Of a stretch of DNA of 64,000 nucleotides, positions 1-64,000 are shown in pieces. Positions within the stretch are counted from its first letter, which is position 1; the number at the start of each line of letters is the position of its first letter. The stretch spans positions 1-64,000 of the forward strand of contig CANIZL010000012.1 of NCBI GenBank assembly GCA_947471985.1, given 5' to 3'. Under the pieces are notes generated by a model. It saw only the letters and a program-made list of their open reading frames with translations. It searched no databases and had not been told where the DNA came from. Origin of the DNA: Verrucomicrobiota bacterium (GTDB lineage: Bacteria > Verrucomicrobiota > Verrucomicrobiia > Limisphaerales > UBA9464). The position numbers were made by a program, and so were the translations under genes.

Positions 1-520
1 ACTTTTGCCGGATCTCGGCCTTCGTCATGCCGAGTATCGCTCCATTGAGAAAGATATTTTCACGACCCGTAAGTTCCGGATGGAAACCGGTACCAACTTC
101 CAGCAGACTTGCCACGCGGCCTCGGATTCGAATCCGCCCTTCCGTCGGTTCGGTGATGCGGCTTAGAATCTTGAGCAGGGTTGATTTGCCGGCTCCGTTC
201 CGTCCAATGATGCCCACGACTTCACCCCGCTTCACCTCGAAGCTGACATCCTTCAGCGCCCAAAAATCCTCTGTGGATCGGGAATTGGTAACCGTTTCCG
301 GTCGCCCCACGGACTGTCCGCGCCGGGTAATGGACCAGAGGCGTTTCGCGAGGCTTTGGGTTCGATCCGAAAGTACGTCCCGTAGCGCCGTATAACGCGG
401 GCGCTCCGCCTGATGCTTTAGGCGATAGCGCTTTCCGAGACCTTCAACAGATATGATGGGAAGGGACAAGAGTGAACTTTTGAAATTGGAGTTGAGAGGC
501 TTTAAGGCTGAAATGCCCAT
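1..520 (-). CDS. wzt: Polysaccharide export ABC transporter ATP-binding protein (Wzt/TagH type), partial
   Basis: I read this gene on the minus strand from an ATG at 520 to the left edge, so the C-terminal part is missing. About 173 residues are visible. After an N-terminal stretch of roughly 85 residues typical of O-antigen/teichoic-acid exporters (RYRLKHQAERPRYTALRDVL), a nucleotide-binding domain starts. Its Walker A is GRNGAGKST at about residues 106-114, followed by the Wzt-family sequence ending in LLEVGTGFHPELTGREN. The protein should power export of a lipid-linked glycan from the cytoplasmic face, partnered by the ABC-2 permease encoded just upstream in the transcript (646-1467). The missing part would hold the signature motif, Walker B and any glycan-binding C-terminal domain, so substrate selectivity cannot be judged. 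Confidence 0.9.
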   Translation of the reverse strand, partial: MGISALKPLNSNFKSSLLSLPIISVEGLGKRYRLKHQAERPRYTALRDVLSDRTQSLAKRLWSITRRGQSVGRPETVTNSRSTEDFWALKDVSFEVKRGEVVGIIGRNGAGKSTLLKILSRITEPTEGRIRIRGRVASLLEVGTGFHPELTGRENIFLNGAILGMTKAEIRQK

Positions 521-645
521 TACGCAGGTGAGAGCGTCGGCTGTGGGATGCTTTAGATTTTCAACCGACGTTGGACGGTCTGTTTTTGATTTTTGATACT
601 GCCAGACTTAAGATCCCCGAATTTCTCAATCTCAGCTGCAGCCCT

Positions 646-1467
646 TCAGATTACGTCAGCAAAGGTTTTTTCCATCCTTCGGAAGTACCAGATGCCGCTC
701 AAACAGAGTAGTGAGGTTATAGCTGTCGAAATGCTGAAACTGGAAACTTGAAAGGGGGTTTCGCCGCGCAGTAGGGCCCAGCGGAACCCGTCGATGACCC
801 CCACCATCGGGTTCATCATGTAGAGTAGCCGGAGGTTTTCCGGTACGATGGCGCTGCTGAAGCCGACCGGGGAGATGTACAACCCAAACTGTACAATAAA
901 CGGTACGATGTAGCGGAAATCGCGGTATTCCACGTTGAGGGCACAGAGCCAGAGACCAAGTCCAAACGAGGCGCCAAAAGCGAGGAAAGTGAAGAGTGGG
1001 AGTGTCAGGATCCGCCAGTCCGGAAGATACCGGTACCAGAGCATCAGCGCTGCCATCATGCCCAAAGTAATCAGGAAGTCCACCAAGCTGGTGATCACCG
1101 ATCCCGCGGGGATGATCAAGCGGGGAAAGTAGATTTTTGAAATGAGGTTGGCGTTGCCAATCAGGCTGCCGCTGCATTCGCTGAGGGCGGTGGCGAAGAA
1201 TTGCCAGGGAAGCATGGCCGCCATGACGAGCAGGGCGTAGGGTACAGCGCCAGGGGCCGGTAGTTTGGCAATCTTACTGAAAACAACCGTAAAGACCACC
1301 ACGGTCAGAAGCGGGCGCACCACCGCCCACGCCACACCGATCACGGTCTGCTTGTACCGGACCAAAATGTCCCGCCAGGCGAGGAAGTAGAATAACTCCC
1401 GATAACGCCACAGATCGCGCCAATAGTTTTTCTCGGCCCGACCGGATTCTATAATTAATTCATGCAT
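646..1467 (-). CDS. wzm: Polysaccharide ABC transporter permease (ABC-2 type, Wzm/TagG family)
   Basis: Integral membrane permease for export of lipid-linked polysaccharide (O-antigen, capsule or teichoic-acid-like). The hydrophobic profile gives about six membrane segments. The family start is visible as a cytoplasmic amphipathic segment (YRELFYFLAWRDILVRYKQT) followed by a first helix with GVAWAVVRPLLTVVVF. I chose the ATG at 1467 (MHELIIES...) because the eight extra codons of the longer frame to 1491 lie inside a degenerate phased repeat and look non-coding. That gives 273 residues, usual for Wzm. It is transcribed before the wzt homologue with a gap of about 125 bases. The pair belongs with the carbamoyltransferase and GDP-fucose synthase further upstream. 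Confidence 0.9.
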   Translation of the reverse strand: MHELIIESGRAEKNYWRDLWRYRELFYFLAWRDILVRYKQTVIGVAWAVVRPLLTVVVFTVVFSKIAKLPAPGAVPYALLVMAAMLPWQFFATALSECSGSLIGNANLISKIYFPRLIIPAGSVITSLVDFLITLGMMAALMLWYRYLPDWRILTLPLFTFLAFGASFGLGLWLCALNVEYRDFRYIVPFIVQFGLYISPVGFSSAIVPENLRLLYMMNPMVGVIDGFRWALLRGETPFQVSSFSISTAITSLLCLSGIWYFRRMEKTFADVI

Positions 1468-1562
1468 GCCACAGATTTCACAGAAGAACACAGATCTGAG
1501 AGTTACAATTGCTGCCGAAAATTTCGCAGAACGCCTCTGATTTTGCAGAAGTACCTAGATTG
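1468..1562 (+). repeat. Degenerate helically phased CACAGATT-type repeat, copy 1
   Basis: Plus-strand sequence from 1468 reads as short CACAGA-type words about 10-11 bases apart (CACAGATTT, CACAGAAGAA, CACAGATCTG). It is followed after a gap by a more degenerate echo at 1514-1562 (TTCGCAGAA, TTTTGCAGAAG). No gene lies in 1504-1594. A related motif occurs in opposite orientation upstream of the GxxExxY gene. Confidence 0.55.
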
Positions 1563-1594
1563 AAGAGTAGTAATTGCGGCGGCAGATTTGACTT

Positions 1595-2005
1595 TTACTT
1601 CCAGTTCTGGGAGCGGATAAATCTTCGGTAGTACAGGCGTTGTTCACCGAAGTTGATTAGTAAGGCTTTGGGTAGCTGAGAGGCGCGAAGGTAATTGAGG
1701 GTCTGGGCTACTTCGCCACCTCCAACTTCCGGTAATGCTTTTAGCTCAATTATTGTCGTGCCATAACAAATGAAATCGGTTCGAAAATGTACGGGTAGAA
1801 CGATTCCTTTGTAGGTAACCGCAAGCTCAGATTCTCGCTGATATGGAATTGATCGGGTGGAAAGTTCCTCAGCCAGGGCTGCCTGATAGACCAGTTCGAG
1901 AAATCCAGGCCCTAGTGCCGCGTGGACATCCAATGCGGCTCCAATTATTTGATAGGTCTCCGGATCGCCCTGATCGGCATATTTGATTCCATTTCCAACA
2001 TTCAT
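1595..2005 (-). CDS. GxxExxY family protein
   Basis: A 136-residue protein of the GxxExxY family (PD-(D/E)XK-like fold by family knowledge). The naming motif is visible as GPGFLELVYQAAL at about residues 31-43, preceded by the usual YQIIGAALDVHAAL helix. The nuclease-like core shows TDFICYGTTIIELKAL and the family ending LLINFGEQRLYYRRFI. Function is unknown; the fold suggests nucleic-acid processing, but no activity is established. These genes are often solitary and sit amid short degenerate repeats, which is the case here: phased AG/CA-rich sequence lies immediately upstream (2006-2036) and again downstream (1468-1562) in the opposite orientation. It interrupts an otherwise polysaccharide-related gene series. 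Confidence 0.88.
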   Translation of the reverse strand: MNVGNGIKYADQGDPETYQIIGAALDVHAALGPGFLELVYQAALAEELSTRSIPYQRESELAVTYKGIVLPVHFRTDFICYGTTIIELKALPEVGGGEVAQTLNYLRASQLPKALLINFGEQRLYYRRFIRSQNWK

Positions 2006-2036
2006 CGGTGCTCATCTGCGCAATCTGCGGCTTTCG
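2006..2036 (-). repeat. Degenerate phased repeat, copy 2, upstream of GxxExxY gene
   Basis: Read on the minus strand, the 30 bases before the GxxExxY start contain CGCAGATT, GCGCAGATGA and GCACCGATGA at 10-11 base steps. This is the same type as copy 1 (1468-1562) but inverted, so the two copies face each other across the gene. Confidence 0.5.
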
Positions 2037-2047
2037 GCTATCTTTTT

Positions 2048-2719
2048 TCAGTACCGCCAGCGGTAGAGGAGGTATTTCAGGAACTCGTTTTGGAAGGCGA
2101 TCAGACCTTCTTCCTGCTGCCACCAATCGGCAGCGGAGTAGCGGGCCGGGGTGAGGGCTTGCACCGTCACCTGGATACCCGTATCCGCGAAGACCTTCCC
2201 GAAAAGCCAGCGAACCCGCCGCGTATGAAAAATATCCGTCGCGACAATGATCTGCCGGGCGCCGGTGCGCCGTGCCCAATCACGCACCGCCAGGGCCTCG
2301 TCATGGGTGCTCGTGACGCCGTCACCCACCAACTGGATTCGATCCGCCGGCACTCCCAGTTTCAGCAGGATGTCGCGGTTCAATTCCGTGTGGGAGCGGA
2401 TCGCGCCGGATTGTTCACTCGGTCCTTGGGCGACATTCATCACCAGGACGGCCTTGACCCATTGATTGCTATAAAGGCTGGCCGCAGCAAACGGGCGCAG
2501 GTCGAGATTCCCGCCGAGCACCACGGCCGCATCTGCCGGGGCCAAGGTATCGGAAACAATCCATCCGTGGGCGATGCCCCGCAGGATGGGCGCCCGCAGA
2601 AACCAGACTCCCAGTAAAAGCCCCAAGCAGATGCCGAGGCGAATCAGCCGGCGCTTCAGCCGCGACGGCCGCACCATGAGGGCGGGCGGACCAGCGGAGA
2701 CTGTACGGGAAAGATTCAT
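2048..2719 (-). CDS. YdcF-like (DUF218) membrane-anchored protein
   Basis: A protein of about 223 residues with one N-terminal membrane segment (LIRLGICLGLLLGVWFL) followed by a DUF218/YdcF domain. Visible family features are ADAAVVLGGN at the first strand, SEQSGAIRSHTELNRDIL, the GDGVTSTHDEALAVRDWA segment and IIVATDIFHTRRVRWLF. The family is linked to envelope polysaccharide or peptidoglycan metabolism (SanA, ElyC), which fits the neighbours, but the reaction is not established. The frame runs open to 2770 from a TTG inside a 7-base tandem repeat. I prefer ATG 2719, or alternatively ATG 2677 (MVRPSRLKRR). It follows the carbamoyltransferase stop by about 80 bases. Confidence 0.8.
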   Translation of the reverse strand: MNLSRTVSAGPPALMVRPSRLKRRLIRLGICLGLLLGVWFLRAPILRGIAHGWIVSDTLAPADAAVVLGGNLDLRPFAAASLYSNQWVKAVLVMNVAQGPSEQSGAIRSHTELNRDILLKLGVPADRIQLVGDGVTSTHDEALAVRDWARRTGARQIIVATDIFHTRRVRWLFGKVFADTGIQVTVQALTPARYSAADWWQQEEGLIAFQNEFLKYLLYRWRY

Positions 2720-2750
2720 CCGGAACGCATGAGGGATTGGGACCGAACAA

Positions 2751-2781
2751 AACCAAGAACCAAGAACCAAGAACCAAGAAC
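2751..2781. repeat. 7-bp tandem repeat (AACCAAG, about 4.4 copies)
   Basis: Four perfect AACCAAG units plus AAC, lying in the 80-base spacer between the carbamoyltransferase stop and the likely YdcF start. A unit of 7 bases would change frame if copy number slips, but the most likely gene starts lie outside it. Confidence 0.95.
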
Positions 2782-2797
2782 TCCCGATTTTCGCTTC

Positions 2798-4684
2798 TTA
2801 CCGGGAGCGGCGGCGGATCAGAAACGACCCCAGCACTAGCAGATCCATCTTGGTCCGCAGAAAGCAATCCAACGCCTCTTCCGGGCGACAGACCACCGGT
2901 TCATTCTCATTGAACGAAGTGTTCAAGACCATCGGCACACCCGTGATCTCCCGGAAGGCGTTGATGAGGTCGTAGTACAACGGATTGCTGGCGCGATCCA
3001 CCGTCTGCAGCCGCCCGGAGCCGTCCACGTGACAGACGGCCGGTAGGAGCGGGCGCTTTTCCGCGCGGAATTGGAAGACCTGCATCATGAACGGGACATC
3101 GGCGTCGGTCTCAAACCATTCGCCCACCTGCTCGCGGAGAATGGACGGCGCGAAGGGACGGAAGGATTCCCGGCGTTTGATTTTCTGGTTGAGGATGTCC
3201 TTCATGTCCGCCCGGCGCGGATCGCAGACGATCGAGCGGTTGCCCAGCGCGCGGGGACCCCATTCCAAGCGTCCTTGGAACCACCCCACTACCAGTCCCT
3301 CACTGATCGCCCGAGCGGTCTCGCGGCAAAGGTCGTCGGGACACGAGCGGAAATCGGTGAGCTGAAAATCGGTGGGATCCACGAGGGCTCCCACCGACGA
3401 CGCCGGAACGGTGGCGGCGGTTTCGGCGCGCGCGGTGCTCGGGGCCAGATTCTCCGCGGCTACGTTCGGCACGGAGAATCCCCGCGCGCGCAAGAGCGCG
3501 GCGATTTCGGTATCCGCATAGGCCGGCCCCCAGTAGGCGTGGTCCATGCGGAATCGTCCGACCATGGCGGGCTCGCCCCCGGTAGTCTGGGTGGCTACGG
3601 GCGCGACCGGGAATTTCTGGGCGACAATCAGGGCGGCACCGATGGCACCGCCGGCATCGCCAGCGGCCGACTGGATGTAAACGCGACGGAAAGGCGTCTC
3701 GATCTGCACCTTGCCGTTCGCAACGGAATTCATCGCACAACCGCCGGACAGCGTCAGCCGTTCACCGCCGTACTTTTTGTGCAGGGCATTGAGCAGGTTG
3801 AAGAAGGCCTCCTCGTACATTCCCTGGATGGAGCGGGCGAGATCCTTGTGCCGTTGCAACAACGGGTCGCTCCCGGAACGCGCCGGACCGAGCAATTGTT
3901 CCAGGGCGGGCGTAAAGAGCGGTCCCACTTCCGGCGAACAGTCGTTCCACGTGTAGTGAACGTTCTCCCGATGATGGCGGAAATACTTTAACTCCAATTC
4001 GAACCCACCGTCGGGCTGGCACCGCACGACCTGGCGCAATTGCTGGAGGAACAGGGGTTGCCCGTACGGCGCGAGCCCCATGACCTTGTACTCGTCCCCG
4101 AAATGGGGGAAACCAAGATACTGCGTGAGCGCCGAGTAAAAAATCCCCAGCGAGTGCGGAAAGTACACGCGCCCCTCGACCCGGAGATCCTGCCCGCGTC
4201 CCCGCCCCCAAGCCACGCTGGCGAAATCGCCGAAACCGTCCACGGAGACATTCACCGCATCCGGGAACGGCGAGCAGAGATAGGACGACGCGAGGTGCGC
4301 GAGATGGTGTTCGACGTAATGCACCTTGGCCCGCATCGCTCCGCCCGGGAAAGCCGCCCGGAGCGAGTCCTCCAACGAACGCGTCTGCGTTCGTTTCTTG
4401 AGCCGGTTCAGGATCAACTGCAGATCCGGCCGACGGGTGAGCAGGTACAGGGCACGCCGGACGTTATTGACCCGCGGATTGAGATTGATGGCAACATGCT
4501 CCAAGTCCCGCATTTCCATGCCGGCCTCGCGCAAGCAGTAGCGGATGGCTTCTATCGGCAGGCCCGCCCAGTGCTTGATGCGCCGGAAACGTTCCTCCTC
4601 CACGGCCGCCACGAGCCGGCCGTCGCGGACCAAGGCGGCTGAGGAGTCGCCATGATAGGCGTTGATTCCAAGAATGACACTCAC
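2798..4684 (-). CDS. Carbamoyltransferase, NodU/CmcH family
   Basis: Transfers a carbamoyl group from carbamoyl phosphate, via a carbamoyl-adenylate, to a hydroxyl of a sugar or other small molecule. About 628 residues, normal for the family. The N-terminal Kae1/ASKHA-like domain begins ILGINAYHGDSSAAL and includes EHHLAHLASSYLCSPFP and VNVSVDGFGD. The C-terminal YrdC-like carbamoyltransferase domain shows GRLEWGPRALGNRSIVCDPR, VPMVLNTSFNENEPVV and the CRPEEALDCF tail. The open frame begins with TTG at 4690; the GTG at 4684 (MSVILGINAYHGDS) matches the usual family start better. In this setting, decoration of an exported polysaccharide with carbamoyl groups is the natural inference. An insertion of about 45 residues (near residues 385-430) rich in A/T/P sits between the domains. 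Confidence 0.9.
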   Translation of the reverse strand: MSVILGINAYHGDSSAALVRDGRLVAAVEEERFRRIKHWAGLPIEAIRYCLREAGMEMRDLEHVAINLNPRVNNVRRALYLLTRRPDLQLILNRLKKRTQTRSLEDSLRAAFPGGAMRAKVHYVEHHLAHLASSYLCSPFPDAVNVSVDGFGDFASVAWGRGRGQDLRVEGRVYFPHSLGIFYSALTQYLGFPHFGDEYKVMGLAPYGQPLFLQQLRQVVRCQPDGGFELELKYFRHHRENVHYTWNDCSPEVGPLFTPALEQLLGPARSGSDPLLQRHKDLARSIQGMYEEAFFNLLNALHKKYGGERLTLSGGCAMNSVANGKVQIETPFRRVYIQSAAGDAGGAIGAALIVAQKFPVAPVATQTTGGEPAMVGRFRMDHAYWGPAYADTEIAALLRARGFSVPNVAAENLAPSTARAETAATVPASSVGALVDPTDFQLTDFRSCPDDLCRETARAISEGLVVGWFQGRLEWGPRALGNRSIVCDPRRADMKDILNQKIKRRESFRPFAPSILREQVGEWFETDADVPFMMQVFQFRAEKRPLLPAVCHVDGSGRLQTVDRASNPLYYDLINAFREITGVPMVLNTSFNENEPVVCRPEEALDCFLRTKMDLLVLGSFLIRRRSR

Positions 4685-4690
4685 GGGCAA

Positions 4691-5023
4691 AAAGGGAGGG
4701 AAGGAAACCGGGACACGGGGAGCGGAGACCTGGGCCGGCGCACGACGTCTTGCAGCGCGATTTGAAAACGACCGGTCAGGGATTCAAATCGTCAATAATC
4801 TCGGGGCGCACTTCGTGCCCGTCAGTTCGCAGGCGTTGGTTTGCCTGGCCTGCTTCACTCGCTAAAAATGGCCTTTTCCTTCGGAAAGAAGCACGCTTTA
4901 AGAATCATCCGGCAGCAGTGCCAGGCAATCCATTCGCCATAGACCCCGGCGGGGGGCCGGCGGGCACTTTGATTCAGGCGGACGGATTTCAAACTGGGGT
5001 CCGACCGGAAGTTGGTCAATGGG
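4691..5023. promoter_or_regulatory. Spacer with nested dyad upstream of the carbamoyltransferase
   Basis: This 333-base spacer has no convincing gene on either strand. It contains a nested dyad at 4759-4790: perfect 8-base arms GATTTGAA/TTCAAATC enclosing a perfect GACCGGTC palindrome, about 75-105 bases before the carbamoyltransferase start. An operator or RNA hairpin is possible. Confidence 0.45.
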
Positions 5024-6010
5024 TCACGGCCCATCCACCGGTAAAACCTCGACCAAGGGCTTGCCAAGGACCCTGTTTTTGCCGTTACCAAAAATGCTTC
5101 CGTAGGTGGCGCGGATGCCCTCTTCCAGACTAATCTGGGGCTTCCAGCCCAGGGCAAAAATCTGGGAGGAATCCATCAGCTTCCGCAGCGTGCCGTCCGG
5201 CCGGGAGGTGTCCCAGACGATCCGACCCGAAAAGCCCACCACTTCGCTCACCAGTTCGGCGATTTCGCGAATGGTCAGGTCGGTTCCGGATCCGACGTTG
5301 ACGAACTGCTCCTCGCTGTAGCGGTCCATCAGCAGGGTGGCGGCCCGGGCGAAATCGTCCGTGTGCAAAAACTCGCGCCGCACATTGCCCGATCCCCAGC
5401 AAACCACCTCGGTCGCGCCGGAGATTTTGGCTTCATGGAACTTCCGGAGCAGCGCGGGCAGAACGTGGGAACTGTCGGGGTGATAATTGTCATTGGGCCC
5501 GTACATGTTCGTCGGCATGGCCGCGATGAAGTCGCAGCCGTACTGCCGCCGGAAGGCCTGACAGAGCTTGATGCCCGCAATCTTCGCCAAGGCATACCAT
5601 TCGTTGGTCGGCTCCAGGGGACCGCTGAGGAGGTGATGTGGATGGAGCGGCTGGGGGGCATCCTTCGGGTAGATGCAGGAACTGCCGAGGAAGAGCATCT
5701 TGCTGGGTCCGTGCTTCCAGCCGGCATGCACCAGATTGGTCTCGATGACCAGATTCTCCCAGATGAATTCGGCGGGACGGGAGCTGTTGGCCAGAATCCC
5801 ACCCACCCGGGCGGCCGCCACGAAAACGTGGGTCGGACGCTGATCCGCGAAGAACTGATTCACCGCCCGCGCATCAAAGAGATCGAGTTCCGCCCGGGTC
5901 CGGGTGAGGACGGTCGGATAGCCCTGCCGTTGAAGTTCCCGGACGATGGCGCTGCCCACCAGCCCCCGATGGCCGGCGACAAAAATCCGCCTTTCCGTGT
6001 CAATTGTCAT
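5024..6010 (-). CDS. fcl: GDP-L-fucose synthase
   Basis: Converts GDP-4-keto-6-deoxy-D-mannose to GDP-L-fucose by 3,5-epimerisation and NADPH-dependent reduction. 328 residues, slightly longer than the usual 310-320. Visible features are the Rossmann glycine motif GHRGLVGS (13-20), the AAARVGGILAN segment, SSCIYP with catalytic Ser/Cys at about 110-112, YALAK (Tyr139, Lys143), the NMYGPNDN loop and NVRREFLHTDD. The GDP-mannose 4,6-dehydratase that makes the substrate is not in this window. Together with the carbamoyltransferase and ABC exporter downstream it indicates a fucose-containing surface glycan. An AT-rich 450-base region carrying an imperfect dyad precedes it. Confidence 0.95.
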   Translation of the reverse strand: MTIDTERRIFVAGHRGLVGSAIVRELQRQGYPTVLTRTRAELDLFDARAVNQFFADQRPTHVFVAAARVGGILANSSRPAEFIWENLVIETNLVHAGWKHGPSKMLFLGSSCIYPKDAPQPLHPHHLLSGPLEPTNEWYALAKIAGIKLCQAFRRQYGCDFIAAMPTNMYGPNDNYHPDSSHVLPALLRKFHEAKISGATEVVCWGSGNVRREFLHTDDFARAATLLMDRYSEEQFVNVGSGTDLTIREIAELVSEVVGFSGRIVWDTSRPDGTLRKLMDSSQIFALGWKPQISLEEGIRATYGSIFGNGKNRVLGKPLVEVLPVDGP

Positions 6011-6458
6011 GCAGCTTTTTGGGAACCATTGTTCCCGTCATATCCGACACCGAGCTACTTCGTCCCCGAATGCGCCACCAAGCGCTTAAGCAAATGAATT
6101 AAGATTATTCCGCCCCTCCGGGTTCAACCCCGGCCGGTCTGGAAAATCAAGTAACGATTGTAGCACTCTTTTTAATTTTTTCGCTGAAACTTTTTCAAAA
6201 AAAAGATTCCTTCTGTTCCGAAAGGTAAGCCTCCTATTTGACACTCCTAGCTAGATAAGTCAATAGCCTACTCTCATTTCGACGTTAAATGCTTAAATAA
6301 ACCTGGGTCTATTTTACGCAACCCAACCTCACTTCCCCTTTTTGGCGATCTACTCCACCGCCCACCAGTGATTCGCGAAGGGCTACTCGTGGGGCGAGAG
6401 CCACCCCGCGTTTACCCAACCGAAACCACGCGAATCCGGCCCGACTGGAGCAACCGAA
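6011..6458. promoter_or_regulatory. AT-rich intergenic region, probable fcl promoter
   Basis: About 450 bases without a gene; 6140-6330 is strikingly AT-rich compared with its surroundings. It holds an imperfect 26-base dyad at 6238-6263 (outer TTGAC/GTCAA, centre CTAGCTAG). On the minus strand a TACAAT hexamer lies near 6157-6162 and could be a -10 element for fcl. No clear -35 or terminator was found. Confidence 0.45.
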
Positions 6459-7154
6459 TCAGACGCCACCGCGCCGCTGACGTCGCCACCACATACCGGT
6501 CAACGCCACACCGACCAAAACACCCGCCGCCCACGTGGAGGCCTCAGGCACGACCGTTTCCCCGGTCAAGGTCAACGACCAGCTCACCAAGGTCATGGTG
6601 CCGCCCGCCGCCAAATCACCCACCGCCAGGATCCAGTCGCCATTGGCGTCGCCGCCGATCAGTCGCGAAAGCGGTGACGGCCGCAAACTGCTCGTGGGAT
6701 CCGTACGCCCATCGGGTTCCCATTGGCCGGTCAGGATGCCCGACGCCAGCGACGCGCTATGGACGTCGCCATTGATGGCGCCATCCGCGAACACCACGTC
6801 CCAGCCATCATACCCCTGCCCTACGGGATCGGTATCGGTGATACCCACCCGGTTGATCAGAACGCTGGTAACGCTGAGATCCTTGTTGAGCGACACGAAC
6901 ATGTCGCTGGCAAAGCCGGACCCCACCGAGGTGCCCACCAGATGGAGGCCCACCTCGATGCGCAGCACTTGCTGGATCAGCGAATCATTGATGTTCTGAA
7001 GAAAGGTCAACGGCGGATCCTGCTGGTCCGGTATGTCGCCGGCGGGAGCGGTCACCGTGTAGGTGCGGGTGGGCTCCGTCAGGATGAACGCCTGGGTCGG
7101 GGCCGCCGAAAAGACGACAGCCGCCAAGACCAAGGGGAAGCGAAGGTTGTTCAT
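6459..7154 (-). CDS. PEP-CTERM-tailed secreted protein with P-domain-like region
   Basis: About 231 residues from ATG 7154 (MNNLRFPLVLAAVVFSAAPTQAF, a good signal peptide). The open frame extends 15 codons further up but that would bury the signal peptide. The middle resembles a proprotein-convertase P-domain beta-sandwich, ending GDWILAVGDLAAGGTMTLVS and WSLTLTG. The C-terminus is a classic tripartite PEP-CTERM signal: VPEAST, a hydrophobic helix (WAAGVLVGVALTGMWW) and RRQRR. By family knowledge such proteins are cleaved and transferred by an exosortase; no exosortase gene is in the window. It lies just downstream of the GloVer protein on the same strand. Confidence 0.82.
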   Translation of the reverse strand: MNNLRFPLVLAAVVFSAAPTQAFILTEPTRTYTVTAPAGDIPDQQDPPLTFLQNINDSLIQQVLRIEVGLHLVGTSVGSGFASDMFVSLNKDLSVTSVLINRVGITDTDPVGQGYDGWDVVFADGAINGDVHSASLASGILTGQWEPDGRTDPTSSLRPSPLSRLIGGDANGDWILAVGDLAAGGTMTLVSWSLTLTGETVVPEASTWAAGVLVGVALTGMWWRRQRRGGV

Positions 7155-7195
7155 GGGATCTCGCAGTGCGTCACGGTAAAAGAAAAAGTGCGACT

Positions 7196-9676
7196 TCACG
7201 GATTTGGGATGAGGCGGTAATAGCGGCCAAGGCCCACGGGAGCCACGTCAGTGTAACTAACGATGCCATCGGCCGGCGCCACCACCACGGCCGCCGGATC
7301 AAATTCATTCCAATCGAAGGGAGCCGTCAGACTGGTCGTGTATTGAACCCGATAACTCCGACCCGGGACAGCGAGAAAGGTTAGGAGGAAATCGGCGCCG
7401 CTGGGAACCAGTTTGGCATAATTCGGAGCCCCTGGGCCCTGGACCCGCGACGTCTGGAGGACCGACACCGTGCCGACCGCCGAATGGGTCCCGTCGCTGA
7501 CGGTGTAGGTGAAGCTGCCATCGCCCGCCAACTTGGCCGGCGCCGTGTAGACCACAAACCCGGCAACCAGGGAAACACCGGCGCCCACGGGCGTCGGGTT
7601 ACCCACCCCGGTAATGGTCAAGGTAGCGCCATCGGGTCCGACATCGTTGGCCAGCAGGGAGGATTTCAAGACCTTGGCCACCACCGTATTGTCATAGCGG
7701 GTCAGGCTTTCCCCGGTTACCACGGGCAGAACCGACTCATGCGTTCCCTTGAAAAGTCGCACCTCATCCATATTGCCAATGAAGTGCGTCGCCGGCGTGG
7801 GCAACTCCCAGGAAGCCCCCAGGCGCAAGGACGCCGGAGAGGAGACGTTGGGGATGAAATCCAAAACGCCGGGGTGCGAACTCAGCACCGGCGCGCCATC
7901 CACGTAAAACGTGACGCGATCCCCCGCCGTGACCTGAGTGGGATCATAGGAAAACCCAATCAAGTGCCAGACACCGTCGGAGGGCAGTGCTGCGGCATCC
8001 GTCACCCATTCCATCGGTGCGGGATCCAGCAGGGAATCATAGCATTTAAGCGTCAGTTTCCCGGGGGTCGGAATCCCGTCGCCCGGGGTCAACCCAAACC
8101 AGTAGCCACTATCCGTGGGGACTGGGGTGAACTTTTCGATCAGCGGCGTTTCGCCCAAATTCTCCCCAGAATCCGACCAGCGGACCCAGAGTTCCCCGGC
8201 AAAGGCCTCAGTGCCGAAGTTCAAACTCAAGCGGGACGGTGCCGTCATGTAGTTGGCACCGGTTAATCCGAAGGAGTAATTCACTTTGGCACCCACCGTC
8301 GTCGGCAGCGGCGTCCCGACCACGGTGCCGATGTTGCCGCTGGCGGAGAGGTCAGGAACGAGATTGACCGGCGTCGTCGGCTCAAAGCCCCAGCGCGCGA
8401 CCACGCCGAGCGGAACCTCGGTGATGTTCACCGAGAATACTGTTCCCAGATCCGCCGAGCCACCCGAGTACGAGGTGCCGTAAAGATGGGCATCGGTACC
8501 ATAGGTGACGCCCCCGCGGAGTTCCCGCGGGCCACCCACCACGGCACCGAACGTCAGCAGGACTTCAAATCCTGACCCATTTTCATGGATGTGAAACACC
8601 GTACCCTCGCCCAGAGCGCCCCCTTGGGACGCGGTGCCATAGAGAGCGCCACTCGGGCCGGACACCAACCCCGCGTACAACAAACCGCCGGTCGTGGCAA
8701 AATCGAAGTTCTGCAGGACGGTGAAAGAGCCACCCTTGGTAATCCGAAAAACGGTCCCGGAACCGTCCGCGCCCCCGTTGTACGTCGTTCCGTACAGCGC
8801 ACCGTCGCTACCCAGAACCAAGCCTGCCTGGGGCGATGCGCCATCGGTCGCCGAGATGAGATTCTTCAGGACTGAGAAGCCCGATACGTCTAATCCATAG
8901 CTGAAAATTGTCCCAGCCCCGTTGCTGCCTCCGTTGAAAGCCGTGCCGTAAAGAAAGGTTTCCATCCCGACCTGAGCGATCACCAGGTCACCCACAGACA
9001 AGCCGCCGTCCGTGGCGGCGGTCAGGGTGTAAAGCACGGAGAATCCCGTACCATTCTTGGCCACTTTGAAAATGGTTCCCGACCCGGTCCCCACACTGCC
9101 GCCCGCTTGGGTCGTGCCGTAGAGAAATCCATCCGGGCCTTCCGTGACGCCGGCGTAAACGGAACCACCGTCATTGACCAAATCAAAATGGTGCAGGACC
9201 GCAAAATTGGCGCCATCGGTATCCATGCCGAACACCGTGCCAGACAAATCGGTTCCGCCATTGAAGGCCGTACCGTAAAGCCGGCCGTCGGTCGCCTGGA
9301 TGAGGCCGGCATAAAGAAACGCACCCTCCGTGGGGCCGACGAAACTGCGCAGCACTTCGTAGCCGGTTCCATCCTTGTTCAGGCGGAAGACGGCGCCATC
9401 GGATGTGGTTCCGCCTTGAGCGGCCGTGCCGTACAACTTGCCATCCGCACCCTCAATAACCCGGCTTTGCGGATTTTTCGGGGCGGTCGCCGCCTCGCCA
9501 AAGGAATGGATGCGCGTGACGGTGGCGGCAGAAACCCGGCTGCCGAGGCAAATCAGTGCCAGCAAGGCGACGAAGACGAACGAGGTCGCGCGGTGGATCC
9601 CGGGTGGAGAGCCCACCCAACGCGAACTCAACAGGGAAACCGACCCGATTCTTCCCGCACAAGTTGAACCGTTCAT
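7196..9676 (-). CDS. Secreted GloVer-repeat / LamG-domain protein
   Basis: An 826-residue extracellular protein. After a long leader with a hydrophobic core (SFVFVALLALICLGSRVSA) come about nine GloVer repeats (about residues 55-420). Each contains a DGxLYGTxxxGG core followed by GTVFxxxxxG and a VLxxF strand, forming a propeller-like domain. Next is a LamG/concanavalin-like domain (about 425-650), including FYVDGAPVLSSHPG and FIGNMDEVRLFKG, then a cadherin-like segment with GDGSFTYTVSDGTHSA (about 690-730). The C-terminal beta-domain, SYRVQYTTSLTAPFDWNEF through YYRLIPNP, is common in Verrucomicrobia secreted proteins. There is no PEP-CTERM tail. Likely carbohydrate-binding or adhesive, but ligand unknown. 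Confidence 0.85.
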   Translation of the reverse strand: MNGSTCAGRIGSVSLLSSRWVGSPPGIHRATSFVFVALLALICLGSRVSAATVTRIHSFGEAATAPKNPQSRVIEGADGKLYGTAAQGGTTSDGAVFRLNKDGTGYEVLRSFVGPTEGAFLYAGLIQATDGRLYGTAFNGGTDLSGTVFGMDTDGANFAVLHHFDLVNDGGSVYAGVTEGPDGFLYGTTQAGGSVGTGSGTIFKVAKNGTGFSVLYTLTAATDGGLSVGDLVIAQVGMETFLYGTAFNGGSNGAGTIFSYGLDVSGFSVLKNLISATDGASPQAGLVLGSDGALYGTTYNGGADGSGTVFRITKGGSFTVLQNFDFATTGGLLYAGLVSGPSGALYGTASQGGALGEGTVFHIHENGSGFEVLLTFGAVVGGPRELRGGVTYGTDAHLYGTSYSGGSADLGTVFSVNITEVPLGVVARWGFEPTTPVNLVPDLSASGNIGTVVGTPLPTTVGAKVNYSFGLTGANYMTAPSRLSLNFGTEAFAGELWVRWSDSGENLGETPLIEKFTPVPTDSGYWFGLTPGDGIPTPGKLTLKCYDSLLDPAPMEWVTDAAALPSDGVWHLIGFSYDPTQVTAGDRVTFYVDGAPVLSSHPGVLDFIPNVSSPASLRLGASWELPTPATHFIGNMDEVRLFKGTHESVLPVVTGESLTRYDNTVVAKVLKSSLLANDVGPDGATLTITGVGNPTPVGAGVSLVAGFVVYTAPAKLAGDGSFTYTVSDGTHSAVGTVSVLQTSRVQGPGAPNYAKLVPSGADFLLTFLAVPGRSYRVQYTTSLTAPFDWNEFDPAAVVVAPADGIVSYTDVAPVGLGRYYRLIPNP

Positions 9677-9959
9677 TTTTCGAAGTTCAACTTAAGAAAA
9701 TCCGCTAGGCGACATCAACAATTAGTTTGTGTCATTTTACTCATCGGAGCCTGACCGCGTCTGCCAAGGAAACGAACTCCCTCGTGGGGAATCGGCCCGG
9801 AATCGACCGAACCTCATGAACGGCAACAAATCCGCCCCTTTTACACACCGATCCTTCAGAATGGCAATTACTTAATGACTTAATGGCAGACCTGACATGC
9901 TAAAGGAGATCCCCAAACAGACGAGAGCACGGCCCAGGGTCGCGTGATCGTCCTCGGGT
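9677..9959. other. Intergenic spacer without a gene
   Basis: About 280 bases between the GloVer gene start and the permease stop. I see no gene. A short direct repeat (ACTTAATG twice, near 9869-9885) and no clear terminator were noted. Confidence 0.4.
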
Positions 9960-10949
9960 TCAGGCCAATTCCGCTGACTCCCGGGCCGCCCGGCGTCGGA
10001 GCGCCAGCCGTTTGACCAATTCATCGGCGATCACCCCGATCAGGATCACGGCCCCGATGATGGCGAATTCGATGTTGCTATGGTTGGTCACCAAGGTCAC
10101 CACGTTGCGCAAAACCAGGATCAGCGCGGTGCCAATCAGGACCCCAAAAATCGAACCTTCCCCCCCACGGAGACTGCACCCGCCCAGCACGGCGGCGGCA
10201 ATGGCGTAAAGTTCGTAAAAATTCCCAAAATCCACCGGTTGAGCGGAATTGACGTCCAGAACAAACAAAACCCCGCCGAGGCCGGCGAGGGTCGAACTGA
10301 GAACGTACGCCAGCAGGATCATGCGTCCGGTGTTGATGCCGCTGTAGCGGGCGGCGTCCTCATTGCGTCCCAAGGTGAGCAGGTAGCGGCCGTAGATCGT
10401 CTGATTGAGAAAAACCGCGGCCGCGAGGGCCACCACCACGAGGACCACCCACGGCGCCGGGATTTCAAAGCCGTGGATCCACGGAAGCGCAATCTTACCG
10501 GTGGCCAGGATTCGCAGCCCCTTGAAACCATCCCCGAAGCCCACCGTCTGGTCGTTGGTAAATCCGCGGGCGATTCCGCGGTACAGCAACAATCCACACA
10601 ACGTGACAATGAAGGGCTGCAGACGCAGGCGGGTGATGAGCCAACCGTGGGCCAGGCCGATGCCCATCGAGACCAGCGCCACCGCGAGCAACGCCGCCGG
10701 CAGGGACCAGTGATGGACGGTCAACAGCCACGGCAGTCCACAGCCCACCAGGCAGATGACCGACCCGATGGAGAGATCGATCCCGCCGGTAACGATCACA
10801 AAGGCGACGCCGATACTGATGATCCCAAACAACGCCGTGCGGCGGAAGAGGTTCTCCACATTGTAGCCGGACCGGAAGCTATCGCTCGCCCAGGAGGCGA
10901 ACAGACAGACGGCCACCAGCAGACCCAGAATCCCGAGAATTTTCTTCAT
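9960..10949 (-). CDS. Ribose-type sugar ABC transporter permease
   Basis: A 329-residue RbsC/XylH-family permease with about eight to ten hydrophobic helices. Family hallmarks are GIISIGVAFVIVTGGIDLSIGS near the N-terminus (residues 43-64), the TLGRNEDAARYSGI coupling loop and GGCSLRGGEGSIFG in the second half. It forms the membrane channel of a sugar importer with the ATPase (11023-12537) and binding protein (12573-13628), all on the minus strand in the order binding protein, ATPase, permease. The substrate cannot be named from sequence; no sugar kinase sits next to it. Confidence 0.9.
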   Translation of the reverse strand: MKKILGILGLLVAVCLFASWASDSFRSGYNVENLFRRTALFGIISIGVAFVIVTGGIDLSIGSVICLVGCGLPWLLTVHHWSLPAALLAVALVSMGIGLAHGWLITRLRLQPFIVTLCGLLLYRGIARGFTNDQTVGFGDGFKGLRILATGKIALPWIHGFEIPAPWVVLVVVALAAAVFLNQTIYGRYLLTLGRNEDAARYSGINTGRMILLAYVLSSTLAGLGGVLFVLDVNSAQPVDFGNFYELYAIAAAVLGGCSLRGGEGSIFGVLIGTALILVLRNVVTLVTNHSNIEFAIIGAVILIGVIADELVKRLALRRRAARESAELA

Positions 10950-11022
10950 CCTTAAAAAACGGATTTAACCACCCACGACCCAAAAAACGCGCCCATGAAC
11001 CCGCCCCGGAGTGGGTGCGCGC

Positions 11023-12537
11023 TCATTCGTGGCTCCCTTCGCCGCCCGGGGTGCCACCCGTGGCCAGGTGCAGGATGGCTTCCTCGCTCAGTTCCGCCCG
11101 CTGCAGTTCACCGGTGAGGCGGCCCTCGTGCATGACGAGCACCCGATCACTCATGCCGAGCACCTCCTCCATCTCACTGGAGACAAACAGGATGGCCACG
11201 CCCTGGCGGGCGAGTTCCTCCATCAGCTGGTAGATTTCCTGTTTGGCCCCGACGTCAATGCCGCGCGTCGGTTCGTCGAGCAGCAGGACCCGGGGAGCCG
11301 TGGCGAGCCACTTGCCCAGCACCACTTTCTGCTGGTTCCCCCCCGACAGGAATTGCACCACCTGCCGATCGTCCGGCGTCTTGATGCGCATGGCCCCGAT
11401 CATTTCCGCGCTCAATTCGGTTTCCCGACGGCGATTGCGGAACCCGTGGCGTTGATCGCGCCGCAAACTGGCCAGACTGACGTTGCTGCGCACGTCCATG
11501 CCGAGCACGACGCCCTGCTGCTTGCGATCCTCCGGGACCAGCGAGAGCCCGGCGTCGATGGCCTCGCGGGGCGTCTGGGCTGCGATCTCGGCGCCCGCCA
11601 CGCGAACGCGCCCACCGAGCGCCGGGGTCACGCCAAAGAGCGTCAGCAACACTTCCGTTCGCCCCGCCCCCACCAGCCCGGACAAACCAACAATCTCCCC
11701 CGCCCTCACCTGGAACGAAATCTCCTGCTGCGGATGCGCCGAGGTGCGCAACCGTTCGACTTCGAGACGGGGCTCGCCCGGAACATGAACCTGGTGAGCG
11801 TAGAACTGGGACAGATCCCGCCCCACCATGAGTCGCACCATGGCGGCATGCCGGATATCGCCGGCCGCCAGCTCCCCGGCATTTTCCCCATCCCGCAGGA
11901 CCACGACCCGATCGGCGAGTGCCGTCACCTCACCGAGTCGGTGGGAGATGTAAATGAGGCTCACCCCGCGCGAGCGCAGGTCCCGGATGACCCGGAACAG
12001 ATTCTCCGCCTCGCCCGAGGAAAGACTGGAGGTGGGCTCATCCATGATCAGCACCCGCGCCTGCGTCGAGAGCGCCTTGGCAATCTCCACCAACTGCTGC
12101 GGCCCGATGGCCAACGTGCCCACCAAGGCGTCCGGATCGACCTTCAACCCCACCGCCTCCAAATACGGACGCGCCTCCCGCCGCAATCGCGGGCGGTCGA
12201 TCAATCCAAAGCGCAAGGGCTCCCGGCCGAGGAAAAGATTGGCCGCGACATCGAGGTTATCGGCCAGATTCAATTCCTGATGAATCAGGGCAATGCCCGC
12301 CGCCAGGGCATCGTGCACCGATCGGAGTTCGCGGACCTGGCCGTCCATGTGGATTGTGCCCGAATCCGGAGTTTGCACCCCGGCCAGGATCTTCATCAGC
12401 GTGCTTTTCCCCGCACCGTTTTCGCCGATGACCGCCAATACCTCGCCCGGGTACAATTCCAAGCTGACCCCCTTCAAGGCGCGCACGCCCGGAAAGGATT
12501 TAACCAGATTGCGGGCCTCCAGCAGCGGGACGCTCAT
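11023..12537 (-). CDS. Sugar ABC transporter ATP-binding protein (RbsA/MglA type)
   Basis: A 504-residue double-domain ATPase. The N-terminal cassette has Walker [10 protein letters not shown] (about 38-46), [15 protein letters not shown] in the signature region and [13 protein letters not shown] (Walker B). The C-terminal cassette has the degenerate [10 protein letters not shown]-loop, [16 protein letters not shown] and [16 protein letters not shown]. This layout is diagnostic of the CUT2 sugar-import subfamily. The ATG at 12537 follows the binding-protein stop by 35 bases and the permease starts about 74 bases after its stop, so one transcript is likely. Confidence 0.95.
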
Positions 12538-12572
12538 GCCAGATCAATGCCCGAACACCGAGGTCTGGTCAC

Positions 12573-13628
12573 TCATTGGCCGCCACCCACCTTGGCCTTC
12601 AGATCGGCCCAAAAAGCCTCGACGGAATCCTGCCGGATCTGCCGGGCCGGGATGTCGATGAATTTGGCCGCGGGAATCACGCCCGCCTCGCCCCGCAGGA
12701 CGCCGGTCAGGATTTCCACGGATTTGTAGCCGTACATGTAGGGGTTTTGCACCACCGTACCGTGGACGGTGCCCTTTTTGATTCCTTCCAGGGTGGCGTT
12801 GTCTTCATCGAAGGCGACCACCTTCACTTTGCCCAGTTTTCCCGCCTGGGACAGAGCCTCCAACATGAGCGGCGGATTGTAGGCGAACAGCCCGACGAGG
12901 CAGCTGATGTCGGGATATTTCGCGAGCGTATCTTCGGCGTTCGCCTTGCCCTTGGCCGGATCGAACTGGTCCGTAAGCGTGCCCAGAATCTTGTACCCAT
13001 TGGCCTCCAGCACCGCGCCCGGCGGATCAAAATTTGTGGGGTTCTCGGGGCGGCCGAGGATGGCATCGATGGTGCCCTGACGACGGCGTTTGGCATTATC
13101 CTGTTCCAAACGGCCGATGAAAATCATGATGGTCCCGCCCTTGGGAAGCACCTCGCGCACGAGATCCCCGCACAGGCGGCCGGCCTTATAATTGTCCATG
13201 CCGATGTAAACGAGACGATCCGAATTGGGCGCATCGGAATCGTGGGTGAGCAGTTTGGCGCGGTGCGCGGCCTGATTGAGGAATTCCGTCTGGTTCACCG
13301 GATCGATCGGACTGACGGCAATGCCATCGACACCGCGGGTCAAAAGGTCCTCGATCATGCGCTTCTGATCACCGATACCCTCGACCGGCATGAGGGTTTG
13401 GGCATCGACGCCCAGTTTTTCGCCCGCAGCCTTGACCCCGGCGCCCGCGATCTTCCAGAACGCCGCCACCCCATTGGAAACGAAGGCCACCTTCAATTTC
13501 TTGGCGGGGGCAGCGCCACCGGCCGCCGGGGCATCCGGCGCCTTGGCGGGCCCACAACCGCTGCCGACGAGGACGGCGGTGAGACAGAGCGCGACGAATC
13601 TACCACGAGAGAGAGGTCGGAGAATCAT
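12573..13628 (-). CDS. Sugar ABC transporter substrate-binding protein (RbsB-like lipoprotein)
   Basis: A 351-residue periplasmic-binding-protein type 1 fold. The N-terminus is a signal sequence ending VGSGC, probably a lipoprotein site though the residue at -3 is unusual. It is followed by an Ala/Pro linker and KKLKVAFVSNGVAAFWKIAGAG, the first ligand-binding strand. Also visible are VDGIAVSPIDPVNQTEFLNQ, LTHDSDAPNSDRLVYIGMDN and the hinge segment GKVKVVAFDEDNATLEGIKKG. It captures a sugar for the downstream ATPase and permease and is the first gene of the minus-strand transport operon, diverging from the phosphatase gene at 14180. Confidence 0.92.
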   Translation of the reverse strand: MILRPLSRGRFVALCLTAVLVGSGCGPAKAPDAPAAGGAAPAKKLKVAFVSNGVAAFWKIAGAGVKAAGEKLGVDAQTLMPVEGIGDQKRMIEDLLTRGVDGIAVSPIDPVNQTEFLNQAAHRAKLLTHDSDAPNSDRLVYIGMDNYKAGRLCGDLVREVLPKGGTIMIFIGRLEQDNAKRRRQGTIDAILGRPENPTNFDPPGAVLEANGYKILGTLTDQFDPAKGKANAEDTLAKYPDISCLVGLFAYNPPLMLEALSQAGKLGKVKVVAFDEDNATLEGIKKGTVHGTVVQNPYMYGYKSVEILTGVLRGEAGVIPAAKFIDIPARQIRQDSVEAFWADLKAKVGGGQ

Positions 13629-14179
13629 GACGAAAGGAGCAGAACTGGATGCGTACGTGCCGGTGAAATTTTTGCTAGGCCGGAACAGTGAGCGGCGAGG
13701 CGGAGTCCGTCAACGAATCGGCGGCCGCGACTTCCAGCGGAACATCCCCGCCACGCCCGCAATGGCTCCAAACGGACCAAGCGGATGTCGCGCTGACAGT
13801 GCGCCGCCGGGCGATTCCGGGCCGTTCAACGCGGGGACACGCCCGGAACCTGATTCTCCTGTATCGCCGGATTCCCCAGGGCGGAAACTTGGGTTGATAC
13901 CTCCGGCCAGAGCTTGGGAAGTCCCCAGGCCAGCGGTCAAATACCCAACGCTTCGGCCGAACTACCGTTCAAATTCTACCGGTTCCTGACGCCGCCCCGA
14001 CCTCCCTCCCCTAAAGATTTTCCTTGCCGCTGCAATGCCGCTCGATTTCCTTCCCCAACGCCTTCGGAAGTCCTTCCAATGAATTTACGCACCCGCGTTC
14101 ACTGCCGCTTTTTCCCGCCGCAGCCGGAATCCGGGTCGGGAATCAGCGGGGCGGCCGTCCTGTCGAGTCCAATTTGCCC
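13629..14179. promoter_or_regulatory. Divergent promoter region between sugar importer and phosphatase genes
   Basis: About 550 bases with no supported gene; the open frames here lack credible starts or protein features. It must carry promoters in both directions. I could not pick out convincing -35/-10 pairs. A loose direct repeat (CTACCG-TTC twice, near 13964-13986) is present. Confidence 0.45.
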
Positions 14180-17100
14180 ATGAAACTCCTTCGTACCGTC
14201 TGGTCGCTGGCCACCCTGGCCTTGACCGCCCTCCCCTTGGCGCACCTGCAGGCCCAGACCGTCTTCATTCCCCAGGGAGCGACTTGGAAGTACCTCGACA
14301 ACGGCAGCGATCAAGGCACGAGCTGGCGGGCGTTGGCATTTGACGACAGTGCCTGGGCCAGCGGTCCCGCCCAGCTGGGCTATGGCGACGGCGATGAAGC
14401 GACGGTACTGCAATTCGGCCCCAACTCGTCGGCCAAATACATCACCACCTACTTCCGGCGAACGTTCACGGTGGCGGATCCCAATGCGGTCGCCGGCCTG
14501 AAGCTGGACTTGCTGCGCGACGACGGCGCCGTGGTGTATCTGAATGGCACCGAGGTCGCCCGCAGCAACCTGCCGACGGGCGCGATCGACTACACCACCC
14601 TGGCGCCCGTGGCCGTATCGGGAGCCGAGGAAACGACGACCTTCTTCCCGTTTACCCTGAGTCCGACGGCCCTCCTCGCCGGCGCGAATGTGGTGGCGGT
14701 CGAGATTCATCAACAGTCGGGCACCAGCAGCGACATCAGTTTCGATCTCCGCCTGACCGATGGCCTCACGGCGCCGGTGGTGACCCGTGGCCCGTACCTG
14801 CAAACGGCCACGTCCACCAGCATTCTGGTCCGTTGGCGGACAGACGTGGCGTGCAACAGCCGGGTTAGTGTGGGCACCAGCGCGGGGGCGCTCAATCTGA
14901 TTAACGACGATGCCACCGCCACCACCGAGCACTCGGTGCGGATCACGGGATTGAATCCGGATACCCCCTATTTCTACAGCATCGGCACGTCCGCCGCCGT
15001 GCTGGCCAGCGGCCCGGAATATACCTTCGTAACCTCACCCACTGTGGGCACCGCCAAGGCAACCCGGATCTGGGTGCTGGGTGATTCGGGTACCGCCAAC
15101 GCGACCGCCACGGCCGTGCGCAATGGCTACACCACATTTGCCGCCGGACGCCGCACCGACGTCTGGCTGATGCTGGGCGATGACGCCTACAATTCCGGCA
15201 CTGACTCGGAATTCCAAACAGCCCTCTTCAATATGTATCCGGGGTTCCTGCGCCAGTCCTCCCTGTTTTCGGTCATTGGCAATCACGAAACCGCCCAACT
15301 GACGAACCCGGCGCTCACGATCCCTTACTTTCAGATTTTTGACATGCCCACGCTCGGTGAAGCGGGCGGGGTCGCGTCGGGCACCGAGAAGTACTACTCC
15401 TTCGACTACGGCCGGGTTCATTTCATCGCGCTGGATTCCATGACCTCCTCGCGCCAGCCCGGCAGTGCGATGTTGACCTGGTTGCAGACGGATCTTGCCT
15501 CAACGACGCAGGACTGGATCATCGCCTTCTGGCATCATCCGCCCTACACCAAGGGTTCGCACAATTCCGACACGGAAACCGAGCTGATCGAGATGCGGCA
15601 AAATGTGCTGCCGATTCTGGAAGCCGGCGGCGTGGATCTGGTGCTATCCGGCCACAGCCACTCCTACGAGCGATCGTATCTCATCAACGGTCATTACGGC
15701 CTGTCCGCCACGTTCACACCGGCGATGAAAGTGGACGCGGGCGATGGTCGCGATACCGGCAACGGCGCCTATACCAAGCCGGACGGCTTGGCGGCAAATC
15801 AGGGATCGGTCTACATCGTCGCTGGTAACGGTGGGCAGGCGACCAGCTGGACCGGAGGCAGCACGGCGGAGTTCAATCCCACGCCCCACCCGGCCATGTA
15901 TTTTTCCGCGCTGCACGTGGGATCGCTGGTTCTCGATGTGAACGGAAACCGCCTGGACGCCAAGATGATTCGGGATACGGGAGTCGTGGACGATTCCTTC
16001 AGCATTGTTAAAAGCATTCCGAACCAACCGCCGACGATTAGCCTGACCAGTCCCGCGACGAGCACGTCGCCAACGGCGCCGGCCAACATTGCCATCACGG
16101 CCACGGTCGCGGATAGCGACGGTACGGTGCAGCAGGTGGATTTCTACGCCAATGCCAGCCTGATTGGATCGCTGACGGGTCCGTCGTTTGTCTTCAATTG
16201 GAACACTGTCAGTGCGGGCAGCTACACGCTGACCGCCGTGGCGACGGATAATCAGGGAGCCAGCACGGCGTCGCTGCCGATCACGGTCACGGTCAACCCA
16301 CCCGCCCCGGCGGCACCGACGGGCTTGGTCGCCACGGCCGGCAATACACAGATTGGTCTGATCTGGTCCGCCAGTGCCGGCGCCACCAGTTACACGGTCA
16401 AGCGGTCCACCGTTTCGGGTGGACCCTACACCGCCATTGCCAGCGGCATCGTTTCGACAAGTTACAGCAATACCGGGCTGGTGAACGGCACCCCTTATTT
16501 CTACGTCATCTCCGCGGTGAACTCCGGAGGTGAAAGCGGGGATTCGGCCCAGGCCGGTGCCACGCCCCTCCCAACCGTCCCAGCCGCCCCGACGGGTCTG
16601 GTCGCCACCGCCGGGAACACTCAGGTCAGCCTCGTCTGGTCCGCCAGCGCGGGCGCCACCAGCTACACCGTCAAGAGGGCGACCGTTTCGGGCGGACCTT
16701 ACACGGTGATTGCCAGCGGCATCGTTTCAACGAGCTACGCCAACACTGGGCTGGTGAATGGCACGCCCTACTACTATGTCGTCTCCGCGGTAAATCTGGG
16801 CGGGGCCAGCGGCAATTCGGCCCAGGCCAGCGCCACCCCCGTGCCGCCGGCACCCGCCGCGCCCACGGGCTTCACCGCCACCGCCGGCAACGCACAGGTC
16901 AGCCTCGTCTGGTCCGCCAGCGCCGGCGCCACCAGCTACACGGTGAAACGGGCGACGGTCTCCGGCGGCCCTTATGCGGTGATCGCCAGCGGTCTCACCA
17001 CGACCAGCTACAACAACACGGGGTTGGTGAACGGCACCCCGTACTACTACGTGGTGTCGGCGGTGAATCTCGGCGGAGCCAGTGCCAATTCGTCCCAGGC

Positions 17101-17401
17101 GACGGCCACCCCGGTGGCTCCGCCAACGGCGCCCAACGGGCTGAGTGCGACGGCCGTAGCCGCCACTCAGATTAACCTGCACTGGACCGACACCTCCTCC
17201 AACGAGTCCAGCTTTCTCGTGGAACGTTCGGTCAGCGGCGGCGCCTTCGTGCAGATTGGCACCGCGGCCGCCAATGCGACCACCTACTCCGACACCGGGG
17301 TGACGGCGAACAAGACCTATACCTATCGGATTCGTTCCACCAACGCGGGCGGCAACTCCGCGTACTCCGCCACCGCTTCGGCCAAAACGCCGCGCCGATG
17401 A
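14180..17401 (+). CDS. Secreted purple-acid-phosphatase-like protein with Ig-like and fibronectin III repeats
   Basis: About 1073 residues from ATG 14180 (MKLLRTVWSLATLALTALPLAHLQAQ, signal peptide); the longer frame from 14024 is not credible. Order: an N-terminal beta-sandwich with DDSAWASGPAQLGYGDGDE (about 25-195), a purple-acid-phosphatase N-terminal FnIII-like domain (TRGPYLQTATSTSILVRWRT), then a calcineurin-like phosphoesterase. All five metal-site motifs are present: LGDSG, LGDDAY, IGNHET, WHHPPY and SGHSHSYER. An Ig-like domain follows, then four fibronectin III modules; the first three are nearly identical over about 90 residues. Probably an extracellular phosphomonoesterase or diesterase. 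The TGA overlaps the start of the TPR gene. Confidence 0.9.
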   Translation: MKLLRTVWSLATLALTALPLAHLQAQTVFIPQGATWKYLDNGSDQGTSWRALAFDDSAWASGPAQLGYGDGDEATVLQFGPNSSAKYITTYFRRTFTVADPNAVAGLKLDLLRDDGAVVYLNGTEVARSNLPTGAIDYTTLAPVAVSGAEETTTFFPFTLSPTALLAGANVVAVEIHQQSGTSSDISFDLRLTDGLTAPVVTRGPYLQTATSTSILVRWRTDVACNSRVSVGTSAGALNLINDDATATTEHSVRITGLNPDTPYFYSIGTSAAVLASGPEYTFVTSPTVGTAKATRIWVLGDSGTANATATAVRNGYTTFAAGRRTDVWLMLGDDAYNSGTDSEFQTALFNMYPGFLRQSSLFSVIGNHETAQLTNPALTIPYFQIFDMPTLGEAGGVASGTEKYYSFDYGRVHFIALDSMTSSRQPGSAMLTWLQTDLASTTQDWIIAFWHHPPYTKGSHNSDTETELIEMRQNVLPILEAGGVDLVLSGHSHSYERSYLINGHYGLSATFTPAMKVDAGDGRDTGNGAYTKPDGLAANQGSVYIVAGNGGQATSWTGGSTAEFNPTPHPAMYFSALHVGSLVLDVNGNRLDAKMIRDTGVVDDSFSIVKSIPNQPPTISLTSPATSTSPTAPANIAITATVADSDGTVQQVDFYANASLIGSLTGPSFVFNWNTVSAGSYTLTAVATDNQGASTASLPITVTVNPPAPAAPTGLVATAGNTQIGLIWSASAGATSYTVKRSTVSGGPYTAIASGIVSTSYSNTGLVNGTPYFYVISAVNSGGESGDSAQAGATPLPTVPAAPTGLVATAGNTQVSLVWSASAGATSYTVKRATVSGGPYTVIASGIVSTSYANTGLVNGTPYYYVVSAVNLGGASGNSAQASATPVPPAPAAPTGFTATAGNAQVSLVWSASAGATSYTVKRATVSGGPYAVIASGLTTTSYNNTGLVNGTPYYYVVSAVNLGGASANSSQATATPVAPPTAPNGLSATAVAATQINLHWTDTSSNESSFLVERSVSGGAFVQIGTAAANATTYSDTGVTANKTYTYRIRSTNAGGNSAYSATASAKTPRR
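16310..17125 (+). repeat. Three near-identical tandem FnIII-coding repeats (about 270 bp each)
   Basis: Three successive modules encode almost the same residues (SASAGATSYTVKR, TVSGGPY, NTGLVNGTPY). The DNA is alike as well as the protein, with variable third bases, indicating fairly recent internal duplication. A fourth module (17126-17390) is divergent. Confidence 0.85.
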
Positions 17402-18285
17402 CGTCCGCTGAACCCCGCGCCGGCAAGGCCGTTGCTCTCGCGGTTCTGCTCCTCGCCTTGGGGGCCGGGCAGCCGGCCTGGGGTCACGGCGACGTGCATC
17501 AGCAGATCGAGCAGGTCACCGCGCAGTTGCAGCAGCATCCCGACGATGTCGAGCTGCTGCTCCGACGCGCGCGCCTCCACCAGGCGCACGCGGATTGGGC
17601 CGCGTCCGCCGCCGATTTCGACCGCGCCGAGGTGCAGGCCCCGGCCCTGGCAACAGTCTGGCTCGCTCGGGGCCAGATGCTGTTGGCGGCCGGGCGTCTC
17701 GACGAGGCACGCCGTGAAGTGGACAAATTCGTGAGTCAGAAACCGGATGTCGCCGAGGGCTGGCTTACGCGCGCCCGGGTCGGCGTGAAACAAGGCCGGC
17801 CGATGGACGCAACCACCGATTTTCACCGGGCCTTGGAACTCCCAACCCGTCCGGAGCCCGAACACTACCTGGAGTACGCCCAAGCATTAACCGCGGTGCA
17901 TCCCTCCCGTCGCGCCGAAGCCGTGGACGTCCTGGATCAAGGACTGACCCGCCTCGGCAACCTGCCGGCCTTGGGGCTTCCGGCCGTCGATTTGGAAGTC
18001 CAGCTGCAGCGCTACGATGCCGCGCTCGCGCGCCTGCGTCGACTCGGCGCCAGCTCGCCGCGACCGGAAACCTGGCTGGATCGGCAGGGCGACGTCCTCC
18101 TCCTGGCCGGGCGACCGTCGGAGGCAGCCCAGTGTTTTCGGACCGCGCTTGAGACTCTGGCCCGTCGATCGGTCACCGTGCGCGCCCGCGCGGCGAGCCA
18201 GCAGCTCCAGGCAAGTCTGGAAAAGAAGCTGATCCCTCTAACACCCCGCACCACCACGGCCACCGCCACCGCGGGCCAACGGTAG
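17398..18285 (+). CDS. Secreted or periplasmic TPR-repeat protein
   Basis: A 295-residue protein with a signal peptide (VALAVLLLALGAGQPAWG) and several tetratricopeptide-like helical pairs. These are visible as VELLLRRARLHQAHADWAAS, VWLARGQMLLAAGRLDEARR, GWLTRARVGVKQGRPMDA and WLDRQGDVLLLAGRPSEAAQ. The C-terminus is a Thr/Ala-rich tail. Its ATG overlaps the TGA of the phosphatase gene (ATGA), so the two are very probably translationally coupled and act together outside the cytoplasm. No enzymatic motif was seen; a scaffolding or partner role is inference. Confidence 0.8.
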   Translation: MTSAEPRAGKAVALAVLLLALGAGQPAWGHGDVHQQIEQVTAQLQQHPDDVELLLRRARLHQAHADWAASAADFDRAEVQAPALATVWLARGQMLLAAGRLDEARREVDKFVSQKPDVAEGWLTRARVGVKQGRPMDATTDFHRALELPTRPEPEHYLEYAQALTAVHPSRRAEAVDVLDQGLTRLGNLPALGLPAVDLEVQLQRYDAALARLRRLGASSPRPETWLDRQGDVLLLAGRPSEAAQCFRTALETLARRSVTVRARAASQQLQASLEKKLIPLTPRTTTATATAGQR

Positions 18286-18665
18286 TTCCGGCCGGACCCC
18301 GGGGAACACGTCCCTGGCCGGTCGGCGCGGCCGCCCCTCGGCAAGCCGGCAAGTTCGCCCCGGATTTCCTTTTGCCGGCGGGCGATTTCTCCCCCTTATT
18401 TCCACCGATGCTTTACGTCGGTAACACGACCACTCCGTAGCGTCCGGTGCTGAATCCGGACGCGTACCGCCTCGTACCTCAACTGGTCCGGGGCGTTTCC
18501 GTTTTCAGCCACCGAGTTTAAACCGTCCATGCCACCACGAATCGCAACGTCCGCCCGGTGTCACCGCTTTTTCGCGGCGTCGCCCCGGAGCGTCGCCCGG
18601 CCCCCGCAGCGCCGCCGACGGAACCCCGACGCGGGTTCCCACCCTCTCCCTTTCCCGCCAACATT
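18286..18665 (+). promoter_or_regulatory. Leader region of thrS with palindromic hairpin
   Basis: 380 bases without a supported gene before the thrS ATG. A hairpin at 18440-18463 has an 8-base stem (GCGTCCGG/CCGGACGC) and loop TGCTGAAT. It extends by GTA/TAC with one bulge. It resembles a second hairpin near 38125. No T-box or terminator followed by a U-run was found, so control of thrS by attenuation is not supported. Confidence 0.4.
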
Positions 18666-20528
18666 ATGAACGACCAAACCGCCCTCGCCGCCGCCAAGAC
18701 CGACGTGCAACGCAAGACGCTCGATCAGCGGGCGCAGATGGATGAACTCCAGCGCATCCGCCATTCCTGCGCCCACCTCCTGGCCACCGCGGTGCTCCGC
18801 CTCTGGCCCGACGCGATCCTCGACATCGGTCCCCCGACCGAGGAGGGCTACTACTACGACTTCGAACTGGCCCACCGATTTTCGCCGGAGGACTTCCCCA
18901 AGATCGAGGAGGAAATGAAGAAGGTGGTGAAGGAAAACCAGGTGTTTGCCAAGACCATCAAGACCCGGGAAGAAGCGCTGGAGTATTTTGCCGGCAAGGG
19001 GCAGAAGTTCAAAGTCGAGCGTCTGGGCGACATCCCGGAGGGCGAGGCGATCAGTTTCTATCAGAACGGCGAATTCGTCGACCTCTGCGCCGGCCCGCAC
19101 GTGATGCGCACCGGGAACGTGAAGGCCTTCAAGCTGCTCAAAGTGGCGAGCGCTTATTTCCGCGGGAACGAAAAGAACCCGCAGCTGCAACGGCTCTACG
19201 GCACGGCGTTCAAGGGCAAGGAGGAGCTCGAAAACTGGCTCAAATTGCAGGAGGAAGCGAAGAAGCGGGATCATCGCAAGATCGGCGCCGAGATGGGCTT
19301 GTTCGCCATGGACGCGGAGTATGTCGGCCCCGGGCTGCCGCTCTGGTTGCCCAAAGGCACGGTCCTGGTCGAGGAACTCGAGAAGCTGGCCAAGGAAACG
19401 GAATTCCAGGCGGGCTATGTGCGCGTGCGCACCCCGCATCTCGCCAAGGAGAAGATGTACACCACCTCGGGACACCTTCCCTACTACGCGGAGAGCATGT
19501 TCCCGCCCATGGAACTGGACGAAAAGGGCGGCACGCCGGTCCCTGGGGCCGCACCCGCGCACACCGAGCGGTATTATCTCAAGGCGATGAACTGCCCGCA
19601 TCATCACCGGATTTTTGCCGCCGAACCACGCAGCTACCGGGACCTGCCACTGCGCATGGCGGAGTACGGTACCTGCTACCGTTACGAGCAGTCCGGCGAA
19701 CTCTTCGGACTAATGCGCGTGCGGTCGATGCAGATGAACGACGCCCACATGTACTGCACCACCGAACAGTTCGGCGACGAATTCCGCTCGGTGAATGAGA
19801 TGTACCTCAAGTATTTCAAAATCTTCGGGATCGAGAAATACCAGATGCGCTTCAGCACGCACGATCCCGCCCGGTTGGGGCAGAAGTTCGTCAACGAACC
19901 GGAGCTGTGGAAGAAGACCGAAGACATGGTGCGCCAGGTACTGATCGATTCCGGCATCAACTACGTGGAAGTGGCGAACGAGGCCGCCTTCTACGGACCG
20001 AAGATCGATGTCCAGGTCTGGAGCGCGATCGGTCGCGAGTTCACGATCGCCACCAACCAGGTGGATTTCGCCGTGCCGGCGCGCTTTGGGCTCACGTACC
20101 GGGATCGGGATAACACGGACAAAACACCGCTCTGCATCCATCGGGCGCCCCTGGGCACGCACGAGCGCTTTATTGGTTTCCTGATCGAGCACTATGCCGG
20201 CAACTTCCCGCTGTGGCTCGCGCCGGAACAGGTCCGCATCCTGACCATCGGCGAGGACGCGGCGCTGACCGAGGCCGCCAAGAGCTTGGTGGCCGAACTG
20301 CGGGCCCAGTTTGTCCGCGTCGAAGCGGACCTCAGCAGCAACCCCATCAAGGCAAAGATCGCCCACGCGGAGGAAGCCCGGGTGCACACCATGCTGGTGC
20401 TGGGCGCCCGCGATCTGGAAGCCGGGGTCGTGTCCGTACGCATCCACAGCAAAGGTCCGCAGGGCGCCAAGCCCCGGGCCGAGGTGGTCGCGGATATCCT
20501 GGCCTCCATCAAGGAACGCCGGGCGTAA
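18666..20528 (+). CDS. thrS: Threonyl-tRNA synthetase lacking the TGS domain
   Basis: Charges tRNA-Thr with threonine. From ATG 18666 the protein has 620 residues. It begins almost directly at the editing domain (RHSCAHLLATAV, His33 and His37), with DLCAGPHV completing the editing site. The aminoacylation core shows LKAMNCPHHH (zinc Cys), the RYEQSGELFGLMRVRSMQMNDAH motif region and CIHRAPLGTHERFIG (zinc His and motif 3), then the anticodon-binding domain ending ILASIKERRA. The usual N-terminal TGS domain of about 60 residues is absent. The frame is open up to 18558 but that part is Arg/Pro-rich and does not resemble TGS. Confidence 0.95.
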   Translation: MNDQTALAAAKTDVQRKTLDQRAQMDELQRIRHSCAHLLATAVLRLWPDAILDIGPPTEEGYYYDFELAHRFSPEDFPKIEEEMKKVVKENQVFAKTIKTREEALEYFAGKGQKFKVERLGDIPEGEAISFYQNGEFVDLCAGPHVMRTGNVKAFKLLKVASAYFRGNEKNPQLQRLYGTAFKGKEELENWLKLQEEAKKRDHRKIGAEMGLFAMDAEYVGPGLPLWLPKGTVLVEELEKLAKETEFQAGYVRVRTPHLAKEKMYTTSGHLPYYAESMFPPMELDEKGGTPVPGAAPAHTERYYLKAMNCPHHHRIFAAEPRSYRDLPLRMAEYGTCYRYEQSGELFGLMRVRSMQMNDAHMYCTTEQFGDEFRSVNEMYLKYFKIFGIEKYQMRFSTHDPARLGQKFVNEPELWKKTEDMVRQVLIDSGINYVEVANEAAFYGPKIDVQVWSAIGREFTIATNQVDFAVPARFGLTYRDRDNTDKTPLCIHRAPLGTHERFIGFLIEHYAGNFPLWLAPEQVRILTIGEDAALTEAAKSLVAELRAQFVRVEADLSSNPIKAKIAHAEEARVHTMLVLGARDLEAGVVSVRIHSKGPQGAKPRAEVVADILASIKERRA

Positions 20529-20543
20529 ACGAGGAACCGGGCA

Positions 20544-20570
20544 GCCCGCGGTCCATCAACGACCGCGGGC
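20544..20570. terminator. Bidirectional hairpin between thrS and the zinc-ribbon gene
   Basis: A perfect 10-base stem (GCCCGCGGTC/GACCGCGGGC) with a 7-base loop lies 15 bases after the thrS stop, between convergent genes. There is no U-run, so it may stop transcription only weakly or stabilise 3' ends. Confidence 0.5.
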
Positions 20571-20607
20571 CCGTTCGCCTGCCGGAGTTCCGGCGGGCGC
20601 CGGGATC

Positions 20608-21732
20608 TCAGTTCCGTTGGGTGACCAGGATCAACAGTCCCACCACCAGCAGAATACCGAGAATCAAGAAGATTACCTTCCAGGCGCTGATGGGGTGCTT
20701 GCCGGCAATGCTGCCCGTAAAACCGTTGATCACAACCTGATAACTGCGGCCGTGATATTCGTACGTCAGTAGCCAGACCGGGGCGAGGATGTGCTTGAAG
20801 GTCTGCCCCGACCAATTCGCCGTGATGCCCAGATTGCGATAGGTGTCCCCCGGAATGGACTGCACGACCATCTGCCGCAGGGCGCCCTCCATGTGCTCAC
20901 GGGAACGCTTCGCCGCCTGGACCAGATCGATCTGATAACGCTCAACCGTCCAGCCCGCGAGGTAGCCCGCATTGTAGGGCACCAGTTCCCGGGTCGGAAA
21001 CGGCTCGATCCGGGCCAGCAACTCCGGATTGATTCCCCGGCTGGCGTTGACGATGTCGTCGTCAAAAAAGTGCGCCACATCGCCCGCACTGTACTGCCAG
21101 CGGATGCGCTGAACCTGTCGCGTTTGCTGATTGCCGTTGGCGTCCTGATAGGTCTCCGTCTCGTAATAATAATACCCGCTCTCCGCCTGCCAGTGGGCCT
21201 GCACCTGGGCGTCGAAGGTCCAATACGGCAGGTAAACACCATGCACCGTGTCGGTCATGGCCTTGGTTCCCAGAGTACCCGGCGCGAACCAGCGGCCGCC
21301 GTACCATTCCCGAATTTTATCCCGGACCTGGACCTCGCTGATCTTCAGCGGCAGCAGGCTTTCCGGCCGGAAGGAATCCTTCACCTGATCGTACGGCACC
21401 AGGGAGGCGGACCCGCAGAACTCGCAGCGCTGTCCCACTTTGGTGGCATCGAAGACAGAAATCGCCTCGCAGCTTTGGCACCGCACACTCGTACGTTCCG
21501 CCTGCCAGCCACGGCCCTCGTCCGGGATCCCGCGCAGAGCGGTGACCAGGTCGTGTTCGACAATACCGCCCGCGGCGGCCGCTTCCGTGAGGGTCGCAGG
21601 TGCAGCCGTCCCGCAGAACGCGCAGACCAGGGCTTGTTTGGCCGGATTCCAAGTCGCCTCGGCCCCGCACGCAGGGCAATGAAACTTGTCGTGGGCGGTC
21701 GCGGCGCGGTCCGAAGTCATTGGGGCAGCCAT
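20608..21732 (-). CDS. Double zinc-ribbon, C-terminal membrane-anchored protein
   Basis: About 374 residues from ATG 21732 (MAAPMTSDRAATAHDK...). Two zinc ribbons of the CxxC...CxxC type are visible: CPACGAEATW...CAFCG (about 18-41) and VRCQSCEAIS...CEFCG (about 83-106). A conserved middle region has YLPYWTFDAQVQAHWQAESG and a Tyr-rich stretch, and the C-terminus is a single hydrophobic helix (VIFLILGILLVVGLLILV) ending TQRN. Proteins of this layout are widespread and uncharacterised; some annotations borrow names from replication factor Y or TFIIB-like ribbons without functional support. Convergent with thrS and divergent from the DUF1232-like gene. Confidence 0.75.
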   Translation of the reverse strand: MAAPMTSDRAATAHDKFHCPACGAEATWNPAKQALVCAFCGTAAPATLTEAAAAGGIVEHDLVTALRGIPDEGRGWQAERTSVRCQSCEAISVFDATKVGQRCEFCGSASLVPYDQVKDSFRPESLLPLKISEVQVRDKIREWYGGRWFAPGTLGTKAMTDTVHGVYLPYWTFDAQVQAHWQAESGYYYYETETYQDANGNQQTRQVQRIRWQYSAGDVAHFFDDDIVNASRGINPELLARIEPFPTRELVPYNAGYLAGWTVERYQIDLVQAAKRSREHMEGALRQMVVQSIPGDTYRNLGITANWSGQTFKHILAPVWLLTYEYHGRSYQVVINGFTGSIAGKHPISAWKVIFLILGILLVVGLLILVTQRN

Positions 21733-21854
21733 GATGTTTACCTTGGCGGAAAGGCTGGTGGGCCTCCCCGGGGGCGCGCAAGCCACGGAAAAGGGAAAGC
21801 GGCGAGTTCACTCCCGGATTGCCTTTCTTCACCCAACCTGCCTAGGGTGAGTCC

Positions 21855-22259
21855 ATGTCAGAGATCGCCAGTTACGTAGCTCACGGTGCGGCCCAGGTCA
21901 CACCCGCCACGCTGGATCGGTGTGTCCGCAACCTGCCGATGTGGCGGGCCGAGTTTCACCAGATCAATGCCCCGCATTTTCCGCACCTGGTGGATCAATT
22001 GGAATTCCTCGCCCATTGCGTCGAGGACACCGCCGATGGCGCCTACAAGGAACTCCCCTACAGCGCCCTGGCGAGTGGAGTTTTCGCCCTGATGTATGCG
22101 CATAAGAAGATCGATATCCTGCCGGACGGCGTGGGAATGCTGGGGCACGCGGACGATTCCAGCGTGGTCCGAGCGGTCCTGATCCTGCATGAAAAAGCGT
22201 TCCACGCGTACGCCGACTCCCAGGGGCTGGATTGGCATCGGATTACCAGCAAGCCGTAG
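21855..22259 (+). CDS. DUF1232 (YkvA-like) protein
   Basis: A 134-residue protein. The C-terminal half has the DUF1232 core: [35 protein letters not shown] and [15 protein letters not shown]. In most members the IDLIPDFIP segment is hydrophobic and membrane-associated; here the helix before it is only weakly hydrophobic, so a soluble form is possible. Function unknown. It starts 122 bases from the divergent zinc-ribbon gene and precedes the Pro/Ala-rich gene by 73 bases. Confidence 0.7.
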
Positions 22260-22332
22260 GGTTCTCTCCGAAACTATTCCGCAATCGCGTTGACGTCTTC
22301 CGGACGCTATGTAGGTTGCGTTACCTAAAGCT

Positions 22333-22800
22333 ATGTCAGAGACCACTCCTCCTCCGGGCGCCCCGGGAGCGACGCCCGAACCGCCGAAGCCCGCGGATGC
22401 GGCGCAGAAGAAACAAACGGTGCGGATCTCGCTGCCGCCGAAGCCGGCAGGCGGTCCGTCGATTCGTCTGCCCGCCGCCGGTGCCGCACCGGCCCCAATG
22501 GCCGCCTCGATGTCGTCGGCTCCGGCCGCCCCCGCCGCGCCTTCGGCTCCCTCGGCCCCCGCCGCCCCGCGGCCGGCAGCCCCGGCCCCGCCGTCGGCGG
22601 CGCCGGCCATGGGCATGTCCAGTCACGCCGCCAAGCCGGCCGCCCCGGCTCCCGTTGGCAAACCGGCGGCCCCGGCGCAGCGCGCCGCCGCCCCCGCCCG
22701 GGCCAGCTCCAGCGGCTTGGATATCGGACTCGCCTTCGCCACCGTTCTGTGCAGCATCGCCACCGTGGCTGCCCTCTTCCTGTTCCAGCCCAATCCTTAA
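22333..22800 (+). CDS. Pro/Ala-rich single-pass membrane protein
   Basis: 155 residues of low complexity. After [20 protein letters not shown] comes a short conserved-looking motif [13 protein letters not shown] (about 26-38), then a long Ala/Pro/Ser-rich region. One hydrophobic helix at the C-terminus ([20 protein letters not shown], about 129-148) is followed by FLFQPNP. It looks like a tail-anchored protein with a disordered cytoplasmic arm. The stop is one base before the trxA ATG, so the pair should be co-translated. No enzymatic function can be proposed. Confidence 0.7.
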
Positions 22801-22801
22801 T

Positions 22802-23134
22802 ATGGCCGCCGCCAACATACTGACCGCCACCACGCAAAATTTCTCCGAAGCCGTGCTCAAATCCACCCAGCCGGTGCTGGTGGATTTCTGGGCGGAATGG
22901 TGCGGCCCCTGCAAGATGCTGACCCCGGTGCTGGACGAGCTGGCCACGGAATACGCCGGCCGGGCCACCATCGCCAAGGTCAACATTGATGACCATCAGG
23001 AGCTGGCGCTCCAGTTCGGCATCAGCTCCATCCCCACGCTGCTCTTGTTCAAGAACGGCAACGTCGTAGGTCAGAGCGTCGGTCTGAAGCCGAAGAACGC
23101 GCTGAAACAGCAATTGGACGGCGCGCTGGCGTAA
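22802..23134 (+). CDS. trxA: Thioredoxin
   Basis: Cytoplasmic disulfide reductase of 110 residues with the canonical WAEWCGPCK active site (about residues 29-37), the [25 protein letters not shown] strand with the cis-proline, and the [14 protein letters not shown]-terminal helix. The frame runs open upstream to 22232 but that is a shadow of the Pro/Ala-rich gene; the ATG at 22802 sits one base after that gene's TAA. The GspF-like gene follows after 34 bases. Confidence 0.96.
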
Positions 23135-23168
23135 TCCCGCCTCCCGGCGGAAGTCAGGTCCCGCCGAC

Positions 23169-24170
23169 ATGAGCTTTTTGTCACCGACCGCTGGTTTGCG
23201 CCAGCGGTCGCTTTTTTATGGCCAATTGGCCACGCTCATCGGCGCCGCCGTGCCCATTGATCGGATCCTGGCCCAACTGATCGCCTCGCCGCCCGCACCG
23301 GAACTCCGTTCCCTGGCCCAGCGACTCCAAGTGGCCATGGCCCAGCAATCCACCTGGACCGAGGCGTTTCACACCATTCCGGGCTGGGCTCCGCCCTTTG
23401 ACCTGGCCTTAATCGAAGCCGGCGAACGATCCGGTCGACTGGATGAGGCTTTTAGCACCCTGGCCCGGCACCATCGACAACGGGCTGAAAGCATTCGACG
23501 GGTCCTGCAAAGCGCCGCCTACCCGGTGCTCATCTTCCACGTGGCCGTGGTGATCATTCCCGTACCGGCTTTGGTCATCAGCGGCGATTTTGTTCGGTAC
23601 CTGGCCCAATCCGTGGGCGTTCTGGCGTTGGTCTATAGCCTCATCGGTTTGGCCGTCTGGGGTTCACGGGGGCAGCGGCGGGAGACTTGGCGGGCGGCCT
23701 TGGAGCGATTCACGCTGAAGATTCCCATTCTGGGGTCCGCCCGTTCGGCGCTCGCCTTGGGACGGCTGGCGGGGGCTTTGGAAGCGTTGATTTCCGCGGG
23801 AGTGCTGGTGACAGAAGCCTGGCCGATGGCGGCGCGGGCGAGCGCTTCTCCCCTATTGGTGCGGGTGGTGAACGGTTGGGTCGAGCCGCTCGCCTCCGGC
23901 ACGACACCGGCGGAATTGGTCACCGAGAGCGGGCCTTTTCCCGCCACGTTTGTCAGTTCCTACGCGATCGGGGAAATGAATGGCCGACTCGACGAGCAAT
24001 TGCGCTGGCTGGCCAAGCATTACGAAGAAGAGGGATACGCCCGCCTGCAGGCCCTCGCCACGGCGGCCCCCATGATTGCCTACACCTTGGTGGCGGCCTG
24101 GATCGTGCTGTACATCTTCTCCTCCTTCAGCGGCTACATCAACATCATCAATCAGTTGCTGGGAGCGTAG
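23169..24170 (+). CDS. Type II secretion / type IV pilus inner-membrane F-family protein
   Basis: A 333-residue GspF/PilC-like platform protein. It has two T2SSF modules: the first with SLFYGQLATLIGAAVPIDRIL and DLALIEAGERSGRLDEAFSTLARHH, the second with LGRLAGALEALISAGVLVTEAW and SYAIGEMNGRLDEQLRWLAKHYEEE. Membrane helices lie near residues 120-140, 150-168 and the C-terminus (AYTLVAAWIVLYIFSSFSGY). No GspE ATPase or other secretion gene is adjacent. It would work with prepilins such as the one at 52913. Confidence 0.85.
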   Translation: MSFLSPTAGLRQRSLFYGQLATLIGAAVPIDRILAQLIASPPAPELRSLAQRLQVAMAQQSTWTEAFHTIPGWAPPFDLALIEAGERSGRLDEAFSTLARHHRQRAESIRRVLQSAAYPVLIFHVAVVIIPVPALVISGDFVRYLAQSVGVLALVYSLIGLAVWGSRGQRRETWRAALERFTLKIPILGSARSALALGRLAGALEALISAGVLVTEAWPMAARASASPLLVRVVNGWVEPLASGTTPAELVTESGPFPATFVSSYAIGEMNGRLDEQLRWLAKHYEEEGYARLQALATAAPMIAYTLVAAWIVLYIFSSFSGYINIINQLLGA

Positions 24171-24245
24171 GCGAAGTCAGCCGCCGGGGAGAAACGCTAC
24201 GGAACCGGCGAAAGGCGACCAGCACCCGTCGACGACGGATACCGC

Positions 24246-24272
24246 AGCGCGCGGATGCCACAGCGCGCTTTT
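24246..24272 (+). terminator. Intrinsic terminator after the GspF-like gene
   Basis: A 7-base perfect stem (AGCGCGC/GCGCGCT) with a 10-base loop is followed by TTTT, about 75 bases after the stop codon and just before the convergent purQ stop. Confidence 0.55.
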
Positions 24273-24277
24273 CCGGC

Positions 24278-24970
24278 CTACGCCTTCTGCAGCGCGGCGA
24301 CCATGCTTTGGAAGATGTACTTTCCGTCATCCGTCCCGAGCAGCGTCTCGCTGGCCCGATCCGGGTGCGGCATCAGACCGGCAACATTCCGACGGGCATT
24401 GCAGATACCCGCAATATTTTGCACCGAACCGTTGGGATTCGCCGCATCCGTGGCCTGCCCCAGGGCATCGGTGTACTGCCAAAGGATCTGTCGCCCCGCT
24501 TCCAAGGCTTTGAGCGTCGGCTCGTCCGCAAAATAACAGCCTTCGCCGTGGGCGATGGGCATCTTGAGGACCGACGTTTCCGGAATCCGGGAGGTAAAGG
24601 CCGTATCGCGCTGCAGCGTCCGCAGATAGACCTGTTCGCAGTGGAACTGGAGATCACGATTGCGGATCAGCGCTCCGGGCAGCAAACCCGCTTCGCAGAG
24701 AATCTGGAAGCCGTTGCAGATCCCCAGGACCAGCCCGCCCTGCGCGGCGAATTGAATCACGGCCTGCATCACCGGACTGAACCGGGCAATCGCGCCACAA
24801 CGGAGATAGTCACCGTAACTGAACCCCCCGGGGACGATCACCGCATCGGCAGCGCCCAAGCTGGTGTCTTTGTGCCACACCAGATTGGCCGTGTGGCCGA
24901 GGACGCGGACGGCGTGAACGCAATCCTGATCGCAGTTGGAGGCGGGAAATTGAAGGACGGCGACGTGCAT
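24278..24970 (-). CDS. purQ: Phosphoribosylformylglycinamidine synthase subunit PurQ
   Basis: Glutaminase subunit of FGAM synthase in de novo purine synthesis. 230 residues with the class-I glutamine amidotransferase features: [19 protein letters not shown], the nucleophile segment [20 protein letters not shown] (Cys at about 85), the [11 protein letters not shown]is near the C-terminus, and [11 protein letters not shown]. It lies 9 bases after purS. The large subunit purL is not in the window. Confidence 0.96.
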
Positions 24971-24979
24971 GGCGGCGGC

Positions 24980-25225
24980 TCAGTCCACGAGTTCCAGCTG
25001 AAAATCCTCAATCACCGGATTGCTGAGGAATTTGTGAGCGGCCGCGTTCAGCGCCTCCCGCGCCTGCGCCTTGTCGGTGCCGGGCGCGAGATCGATCTCG
25101 ATGTACTTGCCCACATGCACCCCCGTCACGCCCTGGTATCCCATGTGCGCGAGGGCGTTCTGGACAGTCTTGCCCACCGGGTCAAGGACGGCTTTTTTCG
25201 GAGTAATTACGAGCTTTGCTTTCAT
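24980..25225 (-). CDS. purS: Phosphoribosylformylglycinamidine synthase subunit PurS
   Basis: 81-residue small subunit bridging PurQ and PurL in the three-part FGAM synthase. It shows the family pattern: KAKLVITPKKAVLDPVGKTV, QNALAHMGYQGVTGVHVGKY, IEIDLAPGTDKAQAREALN and a C-terminal VIEDFQLELVD. First gene of the minus-strand purSQ pair; its promoter lies in the 210-base divergent spacer before the ABC transporter at 25436. Confidence 0.95.
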   Translation of the reverse strand: MKAKLVITPKKAVLDPVGKTVQNALAHMGYQGVTGVHVGKYIEIDLAPGTDKAQAREALNAAAHKFLSNPVIEDFQLELVD

Positions 25226-25435
25226 GTGGTTGCCGGCGGACCGGCGAAAAGTCGGGGCGTAGATAGGCGGTCCCGGCGGGGGGTGCGAGAAGATTTTTTC
25301 GGTCCCTCCTGGAAGTGTGCGGCTACGGCCTCGGATTCACCCCGGAAGAACGCCGACATCGCCCCCGCCGGTGGGCGTTGGGGAAATGAATCCCACCTTG
25401 TCTGGGGCGTCTGCTAACGTATCCATCAAGAACGC

Positions 25436-26125
25436 ATGGCACTGCTCGAAGTCACGGGTCTCAAAAAATCCTTCCGGGATCCGGAGGGCCGATCAATGGC
25501 CGTGCTGGATGTCCCCCATTTTCAGCTCTCTGCCGGCGCCCATATCGGGCTGGCCGGCACCAGCGGCACCGGCAAAACCACCTTTCTCCACTGCCTGGCC
25601 GGCATTCTGGCCCCGGATGCCGGGAGCATCGTACTGGACGGCGAGTCCATCTGCCCGGGCAGCGAGGCCGTGCGGGACAGCATCCGGGCTCGTTCCCTCG
25701 GGTATATCTTCCAGACCTTCAATCTGCTCCAGGGCTTCACCTGCCTGGAAAACGTCCTGCTCGGCATGAGTTTCGGACGCGGCCCCGACCGGGCGCGCGC
25801 CGAGGAGTTGTTGCGGCGGGTCGGCCTGGCCGATCGCCTGCGGCATCTGCCGCGCCAACTCTCCACCGGTCAACAGCAACGGGTGGCGGTGGCCCGGGCG
25901 CTGGCCAATCACCCCAAACTGGTGCTCGCGGATGAACCCACCGGCAACCTCGACGCCGCCAATGCCCGCGACGCCCTCGCCCTGATCCGCGAAATCTGCC
26001 ACGAAGCCGGGGCCGCCCTGATCTGCGTGAGCCACGATCCGCAGGTCCTGTCCACCTTCCCCGAACGGCTGTCGCTCGCCGATCTCAATCGCGCCGCCCG
26101 CCGGCCCAACCCCGTTTCCGCGTGA
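25436..26125 (+). CDS. ABC transporter ATP-binding protein (LolD/MacB type)
   Basis: A 229-residue ATPase with Walker A GTSGTGKTT (about 40-48), Q-loop YIFQTFNLLQGF, the signature LSTGQQQRVAVARAL (about 141-155) and Walker B LVLADEPTGNLDAANA. The subfamily powers mechanotransmission or lipoprotein extraction rather than classic transport. Its TGA overlaps the GTG start of the permease gene, a tight two-gene unit. Confidence 0.92.
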   Translation: MALLEVTGLKKSFRDPEGRSMAVLDVPHFQLSAGAHIGLAGTSGTGKTTFLHCLAGILAPDAGSIVLDGESICPGSEAVRDSIRARSLGYIFQTFNLLQGFTCLENVLLGMSFGRGPDRARAEELLRRVGLADRLRHLPRQLSTGQQQRVAVARALANHPKLVLADEPTGNLDAANARDALALIREICHEAGAALICVSHDPQVLSTFPERLSLADLNRAARRPNPVSA

Positions 26126-27327
26126 CCCTTCCTCTGCTCATCCGCCGCAGCCTCCGGCAGCACGCCCTGTCCACGATGGTCACCGCCATCAGCATCGCCC
26201 TCGCCGGCGGACTGCTCATGGCCGTCTGGAGTTTGAAACAACAGGCCCGACAGACGTTTGAACAGATGGACGGCGGCTGGGATGCCGTGCTGGGCGCCCG
26301 ATCCAGCAAGTTGCAACTGGTCCTCAATGCCATCTTCCACCTCGAGGCGTCACCGGGCAATCTCGCCCCGGCCGACGTGGAATTCATCGCCCGCAACCCG
26401 GCCGTTCACCACGTGGTCCCCATTGCCATGGGCGACAACTACCAAGGCTTCCGCATCGTCGGCACCACCACCAATCTCTTCACCGAACACGAGTACCAAC
26501 CGGGTCGGAAACTGCAGGTAACCGGGACCGGACGACTTTTTGACGATGGCTATCGCGAGGCCGTGCTCGGCTCGTTTGCCGCGCGCAAACTCGGATTCAA
26601 AGTGGGCTCGGAATTCAAGCCCTACCACGGACTCAACTACGACGCCAACTCCCAGCACGAGGAAACGTACGTGGTCACCGGCGTGCTTGAACCAAGCAAT
26701 ACGCCCGCGGACAAGGTGATCTGGATCCCCCTCGCCGGCCTGCAAAACATGGCGGGACACGACCCGGCCACCGCAACGGATGTCAGTGCCGTGCTGGTAA
26801 AACTGCGGGCGCCCGCTGCGGGCCGCCAACTGGATCAAATGTACAACAAGCAGGGCAATCGCCTGACCTTCGCGTGGCCCATCGGGGCAGTGATGAGCCA
26901 GTTGTTCGACAAAATCGGTTGGTTTGATCGCGTTTTGACGCTCGTCGCGGCGCTGGTCGCGCTGGTCGCCGCCGGGAGTGTCCTGACCAGCATTTACAAT
27001 TCCATGGCCGCCCGCCGACGGGATCTCGCCATCCTGCGGGCCCTCGGTGCCCGCCGCACCACCATCTTCGGAGCCATCGTGGGCGAAGCCGTCGCCGTGG
27101 TGGCTCTGGGCAATCTGCTCGCGTTCGGGCTGTATTTCGTGATCCTCTCCGCCACGGCCCTGATTCTGCGCGAGCAGACGGGCGTCGTGATTGATGCGTG
27201 GCAGTTCAATGCCGTGTGGTTGTGGGCTCCCGCCACCCTGCTCGGCCTCGGCGCGCTGGCCGGAATGGTCCCCGCCTGGGTGGCGTACCGCATGGACGTC
27301 GCCGCCGGTCTGACCCCGGATTCCTGA
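26122..27327 (+). CDS. FtsX-like ABC transporter permease (MacB/Lol type)
   Basis: 401 residues starting with GTG inside the stop of the ATPase gene (GTGA overlap). One N-terminal membrane helix (STMVTAISIALAGGLLMAVW) is followed by a large extracytoplasmic domain (about 45-270) and a C-terminal FtsX core of three helices. The core includes LVAALVALVAAGSVLTSIYN and the conserved MAARRRDLAILRALGARR coupling loop. With its ATPase it probably drives export of a peptide or lipoprotein, or transmits force across the envelope. The substrate is unknown; the secreted protease gene just downstream is an obvious candidate partner. Confidence 0.88.
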   Translation: MTLPLLIRRSLRQHALSTMVTAISIALAGGLLMAVWSLKQQARQTFEQMDGGWDAVLGARSSKLQLVLNAIFHLEASPGNLAPADVEFIARNPAVHHVVPIAMGDNYQGFRIVGTTTNLFTEHEYQPGRKLQVTGTGRLFDDGYREAVLGSFAARKLGFKVGSEFKPYHGLNYDANSQHEETYVVTGVLEPSNTPADKVIWIPLAGLQNMAGHDPATATDVSAVLVKLRAPAAGRQLDQMYNKQGNRLTFAWPIGAVMSQLFDKIGWFDRVLTLVAALVALVAAGSVLTSIYNSMAARRRDLAILRALGARRTTIFGAIVGEAVAVVALGNLLAFGLYFVILSATALILREQTGVVIDAWQFNAVWLWAPATLLGLGALAGMVPAWVAYRMDVAAGLTPDS

Positions 27328-27407
27328 TCGCCGGACGCAATCGACAGACCCGCGGCCGCGGAAATCTTCATCGCGTCCCGGGACAACTTCCGTATGTTAA
27401 CGGTGTT

Positions 27408-28874
27408 GTGACGTCCGTGGTGCGCTGGATTCTGCTTTGTCTGCTGGGTTTGACGACCCGGTACGCTGGCGCGCAATCACCCCCCGCAACTTCCTCGGCC
27501 CTCCCCGTCGAAGACGTCGCGTCCTCTATTCCCGCCCCTGCCCCCGTTCCAACGCCCACGCCGGCACCGGCGGAGATTACGTGGGAACCGACCACCGAGA
27601 GGCTGGCGGCGCAGGTCCCCAAGCAACGCCTGTCCCAAGTGCTGCCGCGCCTCGCGCGCGCCACGGGCTGGCAGGTGTTCATCGAACCCGGCAACGACCC
27701 CCTGGTCTCCAGCACCTTTCGAGCGCTGCCCGCCGCGGAAGCGCTGGAGCGATTGCTGAACGGACGCAGCTTCGCCCTCCGCACCGGCAAGGACGGCCGC
27801 TCCCGGCTGCTGATCTACCATTCCTCGGCCTCCGGGGCGACCGAGGAAGTGGCGCCGGATTACGTCGTCGTGGAACGCGTGGCCAACGAACTCCTGGTAA
27901 AACTTAAGCCGGACGCCAAACACAGTATCGAGGAGATCGCCGCCCAATTGGGAGCGAAGGTCGTGGGGAAAATCGACGGACTGGACATCTACCGTCTCCG
28001 GTTCCCCGACGAGGAAGCCACCAACAAGGCCCGGGCAAGTCTGGCGAACAATCCCGACATCGCCGCCAGTGGCGACAATCTGCTGCTGCACGGCCCCAAC
28101 CCCGGCGAACTGAAATCGCTCGGTGCCGGCGGGGGCGGCGGGCTTACGTTGAAGCCCGCCCGGATCGATGGCTCAAAACTGATCATCGGCCTGATCGACA
28201 CCGCCATTCGGCCGTTGGGACCGGAATTTGACGCCTTCGTCCTGACCCCGCAATCGGTGGTGGGCGCCGCCCCGGAAGGAAACGACCTGACCCATGGAAC
28301 GGCGATGTTGGCGAATATTCTGCACGGCGCCCAGGTAACGCTGGGCCCCGGTCAGGAAGCCGCCTTCCGGGTCCTGCCCGTGAATGTTTACAGCGCCAGC
28401 GAGGACAAGGGCCGGGCCAATCTCTTCGACGTGCTGAATGGGACGCAGCTGGCGATTCAGCAGGGCGCCTCAATCATCAATTGGAGCCTCAGCAGCCCCG
28501 ATCAGAGTCCGCTGGTCACCCAATTCACCCGCTACTATCAGCCGCAGGGCGTCACCTTCCTCGCCGCCGCCGGCAACCAACCGATCACCGACAACATGTA
28601 CCCCGCCGCGGATCCGGGAGTCATCGCCATTACCGCCATCGGTCGTGACGGCAATTACGCCAGCTACGCCAACCGCGGCGCGTTCATTGATGTCGGTCTG
28701 CCCGGATCGGACCTCGTGAATTTTGGGGACACCCGTTACCTGATCAACGGCACCAGCACCGCCACTGCCTTTGGCAGCGGCATTCTGGCCGCCCGCTCGC
28801 AGCTGACGGGAGCCAAACCGCCGACGCTGCTGCCCTGGTTGATCAACGCCTTTCCGCCACCGGGAAAGAAGTAG
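27408..28874 (+). CDS. Secreted STN-domain / subtilisin-like (S8) protease
   Basis: About 488 residues from GTG 27408 (VTSVVRWILLCLLGLTTRYA, signal peptide); no ATG gives a signal peptide, and the frame further upstream overlaps the permease gene. A Pro-rich linker is followed by an STN-like domain (about 60-140: VPKQRLSQVLPRLARATGW, FRALPAAEALERLL), a propeptide-like region (VANELLVKLKPDAKHSIEE) and an S8 domain. The catalytic residues are visible as GLIDTAI (Asp about 264), THGTAM (His about 296) and INGTSTATAFGSG (Ser about 450), so the triad looks complete. STN domains normally belong to TonB receptors and secretins; fusion with a subtilase is unusual. Confidence 0.82.
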   Translation: MTSVVRWILLCLLGLTTRYAGAQSPPATSSALPVEDVASSIPAPAPVPTPTPAPAEITWEPTTERLAAQVPKQRLSQVLPRLARATGWQVFIEPGNDPLVSSTFRALPAAEALERLLNGRSFALRTGKDGRSRLLIYHSSASGATEEVAPDYVVVERVANELLVKLKPDAKHSIEEIAAQLGAKVVGKIDGLDIYRLRFPDEEATNKARASLANNPDIAASGDNLLLHGPNPGELKSLGAGGGGGLTLKPARIDGSKLIIGLIDTAIRPLGPEFDAFVLTPQSVVGAAPEGNDLTHGTAMLANILHGAQVTLGPGQEAAFRVLPVNVYSASEDKGRANLFDVLNGTQLAIQQGASIINWSLSSPDQSPLVTQFTRYYQPQGVTFLAAAGNQPITDNMYPAADPGVIAITAIGRDGNYASYANRGAFIDVGLPGSDLVNFGDTRYLINGTSTATAFGSGILAARSQLTGAKPPTLLPWLINAFPPPGKK

Positions 28875-28890
28875 CGACCGGCGTCCGGGT

Positions 28891-29871
28891 CTACGAGCCG
28901 GCCCGGGACGTACGATTCCCCGCTGCCACGGCGTGGACGATTTCCGTCAGGGACCGCCGCGGCGAAAACCCGGTCAGCCGCTGCAGCTTCGAAATATCCG
29001 GCCGGCGCCGCCGCATGTCTTCAAATCCCGGAGCATACGCCGCGTCATAGGGCACGAATTCCAAGGTCGAAGTGGATCCCACCAACCGCACCACCTCTTC
29101 CGCGAGCCCGCGCATGGTGATTTCCTGTTCGCTGCCCACATTGACCACCTCACCACTGGCCGCCGGGCACGCGCGCAGCCGCATGAGGGCCTCCACCGTA
29201 TCGAGCACGTGGCAGAAACAGCGGGTCTGCAGTCCGTCACCGTAGACCCGCACGGGCCGGCCGGCCTGCGCCGCACTCACAAAACGCGGCAGCACCATGC
29301 CGTATTGGCCGGTCTGACGCGGCCCCACCGTGTTGAACAAGCGCACGATCGTCACCGGCAACCCCCGTTCCCGCAGGTACGCCAGCGCCAGAAACTCATC
29401 CATCAGCTTGGAACAGGCGTAGCTCCACCGACCCAACGTGGGCGGACCGATGAGCAGGTCATCGTCCTCGCGAAACGCCGGGCGGGCGCTCTTGCCATAC
29501 ACCTCGGACGTCGAGGCAAACAGCACGGGAACGCGATGGACCGCTGCCGCTGCCAGAATGACTTCCGATTCGTGCAGGTTGGTTTCAATGGTGCGAATCG
29601 GCGACTGCACCACCAACTCCACCCCCACCGCGGCGGCCAGATGAATCACCGACTCCGCCTGCGCCATCAACTCCGGCAGTTCCGCACACAGCGACACCTT
29701 CGAAGCCACGACGCGCAAGTTGGGATAGTTCTGCACCGACGCGAGGTTGGCCCGGCTGCCCGTGGAGAAATCGTCCACCACCACCACGCGTTTACCCTCC
29801 GCCAACAGGCGCTCAACGAGGTGCGATCCGATGAAGCCGGCTCCGCCGGTAATCAAAACATGCTTAGACAT
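28891..29871 (-). CDS. NAD-dependent nucleotide-sugar epimerase/dehydratase
   Basis: A 326-residue extended short-chain dehydrogenase. The Rossmann motif is GGAGFIGSHL (about 9-18), followed by VVVVDDFSTGSRANL, FASTSEVYGK and the YxxxK pair in YACSK. The sequence around TVGPRQTGQYGMVLPRFV and RCFCHVLDTVEAL is like UDP-glucuronate decarboxylase and UDP-glucose 4-epimerase relatives. I cannot decide between these. It should modify a nucleotide sugar for the surface glycan. It is convergent with the protease gene, with 16 bases between the stops. Confidence 0.85.
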   Translation of the reverse strand: MSKHVLITGGAGFIGSHLVERLLAEGKRVVVVDDFSTGSRANLASVQNYPNLRVVASKVSLCAELPELMAQAESVIHLAAAVGVELVVQSPIRTIETNLHESEVILAAAAVHRVPVLFASTSEVYGKSARPAFREDDDLLIGPPTLGRWSYACSKLMDEFLALAYLRERGLPVTIVRLFNTVGPRQTGQYGMVLPRFVSAAQAGRPVRVYGDGLQTRCFCHVLDTVEALMRLRACPAASGEVVNVGSEQEITMRGLAEEVVRLVGSTSTLEFVPYDAAYAPGFEDMRRRRPDISKLQRLTGFSPRRSLTEIVHAVAAGNRTSRAGS

Positions 29872-30151
29872 GAGCGGCGAAATCCGACCGGCACACCGCT
29901 CTCCCCCACCGGCCCCCGGAGCGGGGATCGGCTGCTTTCACTCCCAAGGCGGGCGGATCAGAAAGGCAGGAACTCATCGTAGGGTATGCGGCGAAAGCCA
30001 CCATGGCGGATGGCGTGGGGATTTCAAAAAGGGAACCACATCGCGACCCAACGCCGGGCGATCTCAGCGGGAACCAGTTCCACCGGACCGAACGGCCCTC
30101 CCTTCACCGCCTTTGTTTCGCCATCGCCGGATTCTGGCGCATCCTAGCCCA

Positions 30152-31315
30152 ATGTCCTCCTCGCTGCGTCTGGGATTGATCGGTCTGGGCAACATTGGGC
30201 GCCATCACGCCAACTATTTGTTGGAAGGCAAGGTGCCGCGGTGCGCCCTCACCGCCGTCTGCACCACCACCGCCGCGAAACTCGAGCCGTACGCCAGCCG
30301 CGGTCTGGCCACCTGGACCGATGCCCAGGCGTTGATTCGATCCGGCACGGTGGACGCGATTCTGATCGCCACGCCGCACTACGATCACGCACCGCTCGGC
30401 ATCGCGGCGCTGGAAGCCGGACTGCACGTGATGGTGGAAAAGCCGATCGCCGCCCACAAGGCGGACGCCGAACGCCTGCTCGCCGCCGCCGCGCGGCATC
30501 CCCGCCAGGTCTTCGCCGGCATGTTCCAGCTGCGGATGGAACCGCGTTACCAGGAACTCCGGCGGCTGATTACCAGCGGCGAACTCGGCACTCTCGTCCG
30601 GGTGAACTGGATCAACACCGACTGGTTCCGGACCGAAGCCTACTACGCCAGCGGCGGTTGGCGGGCCACCTGGGCGGGCGAAGGCGGCGGCGTGCTGTTG
30701 AACCAATGCCTGCACAATCTGGACGTGCTCACCTGGCTGCTCGGACCGCCCCAGTCGGTGCGGGGCTTCGCTCAGCTGGGCCGATTCCACCAAATCGAGG
30801 TGGAGGATCAAATCACCGTCCATCTCGAATGGCCGGGCCGGGTGCAGGGCGTGTTTGTCGCCAGCACTGGCGAAGCCCCGGGCACGAACCGGCTCGAACT
30901 GGTCGGCAGCCGCGGCAAGGTGGTGATGGAGGACGGCCGGATGCGCTTCTACCAAAACGCGGTCGACATGCTGGAATTCAGCCGCACCACCACCGGCGGC
31001 TTCACCAAACCGGACCTCACCGAGATCCCCATCCCGTTCGAAAACGCCACGGATCCCCACGCCCAATTGATGCGGAATTTCACCGCGGCCGTTCTCGATG
31101 GGGCCGACCTGATCGCCCCCGGAGCCGCCGGCTTACATTCGCTCGAGCTGGCCAACGCCGCCGTTTACTCCTCGTTGATGGAGAAAACCCTCGCGCTGCC
31201 GATGGATGGGCTGGCTTGGGAACAGATGCTGCGCGAACTGGCCGCGGCCTCGTCCGTCAAGAAGGCGGTCCGGGTCGGTGGAACCGACGATTTCGCCGCC
31301 TCGTTCCGCCGCTGA
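30152..31315 (+). CDS. Gfo/Idh/MocA family oxidoreductase
   Basis: 387 residues from ATG 30152 (MSSSLRLGLIGLGNIGRHHANYL). The N-terminal NAD(P)-binding fold includes GLGNIGRHH and the family motif VEKPIA near residue 98. The C-terminal alpha/beta domain has ATWAGEGGGVLLNQCLHNLD, which carries the catalytic-region His. Such enzymes oxidise or reduce sugars, inositols and amino sugars; the substrate is unknown. The frame is open upstream to 29747 but that is spacer sequence between divergent genes. It stands alone, next to parA. Confidence 0.9.
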   Translation: MSSSLRLGLIGLGNIGRHHANYLLEGKVPRCALTAVCTTTAAKLEPYASRGLATWTDAQALIRSGTVDAILIATPHYDHAPLGIAALEAGLHVMVEKPIAAHKADAERLLAAAARHPRQVFAGMFQLRMEPRYQELRRLITSGELGTLVRVNWINTDWFRTEAYYASGGWRATWAGEGGGVLLNQCLHNLDVLTWLLGPPQSVRGFAQLGRFHQIEVEDQITVHLEWPGRVQGVFVASTGEAPGTNRLELVGSRGKVVMEDGRMRFYQNAVDMLEFSRTTTGGFTKPDLTEIPIPFENATDPHAQLMRNFTAAVLDGADLIAPGAAGLHSLELANAAVYSSLMEKTLALPMDGLAWEQMLRELAAASSVKKAVRVGGTDDFAASFRR

Positions 31316-31375
31316 ATCAACGGGCGATAAGCGGGGTGGTGACTCTGAGAGAATCCCCGGCCCCGCCCCTTCGCT

Positions 31376-32155
31376 TCACTTCAGTCCCAGGCGCTTCACG
31401 ACTTCCTCCGCGAAGACCTCATACGCCGCTGCGCCCGCACTGTACTTGTCGTAATGGATGATCGGCTTGCCGAAACTGGGCGCTTCCGCCAGGCGCGTCG
31501 TCCGCGGGATCACCGTATCGAACACCTTTTCGCCGAAATGCTCCCGGACTTCACCCACCACGCTCTGGGACAACCGCGTCCGACCGTCGTACATCGTCAT
31601 CAGGACCCCCAGGAGTTCCAGGTTCGGATTGATCCCGTTATCGCGGATCTGTCCGTGGATCCGATTGACCGTCGCGATGCCTTCCAGCGCGTAGTATTCG
31701 CATTGGAGCGGCACAATGAGCCAATCCGCCGCCGCGTAGGAATTCAGCGTGAGAATACCCAGGGCCGGCGGGCAATCGAAGAGGATCACTTCAAACATCC
31801 CCTGCTCGCGGATCGGCTGCAGGGCGACGCGGAGTCGGTTGAGGTAATCGTCGGCCCGCGCCAGTTCCACTTCCGCCCCGCACAAATCGACCTCGCTGGC
31901 GATCACGGAAAGATTCGGAAACGCGGTCGATTTGATGCGCTCCAGCAGCGTGCCCTCGCCCAGCAACGGCCGATAAACGCTGCCACCCTCGATTTTCTCC
32001 AACCCCACGCCGCTGGTGGCGTTGGCCTGGGAATCGAGATCGATCAGCAAAACGCGCCGTCCCATCGCAGCCAGACAGGCGGCGAGGTTGACGGTGGTGG
32101 TGGTCTTGCCGACGCCACCCTTCTGGTTGGCCACGGCGATGACGTGAGTACGCAC
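31376..32155 (-). CDS. parA: ParA/Soj-family ATPase
   Basis: 259 residues from a GTG. The deviant Walker A is KGGVGKTTTTVNLA (about 12-25), with Walker A' IDLDSQANATSGVG and Walker B FDCPPALGILTLNS. In chromosomes ParA moves ParB-parS complexes during segregation. No parB follows in the window; the next plus-strand gene is hisC, so this is either an orphan ParA or parB lies elsewhere. Confidence 0.9.
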   Translation of the reverse strand: MRTHVIAVANQKGGVGKTTTTVNLAACLAAMGRRVLLIDLDSQANATSGVGLEKIEGGSVYRPLLGEGTLLERIKSTAFPNLSVIASEVDLCGAEVELARADDYLNRLRVALQPIREQGMFEVILFDCPPALGILTLNSYAAADWLIVPLQCEYYALEGIATVNRIHGQIRDNGINPNLELLGVLMTMYDGRTRLSQSVVGEVREHFGEKVFDTVIPRTTRLAEAPSFGKPIIHYDKYSAGAAAYEVFAEEVVKRLGLK

Positions 32156-32277
32156 AAACCGATAGTGTAAGGTGACCTCGCCGCCGGCAAGCTGTTACCG
32201 GTACGGACCCAACGGCACGCCCCGGGGTGATGTCGCTCTATCCTCGCCCCGCGGTGAAGGTCTGCCAGTGTCCCCGC

Positions 32278-33393
32278 ATGTCGTCGAAGAAGTCCGCCGT
32301 TACGAAATGGATTCCCCCGCGGGTACGGTCTCTCCATGCCTACGTACCCGGAGAGCAGCCGAAGGTGTCCGGGCTCATCAAGCTCAACACCAACGAAAAC
32401 CCCTATCCCCCGGCCCCCAAGGTGCTCGCCGCCACCCGGGCCGCGGTGGACGGACGATTCCGGCTCTATCCCAATCCCACCTCCCAACCCCTGCGCGAAA
32501 AACTCGCGCGCCTCCATCAGGTGGAACCCGCCAACGTCATCGTGGGCAACGGCTCCGATGAACTGCTGGCTTTGGCGATCCGCACCTTCGTCGAACCCGC
32601 CGCCCCCGGCACCGGTTCCAAGTCGATCGTCCAGTTCCCCTGGCCCTGCTACTCGCTCTACCCGGTATTGACGGAAATCCACGGCGCCGTCGCGCATCCG
32701 GTGCCACTGCGCGCGGACTTTGATCTCCCGACCGTCGCCGAACTCCGCCGCGGTCGGCAGTGGGATTTTCGCGCCGCCCTGACGCTGATCACGACCCCCA
32801 ATGCCCCGAGCGGGCGCGGGTACACACTGGCTCAATTGGACGCCCTTTGCTCCACGCAACGCGGACTGGTCATCCTCGACGAAGCCTACGTCGATTTCGC
32901 GGAGTCCGACGCTCTCGAACTGATCCGCCAGCACCCGCACGTCCTGATTTCCCGCACTTTTTCCAAGGCCTATTCGCTGTGTTTCCAGCGGGTCGGCTAT
33001 TTCGTGGGCCACCCCGAGCTAATCGGCGCCCTCGATAAAGTGCGGGACAGCTACAACGTGAACGGGCTCGGTCAGATCGCCGCGTTGGCCACGCTCGATC
33101 AACTGCCGTACTACCGGAAAAACTTCGGCCGGATCAAAGCCACGCGGGAACGGGTACGCCGCGAATTAACCGGTCTGGGTTGGCGCGTCCTGCCCAGCGC
33201 CACGAATTTCCTCCTCACCGAACCCGCCGGTCCCCCGGCCCGGACCTGGCTCGAGGCCTTGCGGGCGGAGAAAATCATCGTTCGCTGGTTCAGAGCCCCC
33301 GACGTCAACGCTTACCTCCGCATCACCATCGGCAGTGATGACGAAATGAACCGTTTCCTGCGTGCGGTCCGAAAAATCGGCCGGGCCGAATAA
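32278..33393 (+). CDS. hisC: Histidinol-phosphate aminotransferase
   Basis: PLP-dependent fold-type I aminotransferase converting imidazole-acetol phosphate to histidinol phosphate in histidine synthesis. 371 residues from ATG 32278 (MSSKKSAVTKWIPP). Visible are LIKLNTNENPYPPAP, VIVGNGSDELLALAIRTF, TTPNAPSGRGYT, VILDEAYVDF and the PLP lysine in ISRTFSKAYSL. The segment after the lysine, CFQRVGY, departs from the usual AGLRxGY. No other his gene is adjacent. Confidence 0.9.
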   Translation: MSSKKSAVTKWIPPRVRSLHAYVPGEQPKVSGLIKLNTNENPYPPAPKVLAATRAAVDGRFRLYPNPTSQPLREKLARLHQVEPANVIVGNGSDELLALAIRTFVEPAAPGTGSKSIVQFPWPCYSLYPVLTEIHGAVAHPVPLRADFDLPTVAELRRGRQWDFRAALTLITTPNAPSGRGYTLAQLDALCSTQRGLVILDEAYVDFAESDALELIRQHPHVLISRTFSKAYSLCFQRVGYFVGHPELIGALDKVRDSYNVNGLGQIAALATLDQLPYYRKNFGRIKATRERVRRELTGLGWRVLPSATNFLLTEPAGPPARTWLEALRAEKIIVRWFRAPDVNAYLRITIGSDDEMNRFLRAVRKIGRAE

Positions 33394-33457
33394 CGAGAAT
33401 CTCCCGCGCCAAACTCCTCGACGGCGCGGCCGATTTCCCGCATCGTCCCGCCATTCT

Positions 33458-34495
33458 ATGGCAAAATCACAGTATCGCTTCTGCGTCGGCCCCTGGAACT
33501 TCAGCGCCGGTCAGGATCCGTACGGTCCGCCCGTGCGCGAAGAGAAGTCCTTCGATTGGAAGTTGAAGGCCCTAAAGGAACTCGGCTTCGAAGGCATGAT
33601 GTTCCACGATGACGACGCCGTGCCGGACATTGATTCCAAGTCCGCCAAGCAGGTCCTCGCCGAGGCCCGCGCCCTGAAGCGGCAGCTCGATGATGCCGGG
33701 GTCGTGGCGGAAATGGTCGCGCCCCGCCTCTGGTTCGCGCCCCAGACCGTGGACGGTGCCTTCACCTCCAATAATCCCAAGCACCGGCAGTACGCGATCG
33801 ACCGCTCCAAGCAGACCTGCGATATCGCCCGCGAACTCGGCACGGATATCCTCGTCCTCTGGCTCGCCCGCGAAGGTTCGTACCTGCGCGAATCCAAATC
33901 CGCCGGTCAGGCCACCGAACATTTGGTCACCGCCTTCGATGCCCTGCTGAAACACGACAAGAAGATCCGCCTCGCGATTGAGCCGAAGCCCAACGAGCCG
34001 ATGGATCATGCGTACCTGCCGACCATCGGCCACGCCCTCGCGATCGCCCAGCAGACCCGCGATCCGAAACGCGTCGGCTGCGTCATCGAATCCGCCCACT
34101 CGCTGCTGTCCGGCCACGATCCGGCCGACGACATCGAATTTGCCATGAGCTTCAAGAAGCTCTGGTCGCTGCACCTCAACGACCAAAACGGGCTGAAGTA
34201 CGATCAGGACAAGCCCTTCGGTTCGGCGAATCTGCGCGTGGCCTTCAATCAAGTGCGGGCGCTCGAACGTACCGGCTACGGCAAGAATGGGGAGTTCGTC
34301 TGCTTCGATGTGCATCCCTTCCGGACCACCCGGGAAGAGCACTTCCTGCAGCACCTCGCGAACTCCAAGCGCACGTTTGTCCACCTGCTCAAGAAGGCCC
34401 GGACGTATCCGGAGAAGGAAGCCGCCCGCTTGATCGCTGATCGCAATTACCAGGATCTGGATCAGCTGGTGTTGGAGCATCTGATGGGTGTTTAA
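33458..34495 (+). CDS. Xylose-isomerase-like TIM-barrel protein (sugar isomerase)
   Basis: 345 residues from ATG 33458 (MAKSQYRFCVGPWNFSAGQD). The pattern of a xylose-isomerase-type TIM barrel is visible: MMFHDDDAVPD, LGTDILVLWLAREGSYL, IRLAIEPKPNEPMDHAYLP (metal-ligand Glu and Lys region), GCVIESAHSLLSGHDPADDI, LWSLHLNDQNGLKYDQDKPF and FVCFDVHPFRTTREE. It is closest in style to bacterial xylose/rhamnose isomerase relatives (family inference); the actual sugar is unknown. It follows hisC by 64 bases. Confidence 0.85.
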   Translation: MAKSQYRFCVGPWNFSAGQDPYGPPVREEKSFDWKLKALKELGFEGMMFHDDDAVPDIDSKSAKQVLAEARALKRQLDDAGVVAEMVAPRLWFAPQTVDGAFTSNNPKHRQYAIDRSKQTCDIARELGTDILVLWLAREGSYLRESKSAGQATEHLVTAFDALLKHDKKIRLAIEPKPNEPMDHAYLPTIGHALAIAQQTRDPKRVGCVIESAHSLLSGHDPADDIEFAMSFKKLWSLHLNDQNGLKYDQDKPFGSANLRVAFNQVRALERTGYGKNGEFVCFDVHPFRTTREEHFLQHLANSKRTFVHLLKKARTYPEKEAARLIADRNYQDLDQLVLEHLMGV

Positions 34496-34594
34496 TGCGG
34501 CCGCCCCTCCCGGGGCGTCACCCGGCAGCGATCCGGGTTCCCCGAGCCCGGATCGCCCCCAACGCCAACCGCACGCGGAGCCACACCCGCCACC

Positions 34595-35155
34595 ATGGGA
34601 ATGAAACCAAGCGCCTACAAACCCTGGCTGGTGGGCGTCACCGTGTTTCTCGCGGTGGTCTGGTTCATGCGCCCCCACAAGCCGCAATTCCTCCGTCTCC
34701 CGGGACGGGGGAACGCGCCGGCGTGGAACTTCACCGATCTGGCCGGTCGACATTTCTCCGCGACCAATTTCGCCGGCCAAATCATCGTCCTGAATTTCTG
34801 GGCCACGTGGTGTCCGCCCTGCGTCCGGGAACTCCCCGAACTCGCCGCGTTCCACCGCGCCCACACCAACCAGGGAGTCACGGTGATCGGGGCATCGATC
34901 GACGATCCACCCGAACCCGCACTGCGCACGTACCTGCAACGGTCGCCCCCGCCCTACCCCGTCTTGATCGCCAGCCCGCCGGAACGCGATGGCTTCGGGG
35001 GCGTTTCCCAGATTCCGGAAACCTGGGTCATCGATCGCAATGGCCGGGTTGCGGCCCGTTATTTGGGGCCCATTTCCGAGGCGGAATTAAACCGCGCCGT
35101 GGCACCCCTGCTCGGCAGTCCGGTCACCCCAGCCGCCTCGCCCGCGAACCCCTGA
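34595..35155 (+). CDS. TlpA/ResA-like membrane-anchored thiol-disulfide oxidoreductase
   Basis: 186 residues with an uncleaved N-terminal helix (WLVGVTVFLAVVWFM) and an extracytoplasmic thioredoxin fold of the AhpC/TSA-TlpA type. The active site is WATWCPPCVRELPEL (CPPC at about 73-76) and the cis-Pro region is SQIPETWVIDRNGRV. Probably reduces cysteines of an exported protein. It lies just upstream of recN with a 10-base gap, a pairing with no known functional meaning. Confidence 0.88.
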   Translation: MGMKPSAYKPWLVGVTVFLAVVWFMRPHKPQFLRLPGRGNAPAWNFTDLAGRHFSATNFAGQIIVLNFWATWCPPCVRELPELAAFHRAHTNQGVTVIGASIDDPPEPALRTYLQRSPPPYPVLIASPPERDGFGGVSQIPETWVIDRNGRVAARYLGPISEAELNRAVAPLLGSPVTPAASPANP

Positions 35156-35165
35156 GGGATCACCC

Positions 35166-36851
35166 ATGCTCCACACCCTCCGTATTCGCAATCTGGCCTT
35201 GGTGGCGGAATTGACCCTCGATTTTGGACCGGGGTTGAGCGTCCTCACCGGCGAGACCGGCGCGGGCAAATCCGTAATTCTTGGAGCCCTGAACCTTGTC
35301 CTGGGCCAGCGGGCGGACCGCGGAGCCATCCGGGCCGGGGCGGATCAATGTACGGTGGAAGCGGCCTTTGATATCTCACGCCTGCGGCCGCCGCTCAGTG
35401 CCTTTCTCGAGGAAAACGGCCTGGAACCCTGTGCCGATGGGCAGTTGGTCCTCAAACGATCGTTCAGCAGCGCGGGGGCCAATCGGCAATTCGTAAATGG
35501 TTCACCCACCACCCTGGCCGCCCTGACCACACTCGGTGCCTGGTTGGTCGATCTGCACGGTCCGCACGAACATCAATCCCTGCTCCAACCCCACCGGCAA
35601 CTCGCCATCCTCGACGCCTTCGGCAACCTTGAAGCCGCACGCCAATCCCTCGCCGAACTCGTCCGCCAACGAAATGCCGCCGAGGCCGAACTCGCGGCGT
35701 TGGTCATCGACGAACGCACCTACGCCCAGCAACTCGACCTCACCCGGCATCAGGTCCGCGAAATCACCGATGCCCGCCTGCAATCGGGCGAGGATGCGAC
35801 CGTGGCCGCAGAACATCACCGGGCCCACCACGCGGCCCGCCGCTTGGAACTGAGCCTCGGTGCCCTCGACGCCCTGAGCGAAAGCGAGGACGCCGCCACC
35901 ACCCGACTCGCGGTTGTCGGCCGCGCCCTGCAGGAGTTGGTGCGCCTCGACCCGACCGCGCAAGACCTGGCCGACGGATTGGATCAATCCGTGTCGCTGC
36001 TGCGCGACGTGCAGCACGGGCTGGTATCGTACGGCGAACGGGCAGAGGTGGATCCCGGCCGCCTGGCGGAACTCGAACAGCGATTGGATCTCCTCCAGTC
36101 CTTGAAACGCAAGTACGGCCCCACGCTGGACGAGGTGCAGGCTTTTGGCGTCACCGCGCGGGAGAAACTCGCGGCTTTGGAAGGGCGATCCGTTGAACTC
36201 ACCCGCATCAACACCCTGCGCGAGCGATTGCAGCGGGAGATTCTCACCGCCGCCCGAAAGTTGTCCCAGTCCCGCCAGGCGGTCATTCCGCGGCTGGTGA
36301 AAGCCGTTCAGCTGGAATTGTCCGCCTTGGGATTCCGTCAGTCCGAATTCGCCATTTCCGTAACGTTCAACCCCGACGGCATCCAGAGCTCCGGCGGGGA
36401 CGTGCTGGAATTCCAGTTCGCGCCGAACCCCGGCGAGCCCGCCCGGCCGTTGCGGGCCATCGCCTCCAGCGGCGAACTCGCCCGCGTCATGCTGGCGCTG
36501 AAGACCGTCCTCGCCGCCGAAGATGAAGTGCCGGTGCTGGTGTTCGATGAAGTCGACGCCAACATCGGCGGCGAGACCGCCCACGCCGTCGGCGAAAAAA
36601 TGCGCCAGATTGCCCGCCAACATCAGGTGCTGTGCATCACCCACCTCGCTCCCGTCGCCGCGCACGGCGACGCGCATTTCGTGGTGACCAAGGACGTCGC
36701 CGCGGGTCGGACGGAATCGCAGGTGACCCAGTTGAAAGCGGGTGGCCGGGTGGACGAATTGGCCCGCATGCTCGGCGGCGGCCCCGCCGCCCGGCGCCAC
36801 GCGGAAGAACTGCTTAACCAGCGGAAAAAGACCAAAACGGCCACGTCGTAG
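35166..36851 (+). CDS. recN: DNA repair protein RecN
   Basis: SMC-like ATPase for double-strand break repair. 561 residues, standard for RecN. The N-terminal part has Walker A GETGAGKSVILGAL (about 30-43) and DLHGPHEHQSLL; a coiled-coil middle region follows (about 150-370). The C-terminal ATPase half has the signature ASSGELARVMLALK, Walker B PVLVFDEVDANIGGETA and ITHLAPVAAHGDAHFVV. All core motifs are intact. Confidence 0.96.
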   Translation: MLHTLRIRNLALVAELTLDFGPGLSVLTGETGAGKSVILGALNLVLGQRADRGAIRAGADQCTVEAAFDISRLRPPLSAFLEENGLEPCADGQLVLKRSFSSAGANRQFVNGSPTTLAALTTLGAWLVDLHGPHEHQSLLQPHRQLAILDAFGNLEAARQSLAELVRQRNAAEAELAALVIDERTYAQQLDLTRHQVREITDARLQSGEDATVAAEHHRAHHAARRLELSLGALDALSESEDAATTRLAVVGRALQELVRLDPTAQDLADGLDQSVSLLRDVQHGLVSYGERAEVDPGRLAELEQRLDLLQSLKRKYGPTLDEVQAFGVTAREKLAALEGRSVELTRINTLRERLQREILTAARKLSQSRQAVIPRLVKAVQLELSALGFRQSEFAISVTFNPDGIQSSGGDVLEFQFAPNPGEPARPLRAIASSGELARVMLALKTVLAAEDEVPVLVFDEVDANIGGETAHAVGEKMRQIARQHQVLCITHLAPVAAHGDAHFVVTKDVAAGRTESQVTQLKAGGRVDELARMLGGGPAARRHAEELLNQRKKTKTATS

Positions 36852-36903
36852 CCTTGGCTTGGATCTCTCCCATCGGTCTCCTCCCATCGGTCTCCCGGAT
36901 TTC

Positions 36904-38091
36904 ATGAAACGCTTTTGGCTCTTCCTGGTGCCCCTGCTGCTGGCCAGCTGCACCGCCGTCCCGCGCCACGCCCGAAACACGGGTCCCTGGGACCCCGCCA
37001 CCCTTCGGCACCCCCCGACTTGGTCCGCCGGGGCGCGCGCCGGGTTGGTCGAGGAGATCTATTACGAAGGTGAGCTCCGGCAGGGCCGGCCCACCCGGGT
37101 CTTCGCCTATCTGGGCAAACCCGCCGGCGCCCACTCTGGAAAATTGCCGGCCATGCTGCTGGTCCACGGTGGCGGCGGTAAAGCCTTCAAGGAATGGGCG
37201 GATCACTGGGCCCAGCGGGGCTACGTCGCCCTGGCCATGGATCTTGGCGGCAACGGTCCCGCCGGTCCCCTGCCCGACGGCATGCCCGACCAGTCCGATA
37301 AAACCAAGTTCCGCAATTTCGGCGAGGACGAAATCCGGGACATGTGGACCTACCACGCCGTCGCAGCGGTATTGCGGGGACATGCGTTGCTGAAATCGCT
37401 ACCCGAAGTCGACCCGCGACGAATCGGCGTCACCGGCATCAGTTGGGGCGGTTACCTGACCTGCATCGTGGCGGGCATCGACCCGGAACTGCAAGTGGCG
37501 GTGCCCGTGTACGGCTGCGGCTTTCTCGGCGACAACAGCGTCTGGACCGATCAATCCCTCGCCGCCATGTCCCCGGAATCCCGCGAACGGTGGCTGCGCG
37601 TTTTTGATCCCAGCCGATATCTGGCCGGAGTGAGTTGCCCGACCTTGTTCCTGAACGGCGCGACCGATTTTGCCTATCCGCTCGATAGCTACCAAAAATC
37701 CTATCGCCTCGTACCCGAACCCCACCGGCACGTTAGCGTCGTCGTCGGTCTGCCGCACGGGCACATTTGGACGTTCGGGGAGGTGGATGCGTTTGTGGAC
37801 AACGCGCTCCGGGGCGGTCCCGATTTACCCCGCCTGGGTCCGCTCCAGCAGGCCAACGGCCGGGCAGGTGCGCCGGTGAAAAGCTCCTCGCCCATCACGG
37901 CCGCCACCCTGCACTACACCACGGATTCCGGGCCGTGGCAGAAGCGTACCTGGAAGAGTGTGGCCGCGCAGGTCGGCCCTCATGCGGTCTCCGCCGAGCT
38001 GCCGCGCGAGCGTCCGTTGGTGGCCTTCCTGGCGATCGTCGACGCGCACGGACTCCGGGTCAGCACCGAGCACATAACGCTAACCCCTTGA
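36904..38091 (+). CDS. Lipoprotein alpha/beta hydrolase (acetyl-xylan-esterase / dienelactone-hydrolase-like)
   Basis: 395 residues from ATG 36904. The signal sequence MKRFWLFLVPLLLASC has a good lipobox (LASC). The hydrolase core shows MLLVHGGGGKAF (oxyanion region), GVTGISWGGYL (nucleophile Ser), LFLNGATDFAYPLDSY (acid) and GLPHGHIWTF (His), a complete triad. A C-terminal beta-domain of about 85 residues follows. Substrate is unknown; ester bonds in plant or algal polysaccharide are plausible given the other esterase and sulfatase in the window. It lies 52 bases after recN. Confidence 0.85.
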   Translation: MKRFWLFLVPLLLASCTAVPRHARNTGPWDPATLRHPPTWSAGARAGLVEEIYYEGELRQGRPTRVFAYLGKPAGAHSGKLPAMLLVHGGGGKAFKEWADHWAQRGYVALAMDLGGNGPAGPLPDGMPDQSDKTKFRNFGEDEIRDMWTYHAVAAVLRGHALLKSLPEVDPRRIGVTGISWGGYLTCIVAGIDPELQVAVPVYGCGFLGDNSVWTDQSLAAMSPESRERWLRVFDPSRYLAGVSCPTLFLNGATDFAYPLDSYQKSYRLVPEPHRHVSVVVGLPHGHIWTFGEVDAFVDNALRGGPDLPRLGPLQQANGRAGAPVKSSSPITAATLHYTTDSGPWQKRTWKSVAAQVGPHAVSAELPRERPLVAFLAIVDAHGLRVSTEHITLTP

Positions 38092-38124
38092 TCCGAGGAC
38101 GGCGCGGCCCCCGGGGCAAACGTC

Positions 38125-38141
38125 CCGGACGCTGAGTCCGG
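38125..38141. repeat. Small palindromic hairpin, possible REP-like element
   Basis: Stem CCGGAC/GTCCGG with loop GCTGA in the spacer between the lipoprotein and DUF4337 genes. It resembles the hairpin at 18440-18463 in stem and in the loop core GCTGA. Confidence 0.4.
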
Positions 38142-38205
38142 AGCCCTGATCGTCACCACATTCGGGGTTGTTATCGCCCCCCGAACCCTCTACTTCCCGG
38201 CGATC

Positions 38206-38820
38206 ATGGCTGAAGTAGAAATTCCTCACGGAGAAGGCAAGGAAGGCGAAAAGCAGATCGGCATCATGATCGCAATCATTGCGGTCGTCATGGCCATCGT
38301 CGGGGCGCTCGGCAACAATGCCGCCAACGAGCGCATTGTGAAGGCGGTGGAATCCTCCAATGGGTTCGCCTGGTACCAGGCCAAACGTCAGCGCAGCTAC
38401 CTGAACGATCTCGAGATCAAACGCATCGCCATCGAGCTCGCCGGCACCCCCACGGCCGCGCAGCGGGAGGCTCTGACCAAGCTGGCCACGGATCTCAAAG
38501 CCAAGAACGAGGAGTACCACTCCGAGAATGAAAAGCTTCAGAAAGACGCGCTCGAGGCGAAGATCGAATCGGAAGTGTCCGGGGAAAAGAACGACGGCTT
38601 TGATCACGCCGAGATCCTGCTGCAGGTGGCCGTGGTGCTGTGCTCCCTCACGCTACTGACCAGCAACCGGAATTTCCTGCGGGTCGGCATCGCCGTGGCG
38701 ATTTTGGGCGGAATCTGGGGCGGCAAGACGCTGGTGCTCAAAGCCCACCCGCCGGGCGGGGAACACGCCGCTCCGGCGGCCCACGCCGAGCCCGCGGCCC
38801 ACGCCGCTCCGGCGAAATAA
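38206..38820 (+). CDS. DUF4337 membrane protein
   Basis: 204 residues. After EGEKQIGIMIAIIAVVMAIVGAL (first helix) comes the family segment WYQAKRQRSYLNDLEIKRI. A charged coiled-coil region follows (about 85-130), then two more helices around ILLQVAVVLCSLTLLT and LRVGIAVAILGGIWGG. The tail is Ala/His/Pro-rich. DUF4337 proteins are found mainly in Gram-negative bacteria and have no assigned function. Monocistronic by position. Confidence 0.8.
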   Translation: MAEVEIPHGEGKEGEKQIGIMIAIIAVVMAIVGALGNNAANERIVKAVESSNGFAWYQAKRQRSYLNDLEIKRIAIELAGTPTAAQREALTKLATDLKAKNEEYHSENEKLQKDALEAKIESEVSGEKNDGFDHAEILLQVAVVLCSLTLLTSNRNFLRVGIAVAILGGIWGGKTLVLKAHPPGGEHAAPAAHAEPAAHAAPAK

Positions 38821-38873
38821 GGATCCCGGTAAGGTCCGGGACCGCCCGCCGCCCGCGCCCGCGGGCGAAACCC

Positions 38874-41174
38874 CTAGCGGCGGACGGCCAGAATCCGGCC
38901 GCGCGCGGCCAGGAAAAGCAGCGCGCAGAGCACCGCAAACGGAATCAGGGAAAGCGCCCCGGAATACGCATGGGCGTCCGCTTCAAAGAATGGATTCACC
39001 CGTTGCGACCAGTCGGTGATCCATTTGTCGAAGCCTTCCAGCAGACCCTGGGACGCCGCCACCACGATCCCGGCGATGCTCCCGCCCGCGATATAGCCCG
39101 ACGCCATCAGCACGCCGGGTGATTTATCGCTCTCTGCCGCCATCTGCTCCTCCGTCCATCCCGCGCGCTGCTGCGCCGGACGGGTGGCCCGATCCACCAA
39201 CCAACGAATTCCCCCGCCGATGAAAATGGGCGCGGAGACGGCCATGGGGAGATAAACCCCGACCGCAAAGGCCAGCGAGCCCACACCGCAAAGTTCCAAG
39301 GCCACGGCGATCATCACGCCAAACAGGACCAGCGCCCACGGAAGCTTCTGATCCAAAATTCCCTTGATGATGAGGCTGACCAGGGTCGCCTTGGGGGCAT
39401 CGTATTTGCGCACTTCCCGGCCATCTTCCGTCTTCGGGAACTTGCCGTTGATGCCCGGATCCACCAGCCACACCGGACGACCGGCATCATCCACCAAAAA
39501 CTTCCGCGCGGCCCCGCCCGCCGGGTCCGGTTGATGCCACACGCCATAGGTCCGGGTATCTCCTGCCGGCCGGTGGGGTCCCACGGTGGTTTCGCGTCGA
39601 GGTGACAGCTCGCTGGCCGGGGCCACCAACGCCGCAGCGCCCACCCGGGCGGCCGGGACATAGGTCGTGGCGTTGTCATTCAGCAACAGCAGCACCGGCC
39701 CCAGGACGAGCGCCGAGGCCGCCGCGCCAATCAGGATGGCGATCTGTTGCCGGGCCGGGGTGCCGCCCACCAGAAATCCCGTCTTCAAATCCTGGGAGGT
39801 GGTCCCCCCGTTCGAACACGCGATGCAGACGATGGCCCCCACACTGAGCGCGGCGACATACGCCGAGCCGCCCTTAAAACCGCAGACCAAAAACAGCAGG
39901 CACGTGAACAACAACGTCGCAATGGTCATGCCCGAAACCGGATTCGAGCTGGACCCAATTTCACCGGTGAGACGCGACGACACGGTGACAAACAGGAATC
40001 CCAACACGAGCACCAACAGGGCGCCCACCACGGCGAGTGGAATTGAACTCTGACCGGTGACCTCCCGCAGGAACAGCGTCACCGCCGCCAGCAGCACCAC
40101 CACGCCCCCCACCACAAATTTGAGCGGCAGATCCCGCTCCGTGCGCGGGGTGACTGCCGAACGCTTCGCGGTTTCATCCCCACCAAAGTCCGCCAACCCC
40201 GCCCGCAACCCGCGCCAAATGGTGGGCAGCGCGCGCGCCAGGCTCACCAAACCACCCGCGGTCACCGCCCCGGCGCCGATATACAGAATATACTCCGAGC
40301 GGATTTCCCCAATGCCCATGGCACTGATGGGCTTGGTCCCGGGAGCCACCGGACCGGGAGCAAACTGCCCGAAGAATTTGATCACCGGGATCAGCACCAG
40401 ATAACTCAGCACGCCACCGGCCATCATGACGCCCGCCACGCGCGGGCCGATGATGTAACCCACCCCCAGCATTTCCGGCGAAATCTCCGCGGCCACCGAG
40501 CCCCCCTTCAACGGCGCCCCAAAAGCATAGCCCACGGCATCGTTCCATAACTTCAAGGACCGACTCATCACGTTGTAGAGCAGTCCGATGATCAATCCGC
40601 CGAAGATAGTCTTCGCATTCACGCCGCCGAGCCGGGCTTCGCGCTGATGTTCCCCGGCCGCCGCGTTCCGCGAACGGTCGCACGCCCCGGCCTTGAGCAC
40701 TTCCGCGCACGCAGTGCCCTCCGGATATTTAAGAATCCCGTGCTGTTGCACGATGAGCGCCCGGCGCAGGGGGATCATCAGCAGAATGCCCAGCAGCCCG
40801 CCCAGCAGCGCCACCACAAGGACGCGAATCAATTCCAGATCGAATCCCAAAATCAGGATGGCGGGCATCGTGACACCGACGCCGAACGCGAGGGACTCCC
40901 CGGCGGAACCCGCCGTCTGGGCGATGTTATGCTCCAGAATGGTGCCGTCGCGCACCGGCAACAGCTTCGAAAGTGCCCGCCATAGGGCCATGGAAATCAC
41001 CGCCACGGGAATGCTGGCACTGACCGTCAGACCGACTTTGAGGGTCAGAAACAAGGACGACGCTCCGAAAACGAGTCCCAGCACGGTACCGGTCAGCACA
41101 CTCCGCCAGGTGAACTCCGGCAGCGAGGTTTCATCGGGAACATAGGCGACCGGTTTTCCTGCGGATGAAGACAT
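38874..41174 (-). CDS. OPT-family oligopeptide transporter
   Basis: 766 residues with about 14-16 hydrophobic helices. Family landmarks are VLGLVFGASSLFLTLKVGLTV near the N-terminus, RALIVQQHGILKYPEGTACAE (the conserved TACAE segment), GYIIGPRVAGVMMAGG and ACSNGGTTSQDLKTGFLVGG. A soluble insertion (about 540-600) carries a proline/threonine-rich stretch and KYDAPKATL before the last helices. It should import small peptides or metal chelates with protons. It diverges from the acyltransferase-like gene at 41321. Confidence 0.92.
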   Translation of the reverse strand: MSSSAGKPVAYVPDETSLPEFTWRSVLTGTVLGLVFGASSLFLTLKVGLTVSASIPVAVISMALWRALSKLLPVRDGTILEHNIAQTAGSAGESLAFGVGVTMPAILILGFDLELIRVLVVALLGGLLGILLMIPLRRALIVQQHGILKYPEGTACAEVLKAGACDRSRNAAAGEHQREARLGGVNAKTIFGGLIIGLLYNVMSRSLKLWNDAVGYAFGAPLKGGSVAAEISPEMLGVGYIIGPRVAGVMMAGGVLSYLVLIPVIKFFGQFAPGPVAPGTKPISAMGIGEIRSEYILYIGAGAVTAGGLVSLARALPTIWRGLRAGLADFGGDETAKRSAVTPRTERDLPLKFVVGGVVVLLAAVTLFLREVTGQSSIPLAVVGALLVLVLGFLFVTVSSRLTGEIGSSSNPVSGMTIATLLFTCLLFLVCGFKGGSAYVAALSVGAIVCIACSNGGTTSQDLKTGFLVGGTPARQQIAILIGAAASALVLGPVLLLLNDNATTYVPAARVGAAALVAPASELSPRRETTVGPHRPAGDTRTYGVWHQPDPAGGAARKFLVDDAGRPVWLVDPGINGKFPKTEDGREVRKYDAPKATLVSLIIKGILDQKLPWALVLFGVMIAVALELCGVGSLAFAVGVYLPMAVSAPIFIGGGIRWLVDRATRPAQQRAGWTEEQMAAESDKSPGVLMASGYIAGGSIAGIVVAASQGLLEGFDKWITDWSQRVNPFFEADAHAYSGALSLIPFAVLCALLFLAARGRILAVRR

Positions 41175-41320
41175 CGCCGGCAGATTACCCAGTCCCGGCG
41201 CGGCGGCAATGCCCGAGCCGAATTTCCCGCAACAACTCTTCCCCCACCATGCCGGGGCGCTCCGGCAAAAGTCCGCAACTTTGGTTTCACCGCGCCGGGA
41301 TGACGTGTTCTTCTACGTCG

Positions 41321-42463
41321 ATGGCCGAAGAAACTAGTCTTCCCGCGCGGCGCGAGCGCATGGTCTCGCTCGATGCCCTGCGGGGGTTCGACATGATGTG
41401 GATCATGGGCGGCGATTCCATCGGGGGCGCCACCGCGGCCGCTCTCGGAGAGCACCACTGGTTCGCCCAGCAACTCGAGCACGTCTCCTGGGAAGGCTGC
41501 CGCTTTTACGATCTGATTTTTCCCACGTTCGTGTTCATGGCGGGCATCTCCGCCGTGTTTTCCCTCGGGCGCATCCGGGAGGAACGGGGCAAGGACGCCG
41601 CCTTCGTCCGCCTCCTGCAGCGCGCGTTCCTCCTCTACGTCCTGGGGTTGTTTTACTACGGACTTTGGAGCAAGGGCTTTGATCAAATCCGCTGGATGGG
41701 CGTGCTGCAACGGATCGCCCTCAGCTACCTCGGCGCCGGTTTCTTCTTCATCTTCTGCAAACCGCGCACGCTCATCGCGGTCACCGCGACAATCCTCATC
41801 GGTTACTGGGCCGCCCTGACGTTCATCCCGGTGCCCGGCTTCGGGGCGGGCGACCTGCAGGAAGGGCACAACCTGACCAACTGGTTCGATGCGAATTATC
41901 TCCCCGGCTACAAGTGGGATAAGACGCACGATCCGGAAGGAATCCTGAGCACCTTCCCGGCGATCGCCACCGGGCTGCTGGGCGTCTTTGCCGGCCTGGT
42001 CCTGCGGGACACCAACCGACGCCCCACCGGCAAGGCCCTTTGGCTGCTCGGCTACAGCGCCGCCCTGCTCGCCACCGGTTACACCGCCAGTTACTTCCAT
42101 CCGCTCATCAAGAAGCTCTGGACGTCCTCGTACGTGCTGGTGGCGGGCGGCTGGAGTGCCTTTGCGCTGGCCCTGTTCTACTACGTGATCGACGTCCAGA
42201 ATTGGAAACGCTGGTGCACTCCGTTCGTCTGGGTGGGACTCAACCCCATCACCATCTACCTCGCGTGCAACTTGATTAAGTTCGACCCCCTGGGCGCCCG
42301 CCTCGTGGGCGGCAGTACGACGCAGGACGGCGTCACGGTCTGGCACGGATTAGGCGCCTGGAATCCCGGCGTTGGGGCCTTGGTGGTGGCGCTCCTGGGG
42401 ATCGGCTGGGGATTCTGGCTCGCGTGGCTGCTCCATCGCCGACGGATTTATCTCCGCCTCTGA
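41321..42463 (+). CDS. DUF5009/COG4299 acyltransferase-like membrane protein, copy 1
   Basis: 380 residues from ATG 41321 (MAEETSLPARRERMVSLDALRGFDM); the open frame to 41165 overlaps the divergent gene. About ten hydrophobic helices. Features are SLDALRGFDMMWIMGGD, FYDLIFPTFVFMAGISAVFS, MGVLQRIALSYLGAG, DPEGILSTFPAIATGLLGVF, IKKLWTSSYVLVAGGW and WVGLNPITIYLAC. The family is related to heparan-alpha-glucosaminide N-acetyltransferase (HGSNAT/NagX), suggesting membrane-linked acylation of sugars. A close paralogue follows 45 bases downstream. Confidence 0.85.
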   Translation: MAEETSLPARRERMVSLDALRGFDMMWIMGGDSIGGATAAALGEHHWFAQQLEHVSWEGCRFYDLIFPTFVFMAGISAVFSLGRIREERGKDAAFVRLLQRAFLLYVLGLFYYGLWSKGFDQIRWMGVLQRIALSYLGAGFFFIFCKPRTLIAVTATILIGYWAALTFIPVPGFGAGDLQEGHNLTNWFDANYLPGYKWDKTHDPEGILSTFPAIATGLLGVFAGLVLRDTNRRPTGKALWLLGYSAALLATGYTASYFHPLIKKLWTSSYVLVAGGWSAFALALFYYVIDVQNWKRWCTPFVWVGLNPITIYLACNLIKFDPLGARLVGGSTTQDGVTVWHGLGAWNPGVGALVVALLGIGWGFWLAWLLHRRRIYLRL

Positions 42464-42508
42464 ACCCGCCCCCAATCGATCTCTTCCCCGCAACCACTTT
42501 TCCCTGCC

Positions 42509-43750
42509 ATGCCGTATTCCCATTCCGACGATACCGAGTCGTCCATCCGTTACACCGAATTGCCCGACGGATCGCGCCGGGTGCTCGCGATCGATGCCCT
42601 GCGGGGATTCGACATGTTCTGGATCGTCGGCGGCGGCGCCATTGTCGGCGCGCTGAATCGCCTTGGCGACATTCCAGTGATCAGCGGATTGCGGGCGCAA
42701 TTGACCCACGTCGAATGGGACGGCTTCCGTTTCTATGACCTGATCTTCCCGCTCTTCGTTTTCATCGCCGGGGTTTCGGCGGTTTTCTCGTTGTCCAAGG
42801 CCCGGGAACGCGGCGGCGAAGCGCGCGCGGCGAAGCGTCTGCTGGGCCGAGGTCTGCTGCTTTTTCTGGTGGGCGTCTTCTATTCGGGCGGCCTCAGCCA
42901 GGGTCTGGACGGTGTCCGTTGGCTCGGCGTTTTGCAGCGCATTGCCCTCAGCTACACCGCCGCCGGCCTGCTCTTTCTCTACGTGCCGTGGAAATACCTG
43001 ATCGGCGTGGCCGCGGGAATCCTCGTCGGTTACTGGCTGTTCGTCACTCAAAGCAACGTGCGGAACATCCAGTTGGAAACCGCGGGACTGAAGACGCTGG
43101 CCACCAAAACCCACCAGACCAACGCGACGCCCGAGGCGCTCTTTGCCGCCACGACCGAAACCGTCAAAGGCCCCACGCTGCCGGGCCTCAACGTGGTCAA
43201 CCACTTCGATTTCCAACACCTCCCCGGACGTCGCTACGACACCTACTACGATCCCGAGGGAATTCTTTCGACGATCCCCGCCGTGGCCACCTGTCTGCTG
43301 GGGGTTTTCGCCGGTTTGATTCTGGCCAACCCACGGATGCCGATCGGCGGCAAATCCGCATGGCTGTTCCTGCTGGGCTGCGGCTGTATCGTGGCCGGAC
43401 TGGGCTTGAGCTACTCCTTCCCGATCATCAAGAAGCTCTGGAGTTCCAGCTTCGTGCTGGTCGCCGGGGGCTGCAGTTACCTGCTGATGGCGGTCTTCCA
43501 CTACGTCATCGACGTCCTGTGCTGGCGAAGCTGGGCCAAGCCGTTTGTCTGGATCGGCACCAACGCGCTGACGATCTATCTCGTCAACAGCATCCTCCCC
43601 TGGCGGACCATATCGGAACGAATTTTGGGTGGCCCGGTGGCGGAGTTTTTCGGGAATGGCGGACCGGTGATTGTCACCGCGGGCAGCCTGCTGATCATGT
43701 TCCTGTTCGCCCGGTTCCTGTATCGGCGCGGAATTTTCTTCCGGCTCTGA
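42509..43750 (+). CDS. DUF5009/COG4299 acyltransferase-like membrane protein, copy 2
   Basis: 413 residues, paralogous to the preceding gene and colinear with it: AIDALRGFDMFWIVGGG, FYDLIFPLFVFIAGVSAVFS, LGVLQRIALSYTAAG, DPEGILSTIPAVATCLLGVF, IIKKLWSSSFVLVAGG and WIGTNALTIYL. It has an extra loop of about 35 residues (around 185-225) before the DPEGIL motif. Tandem duplication followed by divergence is the simple explanation. The pair may act on different sugars or acyl donors. Confidence 0.85.
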   Translation: MPYSHSDDTESSIRYTELPDGSRRVLAIDALRGFDMFWIVGGGAIVGALNRLGDIPVISGLRAQLTHVEWDGFRFYDLIFPLFVFIAGVSAVFSLSKARERGGEARAAKRLLGRGLLLFLVGVFYSGGLSQGLDGVRWLGVLQRIALSYTAAGLLFLYVPWKYLIGVAAGILVGYWLFVTQSNVRNIQLETAGLKTLATKTHQTNATPEALFAATTETVKGPTLPGLNVVNHFDFQHLPGRRYDTYYDPEGILSTIPAVATCLLGVFAGLILANPRMPIGGKSAWLFLLGCGCIVAGLGLSYSFPIIKKLWSSSFVLVAGGCSYLLMAVFHYVIDVLCWRSWAKPFVWIGTNALTIYLVNSILPWRTISERILGGPVAEFFGNGGPVIVTAGSLLIMFLFARFLYRRGIFFRL

Positions 43751-43786
43751 GCGAGGCCGCCGGAAAACCGGAAGCCGGATAGGCAA

Positions 43787-43823
43787 ACTGAAAAAAGAAA
43801 ACGGCGCGGCAACCGCCGCGCCG
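43787..43823 (-). terminator. Intrinsic terminator (minus strand) for the cupredoxin-like gene
   Basis: An 8-base GC stem (CGGCGCGG/CCGCGCCG) with a 6-base loop. On the minus strand it is followed by TTTTCTTTTTT. It lies between convergent genes, so it may act weakly in both directions. Confidence 0.8.
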
Positions 43824-43890
43824 ACATCGGAGCAGGCCCCGCGGTGGAGGGGGAGATTTATCACCCGCCCACCGGAGTACCGCGAACGCC

Positions 43891-44934
43891 TTACTTCACC
43901 GGAATCACCACACCCGCGGTCGCGGCGCCATCGGCGCCGACCGTGATTTCCGCGGTAACCTCACCGCCCCGGACGTGATTCGCCGCCAGGGTATACTTGC
44001 CCGCGGGCAGACCGGCCGGCAGTTCAAATACCCCGTGGGCATCCGTCACCGCAAAGAAGGGATGCGGCACCACGCCGACATAGCCCGCCATCCACGGATG
44101 CACGCTGCAAACGAGCTTGATGAGAACTTCCGGGTTGGCGAAGGATTTCTCCAGCGCCTTGGCCCCGGGTCCTTGGGCGAGATTGAAAGTGGAATTACCG
44201 GTGGCGGATTTGTTAAAAAGGACGTTGTGCAGCACTGGGTCGCTATTGCGGATTTCCACCATCTGCCCGGTCATCAATCCCGTGATCATCGGCTCGTAAA
44301 TGCAGCCCTTCTGATCGATCACCGGCTTGGCGCCCGGCGCCGGGAAGGACTTACCCTCGAGACCCTTCTTGATGTAGACGAACACGTTGGCCAGCCCCTG
44401 TCCTTCGCCCACCCAACTACGGGTCAGCGGTTCGGACGTTTGCAACTTGCCGCAGTTCGCGTCGGATTTGAGCGGAACGATCACTCGTTCGGCCGGCCGC
44501 GCGCCGCCGATGGCGACGATGCCGCGCACATGGGGGCCACCGGCCGACGGAGGCAGCTTGGACAAATCGGCGACCGTTGAGGAAGCGGCAGGTGCTTCCG
44601 GTGCCTTGGCCGCTTCCGCCGGCTTGGCGGGCTCCGCGGCATGGGCGGCGGCAACGGGTGCCGCAGCGGCCCCATGACCCGAAGCCACGACCTCATGGAC
44701 CGCACGCCGGAGTTCCTCCGCTTTCGCCTCGGACAGTTCGCCCGCGTGGCGGGAGGCTTCCCGGGCAGCGTCCGCCTCCTTCACCCCGGCCGACACCAGC
44801 TCGTCGAGCTTCCGCAGTTCCGTCGACGGCGCCGCAACCTGAAATGTGCCGAGGTAAGTGGCCGTGCCCGCGGCGACCGCCAGCAACACCGTGATCCCGC
44901 CCAAAAGGGCTTTCGTGGTATTTGTCTCCGACAT
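43891..44934 (-). CDS. Membrane-anchored cupredoxin-like protein with carboxypeptidase-regulatory-like tail
   Basis: 347 residues from ATG 44934; the frame is open to 46026 but that part is antisense to the next genes. One N-terminal helix (LLGGITVLLAVAAGTATYL, about 10-28), a charged coiled coil (about 38-85), an Ala/Pro-rich linker (about 88-122), then the conserved domain. Possible type-1 copper ligands are visible in order: His in DPVLHNVLF, and Cys, His and Met in VCSVHPWMAGY. The C-terminus is a beta-sandwich (DAHGVFELPAGLPAGKYTL). A periplasmic electron-transfer or copper role is inferred; the domain resembles those seen with cytochromes in Verrucomicrobia and Planctomycetes. Confidence 0.75.
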   Translation of the reverse strand: MSETNTTKALLGGITVLLAVAAGTATYLGTFQVAAPSTELRKLDELVSAGVKEADAAREASRHAGELSEAKAEELRRAVHEVVASGHGAAAAPVAAAHAAEPAKPAEAAKAPEAPAASSTVADLSKLPPSAGGPHVRGIVAIGGARPAERVIVPLKSDANCGKLQTSEPLTRSWVGEGQGLANVFVYIKKGLEGKSFPAPGAKPVIDQKGCIYEPMITGLMTGQMVEIRNSDPVLHNVLFNKSATGNSTFNLAQGPGAKALEKSFANPEVLIKLVCSVHPWMAGYVGVVPHPFFAVTDAHGVFELPAGLPAGKYTLAANHVRGGEVTAEITVGADGAATAGVVIPVK

Positions 44935-45072
44935 CGAGACGCCATTATGCCGGTCAACCCTGTCCGGGCAAGAAAGTGTCCACTCCGCTGGGGCCGCACG
45001 CTCCACCACCGCGCACCGCACCGCCGCACCGGCAAAAATTGGCCCCGGCCGCCCAATCGCTACGGTGTCGCC

Positions 45073-45906
45073 ATGACCTTCGCCATCTGCAACGAGATCT
45101 ATCGTGGCTGGACCCTGCCCGACACCTTCGCCCACGCCCGGCAGGCCGGCTACGACGCCGTGGAAATCGCGCCCTTCACCCTGAGCCCCTACGTCACGGA
45201 CCTCAGCACAGCCCGGCGGAGTGAAATCCGGGATCAGGCCGCCCGGGCCGGCATTGGCATCTCCGGCATCCATTGGGTGCTCTTCGGCACTGAGGGCCTG
45301 CATCTGACCGCTCCCGACGCTGCGATCCGCCAGCGCACCTCCCGCTATTTCCGGGATTTGGTGGCGTTCTGCGCGGATCTGGGCGGCACCCGCATGATCG
45401 TCGGTTCCCCCAAACAAAGGAATCTGGAATTCCACACCCCCACCACTGTCGGCATGGAACGGGCCACCGAAGTGCTGCGGGACGCCGTACGGGACGCCGA
45501 AGACCGTGGGGTGGTGCTCTGTTTCGAGCCGCTGGCGCCGTTTGAGACCAATTTTATCAATCGGGCCGCCGACGCCCTCCAACTCGCGGAAGGCTTCCGC
45601 TCCCCCGCCGCCAGCGTCATCCTTGACGTCAAAGCCCTGTGCGGCGAACCGGGCGGCGACGGCACCGCGGCCAACGTGCCGGCGATCATCCGCGCCTGCG
45701 CCGGACGCTTCGCGTATTTTCACGCCAACGATCGCAATCTTAAGGGACCGGGCTTCGGGGACGTTGATTTCCGACCCATCGCCGCCGCCCTGCGGGAGGC
45801 GCACTACGACGGGGTGGTCTCGGTGGAGGTGTTCAATTTCGACGAAGGCCCCGAAGTGATCGCCACGCAAAGCCGGGCGAACCTCCGGGCGGCCTTCGGA
45901 CAATGA
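45073..45906 (+). CDS. Sugar phosphate isomerase/epimerase-like TIM-barrel protein
   Basis: 277 residues from ATG 45073 (MTFAICNEIYRGWTLPDTFA). AP-endonuclease-2/xylose-isomerase superfamily: AGYDAVEIAPFTLSPY, GISGIHWVLFGTEGLHL, CFEPLAPFETNFINRAADAL (metal Glu), SVILDVKALCGEPG (Asp), YFHANDRNLKGPGFGDVDF (His and Asn-Asp) and GVVSVEVFNF (Glu). The metal-site residues look complete. It is like tagatose/psicose 3-epimerases and hydroxypyruvate isomerases; the substrate is not resolved. It precedes the GDP-mannose epimerase gene by 76 bases. Confidence 0.85.
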   Translation: MTFAICNEIYRGWTLPDTFAHARQAGYDAVEIAPFTLSPYVTDLSTARRSEIRDQAARAGIGISGIHWVLFGTEGLHLTAPDAAIRQRTSRYFRDLVAFCADLGGTRMIVGSPKQRNLEFHTPTTVGMERATEVLRDAVRDAEDRGVVLCFEPLAPFETNFINRAADALQLAEGFRSPAASVILDVKALCGEPGGDGTAANVPAIIRACAGRFAYFHANDRNLKGPGFGDVDFRPIAAALREAHYDGVVSVEVFNFDEGPEVIATQSRANLRAAFGQ

Positions 45907-45982
45907 CCCAGAACCGACTGCCACCGCAGGAAACACTGGCTTCCCTGGGCCCAGCCTTACACCTTCCGCGGCACTTTTAGGC

Positions 45983-46966
45983 ATGAAAAACGACCTCGTG
46001 GTGATTTGTGGCGGCGGCGGATTCATCGGCGGCCATCTGGTGGCGGATCTCCGCCGGCAGGGCTACACCCGCATCCGTTCGGTCGATGCCAAGCCCCAAT
46101 CGCAGTGGTACCAGCGCTTTCCCGACGTGGAGAATCTGGTCCTGAACCTCGAGGAAAAGCCGGCGGCCTACGCCGCGCTGCAAGGCGCGCACACGGTTTA
46201 CAATCTGGCCGCCGACATGGGCGGCATGGGGTTCATCGAACTCAACAAGGGGCTCTGCATGCTGACGGTGCTCATCAACACCCACCTGTTGATGGCCGCC
46301 AAGGATCTCGGCATCCAACGCTACTTCTACGCCTCCAGCGCCTGCGTTTACAACGGCGACAAACAACGGGATCCCAACGTGACCGCGCTGAAGGAGGCCG
46401 ATGCCTACCCCGCCCTGCCCGAAGACGGCTACGGCTGGGAAAAGCTTTTCAGTGAGCGCATGTGCCGGCATTTCCGCGAGGACTTCGGCGTCGCCACCCG
46501 CGTGGCCCGCTACCACAATGTTTACGGTCCGTTTGGCACGTACGAGGGCGGCCGCGAAAAGGCGCCCGCCGCGGTCTGCCGCAAGGTCATCACCGCGAAG
46601 CTCACCGGAAAGCATGAGATCGAAATCTGGGGCGACGGCCACCAGACGCGGTCGTTCATGTACATTGAGGACTGCCTGAAGGGTACCCAGATGCTGACCC
46701 ACAGCGCGTTTGTCGAGCCCCTGAACATCGGCAGCAGCGAACTGGTTTCGATCAACCAGCTGGTCGACATCGTGGAGGACATCGCCGGAGTGAAGTTGCA
46801 GCGGAATTACAAACTGGACGCCCCCAAGGGGGTCAACGGCCGCAATTCTGACAACACGCTCATCCAGGCCACGCTGGGCTGGGAACCCGGCACGCGGCTG
46901 AAGGACGGCATGGCGAAAACGTACGCGTGGATTTACGAGCAGATGACCGCGACCGCGCGGAGCTGA
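45983..46966 (+). CDS. gme: GDP-mannose 3,5-epimerase
   Basis: 327-residue extended SDR enzyme converting GDP-D-mannose to GDP-L-galactose (and GDP-L-gulose). The resemblance to the plant enzyme is visible along the length: VYNLAADMGGMGFIE, SSACVY with catalytic Cys121, YGWEK (Tyr150, Lys154) and the diagnostic YGPFGTYEGGREKAPAAVCR with Lys193. GDGHQTRSFMYIEDC, GRNSDNTLI and LGWEPGTRLKDG follow. In bacteria the product would feed a surface polysaccharide. No downstream L-galactose pathway genes are visible. The tightness of the motifs makes this more specific than a general epimerase call. Confidence 0.88.
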   Translation: MKNDLVVICGGGGFIGGHLVADLRRQGYTRIRSVDAKPQSQWYQRFPDVENLVLNLEEKPAAYAALQGAHTVYNLAADMGGMGFIELNKGLCMLTVLINTHLLMAAKDLGIQRYFYASSACVYNGDKQRDPNVTALKEADAYPALPEDGYGWEKLFSERMCRHFREDFGVATRVARYHNVYGPFGTYEGGREKAPAAVCRKVITAKLTGKHEIEIWGDGHQTRSFMYIEDCLKGTQMLTHSAFVEPLNIGSSELVSINQLVDIVEDIAGVKLQRNYKLDAPKGVNGRNSDNTLIQATLGWEPGTRLKDGMAKTYAWIYEQMTATARS

Positions 46967-47014
46967 GCGGACTTCGGTGGCCCGCGGCCGGACCGCCTGC
47001 TTTATTCCGGCCCG

Positions 47015-47947
47015 ATGAGCAAAACTGCAGTGCTATTTGCCGGCCAGGGTGCGCAGACCGTGGGCATGGGCCGCGATCTCGCCGCCGCGTTTCCGACCGC
47101 CCGAGCCTTGTTCGACCGCGCCGATGCGGTGCTCGCGCACGATCTGACCCGCGTGTGCTTCGACGGCCCGGAAGCCGAGTTAACCCGCACCGAAAACGCC
47201 CAGCCGGGCATCTATCTGGTGAGTTGGGTCGCCCTCACCCTCTTGCGCGAACGCGTGCCCGGATTCGAGTTTCAGGCCACCGCCGGACTTTCCCTGGGCG
47301 AGTTCACCGCCCTCGCGGCGGCCGGAGTCTGGTCCTTTGAAGACGGTTTGAAACTGGTACGAGCCCGCGGCCAATACATGCAGGAAGCCTGCGAGTCCAC
47401 CCGCGGCGGCATGGCTGCCATTCTTGGACTCGACGAAGCCGCCACCCGCGAAGTCTGCGCTGCCACCGGGGTGACTCTCGCGAATTTGAATTGTCCCGGC
47501 CAGATCGTCATCTCGGGCGACGCGGACCGTATCCCCGCCGCGGTGGAAGCCGCCAAGGCCCGCGGCGCCAAGCGCGCGGTTTCGCTGCCGGTCGCCGGCG
47601 CGTATCACTCGCCGCTGATGGCCAGCGCGCAGCCCAAACTCGCCGCCGCCCTCGCCGCCGTGACGTCGCACGCTCCCGGTGTTCCCGTGATCGCCAACGT
47701 CACCGCCCAACCCCACGGCGCCCTCGACACCATCGCCGACACCCTGGTCCAGCAGGTGACGTCCTCGGTGCGTTGGGAGGAGAGCATACGGTATCTTCTC
47801 GCCCAGGGCTTCACCCGCTTCATTGAACTCGGACCCGGTACGGCTCTGACCGGTTTTCTGAAGCGCATCGACAAGACCGCCACCGTGCTCAACGTGGCGG
47901 ACGTCGCGAGCCTTGAAGCCACGGTCGCACAATTGTCGGCGGCCTGA
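47015..47947 (+). CDS. fabD: Malonyl-CoA-ACP transacylase
   Basis: Loads malonyl groups on acyl carrier protein for fatty acid synthesis. 310 residues, standard length. LFAGQGAQTVGMGRDLA is the N-terminal motif; the nucleophile elbow is AGLSLGEFTAL (Ser93). LNCPGQIVISGD and PVAGAYHSPLM (His) complete the family pattern, with FIELGPGTALTGFLKRI at the end. Other fab genes are not next to it. Confidence 0.95.
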   Translation: MSKTAVLFAGQGAQTVGMGRDLAAAFPTARALFDRADAVLAHDLTRVCFDGPEAELTRTENAQPGIYLVSWVALTLLRERVPGFEFQATAGLSLGEFTALAAAGVWSFEDGLKLVRARGQYMQEACESTRGGMAAILGLDEAATREVCAATGVTLANLNCPGQIVISGDADRIPAAVEAAKARGAKRAVSLPVAGAYHSPLMASAQPKLAAALAAVTSHAPGVPVIANVTAQPHGALDTIADTLVQQVTSSVRWEESIRYLLAQGFTRFIELGPGTALTGFLKRIDKTATVLNVADVASLEATVAQLSAA

Positions 47948-47978
47948 ACAGCTGCCGCACCCACGACATCCGTCGCGA

Positions 47979-49637
47979 TCAGGTCGACGCTGCCGCCACC
48001 AAGGCGGCCCGCAGCGCCTTTTTATCGATCTTGCCGACACTCGTCCGCGGGATCGCCTCCACGAGCCGGATCTCCGTCAGCACCGCCCGCTGATGGATCG
48101 CTCCGGACTCGATGAAGCCGTGCAGGAACTTCTGCAATTCCCGCGGTGTAACCTGTCCCGCGTGAGCGGGATGTAGGACCACATCCGCATGGGGCCGTTC
48201 GTCCCACTTGGCGTTCGGCACTCCCACGACCGCGACTTCCTTCACCGCTTCGTGCCGGCTCAGGGCATTCTCCAATTCGAGCGACGAAATCCATTCGCCC
48301 CCGATCTTGATGACGTCCTTGAGCCGGTCGGTGATCCGCACATAACCGTCGAGATCGCGGTAGGCGATGTCCCCGGTGTGCAGCCAGCCGCCGCGCCACA
48401 ATTCGGCGGAGCGGACCGGATCCAGATGATAGCCCCCGGTCAACCATGGCGCGCGCAGGACCAATTCGCCTATCTGATCGCGCCCCGGCGGCAACAGCGT
48501 CCCGTTGGCACTCCAGATCCCGGCCTCGACGAGCGGAAGCGGAAAGCCAGTGCGCGAACAAACTTCCAGATCCGCCTCAGCGTCGGTGTCGGCGCGATCC
48601 GGCTTCGGGTGCGCCGACGCCACCACGGGGCACGTTTCCGACATCCCATAACTGCTGAGGAGTCGAATGCCGCGGGCACGCGCCTGCCGTGCCAGTCCCG
48701 CCGGCAACGGGGCGCCGCCCACCACCAGCTTCAGGTTGGACAAATCCACGCCGGCACTTTCCGGATGATTCAACAGAAGCTGGAGCACCGTCGGTACCCC
48801 ATGCGAAATGGTAACCTTGTGCCGGGCGATCAGGCGCAATAACAACGCCGGTTCAAAGCGGCCCGCGTAAACCTGGGTTAGTCCGAGCAGCGTCGCGAGA
48901 TACGGAAAACCCCACGCGTGCACGTGGAACATCGGGGTCAACGGCAGATAAACGTCATCACACTGCAACGAGAGCGGATCGTGGTGGACCGAGAAGTTCA
49001 GTCCGAGCGCCAGTGTGTGCAGCACCAGTTGGCGGTGGGTGAAATACACGCCCTTCGGTTCACCCGTAGTGCCCGTCGTGTAGAACAGCGTGGCCACGGT
49101 GTTTTCGTCGAGATCCGGAAAACAGAATTCCGACGACACCCCGGCCAGCAGCGCTTCGTATTCGCCCGCCAGCGCAATCCCCGGGTCAGCCGGCAGCGCC
49201 CCATCGGTCAATGCCACCCACGCCTGCACGTCCGGTAATTGCGGCGCCAGTTGGGCCGCCAGGGGGAGAAAATCCGTGTGCACCAGCATCACCGAGTCCG
49301 CCGCGTGCCGGATCGTGTACGCAATCTGCTCGGGGGTCAGCCGCACATTCACGGTGTGCAACACCGCCCCCAGCATCGGCACCGCGAAAAACAACTCCAG
49401 ATACCGATGACTATCGCAATCCAGCACCCCGACCCGGTCGCCCGGCTTCACCCCCAGGTCCGTGAGCACTCGTCCCAGTCGATCCACCCGGGCAAGAAAT
49501 TCCGCGTAGGAATGCTCCCGCAGATCCCGGTAAATAATGCGCTGCCCGCCTGCCCAGTGGCGCACACGGGTCAGCAGATCACGGATGAGGAGCGGTTGCA
49601 CCGGGGGGACAACCCAGGCCGAGGCGGGCGTTTTCAT
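47979..49637 (-). CDS. Fatty-acid-CoA ligase (AMP-binding)
   Basis: 552-residue ANL-superfamily enzyme activating a carboxylic acid with ATP and CoA. The P-loop motif is FYTTGTTGEPKGVYFTHRQ, the A5 motif LSSYGMSETCPVVAS, the A7 motif WLHTGDIAYRDLDGYVRI, the hinge DRLKDVIKIGGEWISS and the catalytic lysine lies in IPRTSVGKIDKKAL near the C-terminus. Most like medium/long-chain acyl-CoA synthetases of the DMSP/AlkK type by general pattern. It is convergent with fabD with 31 bases between the stops. Confidence 0.9.
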   Translation of the reverse strand: MKTPASAWVVPPVQPLLIRDLLTRVRHWAGGQRIIYRDLREHSYAEFLARVDRLGRVLTDLGVKPGDRVGVLDCDSHRYLELFFAVPMLGAVLHTVNVRLTPEQIAYTIRHAADSVMLVHTDFLPLAAQLAPQLPDVQAWVALTDGALPADPGIALAGEYEALLAGVSSEFCFPDLDENTVATLFYTTGTTGEPKGVYFTHRQLVLHTLALGLNFSVHHDPLSLQCDDVYLPLTPMFHVHAWGFPYLATLLGLTQVYAGRFEPALLLRLIARHKVTISHGVPTVLQLLLNHPESAGVDLSNLKLVVGGAPLPAGLARQARARGIRLLSSYGMSETCPVVASAHPKPDRADTDAEADLEVCSRTGFPLPLVEAGIWSANGTLLPPGRDQIGELVLRAPWLTGGYHLDPVRSAELWRGGWLHTGDIAYRDLDGYVRITDRLKDVIKIGGEWISSLELENALSRHEAVKEVAVVGVPNAKWDERPHADVVLHPAHAGQVTPRELQKFLHGFIESGAIHQRAVLTEIRLVEAIPRTSVGKIDKKALRAALVAAAST

Positions 49638-49737
49638 CTTCTATAAAATGGAACTTGATAAGAATGGGGGCGCGGCCGTCGATTGCCAAGCCGGGAACCC
49701 ACTTCGCCGAAACACCGCGCCCGACTGGCGTCTGAAG

Positions 49738-52422
49738 CTACGGCCAGACAAAACCTGCATGCTTCGTCCGCAGCATCGGCCGGTGTTTGGGATAAATCTT
49801 CTCCCGCCAGGCGGGCCAATCGGTGGTGCTATCCAGTCGTTTGCCTTCCGGCAGTTGCAGCCACAACCGCACCGGCACCAAGCCTTCCGCCACTGTGGGA
49901 TGCGTCTTGTGCGGGAAACAGTCGCTCAACTTCAACTGCGTCTCCGGTCCCGCCGCGGCTTCCGCCTCCGCATCCCCCTCCGCCGTGAGCGGGGGCGTTC
50001 CGACATACGTGAGTTTGATCCGGGTTTCGCCCCACAACACGGTGGCGGGGGTCAGTTCGTCCAGCCACGGCAGGCGGTCCCGCCCGAATTCGTCGAGAAA
50101 GGCCGGCAGCAACGCCACGGCCTGAGCGTCCTTCGCCAAAGTCAGGCCGCGGAAGGCGCGCGCGAGGGATCGCTTCATGGCGGCGGCATCCAACGCGGGC
50201 AATTCCAACTCCGGCAGCGCCCGGCGGGCACAGGCCGCGCGCGCCAGGAACTGTCGCACGCCGTGATCGAGATTCGGCAACTCAAACCAGCCCCGCGCCG
50301 CCGCATCGGCGAGACACGCGCCCGAGGCCATCGGATCCACTTCCCGCTGATGCTCCTGTCCAATGACCAAATCCAAAAAGCGCCGCACCCGCACCGCCGC
50401 GACCCGCTTGTGGGTGCGATCATAGAGATGCTCGACCGTCTCCTGAATGTGCTGCGGAAACATTTCGGACAACCACTCGGGCTTCACTGCCGTCGCGTGG
50501 CTCAGCAAAGTGAGGGCTCCATTGCGCCCACTGATCTCCCGGATGTGGGCATACACCAACAGCGGCGATTCCGTCACCACCGTCTCGCGCGCGAGCGTGC
50601 CAACGCGCCCTTCCGTAAGTCGACAATCCAAAGTTCCGGTGCTCGTTCGCTGCGCCAATTGATCGGCAAATCCCGCCAACAAACAGCGCTCCAAGGCATC
50701 CGGGGCGGATCGCATCTCCCCATCCGTGCCCGGTCCCGCTCCCGGCGCCGTCGTTGCCGGCTCCGATCGATGCAGTCGCTCCCGTTCCGCCACCTGCATC
50801 AGATGCCGATAGGTTTCGTCGACCTGACGGGCCGTCTGGGCGTGGATGCCGATCCGACGGCAGGCGTCGACGCTGAAGTTCTGATTTTTGGCGTACTGCT
50901 GGGCCCGCAGGAGCGTGTAAAAATCACTCGCCGCACTACCCTCGAAAAGTTCGCGAGCCTCCTTCAAATGGGCGTCGTCCCGACCCAGCCGCATCAGCAG
51001 ATCCCGCCCGCTCACCAACGCCGCGCACAGCGCCGCTGCGGGAACACAATTTCGGGTCGACGCCTCCACCAGCATCCGCGCATACCGGGGATGCATCGGC
51101 AGGCGCAGCATCTGACGGCCGACAGGGGTTAGATCCGACTCCGACGTAGCAGGAAGCGGGACTTCCGTTGCGGGCCGCAAGGCTCCCAAGGTCCGCAACA
51201 ACCGCTCCGCCCGCTCCACTGCGGCCCGGTCAGGACGATCCAGCCAATCGAAATCCGCCGCCCGCCGAATACCCAGGGAGTGGAGCAACAAGACCACTTC
51301 CGCCAAATCGGCCCGTTGAATCTCCGGCGTGTTCTTGGAAGCGCGGTTCAAGTGACCGCTCTCCGTCCACAAGCGCCAGCACGTGCCCGGCGCCGTTCGA
51401 CCGGCGCGACCCGCGCGCTGATCCGCACTCGCCCGGCTGATCTCCTCCACCAGCAGCGTCTGAATGCCGCGCTCGGCATCGTATCGGGCCACCCGCGCCA
51501 GCCCGCCATCCACTACGTGGCGGATGCCATCGATGGTGATCGATGTCTCTGCGACATTCGTGGCCACCACGACCTTGCGCACCGGATGCGGTTGAAACGC
51601 CCGATCCTGCTCCTCCATGGGCAGATCGCCGTGCAGGGGAATATAGGCCACGCGTTCGCCGAGCGACGCGGCGCGCAAGGCACTGATGGTGGCGTTGATT
51701 TCCGCCATGCCGGGCATGAACACCAACACATCGCCGTCCCAACCCTGCGCCACGATCGCCTCGACCGCTTCCGCCGCCAATTCGGTCCGGGGCCGTTCAT
51801 CCGCGTAATCAGCCCAGCGCACCTCCACCGGAAAGGCGCGTCCCTCGGAGACCAGAATCGGTGCCGCCGGAACAGATCCGTCCGCGGCTGTCTCCCCCGT
51901 TCCCGCCGCCAAATACCGCGCCACCGGCTCGGCTTCAAGCGTCGCCGACATCACCAGCAGCTTAAGGTCCGGCCGGCGTTCGCGCTGAATGCGCTTGGCC
52001 AAGGCTAGAGACACGTCGCTGAGCAGATTGCGTTCGTGAAATTCATCGAACACCAGGCACCCGATGTCCGCCAAATCCGGATCATCCTGCAGCCAACGCA
52101 GCAGCACACCCTCCGTGATAAAACAGATCCGCGTTCCTTGGCTGGTGCGATCTTCGAAGCGGATCTGGTATCCCACCTCGCCGCCCACTCGCGCATTGCG
52201 TTCCCACGCGACGCGCGTCGCCACGGTTCGCGCGGCCACGCGGCGGGGTTGGAGCACGACGATCTGCCGCGTGCCGGCCAGGCCGGCATCCAGCAGCATT
52301 TGGGGCACCTGCGTGGTTTTACCGGAGCCGGTCGCCGCGACCAGCACCAACTGATTGCCGGTCGTCAGGAGGCGGACGATGTCGGCATGAAGTTGCCAGA
52401 CAGGGAGCGCAAGGTTCGGCAC
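49738..52422 (-). CDS. hrpB: ATP-dependent helicase HrpB
   Basis: 894-residue DEAH-box RNA-helicase-like protein from GTG 52422. Motif I ATGSGKTTQVPQ, Ia LQPRRVAARTVA, motif II FDEFHERNLLSD (the DEFH variant typical of HrpB), motif III MSATLE, and motif VI DQRAGRAGRTAPGTCWRLW are all present. They are followed by HA2/OB-type regions and an HrpB C-terminal domain (WREKIYPKHRPMLRTKHAG). It is slightly longer than the usual 800-850 residues because of loops near 555-590 and 810-840. Target RNA unknown. It follows the TMEM14-like gene by 16 bases. Confidence 0.92.
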   Translation of the reverse strand: MPNLALPVWQLHADIVRLLTTGNQLVLVAATGSGKTTQVPQMLLDAGLAGTRQIVVLQPRRVAARTVATRVAWERNARVGGEVGYQIRFEDRTSQGTRICFITEGVLLRWLQDDPDLADIGCLVFDEFHERNLLSDVSLALAKRIQRERRPDLKLLVMSATLEAEPVARYLAAGTGETAADGSVPAAPILVSEGRAFPVEVRWADYADERPRTELAAEAVEAIVAQGWDGDVLVFMPGMAEINATISALRAASLGERVAYIPLHGDLPMEEQDRAFQPHPVRKVVVATNVAETSITIDGIRHVVDGGLARVARYDAERGIQTLLVEEISRASADQRAGRAGRTAPGTCWRLWTESGHLNRASKNTPEIQRADLAEVVLLLHSLGIRRAADFDWLDRPDRAAVERAERLLRTLGALRPATEVPLPATSESDLTPVGRQMLRLPMHPRYARMLVEASTRNCVPAAALCAALVSGRDLLMRLGRDDAHLKEARELFEGSAASDFYTLLRAQQYAKNQNFSVDACRRIGIHAQTARQVDETYRHLMQVAERERLHRSEPATTAPGAGPGTDGEMRSAPDALERCLLAGFADQLAQRTSTGTLDCRLTEGRVGTLARETVVTESPLLVYAHIREISGRNGALTLLSHATAVKPEWLSEMFPQHIQETVEHLYDRTHKRVAAVRVRRFLDLVIGQEHQREVDPMASGACLADAAARGWFELPNLDHGVRQFLARAACARRALPELELPALDAAAMKRSLARAFRGLTLAKDAQAVALLPAFLDEFGRDRLPWLDELTPATVLWGETRIKLTYVGTPPLTAEGDAEAEAAAGPETQLKLSDCFPHKTHPTVAEGLVPVRLWLQLPEGKRLDSTTDWPAWREKIYPKHRPMLRTKHAGFVWP

Positions 52423-52438
52423 GGGAAGGGAACGAAGA

Positions 52439-52735
52439 TCAGCGCGGGCTGAGCCAGAGCAGCAAGCCGAGGGTGATGATGGAAACCACCGCCATCACGC
52501 CGGACGGCATGATCTTTTTGGTGGAGGCATAGCGCACCGTGAAGAGCACCATGAGAAAACCGGCCACGGCCTGGGCCGCGAGGACGGGCAACTTGCCCAG
52601 TGCCACGAGCACCAGCGGCACCGCGCAGGCGGCCGACATGATCAGGGACACCTTGCTTTTCGCCTTCAGGAACCCCATCAGCCCGCCCACCACAATCAGG
52701 GCGGTATAAACCCAAACGACGGTAATCGCATTCAT
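52439..52735 (-). CDS. TMEM14-family small membrane protein
   Basis: 98 residues from ATG 52735 (ATG 52747 is an alternative). Four hydrophobic helices with the family pattern VVGGLMGFLKAKSKVSLIMS, ALGKLPVLAAQAVAGFLMVL, RYASTKKIMPSGVMAVVS and ITLGLLLWLS. Bacterial members (UPF0136) are of unknown function. The frame is open to 53182 but the upstream part is antisense to the prepilin gene. It is the likely first gene of a pair with hrpB. Confidence 0.82.
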   Translation of the reverse strand: MNAITVVWVYTALIVVGGLMGFLKAKSKVSLIMSAACAVPLVLVALGKLPVLAAQAVAGFLMVLFTVRYASTKKIMPSGVMAVVSIITLGLLLWLSPR

Positions 52736-52912
52736 GCCGCCCACCATGGCGGTTTTGTTCCGCGGGGAAAGCGCAGACATCCGTCGGTTCCCCGCTTCCC
52801 TTCGGCGTCTACCTTCCATCGTCCGCATGAGCCGCATCACCGGTAATTCGGAGGATTTTGACGTTGACGCACCCGGCGCCTGACGGAGGCTGCCCGAAGT
52901 CGGCTGTTCATC

Positions 52913-53707
<795 letters not shown>

Positions 53708-53766
53708 TCTCCAGTTCCCCGTTCCCATCCGGTAGCACCGTCCCCGAAGGTAGGACGATCAGCAAC

Positions 53767-53943
53767 TCACTGGCGCTGATCCATCCACCAGATGATGCCG
53801 CCGAGCAAGGCGGAGAACAGCGCGCCCACGAACAAGGCAGCCATCAACTGACGTTGACGCTTCAGCTTCACCCCGCGGCCCTGACCGGGCAGCAGGTAGT
53901 AGCGGTGTTCATCCGGATTCTTTGGTTTACCCCAACCGAACAT
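53767..53943 (-). CDS. Small single-pass membrane protein, unrecognised
   Basis: 58 residues from ATG 53943 (MFGWGKPKNPDEHRYYLLPGQGRGVKLKRQRQ...). A basic, hydrophilic first half is followed by one helix (LMAALFVGALFSALLGGIIW) and a short tail WMDQRQ. No family recognised. The coding case rests on the start, composition and a clean stop in a low-complexity neighbourhood; it could be a conserved small protein of the group. The frame continues to 54213 without a plausible protein. Confidence 0.55.
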   Translation of the reverse strand: MFGWGKPKNPDEHRYYLLPGQGRGVKLKRQRQLMAALFVGALFSALLGGIIWWMDQRQ

Positions 53944-54574
53944 GATTACAGGCCTGTAACTTGGCGTCCCGGACCCACCCGACGCAAACCGAAGCGCAGC
54001 AGCCGAAAACGGTGAACCGCCCCCATCCGAAGCCGACTCCCCAGTCCAACGCGCCCCAAAAAGCGAACCTGCCACCCCATTCACAACTGGGCCAAATAGG
54101 GAGCCTGCCCCAATCTGCGGCACTGCCGGATAGTGAACCTGCCCCAATCTTCGCGCCCCTCTACCCAACCCCAACGGGCCGCCATCCCATAGCCTTGGGA
54201 GTCGCCCGGGCATCCCCGCCTCCGCCGGACCCGGAGCTCAACGGGGCACAATAACGAACCTGGCACTCCATTCGCGGCCGAGCCCAATGGGGAGCCTGGC
54301 ACCATCTACGGCACCCGCAGAACGGTGATCCTGCCCCCACGCATAGGCCGCCCCAATCCCAACGGGATGGAATCCTTCAGCCCGGGGTTGCGCGCCTCGC
54401 GCTACCCCGGGTTTAAGCCCCCCAATAGCCCCAACCCCATCGGGGTTGAATCAAAAGGCGCCCCCCCGATCAAAGCCGACCGCGCCCAATAGGGAGCCTG
54501 CCCCCATCTCCGGCACTGACGGATGGCGAACCGAATTGCGTCGGGGCGCGGGAGGGCTCCAAAGTACGGCCCCA
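53944..54574. repeat. Repeat-rich non-coding spacer with palindromes and three about 53-bp degenerate units
   Basis: No supported gene in these 630 bases. Three related units, each starting near GCCCAATAGGGAGCCTG, lie at 54091-54144, 54282-54336 and 54484-54533. Two longer leaders (54052-54092 and 54243-54282, each with GCGAACCTG- or ACGAACCTG-type words) precede the first two. Between the second and third units is a 14-base-stem hairpin at 54381-54411 (CCCGGGGTTGCGCG with one mismatch, loop CCT). Smaller palindromes ATCCC/GGGAT (54356-54368) and AACCCC/GGGGTT (54433-54447) flank it. Looks like a mosaic of interspersed repeats. Confidence 0.75.
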
Positions 54575-55291
54575 ATGGCTTGGGAAATTGTTCCGCAGAA
54601 AGATACCACCACGTTGGTCGAGGCCGTCGCCAGCGCGTGGAAGGATTGGATCCACTTCGGTGCCGGCACCGGTCGCCGTCGTTCCGTCGCTCTGGGGGGC
54701 GGGCGGGTGTTCGGGCGTTTCCTCGAGACCGCCGCCCGCTTGCTGGCGCCCGAGCGCGCCGGCCTCGACGAGCTGGATTTCTTTTGGGGCGATGAGCGGT
54801 GCGTGCCACCCGATTCCGACGACAGCAACTTCCGGCTCGGTCGGGAGCGCTTTCTGCAGCCTCTGGGCATTTCCGCCCAGCAGATCCATCGCCTCCGCGG
54901 CGAGGCCATGCCCGAGGAAGCCGCCCGGGCGGCGGAAGTCGTGCTCCGGGTCGCCACCGGTACGCGCGCCGGACAAATCCCGGAGCTGGATCTGGTGTTT
55001 CTCGGTCTCGGCGAGGACGGACACGTCGCGTCGCTGTTTCCGGAGGCGCCCGCGGAAGTCACGGATTCAACCGCGGTCTTTCTGCCCGTGATCGGTCCCA
55101 AGCCGCCGCCGCAACGCTTAACCTTGAGTTATCCGATGCTGGCCCGGGCACGCGAGGTCTGGGTGATCGCCTCCGGGGCCGGCAAGGTGGACGCCTTGCG
55201 CGAAAGTCTACGCGACGGCGGAACCACGCCCTTGGCCCGCGTCCTCCGCGAACGGGCACAGACCCGGATCTACACCGACATCCAGAGCTGA
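54575..55291 (+). CDS. pgl: 6-phosphogluconolactonase
   Basis: Hydrolyses 6-phosphogluconolactone in the oxidative pentose phosphate pathway. 238 residues from ATG 54575 (MAWEIVPQKDTTTLVEAV). DevB/SOL-type features: SVALGGGRVFGRFLE, FFWGDERCVPPDSDDSNF, DLVFLGLGEDGHVASLFP and RLTLSYPMLARAREVWVIAS. The frame is open to 54446 but that enters the repeat-rich spacer. No zwf or gnd gene is adjacent. Confidence 0.92.
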   Translation: MAWEIVPQKDTTTLVEAVASAWKDWIHFGAGTGRRRSVALGGGRVFGRFLETAARLLAPERAGLDELDFFWGDERCVPPDSDDSNFRLGRERFLQPLGISAQQIHRLRGEAMPEEAARAAEVVLRVATGTRAGQIPELDLVFLGLGEDGHVASLFPEAPAEVTDSTAVFLPVIGPKPPPQRLTLSYPMLARAREVWVIASGAGKVDALRESLRDGGTTPLARVLRERAQTRIYTDIQS

Positions 55292-55349
55292 AGCTCGGAC
55301 GGGCTCCACCGGTCGACCGCGGATCGCCATCGCGAATCCGGGTACCCCG

Positions 55350-56882
55350 TTATTGCCGGTTTACTTGCAGGGCGAACAACCGTCGTGCGCTGGCGACGTA
55401 CAACGTTCCGTTGGCCGCCACGGCGGTCGCACTGGTGGGCGCGCCCAATTCCACGCGCTGCAACACCTTCTTTTCCCGGCTCGCCGCGAAGATCCAGAAG
55501 TCTCCGCGCCGCGTTCCCACATACACCTTGCCGTCCGCCACCAACGCCGACGCCCAGATCTCCCCCGCCAACTCGTGCGTCCAAACCACCGCTCCCGTCT
55601 TCGCATCGGTGCAGTGCAGGACCCGCTGGGAATCGGTGCTGAAAACCAAACCCTCGGCCGGATCCAGCGCCGGCGTGGCCATGGTGTGCCGGCCCAGATC
55701 GTAGGACCACACCACCGCGTTGGTGCCCAGATCCCCGGTGCCAGCCGGTTGAAAGCACTTCAACCACGCCGCGTTCTTGCCCCAGAACCAATCGCCCCCC
55801 CCCGTCGCATACACCCGGCCGTCCAACACCACCGGCATGCCATAGATGTTCGCCGGCCCCATCGCGCGATTGTTCAGGTAGGGATGCGGGTCGTCCGTGG
55901 TCGCCGTGGGATCAAAGCGGAACTGCCAGCGCTTCTTCAATTTCAAAACCAGTCCCTTCCCGGCCTGTGTGTCCGCCGGCAGCGGATCGAAGCCATAGAG
56001 AATCCCATTGCCGCCCGCGAAGACGATGGTGTCGCGGCCATCGACGCGCCCGAACGCGGGCGACGACCACGTGCAATGAAACGTATCCGCGCCCATGCCT
56101 TCCGCATCGACCGCCAGCAGCTGGCCGGTGCGTTTATCGACCACCACCAGACTCGGCGCCTGCGGCCGGCGGATGACCTTATGGGTATTGTCCACGCCAT
56201 TGCCGCTGTTGAGATACAGGTGCTGCCCCAGGATTAGCGGCGAACAGTGGATCGCATCATGCGGCCAGATCCCCACGGCGGGATCGTTCTTGAGATCAAA
56301 TTTCCAGAGGATGTCCGCGTCCAGCGGCCCGACCTGATGCGGCGTGGCCGGGGCATTGGTGCCGCGCGGGGTGTAATACGCACCTTCGGTGAGGAACGGT
56401 CCGTCGTTGCCGTTCGCCATCCCCCGCGCATCGAGACACAGCAGGGCGCCCCGGTTGTCGACCACATAAACGCGCTCGCCTTCGACCGTGACCGGCGACG
56501 ACATGCCGGTCTTGGGCCAGTCCATGTAGATGTCCTCCTCCTGCTTGGGGACGACGAGTTGCCACAGCAATTTCCCGGTGGCTTCGTCCAGACACAACAT
56601 CACCCCGCGATCCCCCACGTGCGCCGGATCCCGGGGATGCTCATTGTTGGTGCCAATGTAGACCCGGCCGCCGGCGACGACCGGCGTGCCGTGCCCGTCC
56701 CCGCCCAATTCGGCCGACCACTTCACGTTTCGGCCGGTGGCGGGATCGAACTCCCCGGGCAATCCCCGCTCGGGGGACGCCATGTTGCGGGACCAAGCCT
56801 GGCCGAACTGGGCCCAATCACCCGCGTTCACCGTCGCCCCGACGCAGCCGCCTAAAAGAATCCACCAAGAGAGGAATTTCAT
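55350..56882 (-). CDS. PQQ-like beta-propeller repeat secreted protein
   Basis: 510 residues with an N-terminal signal (WWILLGGCVGATVNAG). The body is WD40/PQQ-like blades: WSAELGGDGHGTPVVAGGRV, LLWQLVVPKQEE, ERVYVVDNRGALLCLDARG, LLAVDAEGMGADTFHCTWSS, VLHCTDAKTGAVVWTHEL and a last blade TAVAANGTLYVASARRLFAL. Proteins of this type are very abundant in Planctomycetes and Verrucomicrobia; whether a quinone binds is unknown. The start is 10 bases from the CE15 stop, so the two form one minus-strand unit, CE15 first. Confidence 0.88.
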   Translation of the reverse strand: MKFLSWWILLGGCVGATVNAGDWAQFGQAWSRNMASPERGLPGEFDPATGRNVKWSAELGGDGHGTPVVAGGRVYIGTNNEHPRDPAHVGDRGVMLCLDEATGKLLWQLVVPKQEEDIYMDWPKTGMSSPVTVEGERVYVVDNRGALLCLDARGMANGNDGPFLTEGAYYTPRGTNAPATPHQVGPLDADILWKFDLKNDPAVGIWPHDAIHCSPLILGQHLYLNSGNGVDNTHKVIRRPQAPSLVVVDKRTGQLLAVDAEGMGADTFHCTWSSPAFGRVDGRDTIVFAGGNGILYGFDPLPADTQAGKGLVLKLKKRWQFRFDPTATTDDPHPYLNNRAMGPANIYGMPVVLDGRVYATGGGDWFWGKNAAWLKCFQPAGTGDLGTNAVVWSYDLGRHTMATPALDPAEGLVFSTDSQRVLHCTDAKTGAVVWTHELAGEIWASALVADGKVYVGTRRGDFWIFAASREKKVLQRVELGAPTSATAVAANGTLYVASARRLFALQVNRQ

Positions 56883-56891
56883 CGCGCAGTC

Positions 56892-58208
56892 CTATTTTCC
56901 GTTTCCGATTTTCTTCGCCGTCCGCAAGTGCACGTCCGCAAAATCCAGGAACGCCGCCCAATCGACGGCGTTCATGGAATGCTTGCCCGGGCGGACGAAA
57001 TAACCGAGGCGGCTCTTCACCAGTTCCCCTTCGGGCGGCGGACTGGTGGCATCGCAGCCTCCGGCGCCGAGCAGGCGGTAGACGGATTCGGCCCCCCGCA
57101 ACACTTCGAATTGTCCCACCGGATTTGCCCAGGTGTCCTCGGTCGCGTTGCTGAGCAGAACCGGCCGCGGCGCCATCAGGGCCACGAGCGCGTTCTGATC
57201 GAACGGCAGGCGGGAGGGATCGTCATTGAACTCCTTGTAACGGGCGTTGAACCAATGCGGGAAGGCAGTGTTGATCCGCTTCACCGATTCACCCACCACG
57301 CCGCGGCTGGGGGCAGTGCCGCCACAGCCAGCCTGGCACGGAATGGCCAGGGCGATCCGTTCATCAAAGGCGGCCGCCAACAAGGCCGTCTTGCCGTTGC
57401 GCGAGTGCCCCACCACCGCAATGCCGTGCGGATCCACCCGGCGATCGGTCACCAGATAGTCCACGCAGCGCTGCAGGCCCCACGCCCACGCCGCAATCGT
57501 ACCGCGATCCGCCGTCGGGTTCGTCACACCCATCAATCCCGCCTGCCAGTGATAAACCCCGTCCGAGACCTCCGCCCGATCGGAATCAATATCCGCCGTG
57601 GCGATCGTCGCAAACCCGTACCCACGATCAATGATGGTCTCCAACGGCCAGTCCTGCGCCTGGCGGCCCCGCGCCGACTCGGTGGCGTGGCCATCCGGGC
57701 ACCCGGGACAGTTTGAGCGGACCCAGCCGCGACCGAGCGGAATGCGCGGATCCGAATGCACCGCGTGATTGCCGCAGAAATTCAGCGAGAGAAAGAGCGG
57801 TACCGGCCCGGGCACGTTGCGGGGCGTCACCAGCATCAGGTCCAACTGTGGCGAATCCGCATCGAAGGTCAGCGTGAGCGTCGTCAGGATCGCCTTGCCG
57901 CCGAGGAAATCGAGATGTTCCCCCGTGATCCGCGCCGAGAATTGCGAGGGCTTCGCCGGAAGCGTCCCGTACATGTAGTGTTGGAACAGCGCCTTCAATT
58001 CGGGACGACGCCGGCGGGTCCATTCCTGCGGGGTGGTCGCCTTCCGGCCATCGAGGCCCACCAGGGGGTCAGGAAGTCCAGGGTTGGCAGGCAGTTTGGC
58101 GAACTCGGGGAAAACCGATGGGGCCGCCCTTCCGGCGGGAGCCGACGAAACCACCAAGGCCGTGACCAACAGCCACGGCTTCACAGAGAAAACACCACGG
58201 AGAGACAT
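56892..58208 (-). CDS. Glucuronoyl-esterase-like hydrolase (CE15 family)
   Basis: About 438 residues from ATG 58208 (MSLRGVFSVKPWLLVTALVVSSAPAGRA, signal peptide); TTG 58217 would add three residues. The CE15 pattern is clear: VVGHSRNGKTALLAAAFDER (catalytic Ser in GHSRNGK), LAIPCQAGCGGTAPSR, LLSNATEDTWANPVGQFEVL and FVRPGKHSMNAVDW (catalytic His). CE15 enzymes cleave ester links between glucuronoyl groups in xylan and lignin alcohols. It would act outside the cytoplasm. It forms a unit with the PQQ propeller gene. Confidence 0.85.
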   Translation of the reverse strand: MSLRGVFSVKPWLLVTALVVSSAPAGRAAPSVFPEFAKLPANPGLPDPLVGLDGRKATTPQEWTRRRRPELKALFQHYMYGTLPAKPSQFSARITGEHLDFLGGKAILTTLTLTFDADSPQLDLMLVTPRNVPGPVPLFLSLNFCGNHAVHSDPRIPLGRGWVRSNCPGCPDGHATESARGRQAQDWPLETIIDRGYGFATIATADIDSDRAEVSDGVYHWQAGLMGVTNPTADRGTIAAWAWGLQRCVDYLVTDRRVDPHGIAVVGHSRNGKTALLAAAFDERIALAIPCQAGCGGTAPSRGVVGESVKRINTAFPHWFNARYKEFNDDPSRLPFDQNALVALMAPRPVLLSNATEDTWANPVGQFEVLRGAESVYRLLGAGGCDATSPPPEGELVKSRLGYFVRPGKHSMNAVDWAAFLDFADVHLRTAKKIGNGK

Positions 58209-58382
58209 CCCCGCCAAACTGCCCCGCCAGCCTCACTCAGGGAAGGCTTTTGTCGGCCGAACGGGCCCCGGGATCCGCGTCAAAACGGGCCGCATCTCCG
58301 ATCCCGCATGGCCCGGGAAACCCGGAACCAAGTTTGACCGCGGCGTTTTCCCTGCTCTTTTGGAGCCCGTCGGTTATGAAAC

Positions 58383-58410
58383 GTAACAACGTCACCACAG
58401 TAACAGGTCA
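58383..58410. promoter_or_regulatory. Direct repeat GTAACA-GTCA, possible operator
   Basis: GTAACAACGTCA at 58383-58394 and GTAACAGGTCA at 58400-58410, 17 bases apart start to start. It lies in the divergent spacer about 175 bases before the CE15 gene start. A tandem binding site is possible. Confidence 0.35.
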
Positions 58411-58511
58411 GCGCCACTTCGGCGCCATGCCTTGTTCCTGGCTCCAGATTGAGCCAGCCGGGGTGAATCCGTTCGTTTCCCAGAAGTAACCGCTTCGACG
58501 CTTTCAGGAAA

Positions 58512-58547
58512 CCTCGGAACCCCAAAGGTTCCGAGGGTTTTTATTTT
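58512..58547 (+). terminator. Strong intrinsic terminator
   Basis: Perfect 10-base stem (CCTCGGAACC/GGTTCCGAGG, 58512-58521 and 58527-58536), loop CCAAA, followed by GTTTTTATTTT on the plus strand. On the other strand only three Ts follow, so it acts on plus-strand transcription. Confidence 0.88.
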
Positions 58548-58588
58548 CCGAAACCCGTCGACCTCCCAACCAAACAAAAAACACAAAG

Positions 58589-58594
58589 TACAAT
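58589..58594 (+). promoter_or_regulatory. Possible -10 box (TACAAT) for the 123-aa gene
   Basis: TACAAT 12 bases before the ATG at 58607 would start transcription at about 58601, giving a nearly leaderless mRNA. No Shine-Dalgarno sequence is seen. A good -35 at the right distance is lacking, so this is tentative. Confidence 0.35.
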
Positions 58595-58606
58595 TGTCCG
58601 TAGAAC

Positions 58607-58978
58607 ATGAAGACACCTTGGAATGAAACACCCCGGCCCTTCCGGTTGGGCCGCCCGAATGAGCCGCACGAGTTCCCCGCCGCCGTGGCCGGTGAGTACG
58701 ACATCACCGTGCCGTATGTCCGCACCCAGGAGCATCCGCTCGAAGTCCTGAAGAACCGCCTCCTGCGCGAGGTGCTGAGCGCCACCCAGGAGGCCGGCTT
58801 GCTGGCGCCGGTGCGGCGGGCGGCGAACGAAGCGGCCGCGCTGGCCTGGATGGAACCGTTCCCGCTGCTGGTGTTTCCCGAGCTGTTCGCGGAAAAGATC
58901 CTGACCGCCAACAGCCGGGTCCGGCAGCAACGGCACGTCCGCACCCGTACCGCCCGTTTGCTGGAGGCCTTCGCATGA
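58607..58978 (+). CDS. Unrecognised 123-residue protein between two strong terminators
   Basis: I do not recognise a family. The start MKTPWNETPRPFRLGRPNEP is Pro/Arg-rich, then EYDITVPYVRTQEHPLEVL and a mostly helical rest: KNRLLREVLSATQEAGLL, PVRRAANEAAALAWMEPFPL, LVFPELFAEKILTANS, ending in a basic segment (RVRQQRHVRTRTARLLEAFA). The C-terminal Arg-rich helix could bind nucleic acid. There is no membrane segment or Cys/His cluster. It is isolated by an upstream terminator (58512-58547) and a very long hairpin downstream (59023-59086). Codon use looks native. Confidence 0.65.
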   Translation: MKTPWNETPRPFRLGRPNEPHEFPAAVAGEYDITVPYVRTQEHPLEVLKNRLLREVLSATQEAGLLAPVRRAANEAAALAWMEPFPLLVFPELFAEKILTANSRVRQQRHVRTRTARLLEAFA

Positions 58979-59022
58979 TGGCCCCAGCCGCAGTACTGCC
59001 CGCAGTAACGCTCGTTATCCGG

Positions 59023-59086
59023 CCCGGACGGTGGACGTCGACCCAGTGGCAGCGCCACTGGATGGACGTCCGCCGTCCGGGTTTTT
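59023..59086 (+). terminator. Exceptionally long terminator hairpin
   Basis: An outer 17-base-pair stem (59023-59039 with 59065-59081, one G-U) leads through a small internal loop to an inner stem CCAGTGGC/GCCACTGG with an AGC loop (59043-59061). TTTTT follows at 59082-59086. It lies 44 bases after the stop of the 123-aa gene. A 53-codon frame over it (58975-59136) is probably not coding. Confidence 0.8.
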
Positions 59087-59179
59087 CCGCGTCCGCGTCC
59101 CGTGGACCCGCCGGCGGACACGTCGTGGCCTACTGATTACTGGTGAGTTCCCCGGGGGTCGCTACGGTTGCGGCCTTGC

Positions 59180-60451
59180 ATGAAGGTCCAGCTTGCTTAC
59201 GGACATGGTCATCTGGCAGTGGAACTGCCGGACGATCGCACCACGGTCATCTCACCCGCCCCGCGACCCGGTTTGCCCGATGAACGGGCGGCCTTTCTGG
59301 CGGCGCTCGATCAACCGATCGGCACCGCACCGCTGAGCAGCCAATTGCGGCCCGGCGTGAAGGTCTGTGTGCTGTTTACCGACATCACCCGGGCGACCCC
59401 CAACGAACGCATCCTCCCCTGGCTCCTCAGCTACCTGGAGCAACACGGGGTGAAGCGGGATCAAATCACCCTGCTCAACCAGCTCGGCACCCATCGACCC
59501 AACACCCAGGCCGAACTGACCCGCATGCTCGGCGCGGAAATCGTCGCCAACTACCGGGTGCTGAATCACGAGCCGGAAAACCACGCCGCCTGCGTCGCCC
59601 TGGGCACCACCAAGACCGGCACGCCGGCCTGGATCAACCGGCATGCGGTCGAAGCCGACGTACGGATTCTGACCGGCTTTATCGAGCCCCATTTCTTCGC
59701 CGGTTTCAGCGGCGGACCGAAGGCCCTCATGCCCGGCGTGGCCCACGTCGAGACGGTCATGAGCAATCACGGGGCCCAGCACATCGGCGATCCCAACGCC
59801 ACCTTCGGCATTTGCGAAGGCAACCCATTGTGGGAGGAATTGCGGGACATCGCGCTGCGGGTTGGTCCCAGCTTTCTGCTCAACGTCACGCTCAACGAGG
59901 AACGGCAACTGACCAACGTCTTCGCCGGCGACCTGCTGGCCGCGCATCGGGCCGGACGCGACTTCGTGCGCACCTCCGCCATGCAACGCGTGGAGGCGCC
60001 GTTCGACATCGTCGTCACCACCAACTCCGGCTATCCGCTCGATCAAAATCTCTATCAAGGAGTGAAGGGGATGAGCGCCGGCAATCGCATTCTGAAGGCT
60101 GGGGGTCTGCTCATTCTCGCTGCCGAATGCCAGGAAGGTGTGCCCGCCCGCAGTCCGCTCGACGTCTTCCTCCGCGAATGTTCGTCCTCCGCCGAGATCC
60201 TCGTGCGCCTCAACACGCCCGGATTTGTCCGGCCCGAACAGTGGCAGGCCCAGATCCAGGCGCTGATCCAAAGTCGCGCCCGCGTTCTCGTTCACACCTC
60301 GATTCCCGACGACGTCCTGCGGGCGGTGCATCTCGAACCGTGCGCAGACATCGCCGCCGCCGTGCGCGCTGAATTGGCCGCCCGCGGCCCTTCGGCCCGC
60401 GTAGCCGTCCTGCCGCAGGGGCCGCTCACCATTCCGTACCTGGCCTCGTGA
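59180..60451 (+). CDS. larA: Nickel-pincer lactate racemase family protein (LarA)
   Basis: 423 residues from ATG 59180 (MKVQLAYGHGHLAVEL). The LarA active-site residues of the Lactobacillus plantarum enzyme (His108, His174, Lys184, His200) correspond here to His105 (GTHRPNT), His171 (IEPHFFAGFSGGP), Lys181 (GGPKALMPG) and His197 (SNHG), all at a constant -3 offset. The cofactor-attaching lysine is thus present and the site looks complete. LarA homologues racemise or epimerise various 2-hydroxy acids, so lactate is not certain. No larB, larC or larE is in the window. Its TGA overlaps the sulfatase start. Confidence 0.88.
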   Translation: MKVQLAYGHGHLAVELPDDRTTVISPAPRPGLPDERAAFLAALDQPIGTAPLSSQLRPGVKVCVLFTDITRATPNERILPWLLSYLEQHGVKRDQITLLNQLGTHRPNTQAELTRMLGAEIVANYRVLNHEPENHAACVALGTTKTGTPAWINRHAVEADVRILTGFIEPHFFAGFSGGPKALMPGVAHVETVMSNHGAQHIGDPNATFGICEGNPLWEELRDIALRVGPSFLLNVTLNEERQLTNVFAGDLLAAHRAGRDFVRTSAMQRVEAPFDIVVTTNSGYPLDQNLYQGVKGMSAGNRILKAGGLLILAAECQEGVPARSPLDVFLRECSSSAEILVRLNTPGFVRPEQWQAQIQALIQSRARVLVHTSIPDDVLRAVHLEPCADIAAAVRAELAARGPSARVAVLPQGPLTIPYLAS

Positions 60452-61902
60452 ACCCCGCCCGCTCCCGTCCCGGCCGTTCCAGCGGGTGGTTCCGACAGCT
60501 ATCCACCCCTCTGCTGTGCCTTTGGCTGGCCGTCGCCACCCACGCACAGCAGCGAAACGATCCCAATCGTCCGCGCTGGCGGATGACGGATCGACCCAAC
60601 ATCGTCCTGATCCTGGCGGACGACCTGGGTTGGGGCGCCACGGGACCTTACGGGCAGGAAAAAATTCGCACGCCGAATCTGGATCGACTGGCCGCGGAGG
60701 GCATGCGGTTCACCCAAGCGTACGCCGGCTCCACGGTGTGCGCCCCGAGCCGCTGTTCGCTGATGACGGGCCGGCACACCGGCCACGCCCGGATTCGCAG
60801 CAACGACGAAATCCCCCTCCAGCCCGAGGACGTCACGCTGGCCGAAGTGCTGCGGGGCGTGGGGTATCGCACCTCCGCGGTGGGCAAATGGGGCTTGGGC
60901 TGGCAGAACACGACCGGTCATCCCCGCCAGCAAGGCTTCGAGGAATTCTACGGTTTCCTCGGCCATCTGGACGCCCATAACTACTATCCGCCCACCTTGT
61001 GGCGCAACGAGGAAGAGGTCCCGCTGCGCGGCAATCAAAACGCCGGTCGTCAGGTCTATGCGCCCGACGAATTCCTCCTCGCGGCGACCAACACCATCCG
61101 GCTGTACCAGAATCACCCGTTCTTCCTCTACTACGCCCCCACCCTGCCGCACGCAAACAACGAGCGCGGCACCAATGGCATGGAGATCCCGAGCGCCGGT
61201 GAGTATGCCGGCAAGCCCTGGCCCGCGCCCGAGCGCAACAAGGCGGCGATGATCACCCGCCTCGACGCGGACGTCGGCCGCCTGCTGGATGCCTTGCGCT
61301 ACTTCAAGGTCGAGCTGGACACGATCGTCATTTTTACCAGCGATAACGGACCGCACGTGGAAGGCGGCACTTCCACCAACTATTTCCGCGACGCCGGACC
61401 GTTCCGCGGCATCAAGCGCGACCTCTACGAAGGGGGCATCCGTGTCCCGTTGATCGTCCGTTGGCCGGGCGTCATCCCCGCCGGCAAGGTCAGCGACCGC
61501 CCCGTCGCCTTCTGGGATCTCCTGCCCACCGTGGCCGAACTGGCGCGGGCCACGGTGCCCAAGGGATTGGACGGGCTGTCCTTCGCCCCCACCCTGCGCG
61601 GCCGGCAGCAGACCAATCAACACGAGCATTTCTACTGGGAATTTCACGAGGGCGGCTATCGCCAGGCCGTCCGCCTGGGGGATTGGAAGGCGGTTCGACT
61701 GGATGTCGGCCGGCCGTTGGAGCTGTATGACCTCGCCCAGGATCCCGGCGAAGCCCGCAACGTCGCCGCAGCGAACCCGGAAATCCTGGCGCGCGTGGAA
61801 ACCATTCTGAAGTCCGCCGCGGATCCCTGGGTGAAACCGGTGAGCACCATTCCGCCGCCAGCGTGGAAGGAACCCGCTCCCGCCGCCGCCCCGCCCCGCT
61901 GA
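60448..61902 (+). CDS. Secreted type I sulfatase
   Basis: 484 residues, GTG start in the larA stop (GTGA). A signal region (LLCLWLAVATHAQ) precedes DRPNIVLILADDLGW (metal-binding Asp pair). The formylglycine motif is CAPSR (Cys98-Arg102) in STVCAPSRCSLMTGR. GKWGLGWQ, TLPHANN, FTSDNGPHVEGG and the C-terminal FYWEFHEGGYRQAV are all present. It is a formylglycine-dependent arylsulfatase of the S1 family, probably acting on sulfated glycans. It needs a maturation enzyme that is not in this window. Translational coupling to larA is unusual. Confidence 0.92.
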   Translation: MNPARSRPGRSSGWFRQLSTPLLCLWLAVATHAQQRNDPNRPRWRMTDRPNIVLILADDLGWGATGPYGQEKIRTPNLDRLAAEGMRFTQAYAGSTVCAPSRCSLMTGRHTGHARIRSNDEIPLQPEDVTLAEVLRGVGYRTSAVGKWGLGWQNTTGHPRQQGFEEFYGFLGHLDAHNYYPPTLWRNEEEVPLRGNQNAGRQVYAPDEFLLAATNTIRLYQNHPFFLYYAPTLPHANNERGTNGMEIPSAGEYAGKPWPAPERNKAAMITRLDADVGRLLDALRYFKVELDTIVIFTSDNGPHVEGGTSTNYFRDAGPFRGIKRDLYEGGIRVPLIVRWPGVIPAGKVSDRPVAFWDLLPTVAELARATVPKGLDGLSFAPTLRGRQQTNQHEHFYWEFHEGGYRQAVRLGDWKAVRLDVGRPLELYDLAQDPGEARNVAAANPEILARVETILKSAADPWVKPVSTIPPPAWKEPAPAAAPPR

Positions 61903-62051
61903 TCGATCCACTGTCTGAAAACCGCCTGCGGGAGCGCAATTCCGCAACGGAATCGCCCCCACCCCGGGAGCGGCGGGCCGCCCGGCCCCGCAAGGCAAAT
62001 TCGTCACCGGCTTGTCACCCGCCCGGGGCTCGTTAAGGTCCGCGCCGTTTT

Positions 62052-63290
62052 ATGGCGTTCCTCAACGAGAATTATCTCAAGCTGAAAGCGGGCTACCTGT
62101 TCCCGGAAATCGGCCGGCGCGTGAAGGCGTTCACCGATGGCAATCCCACCGCGGCCGCCCGTCTCATCCGCTGCGGCATCGGCGATGTCACCGAGCCCCT
62201 TCCCGCGGCCATCACCGCCGCGATGCACCGCGCGGTCGATGAACTCAGCGTCCGCGCCAGCTTCAAAGGCTACGGGCCCGAACAGGGCTACGATTTCCTC
62301 CGACACGCCATCGCCGAAAACGATTTCCGGGCACATGGACTCGACGTCGCCGACGACGAGATCTTCGTCAGTGACGGTTCCAAGTGCGATTGCGGCGCCA
62401 TCCTCGACATCCTGGGCGGTCAGAACGTGCTCGCCATCACCGACCCGGTGTATCCGGTGTATGTCGACACCAACGTCATGGTCGGGCACACCGGTCCCGC
62501 GGATGAGCAGGGGGCCTATGCCGGCATCCACTACCTGCCGTGCACCCCGCAGAACGGCTTCATTCCGGAACCGCCGAAGGAAAAGGTGGATGTCATTTAT
62601 CTCTGTTCCCCGAACAACCCCACCGGGGCGGCGGCGAATCGGGCCCAACTGGAAGCCTGGGTGAAGTACGCGCTGGCCAACCGGTCCATCATCCTCTTCG
62701 ACGCGGCCTACGAGGCCTACATCGGTGAGGCGGGGATTCCGCATTCCATTTACGAGATTCCCGGGGCCCGGGAATGCGCCATTGAGTTCCGCAGTTTCTC
62801 CAAGAACGGCGGCTTCACCGGCGTGCGCTGCGCCTTCACCGTGGTGCCCAAATCCCTGCTCGCCGCCACGGCCACGGGCGAATGGAAACCCCTGCACCCA
62901 CTCTGGTCGCGCCGGATGACCACCAAGTTCAACGGGGTCTCGTACATCACCCAGCGCGGTGCGGAGGCGGTGTACTCGCCCGAAGGCAAGGCGCAGGTGC
63001 GATCCCTGATCGAGCACTACCTGGGCAACGCCCGCATCCTCGTGGCCGGCGCCCAACAGGCCGGACTCACCGTCTTCGGCGGCCGCAACGCGCCCTATAT
63101 CTGGGTGGGCGCCCCGGCCGGCGTCACCAGCTGGCAGGCCTTCGACCGCATCCTCAACGAGGCCAACGTGGTCATCACCCCCGGCAGCGGGTTTGGTCGC
63201 AATGGCGAGGGCTTCTTCCGCGTCAGCGCGTTCAATAGTCGGGCCAATGCCGAGGAAGTGGCCCGCCGCCTGGTCGCTCTGAAGTGGTGA
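62052..63290 (+). CDS. dapL: LL-diaminopimelate aminotransferase
   Basis: Makes LL-diaminopimelate directly from tetrahydrodipicolinate in one step of lysine and peptidoglycan synthesis. 412 residues: [91 protein letters not shown] and the PLP lysine in [17 protein letters not shown]. These are highly characteristic of DapL. This pathway variant is typical of Verrucomicrobia, Chlamydiae, plants and some others. Confidence 0.95.
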
Positions 63291-63294
63291 TCCC

Positions 63295-63319
63295 GCGTCC
63301 GTCCGAGCCGGACGGACGC
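63295..63319. terminator. Perfect hairpin after dapL
   Basis: An 11-base perfect stem (GCGTCCGTCCG/CGGACGGACGC) with an AGC loop begins 5 bases after the dapL stop. No U-run follows on either strand. It may stabilise the mRNA 3' end or be a small palindromic repeat. Confidence 0.5.
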
Positions 63320-63440
63320 CCAATCTCCCCGGTCGTTCTCCCGCATTCCACGGGGATGGGGGAGGCACACCACCCCGATCCTCGGACGAGTCTCGACAAG
63401 GGGCTCCGTAGCCGGCACCCTTGCCAGGCGATTCACGGCC

Positions 63441-63941
63441 GTGGCGATCACCAAAAAAATCTGTCTGCTCGGCGCACCCGGCGTGGGTAAAACCAGCCTG
63501 TTGCGCCGCTACGTGCATGCGCTTTTCAGTGAGCGTTATCAGACCACGGTGGGCGTGTGCATCGAAAAGAAGGTCGTGATCACGCCGGCCGGGGAAATTG
63601 TGCTGGTCCTCTGGGATCTGGCCGGGGATGACGATCAACAGCGGCTTCAAGCCAGTTACCTCCGCGGCTCGTCGGCCTTGCTGCTGGTGGCCGACGGTAC
63701 GCGCCCGGAGACCCTGACCGCCGCCTTGGAAATCCAGGACCGCGTGGTGGCCCTCGGTTCCCCGGCCCCGTTCGCGCTGGCGCTCAACAAGGCGGACCTG
63801 ACCGCGGAATGGCGCCTGACCGACGCGCAGATCGGGGCCGCGGCCCCGCGAATGGCTTCGGTGACCCGCACCAGCGCCAAGGCGGGTGACGCCGTCGAGT
63901 CCCTGTTCCAACAACTCGCGCTGCATTCCCTGAAGGCATGA
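63441..63941 (+). CDS. Rab/Ras-like small GTPase
   Basis: 166 residues from GTG. G1 GAPGVGKTS (about 11-19), a threonine in RYQTTVGVC (G2 region), G3 WDLAGDD, G4 NKADL and G5 TSAKAG are all visible. It is a bacterial Ras-superfamily GTPase like those paired with sensor or effector proteins. Its TGA overlaps the ATG of the next gene (ATGA), so a coupled partner is expected just beyond the right edge. Confidence 0.88.
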   Translation: MAITKKICLLGAPGVGKTSLLRRYVHALFSERYQTTVGVCIEKKVVITPAGEIVLVLWDLAGDDDQQRLQASYLRGSSALLLVADGTRPETLTAALEIQDRVVALGSPAPFALALNKADLTAEWRLTDAQIGAAAPRMASVTRTSAKAGDAVESLFQQLALHSLKA

Positions 63942-64000
63942 CGGCCGCTCTGTTGGCAGCGTTGGACCTCGTGGTCTTGGAACGGGGGCCCGCCGGCACC
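63938..64000 (+). CDS. 5' end of an unidentified gene, cut by the right edge
   Basis: ATG at 63938 overlaps the GTPase stop. Only about 21 residues are seen (MTAALLAALDLVVLERG...). Too short to identify; the coupling suggests an effector or regulator of the GTPase. Confidence 0.6.
   Translation, partial: MTAALLAALDLVVLERGPAGT

Follow-up and report, generated by a model that had tools for sequence, protein, structure and literature searches.

A probable ribosome-responsive transcription attenuator with a hardly conserved leader peptide upstream of a 123-aa protein gene in Verrucomicrobiota

Introduction

In the ilvB1 leader of Mycobacterium tuberculosis, the antiterminator is hidden by a ribosome that has reached the stop codon and can form when the ribosome stalls, according to the accessible part of the report (PMC13236596). 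The same part covers the attenuator of the whiB7/wblC genes of actinobacteria, in which ribosome stalling in an upstream open reading frame (uORF) induces the gene (PMC13236596). In Escherichia coli, the accessible text of another study describes a single uORF, toiL, located before topAI, which serves several antibiotic classes through stalling at several positions (PMC12121999). A further case, taken from the accessible portion of a study in Sinorhizobium meliloti, is the uORF before a DUF1127 gene, where transcription attenuation depends on the uORF and the small protein encoded has an unclear function (PMC12218461). The literature searched, with subscription journals mostly outside it, contained no general translation-stress attenuator family for Verrucomicrobiota and no report of the leader element described below.

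This element lies in a stretch of 64,000 nucleotides of verrucomicrobial DNA, hereafter the window, taken from contig 12 of a 6.38-Mb assembly in 180 contigs (genome G000). On the plus strand, it is followed by a gene for a protein of 123 aa (58607-58978). In this study, we compared the element among loci that carry a relative of this gene with respect to a promoter-like site, an open reading frame, a terminator, and a single RNA segment that can pair in either of two mutually exclusive ways. On the strength of this comparison of sequences, we propose that the element is probably a transcription attenuator in which the advance of a ribosome along a short leader ORF determines the transcription of the 123-aa gene.

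Results

A DNA similarity search with the element in 58 genomes gave only short matches outside G000, the best of them at E 0.0057. As the element diverges too fast for this kind of search, its relatives were sought by way of the 123-aa gene, which has relatives in 31 of the 50 genomes of the family; 60 further loci were fetched from genome contigs. The titles of these 60 records name Verrucomicrobia or a member group in 55 cases, some of them Limisphaerales, and just 'bacterium' in the other five. The 90 loci with the 123-aa gene were reduced by an 80-nt identity key to 74, which include the window's own locus and still contain near-identical strains (e.g., L052 and L053, or L035, L037, and L057). 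Three records that carry both the gene and the leader (L057, L073, and L074) are titled Akkermansia muciniphila, and these titles are probably wrong. For the structural comparisons, 38 of the 39 class-A loci were aligned as A2, and 21 of the 29 class-B loci, including the window, as A3, with the 20 others of A3 forming A4. The shuffle and permutation controls across loci still contain the kinship among them.

The intrinsic terminator of the window (58512-58547, plus strand; GTTTTTATTTT) consists of a 10-bp stem (58512-58521/58527-58536), the loop CCAAA, and a T-rich tail. Two internal stem-loops on the same strand, GCGCC-ACTTC-GGCGC at 58411-58425 and CTGGCTC-loop-GAGCCAG at 58438-58457, are both part of the minimum-energy fold. 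These three structures had been pointed out in an earlier reading of the DNA without comparison to relatives (the sequence-only reading), and all of them are present as described. The stretch 58371-58547 has a folding energy of -66.4 kcal/mol, compared with -47.9 kcal/mol in dinucleotide shuffles (z = -3.86), and beats 200 of 200 of them. The second stem-loop has a hairpin at its place in the computed consensus structure, with or without the window. The first is absent from that structure, and a GCGCC..GGCGC-like hairpin can be seen by eye at its place in several rows of A3.

Terminator-like sites are not rare in the window generally, as 18 were found against 12.1 ± 3.9 expected. It is the recurrence among relatives that raises this terminator above chance: judged by sequence, a strong terminator stands at the same place in 67 of the 73 other loci with the 123-aa gene, or 68 of 74 with the window. 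The common terminator of the relatives (CCCGCGA or CCCACGA type) was matched 52 times, every time before a 123-aa gene. The loci comprise 558,725 bases, and the other 49 pattern matches in them arise from these palindromic sites when the opposite strand is read. The stem in the window differs from this type in sequence. In six loci (L045, L046, L048, L049, L050, and L051), the 123-aa gene has neither leader nor terminator, and some members of the family seem to have lost the switch or never to have acquired it. The leader counts given below (n = 68) are without these six loci and include the window's; 8 of the terminator arms in the 68 were placed by eye.

The sequence-only reading had also held that the terminator had no gene to terminate. 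This view has to be given up, because the feature itself contains an ORF of 37 codons (58376-58489, plus strand; MKRNNVTTVTGQRHFGAMPCSWLQIEPAGVNPFVSQK), with its ATG at 58376 and a TAA at 58487-58489, behind a promoter-like site, and a like ORF is found in all 68 loci with the terminator. The promoter-like site (58334-58361, plus strand) is made up of TTGACC at 58334-58339, a 16-nt spacer, and TCTTTT at 58356-58361, with 8/12 consensus matches, and ends 14 nt before the leader ATG. Taken alone it is weak, and a consensus scan of the stretch gave no promoter-like site. Across the loci, TTGAC is found 21-60 nt upstream of the leader ATG in 67 of 68, compared with 2.1 expected from base shuffles. 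In the 65 loci that have TTGAC and a score of at least 8/12, the best-scoring -10 element ends 6-23 nt before the ATG, so that the transcript would start a few bases before the start codon; in the window, this start is likely near 58368.

In all 68 loci, the ORF has 30-45 codons and ends 15-28 nt before the terminator arm. A strict rule, whose limits were set after viewing the data (ATG, 34-46 codons, 13-30 nt before the terminator), is satisfied by 64 of 68 loci, compared with 2.2 when shuffled and 6 of 68 when the antisense strand is read. That frame 0 is free of stops follows by construction from the search; more telling are shuffles of these stretches, which have frame-0 stops in 36.6 of 68, and the two other frames, with stops in 61 of the 68 loci in frame +1 and in 28 in frame +2. 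The stop codons, TAA in 28 leaders, TAG in 24, and TGA in 16, occupy one fixed place; the start codons, some of them picked among alternatives, are ATG in 66 and GTG in 2. Shine-Dalgarno-like 4-mers precede five of the 68 leaders and 16 of the 68 gene starts. A leader-peptide attenuator calls for a translated leader ORF; the candidate for this role has defined ends and no internal stop in 68 of 68 loci. At L058 (2690-2851), the GGCAUCGUGGG motif is kept and the ORF ends in a different frame, so that RNA motif and frame part.

The sequence of the leader peptide is hardly conserved, and it appears nearly free to vary. Over 147 pairs, its pN/pS is 0.83 (0.78 outside the paired segments); the 123-aa gene, compared over the same pairs, has a value of 0.37. 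Frame-shifted controls for the leader gave 0.95 and, in the +2 frame, 0.83; as the latter value is equally low, substitution rates alone are no sign of coding. No stall codon and no amino acid is shared by all 68 leaders, and from residue -18 to -7 no amino acid occurs in every one, the commonest being G (64 of 68), S (58), and R (56). Nor do the leaders contain a run of one amino acid's codons, as an amino-acid-specific attenuator would. A class-A peptide profile recognised 39 of the 74 loci at E < 0.01 and missed the window, and it was replaced by place and frame.

The distance between the terminator and the 123-aa gene is short in many loci. With gene starts picked by script, the gene begins no more than 50 nt from the terminator in 38 of 68 loci and no more than 36 nt in 16 of 68, which leaves little room for a second promoter; at the shorter distance, the gene probably needs readthrough. 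These results bear on the idea that the element is a small-protein gene with its own promoter and terminator, next to which the 123-aa gene is just a neighbour. A conserved ORF with a promoter-like site and a terminator is what such a gene would look like. However, its peptide is nearly unconstrained, the pairing of the ORF end with the terminator arm described below is conserved, and in the 16 loci with the shorter distance the 123-aa gene probably needs readthrough, so we regard this explanation as decidedly unlikely.

The 123-aa protein belongs to a large family without a name. Of 7992 database candidates that were scored, 3634 are relatives of it at E ≤ 0.001, and none of the 120 listed is named beyond 'hypothetical protein'. 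The family has no sequence match in Pfam, NCBIfam, PHROG, or the PDB, and specifically the gene has no Pfam or NCBIfam match to a resistance factor or a WhiB protein. A confident three-helix core beginning at residue 44 is predicted (mean pLDDT 82.9, near 98 in the core), and a fold search of this model in the PDB gave no match (best E 3.9). In the window, a terminator-like site at 59058-59080 (plus strand) lies after the gene and before a lactate-racemase-like gene, and the transcript may end there as a one-gene transcript. In 58 loci, for which the 12 largest groups of neighbours were considered, no partner gene is constant: a related divergent gene lies upstream in 24, a same-strand downstream gene is shared by eight, and a convergent downstream gene, which we take to be murA-like, is found in 12.

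Within the last codons of the ORF, an 8-nt strand at positions -21 to -14, counted back from where the leader stop codon ends (segment 2; e.g., GUCGUGGG), pairs with the 5' arm of the terminator (segment 3, CCCGCGAU) in 470 of 544 cells (86%), and a shift of the register by 1 or 2 nt reduces this to 31-47% of cells. When the partners were swapped among loci, the maximum in 5000 trials was 462 paired cells, and Watson-Crick cells numbered 376.6 ± 4.8, compared with 408 observed. Changes on both sides are seen in GAUGUGG:CCACAUC (L035, L037, and L057) and AACGUGG:CCACGUU (L066). Seven loci are clear exceptions to the register, namely L022 (the window), L025, L032, L058, L064, L090, and L091. Taken locus by locus, the antiterminator differs from shuffles at p ≤ 0.05 in just 16 of 68, and within A2 alone the helix is too uniform for its covariation to go beyond shuffles (158 of 500 reach the observed value). 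The case for the antiterminator, as far as sequences can make it, is therefore built on its fixed place and on covariation across all 68 loci. In the family, this antiterminator is exclusive with the terminator and, in its fixed register, lies within reach of a ribosome on the ORF.

Segment 2 has a second possible partner in segment 1, codons 3-5 of the ORF, which read CCACG at ATG+7 in many class-A loci and elsewhere CCGCG, paired with CGCGG. This 1:2 helix was spotted in single-sequence folds and tested afterwards; its summed score is 1018, compared with 951.6 ± 19.9 with swapped partners and a maximum of 1009 in 300. In A2, the 1:2 helix, the inner hairpin, and the terminator together have 92.5% of their cells paired, and both-side changes occur in 11 of 25 pairs, compared with 4.7 when shuffled (0 of 500 reach the observed number). 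RNAalifold on A2 recovered no more than part of the inner hairpin and the terminator. Considered together, these pairings give the element the anatomy (1:2, 2:3, and 3:4) that characterises ribosome-mediated transcription attenuators; the classical codon run is missing.

A fold with several hairpins, covariation, and a strand able to join either the 1:2 or the 2:3 pairing would also be found in a riboswitch or another ligand-binding RNA, with the 1:2 stem and inner hairpins as its pocket and the ORF as a by-product; riboswitch expression platforms also use strand switching. However, Rfam gave no match at the gathering score either in the window or in 10 related loci, and the best sub-threshold match at E 10 was His_leader (E 1.3). 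A stop at a fixed place, realised by three different stop codons, with only frame 0 open across 68 loci, would also be unexpected in such an RNA. We consider a riboswitch unlikely and return to the attenuator.

The copy in the window is less regular than its relatives. The sequence-only reading had reported no antiterminator; the relatives have one at a fixed place, and the window has a weak, displaced candidate. Its strand (segment 2; CCGGGGT, 58458-58464, plus strand) can form 7 pairs, one of them G-U, with the segment 3 candidate at the terminator's 5' arm (ACCTCGG, 58511-58517, plus strand). The shuffle p of this pairing is 0.13, and the distance of the strand from the stop codon exceeds that in the relatives by 11 nt. 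The minimum-energy fold also contains a long-range stem between the start and the end of the ORF (58371-58492, plus strand; 58371-58377/58486-58492, 58378-58383/58474-58479, and 58392-58396/58462-58466), and this predicted stem is likely the counterpart of segment 1 pairing with segment 2. The window's leader may be drifting, or it may use the long-range fold differently.

Three covariance models were used to follow the element in genomes. Of 293 genomes from the order, R1, built from 38 class-A loci, matches 148 in full or in part at E ≤ 0.01; in a draw from the phylum, it matched two of 288 genomes at E ≤ 0.001, both weakly. R1 misses the copy in the window (0 matches in G000). R2, which includes the window and many loci of the family, matches 24 of the 50 genomes of the family over its full length at E < 1e-20, and seven of the 31 family genomes with the 123-aa gene have no such match. 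With R3, which was built without the window, 58374-58546 is the top match in the window (E 1.9e-8) and also ranks first genome-wide in G000 (E 1.9e-6). By its sequence, the window's copy is a diverged member of the leader family. Two strong copies of leader and gene (L142 and L139) occur in a single assembly, G052, as paralogues or through contamination.

All 30 loci fetched for the best R1 matches, some of them from genomes already in the locus set, have the 123-aa gene downstream; the terminator pattern is present in 29 of 30 and the leader ORF in 29 of 29 (at L129, by script, in another frame). Another 14 matches, picked by hand, consist of seven with the 123-aa gene, six leaders of ilvB or leuA type, and one chance match. 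From the downstream sequences, we take three of these six weak matches to precede ilvB-like genes and three to precede leuA-like genes, and some of the weak R1 matches in the order are likewise ilvB and leuA leaders. The match at L154 was discarded as an ordinary terminator after a different gene.

The sequence-only reading had offered either an independent small RNA or a regulated premature stop for the 123-aa gene. A terminated transcript would indeed be a small RNA of about 180 nt, ending at the terminator and stably folded. Yet the 123-aa gene follows in 30 of 30 of the best loci, the six ilvB and leuA cases precede other genes, whose leaders form kinds of their own, and a conserved antiterminator would be purposeless in a free RNA, which makes this function highly improbable as the main one. 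The second proposal has gained ground through the conserved leader ORF, the antiterminator of the relatives, and the closeness of the gene in more than half of the loci. The suggested search for covariation in relatives with the flanking gene was positive for 2:3 across the 68 loci, for 1:2, and for the helices of A2.

The constant association of leader and gene in these 30 loci would also suit autoregulation, with the 123-aa protein, or another protein, binding the leader RNA and favouring the terminator. Feedback through leader RNA is common for small RNA-binding proteins. This would leave the ORF unexplained, and the 123-aa protein matches neither a known family nor a solved fold; we therefore consider autoregulation very unlikely.

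Discussion

The arrangement of the three segments suggests how attenuation of the 123-aa gene might proceed. We infer translation of the leader, the direction of switching, and the signal, with the logic of ilvB1 as the model. An unhindered ribosome that arrives at the leader stop codon would cover segment 2, whose 3' end lies 10 nt before the stop, so that the terminator would form and transcription would end. If no ribosome were present, segment 1 would pair with segment 2, and the terminator would form again. A ribosome that is slow or stalled early in the ORF would block segment 1 and not segment 2; the 2:3 helix could then form, and RNA polymerase would read into the gene. As segment 1 is at the start of the ORF, an early-held ribosome is the state that would free segment 2.

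Because the peptide is nearly free to vary and no amino acid dominates in it, the leader likely responds to any slowing or block of translation and not to the shortage of one amino acid. A peptide-neutral leader of this kind suggests, by analogy, that translation speed as a whole is sensed, a role that the accessible text of the toiL study proposes for that uORF (PMC12121999). One may go further and imagine a sequence-neutral ribosome tachometer, whose ORF is a mere track and which controls an unrecognised, order-wide stress protein acting on or around the ribosome. Because this ORF would start only a few bases from the end of the transcript, such a leader would report how fast initiation and elongation proceed as such. 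We offer this extension tentatively and consider it rather doubtful as a whole. If it were true, Verrucomicrobiota would gain their first described family of general translation-stress attenuators, to judge from the literature searched.

Regardless of this extension, an orphan terminator has become a bounded and testable regulatory family. The expression of the 123-aa family is, to judge from its leaders, probably tied to the speed of the ribosome, and this link provides a concrete lead to the function of the protein.

Among the described systems, whiB7/wblC resembles the 123-aa leader in having a uORF before the gene. It differs in phylum, gene, and sequence. The toiL uORF is unlike the 123-aa leader in that it has eight codons and acts through the unmasking of a ribosome-binding site and Rho-dependent termination, as stated in the accessible text (PMC12121999). 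Attenuation by the DUF1127 uORF of S. meliloti is presumably Rho-dependent, according to the accessible portion of the report (PMC12218461), whereas the 123-aa leader has an intrinsic terminator and a covarying antiterminator.

Leaders of a similar layout are found within the same genome. In G000, contig C32 (L179) carries the leader MTVLFARLSLNALLLGSAAKGRA, with 23 codons, a run of Leu, and a terminator, and contig C101 (L184) carries the leader MQSRAIVVAVLVVGGLSAAGNGCA, with 24 codons, rich in Ile, Val, and Leu, also with a terminator. From their sequences, we take the downstream genes to be leuA and ilvB, respectively, and similar leaders stand before ilvB-like and leuA-like genes in six more loci. 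As in the 123-aa leader, a short leader ORF is followed by an intrinsic terminator and then by the gene. TTGAC is found upstream of the ilvB leaders and was not found at leuA of G000. In three leuA-type leaders, the partner of the terminator arm is found 16-23 nt before the ORF end, close to where segment 2 lies in the 123-aa leader. In contrast, the best contiguous helix with the terminator arm in four ilvB leaders lies 33-44 nt before the ORF end (L148 is outside this comparison). An earlier view by eye, which placed segment 2 at the ORF end in the ilvB leaders, was not confirmed by these computed helices, and the likeness in place is confined to leuA. The ilvB and leuA leaders contain runs of Val, Ile, and Leu codons and precede what we presume to be biosynthesis genes, whereas the 123-aa leader has no dominant amino acid and precedes a gene without a family match. 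The occurrence of such leaders before ilvB, leuA, and the 123-aa gene in one genome suggests that attenuation by leader ORFs is a working habit of these little-studied bacteria.
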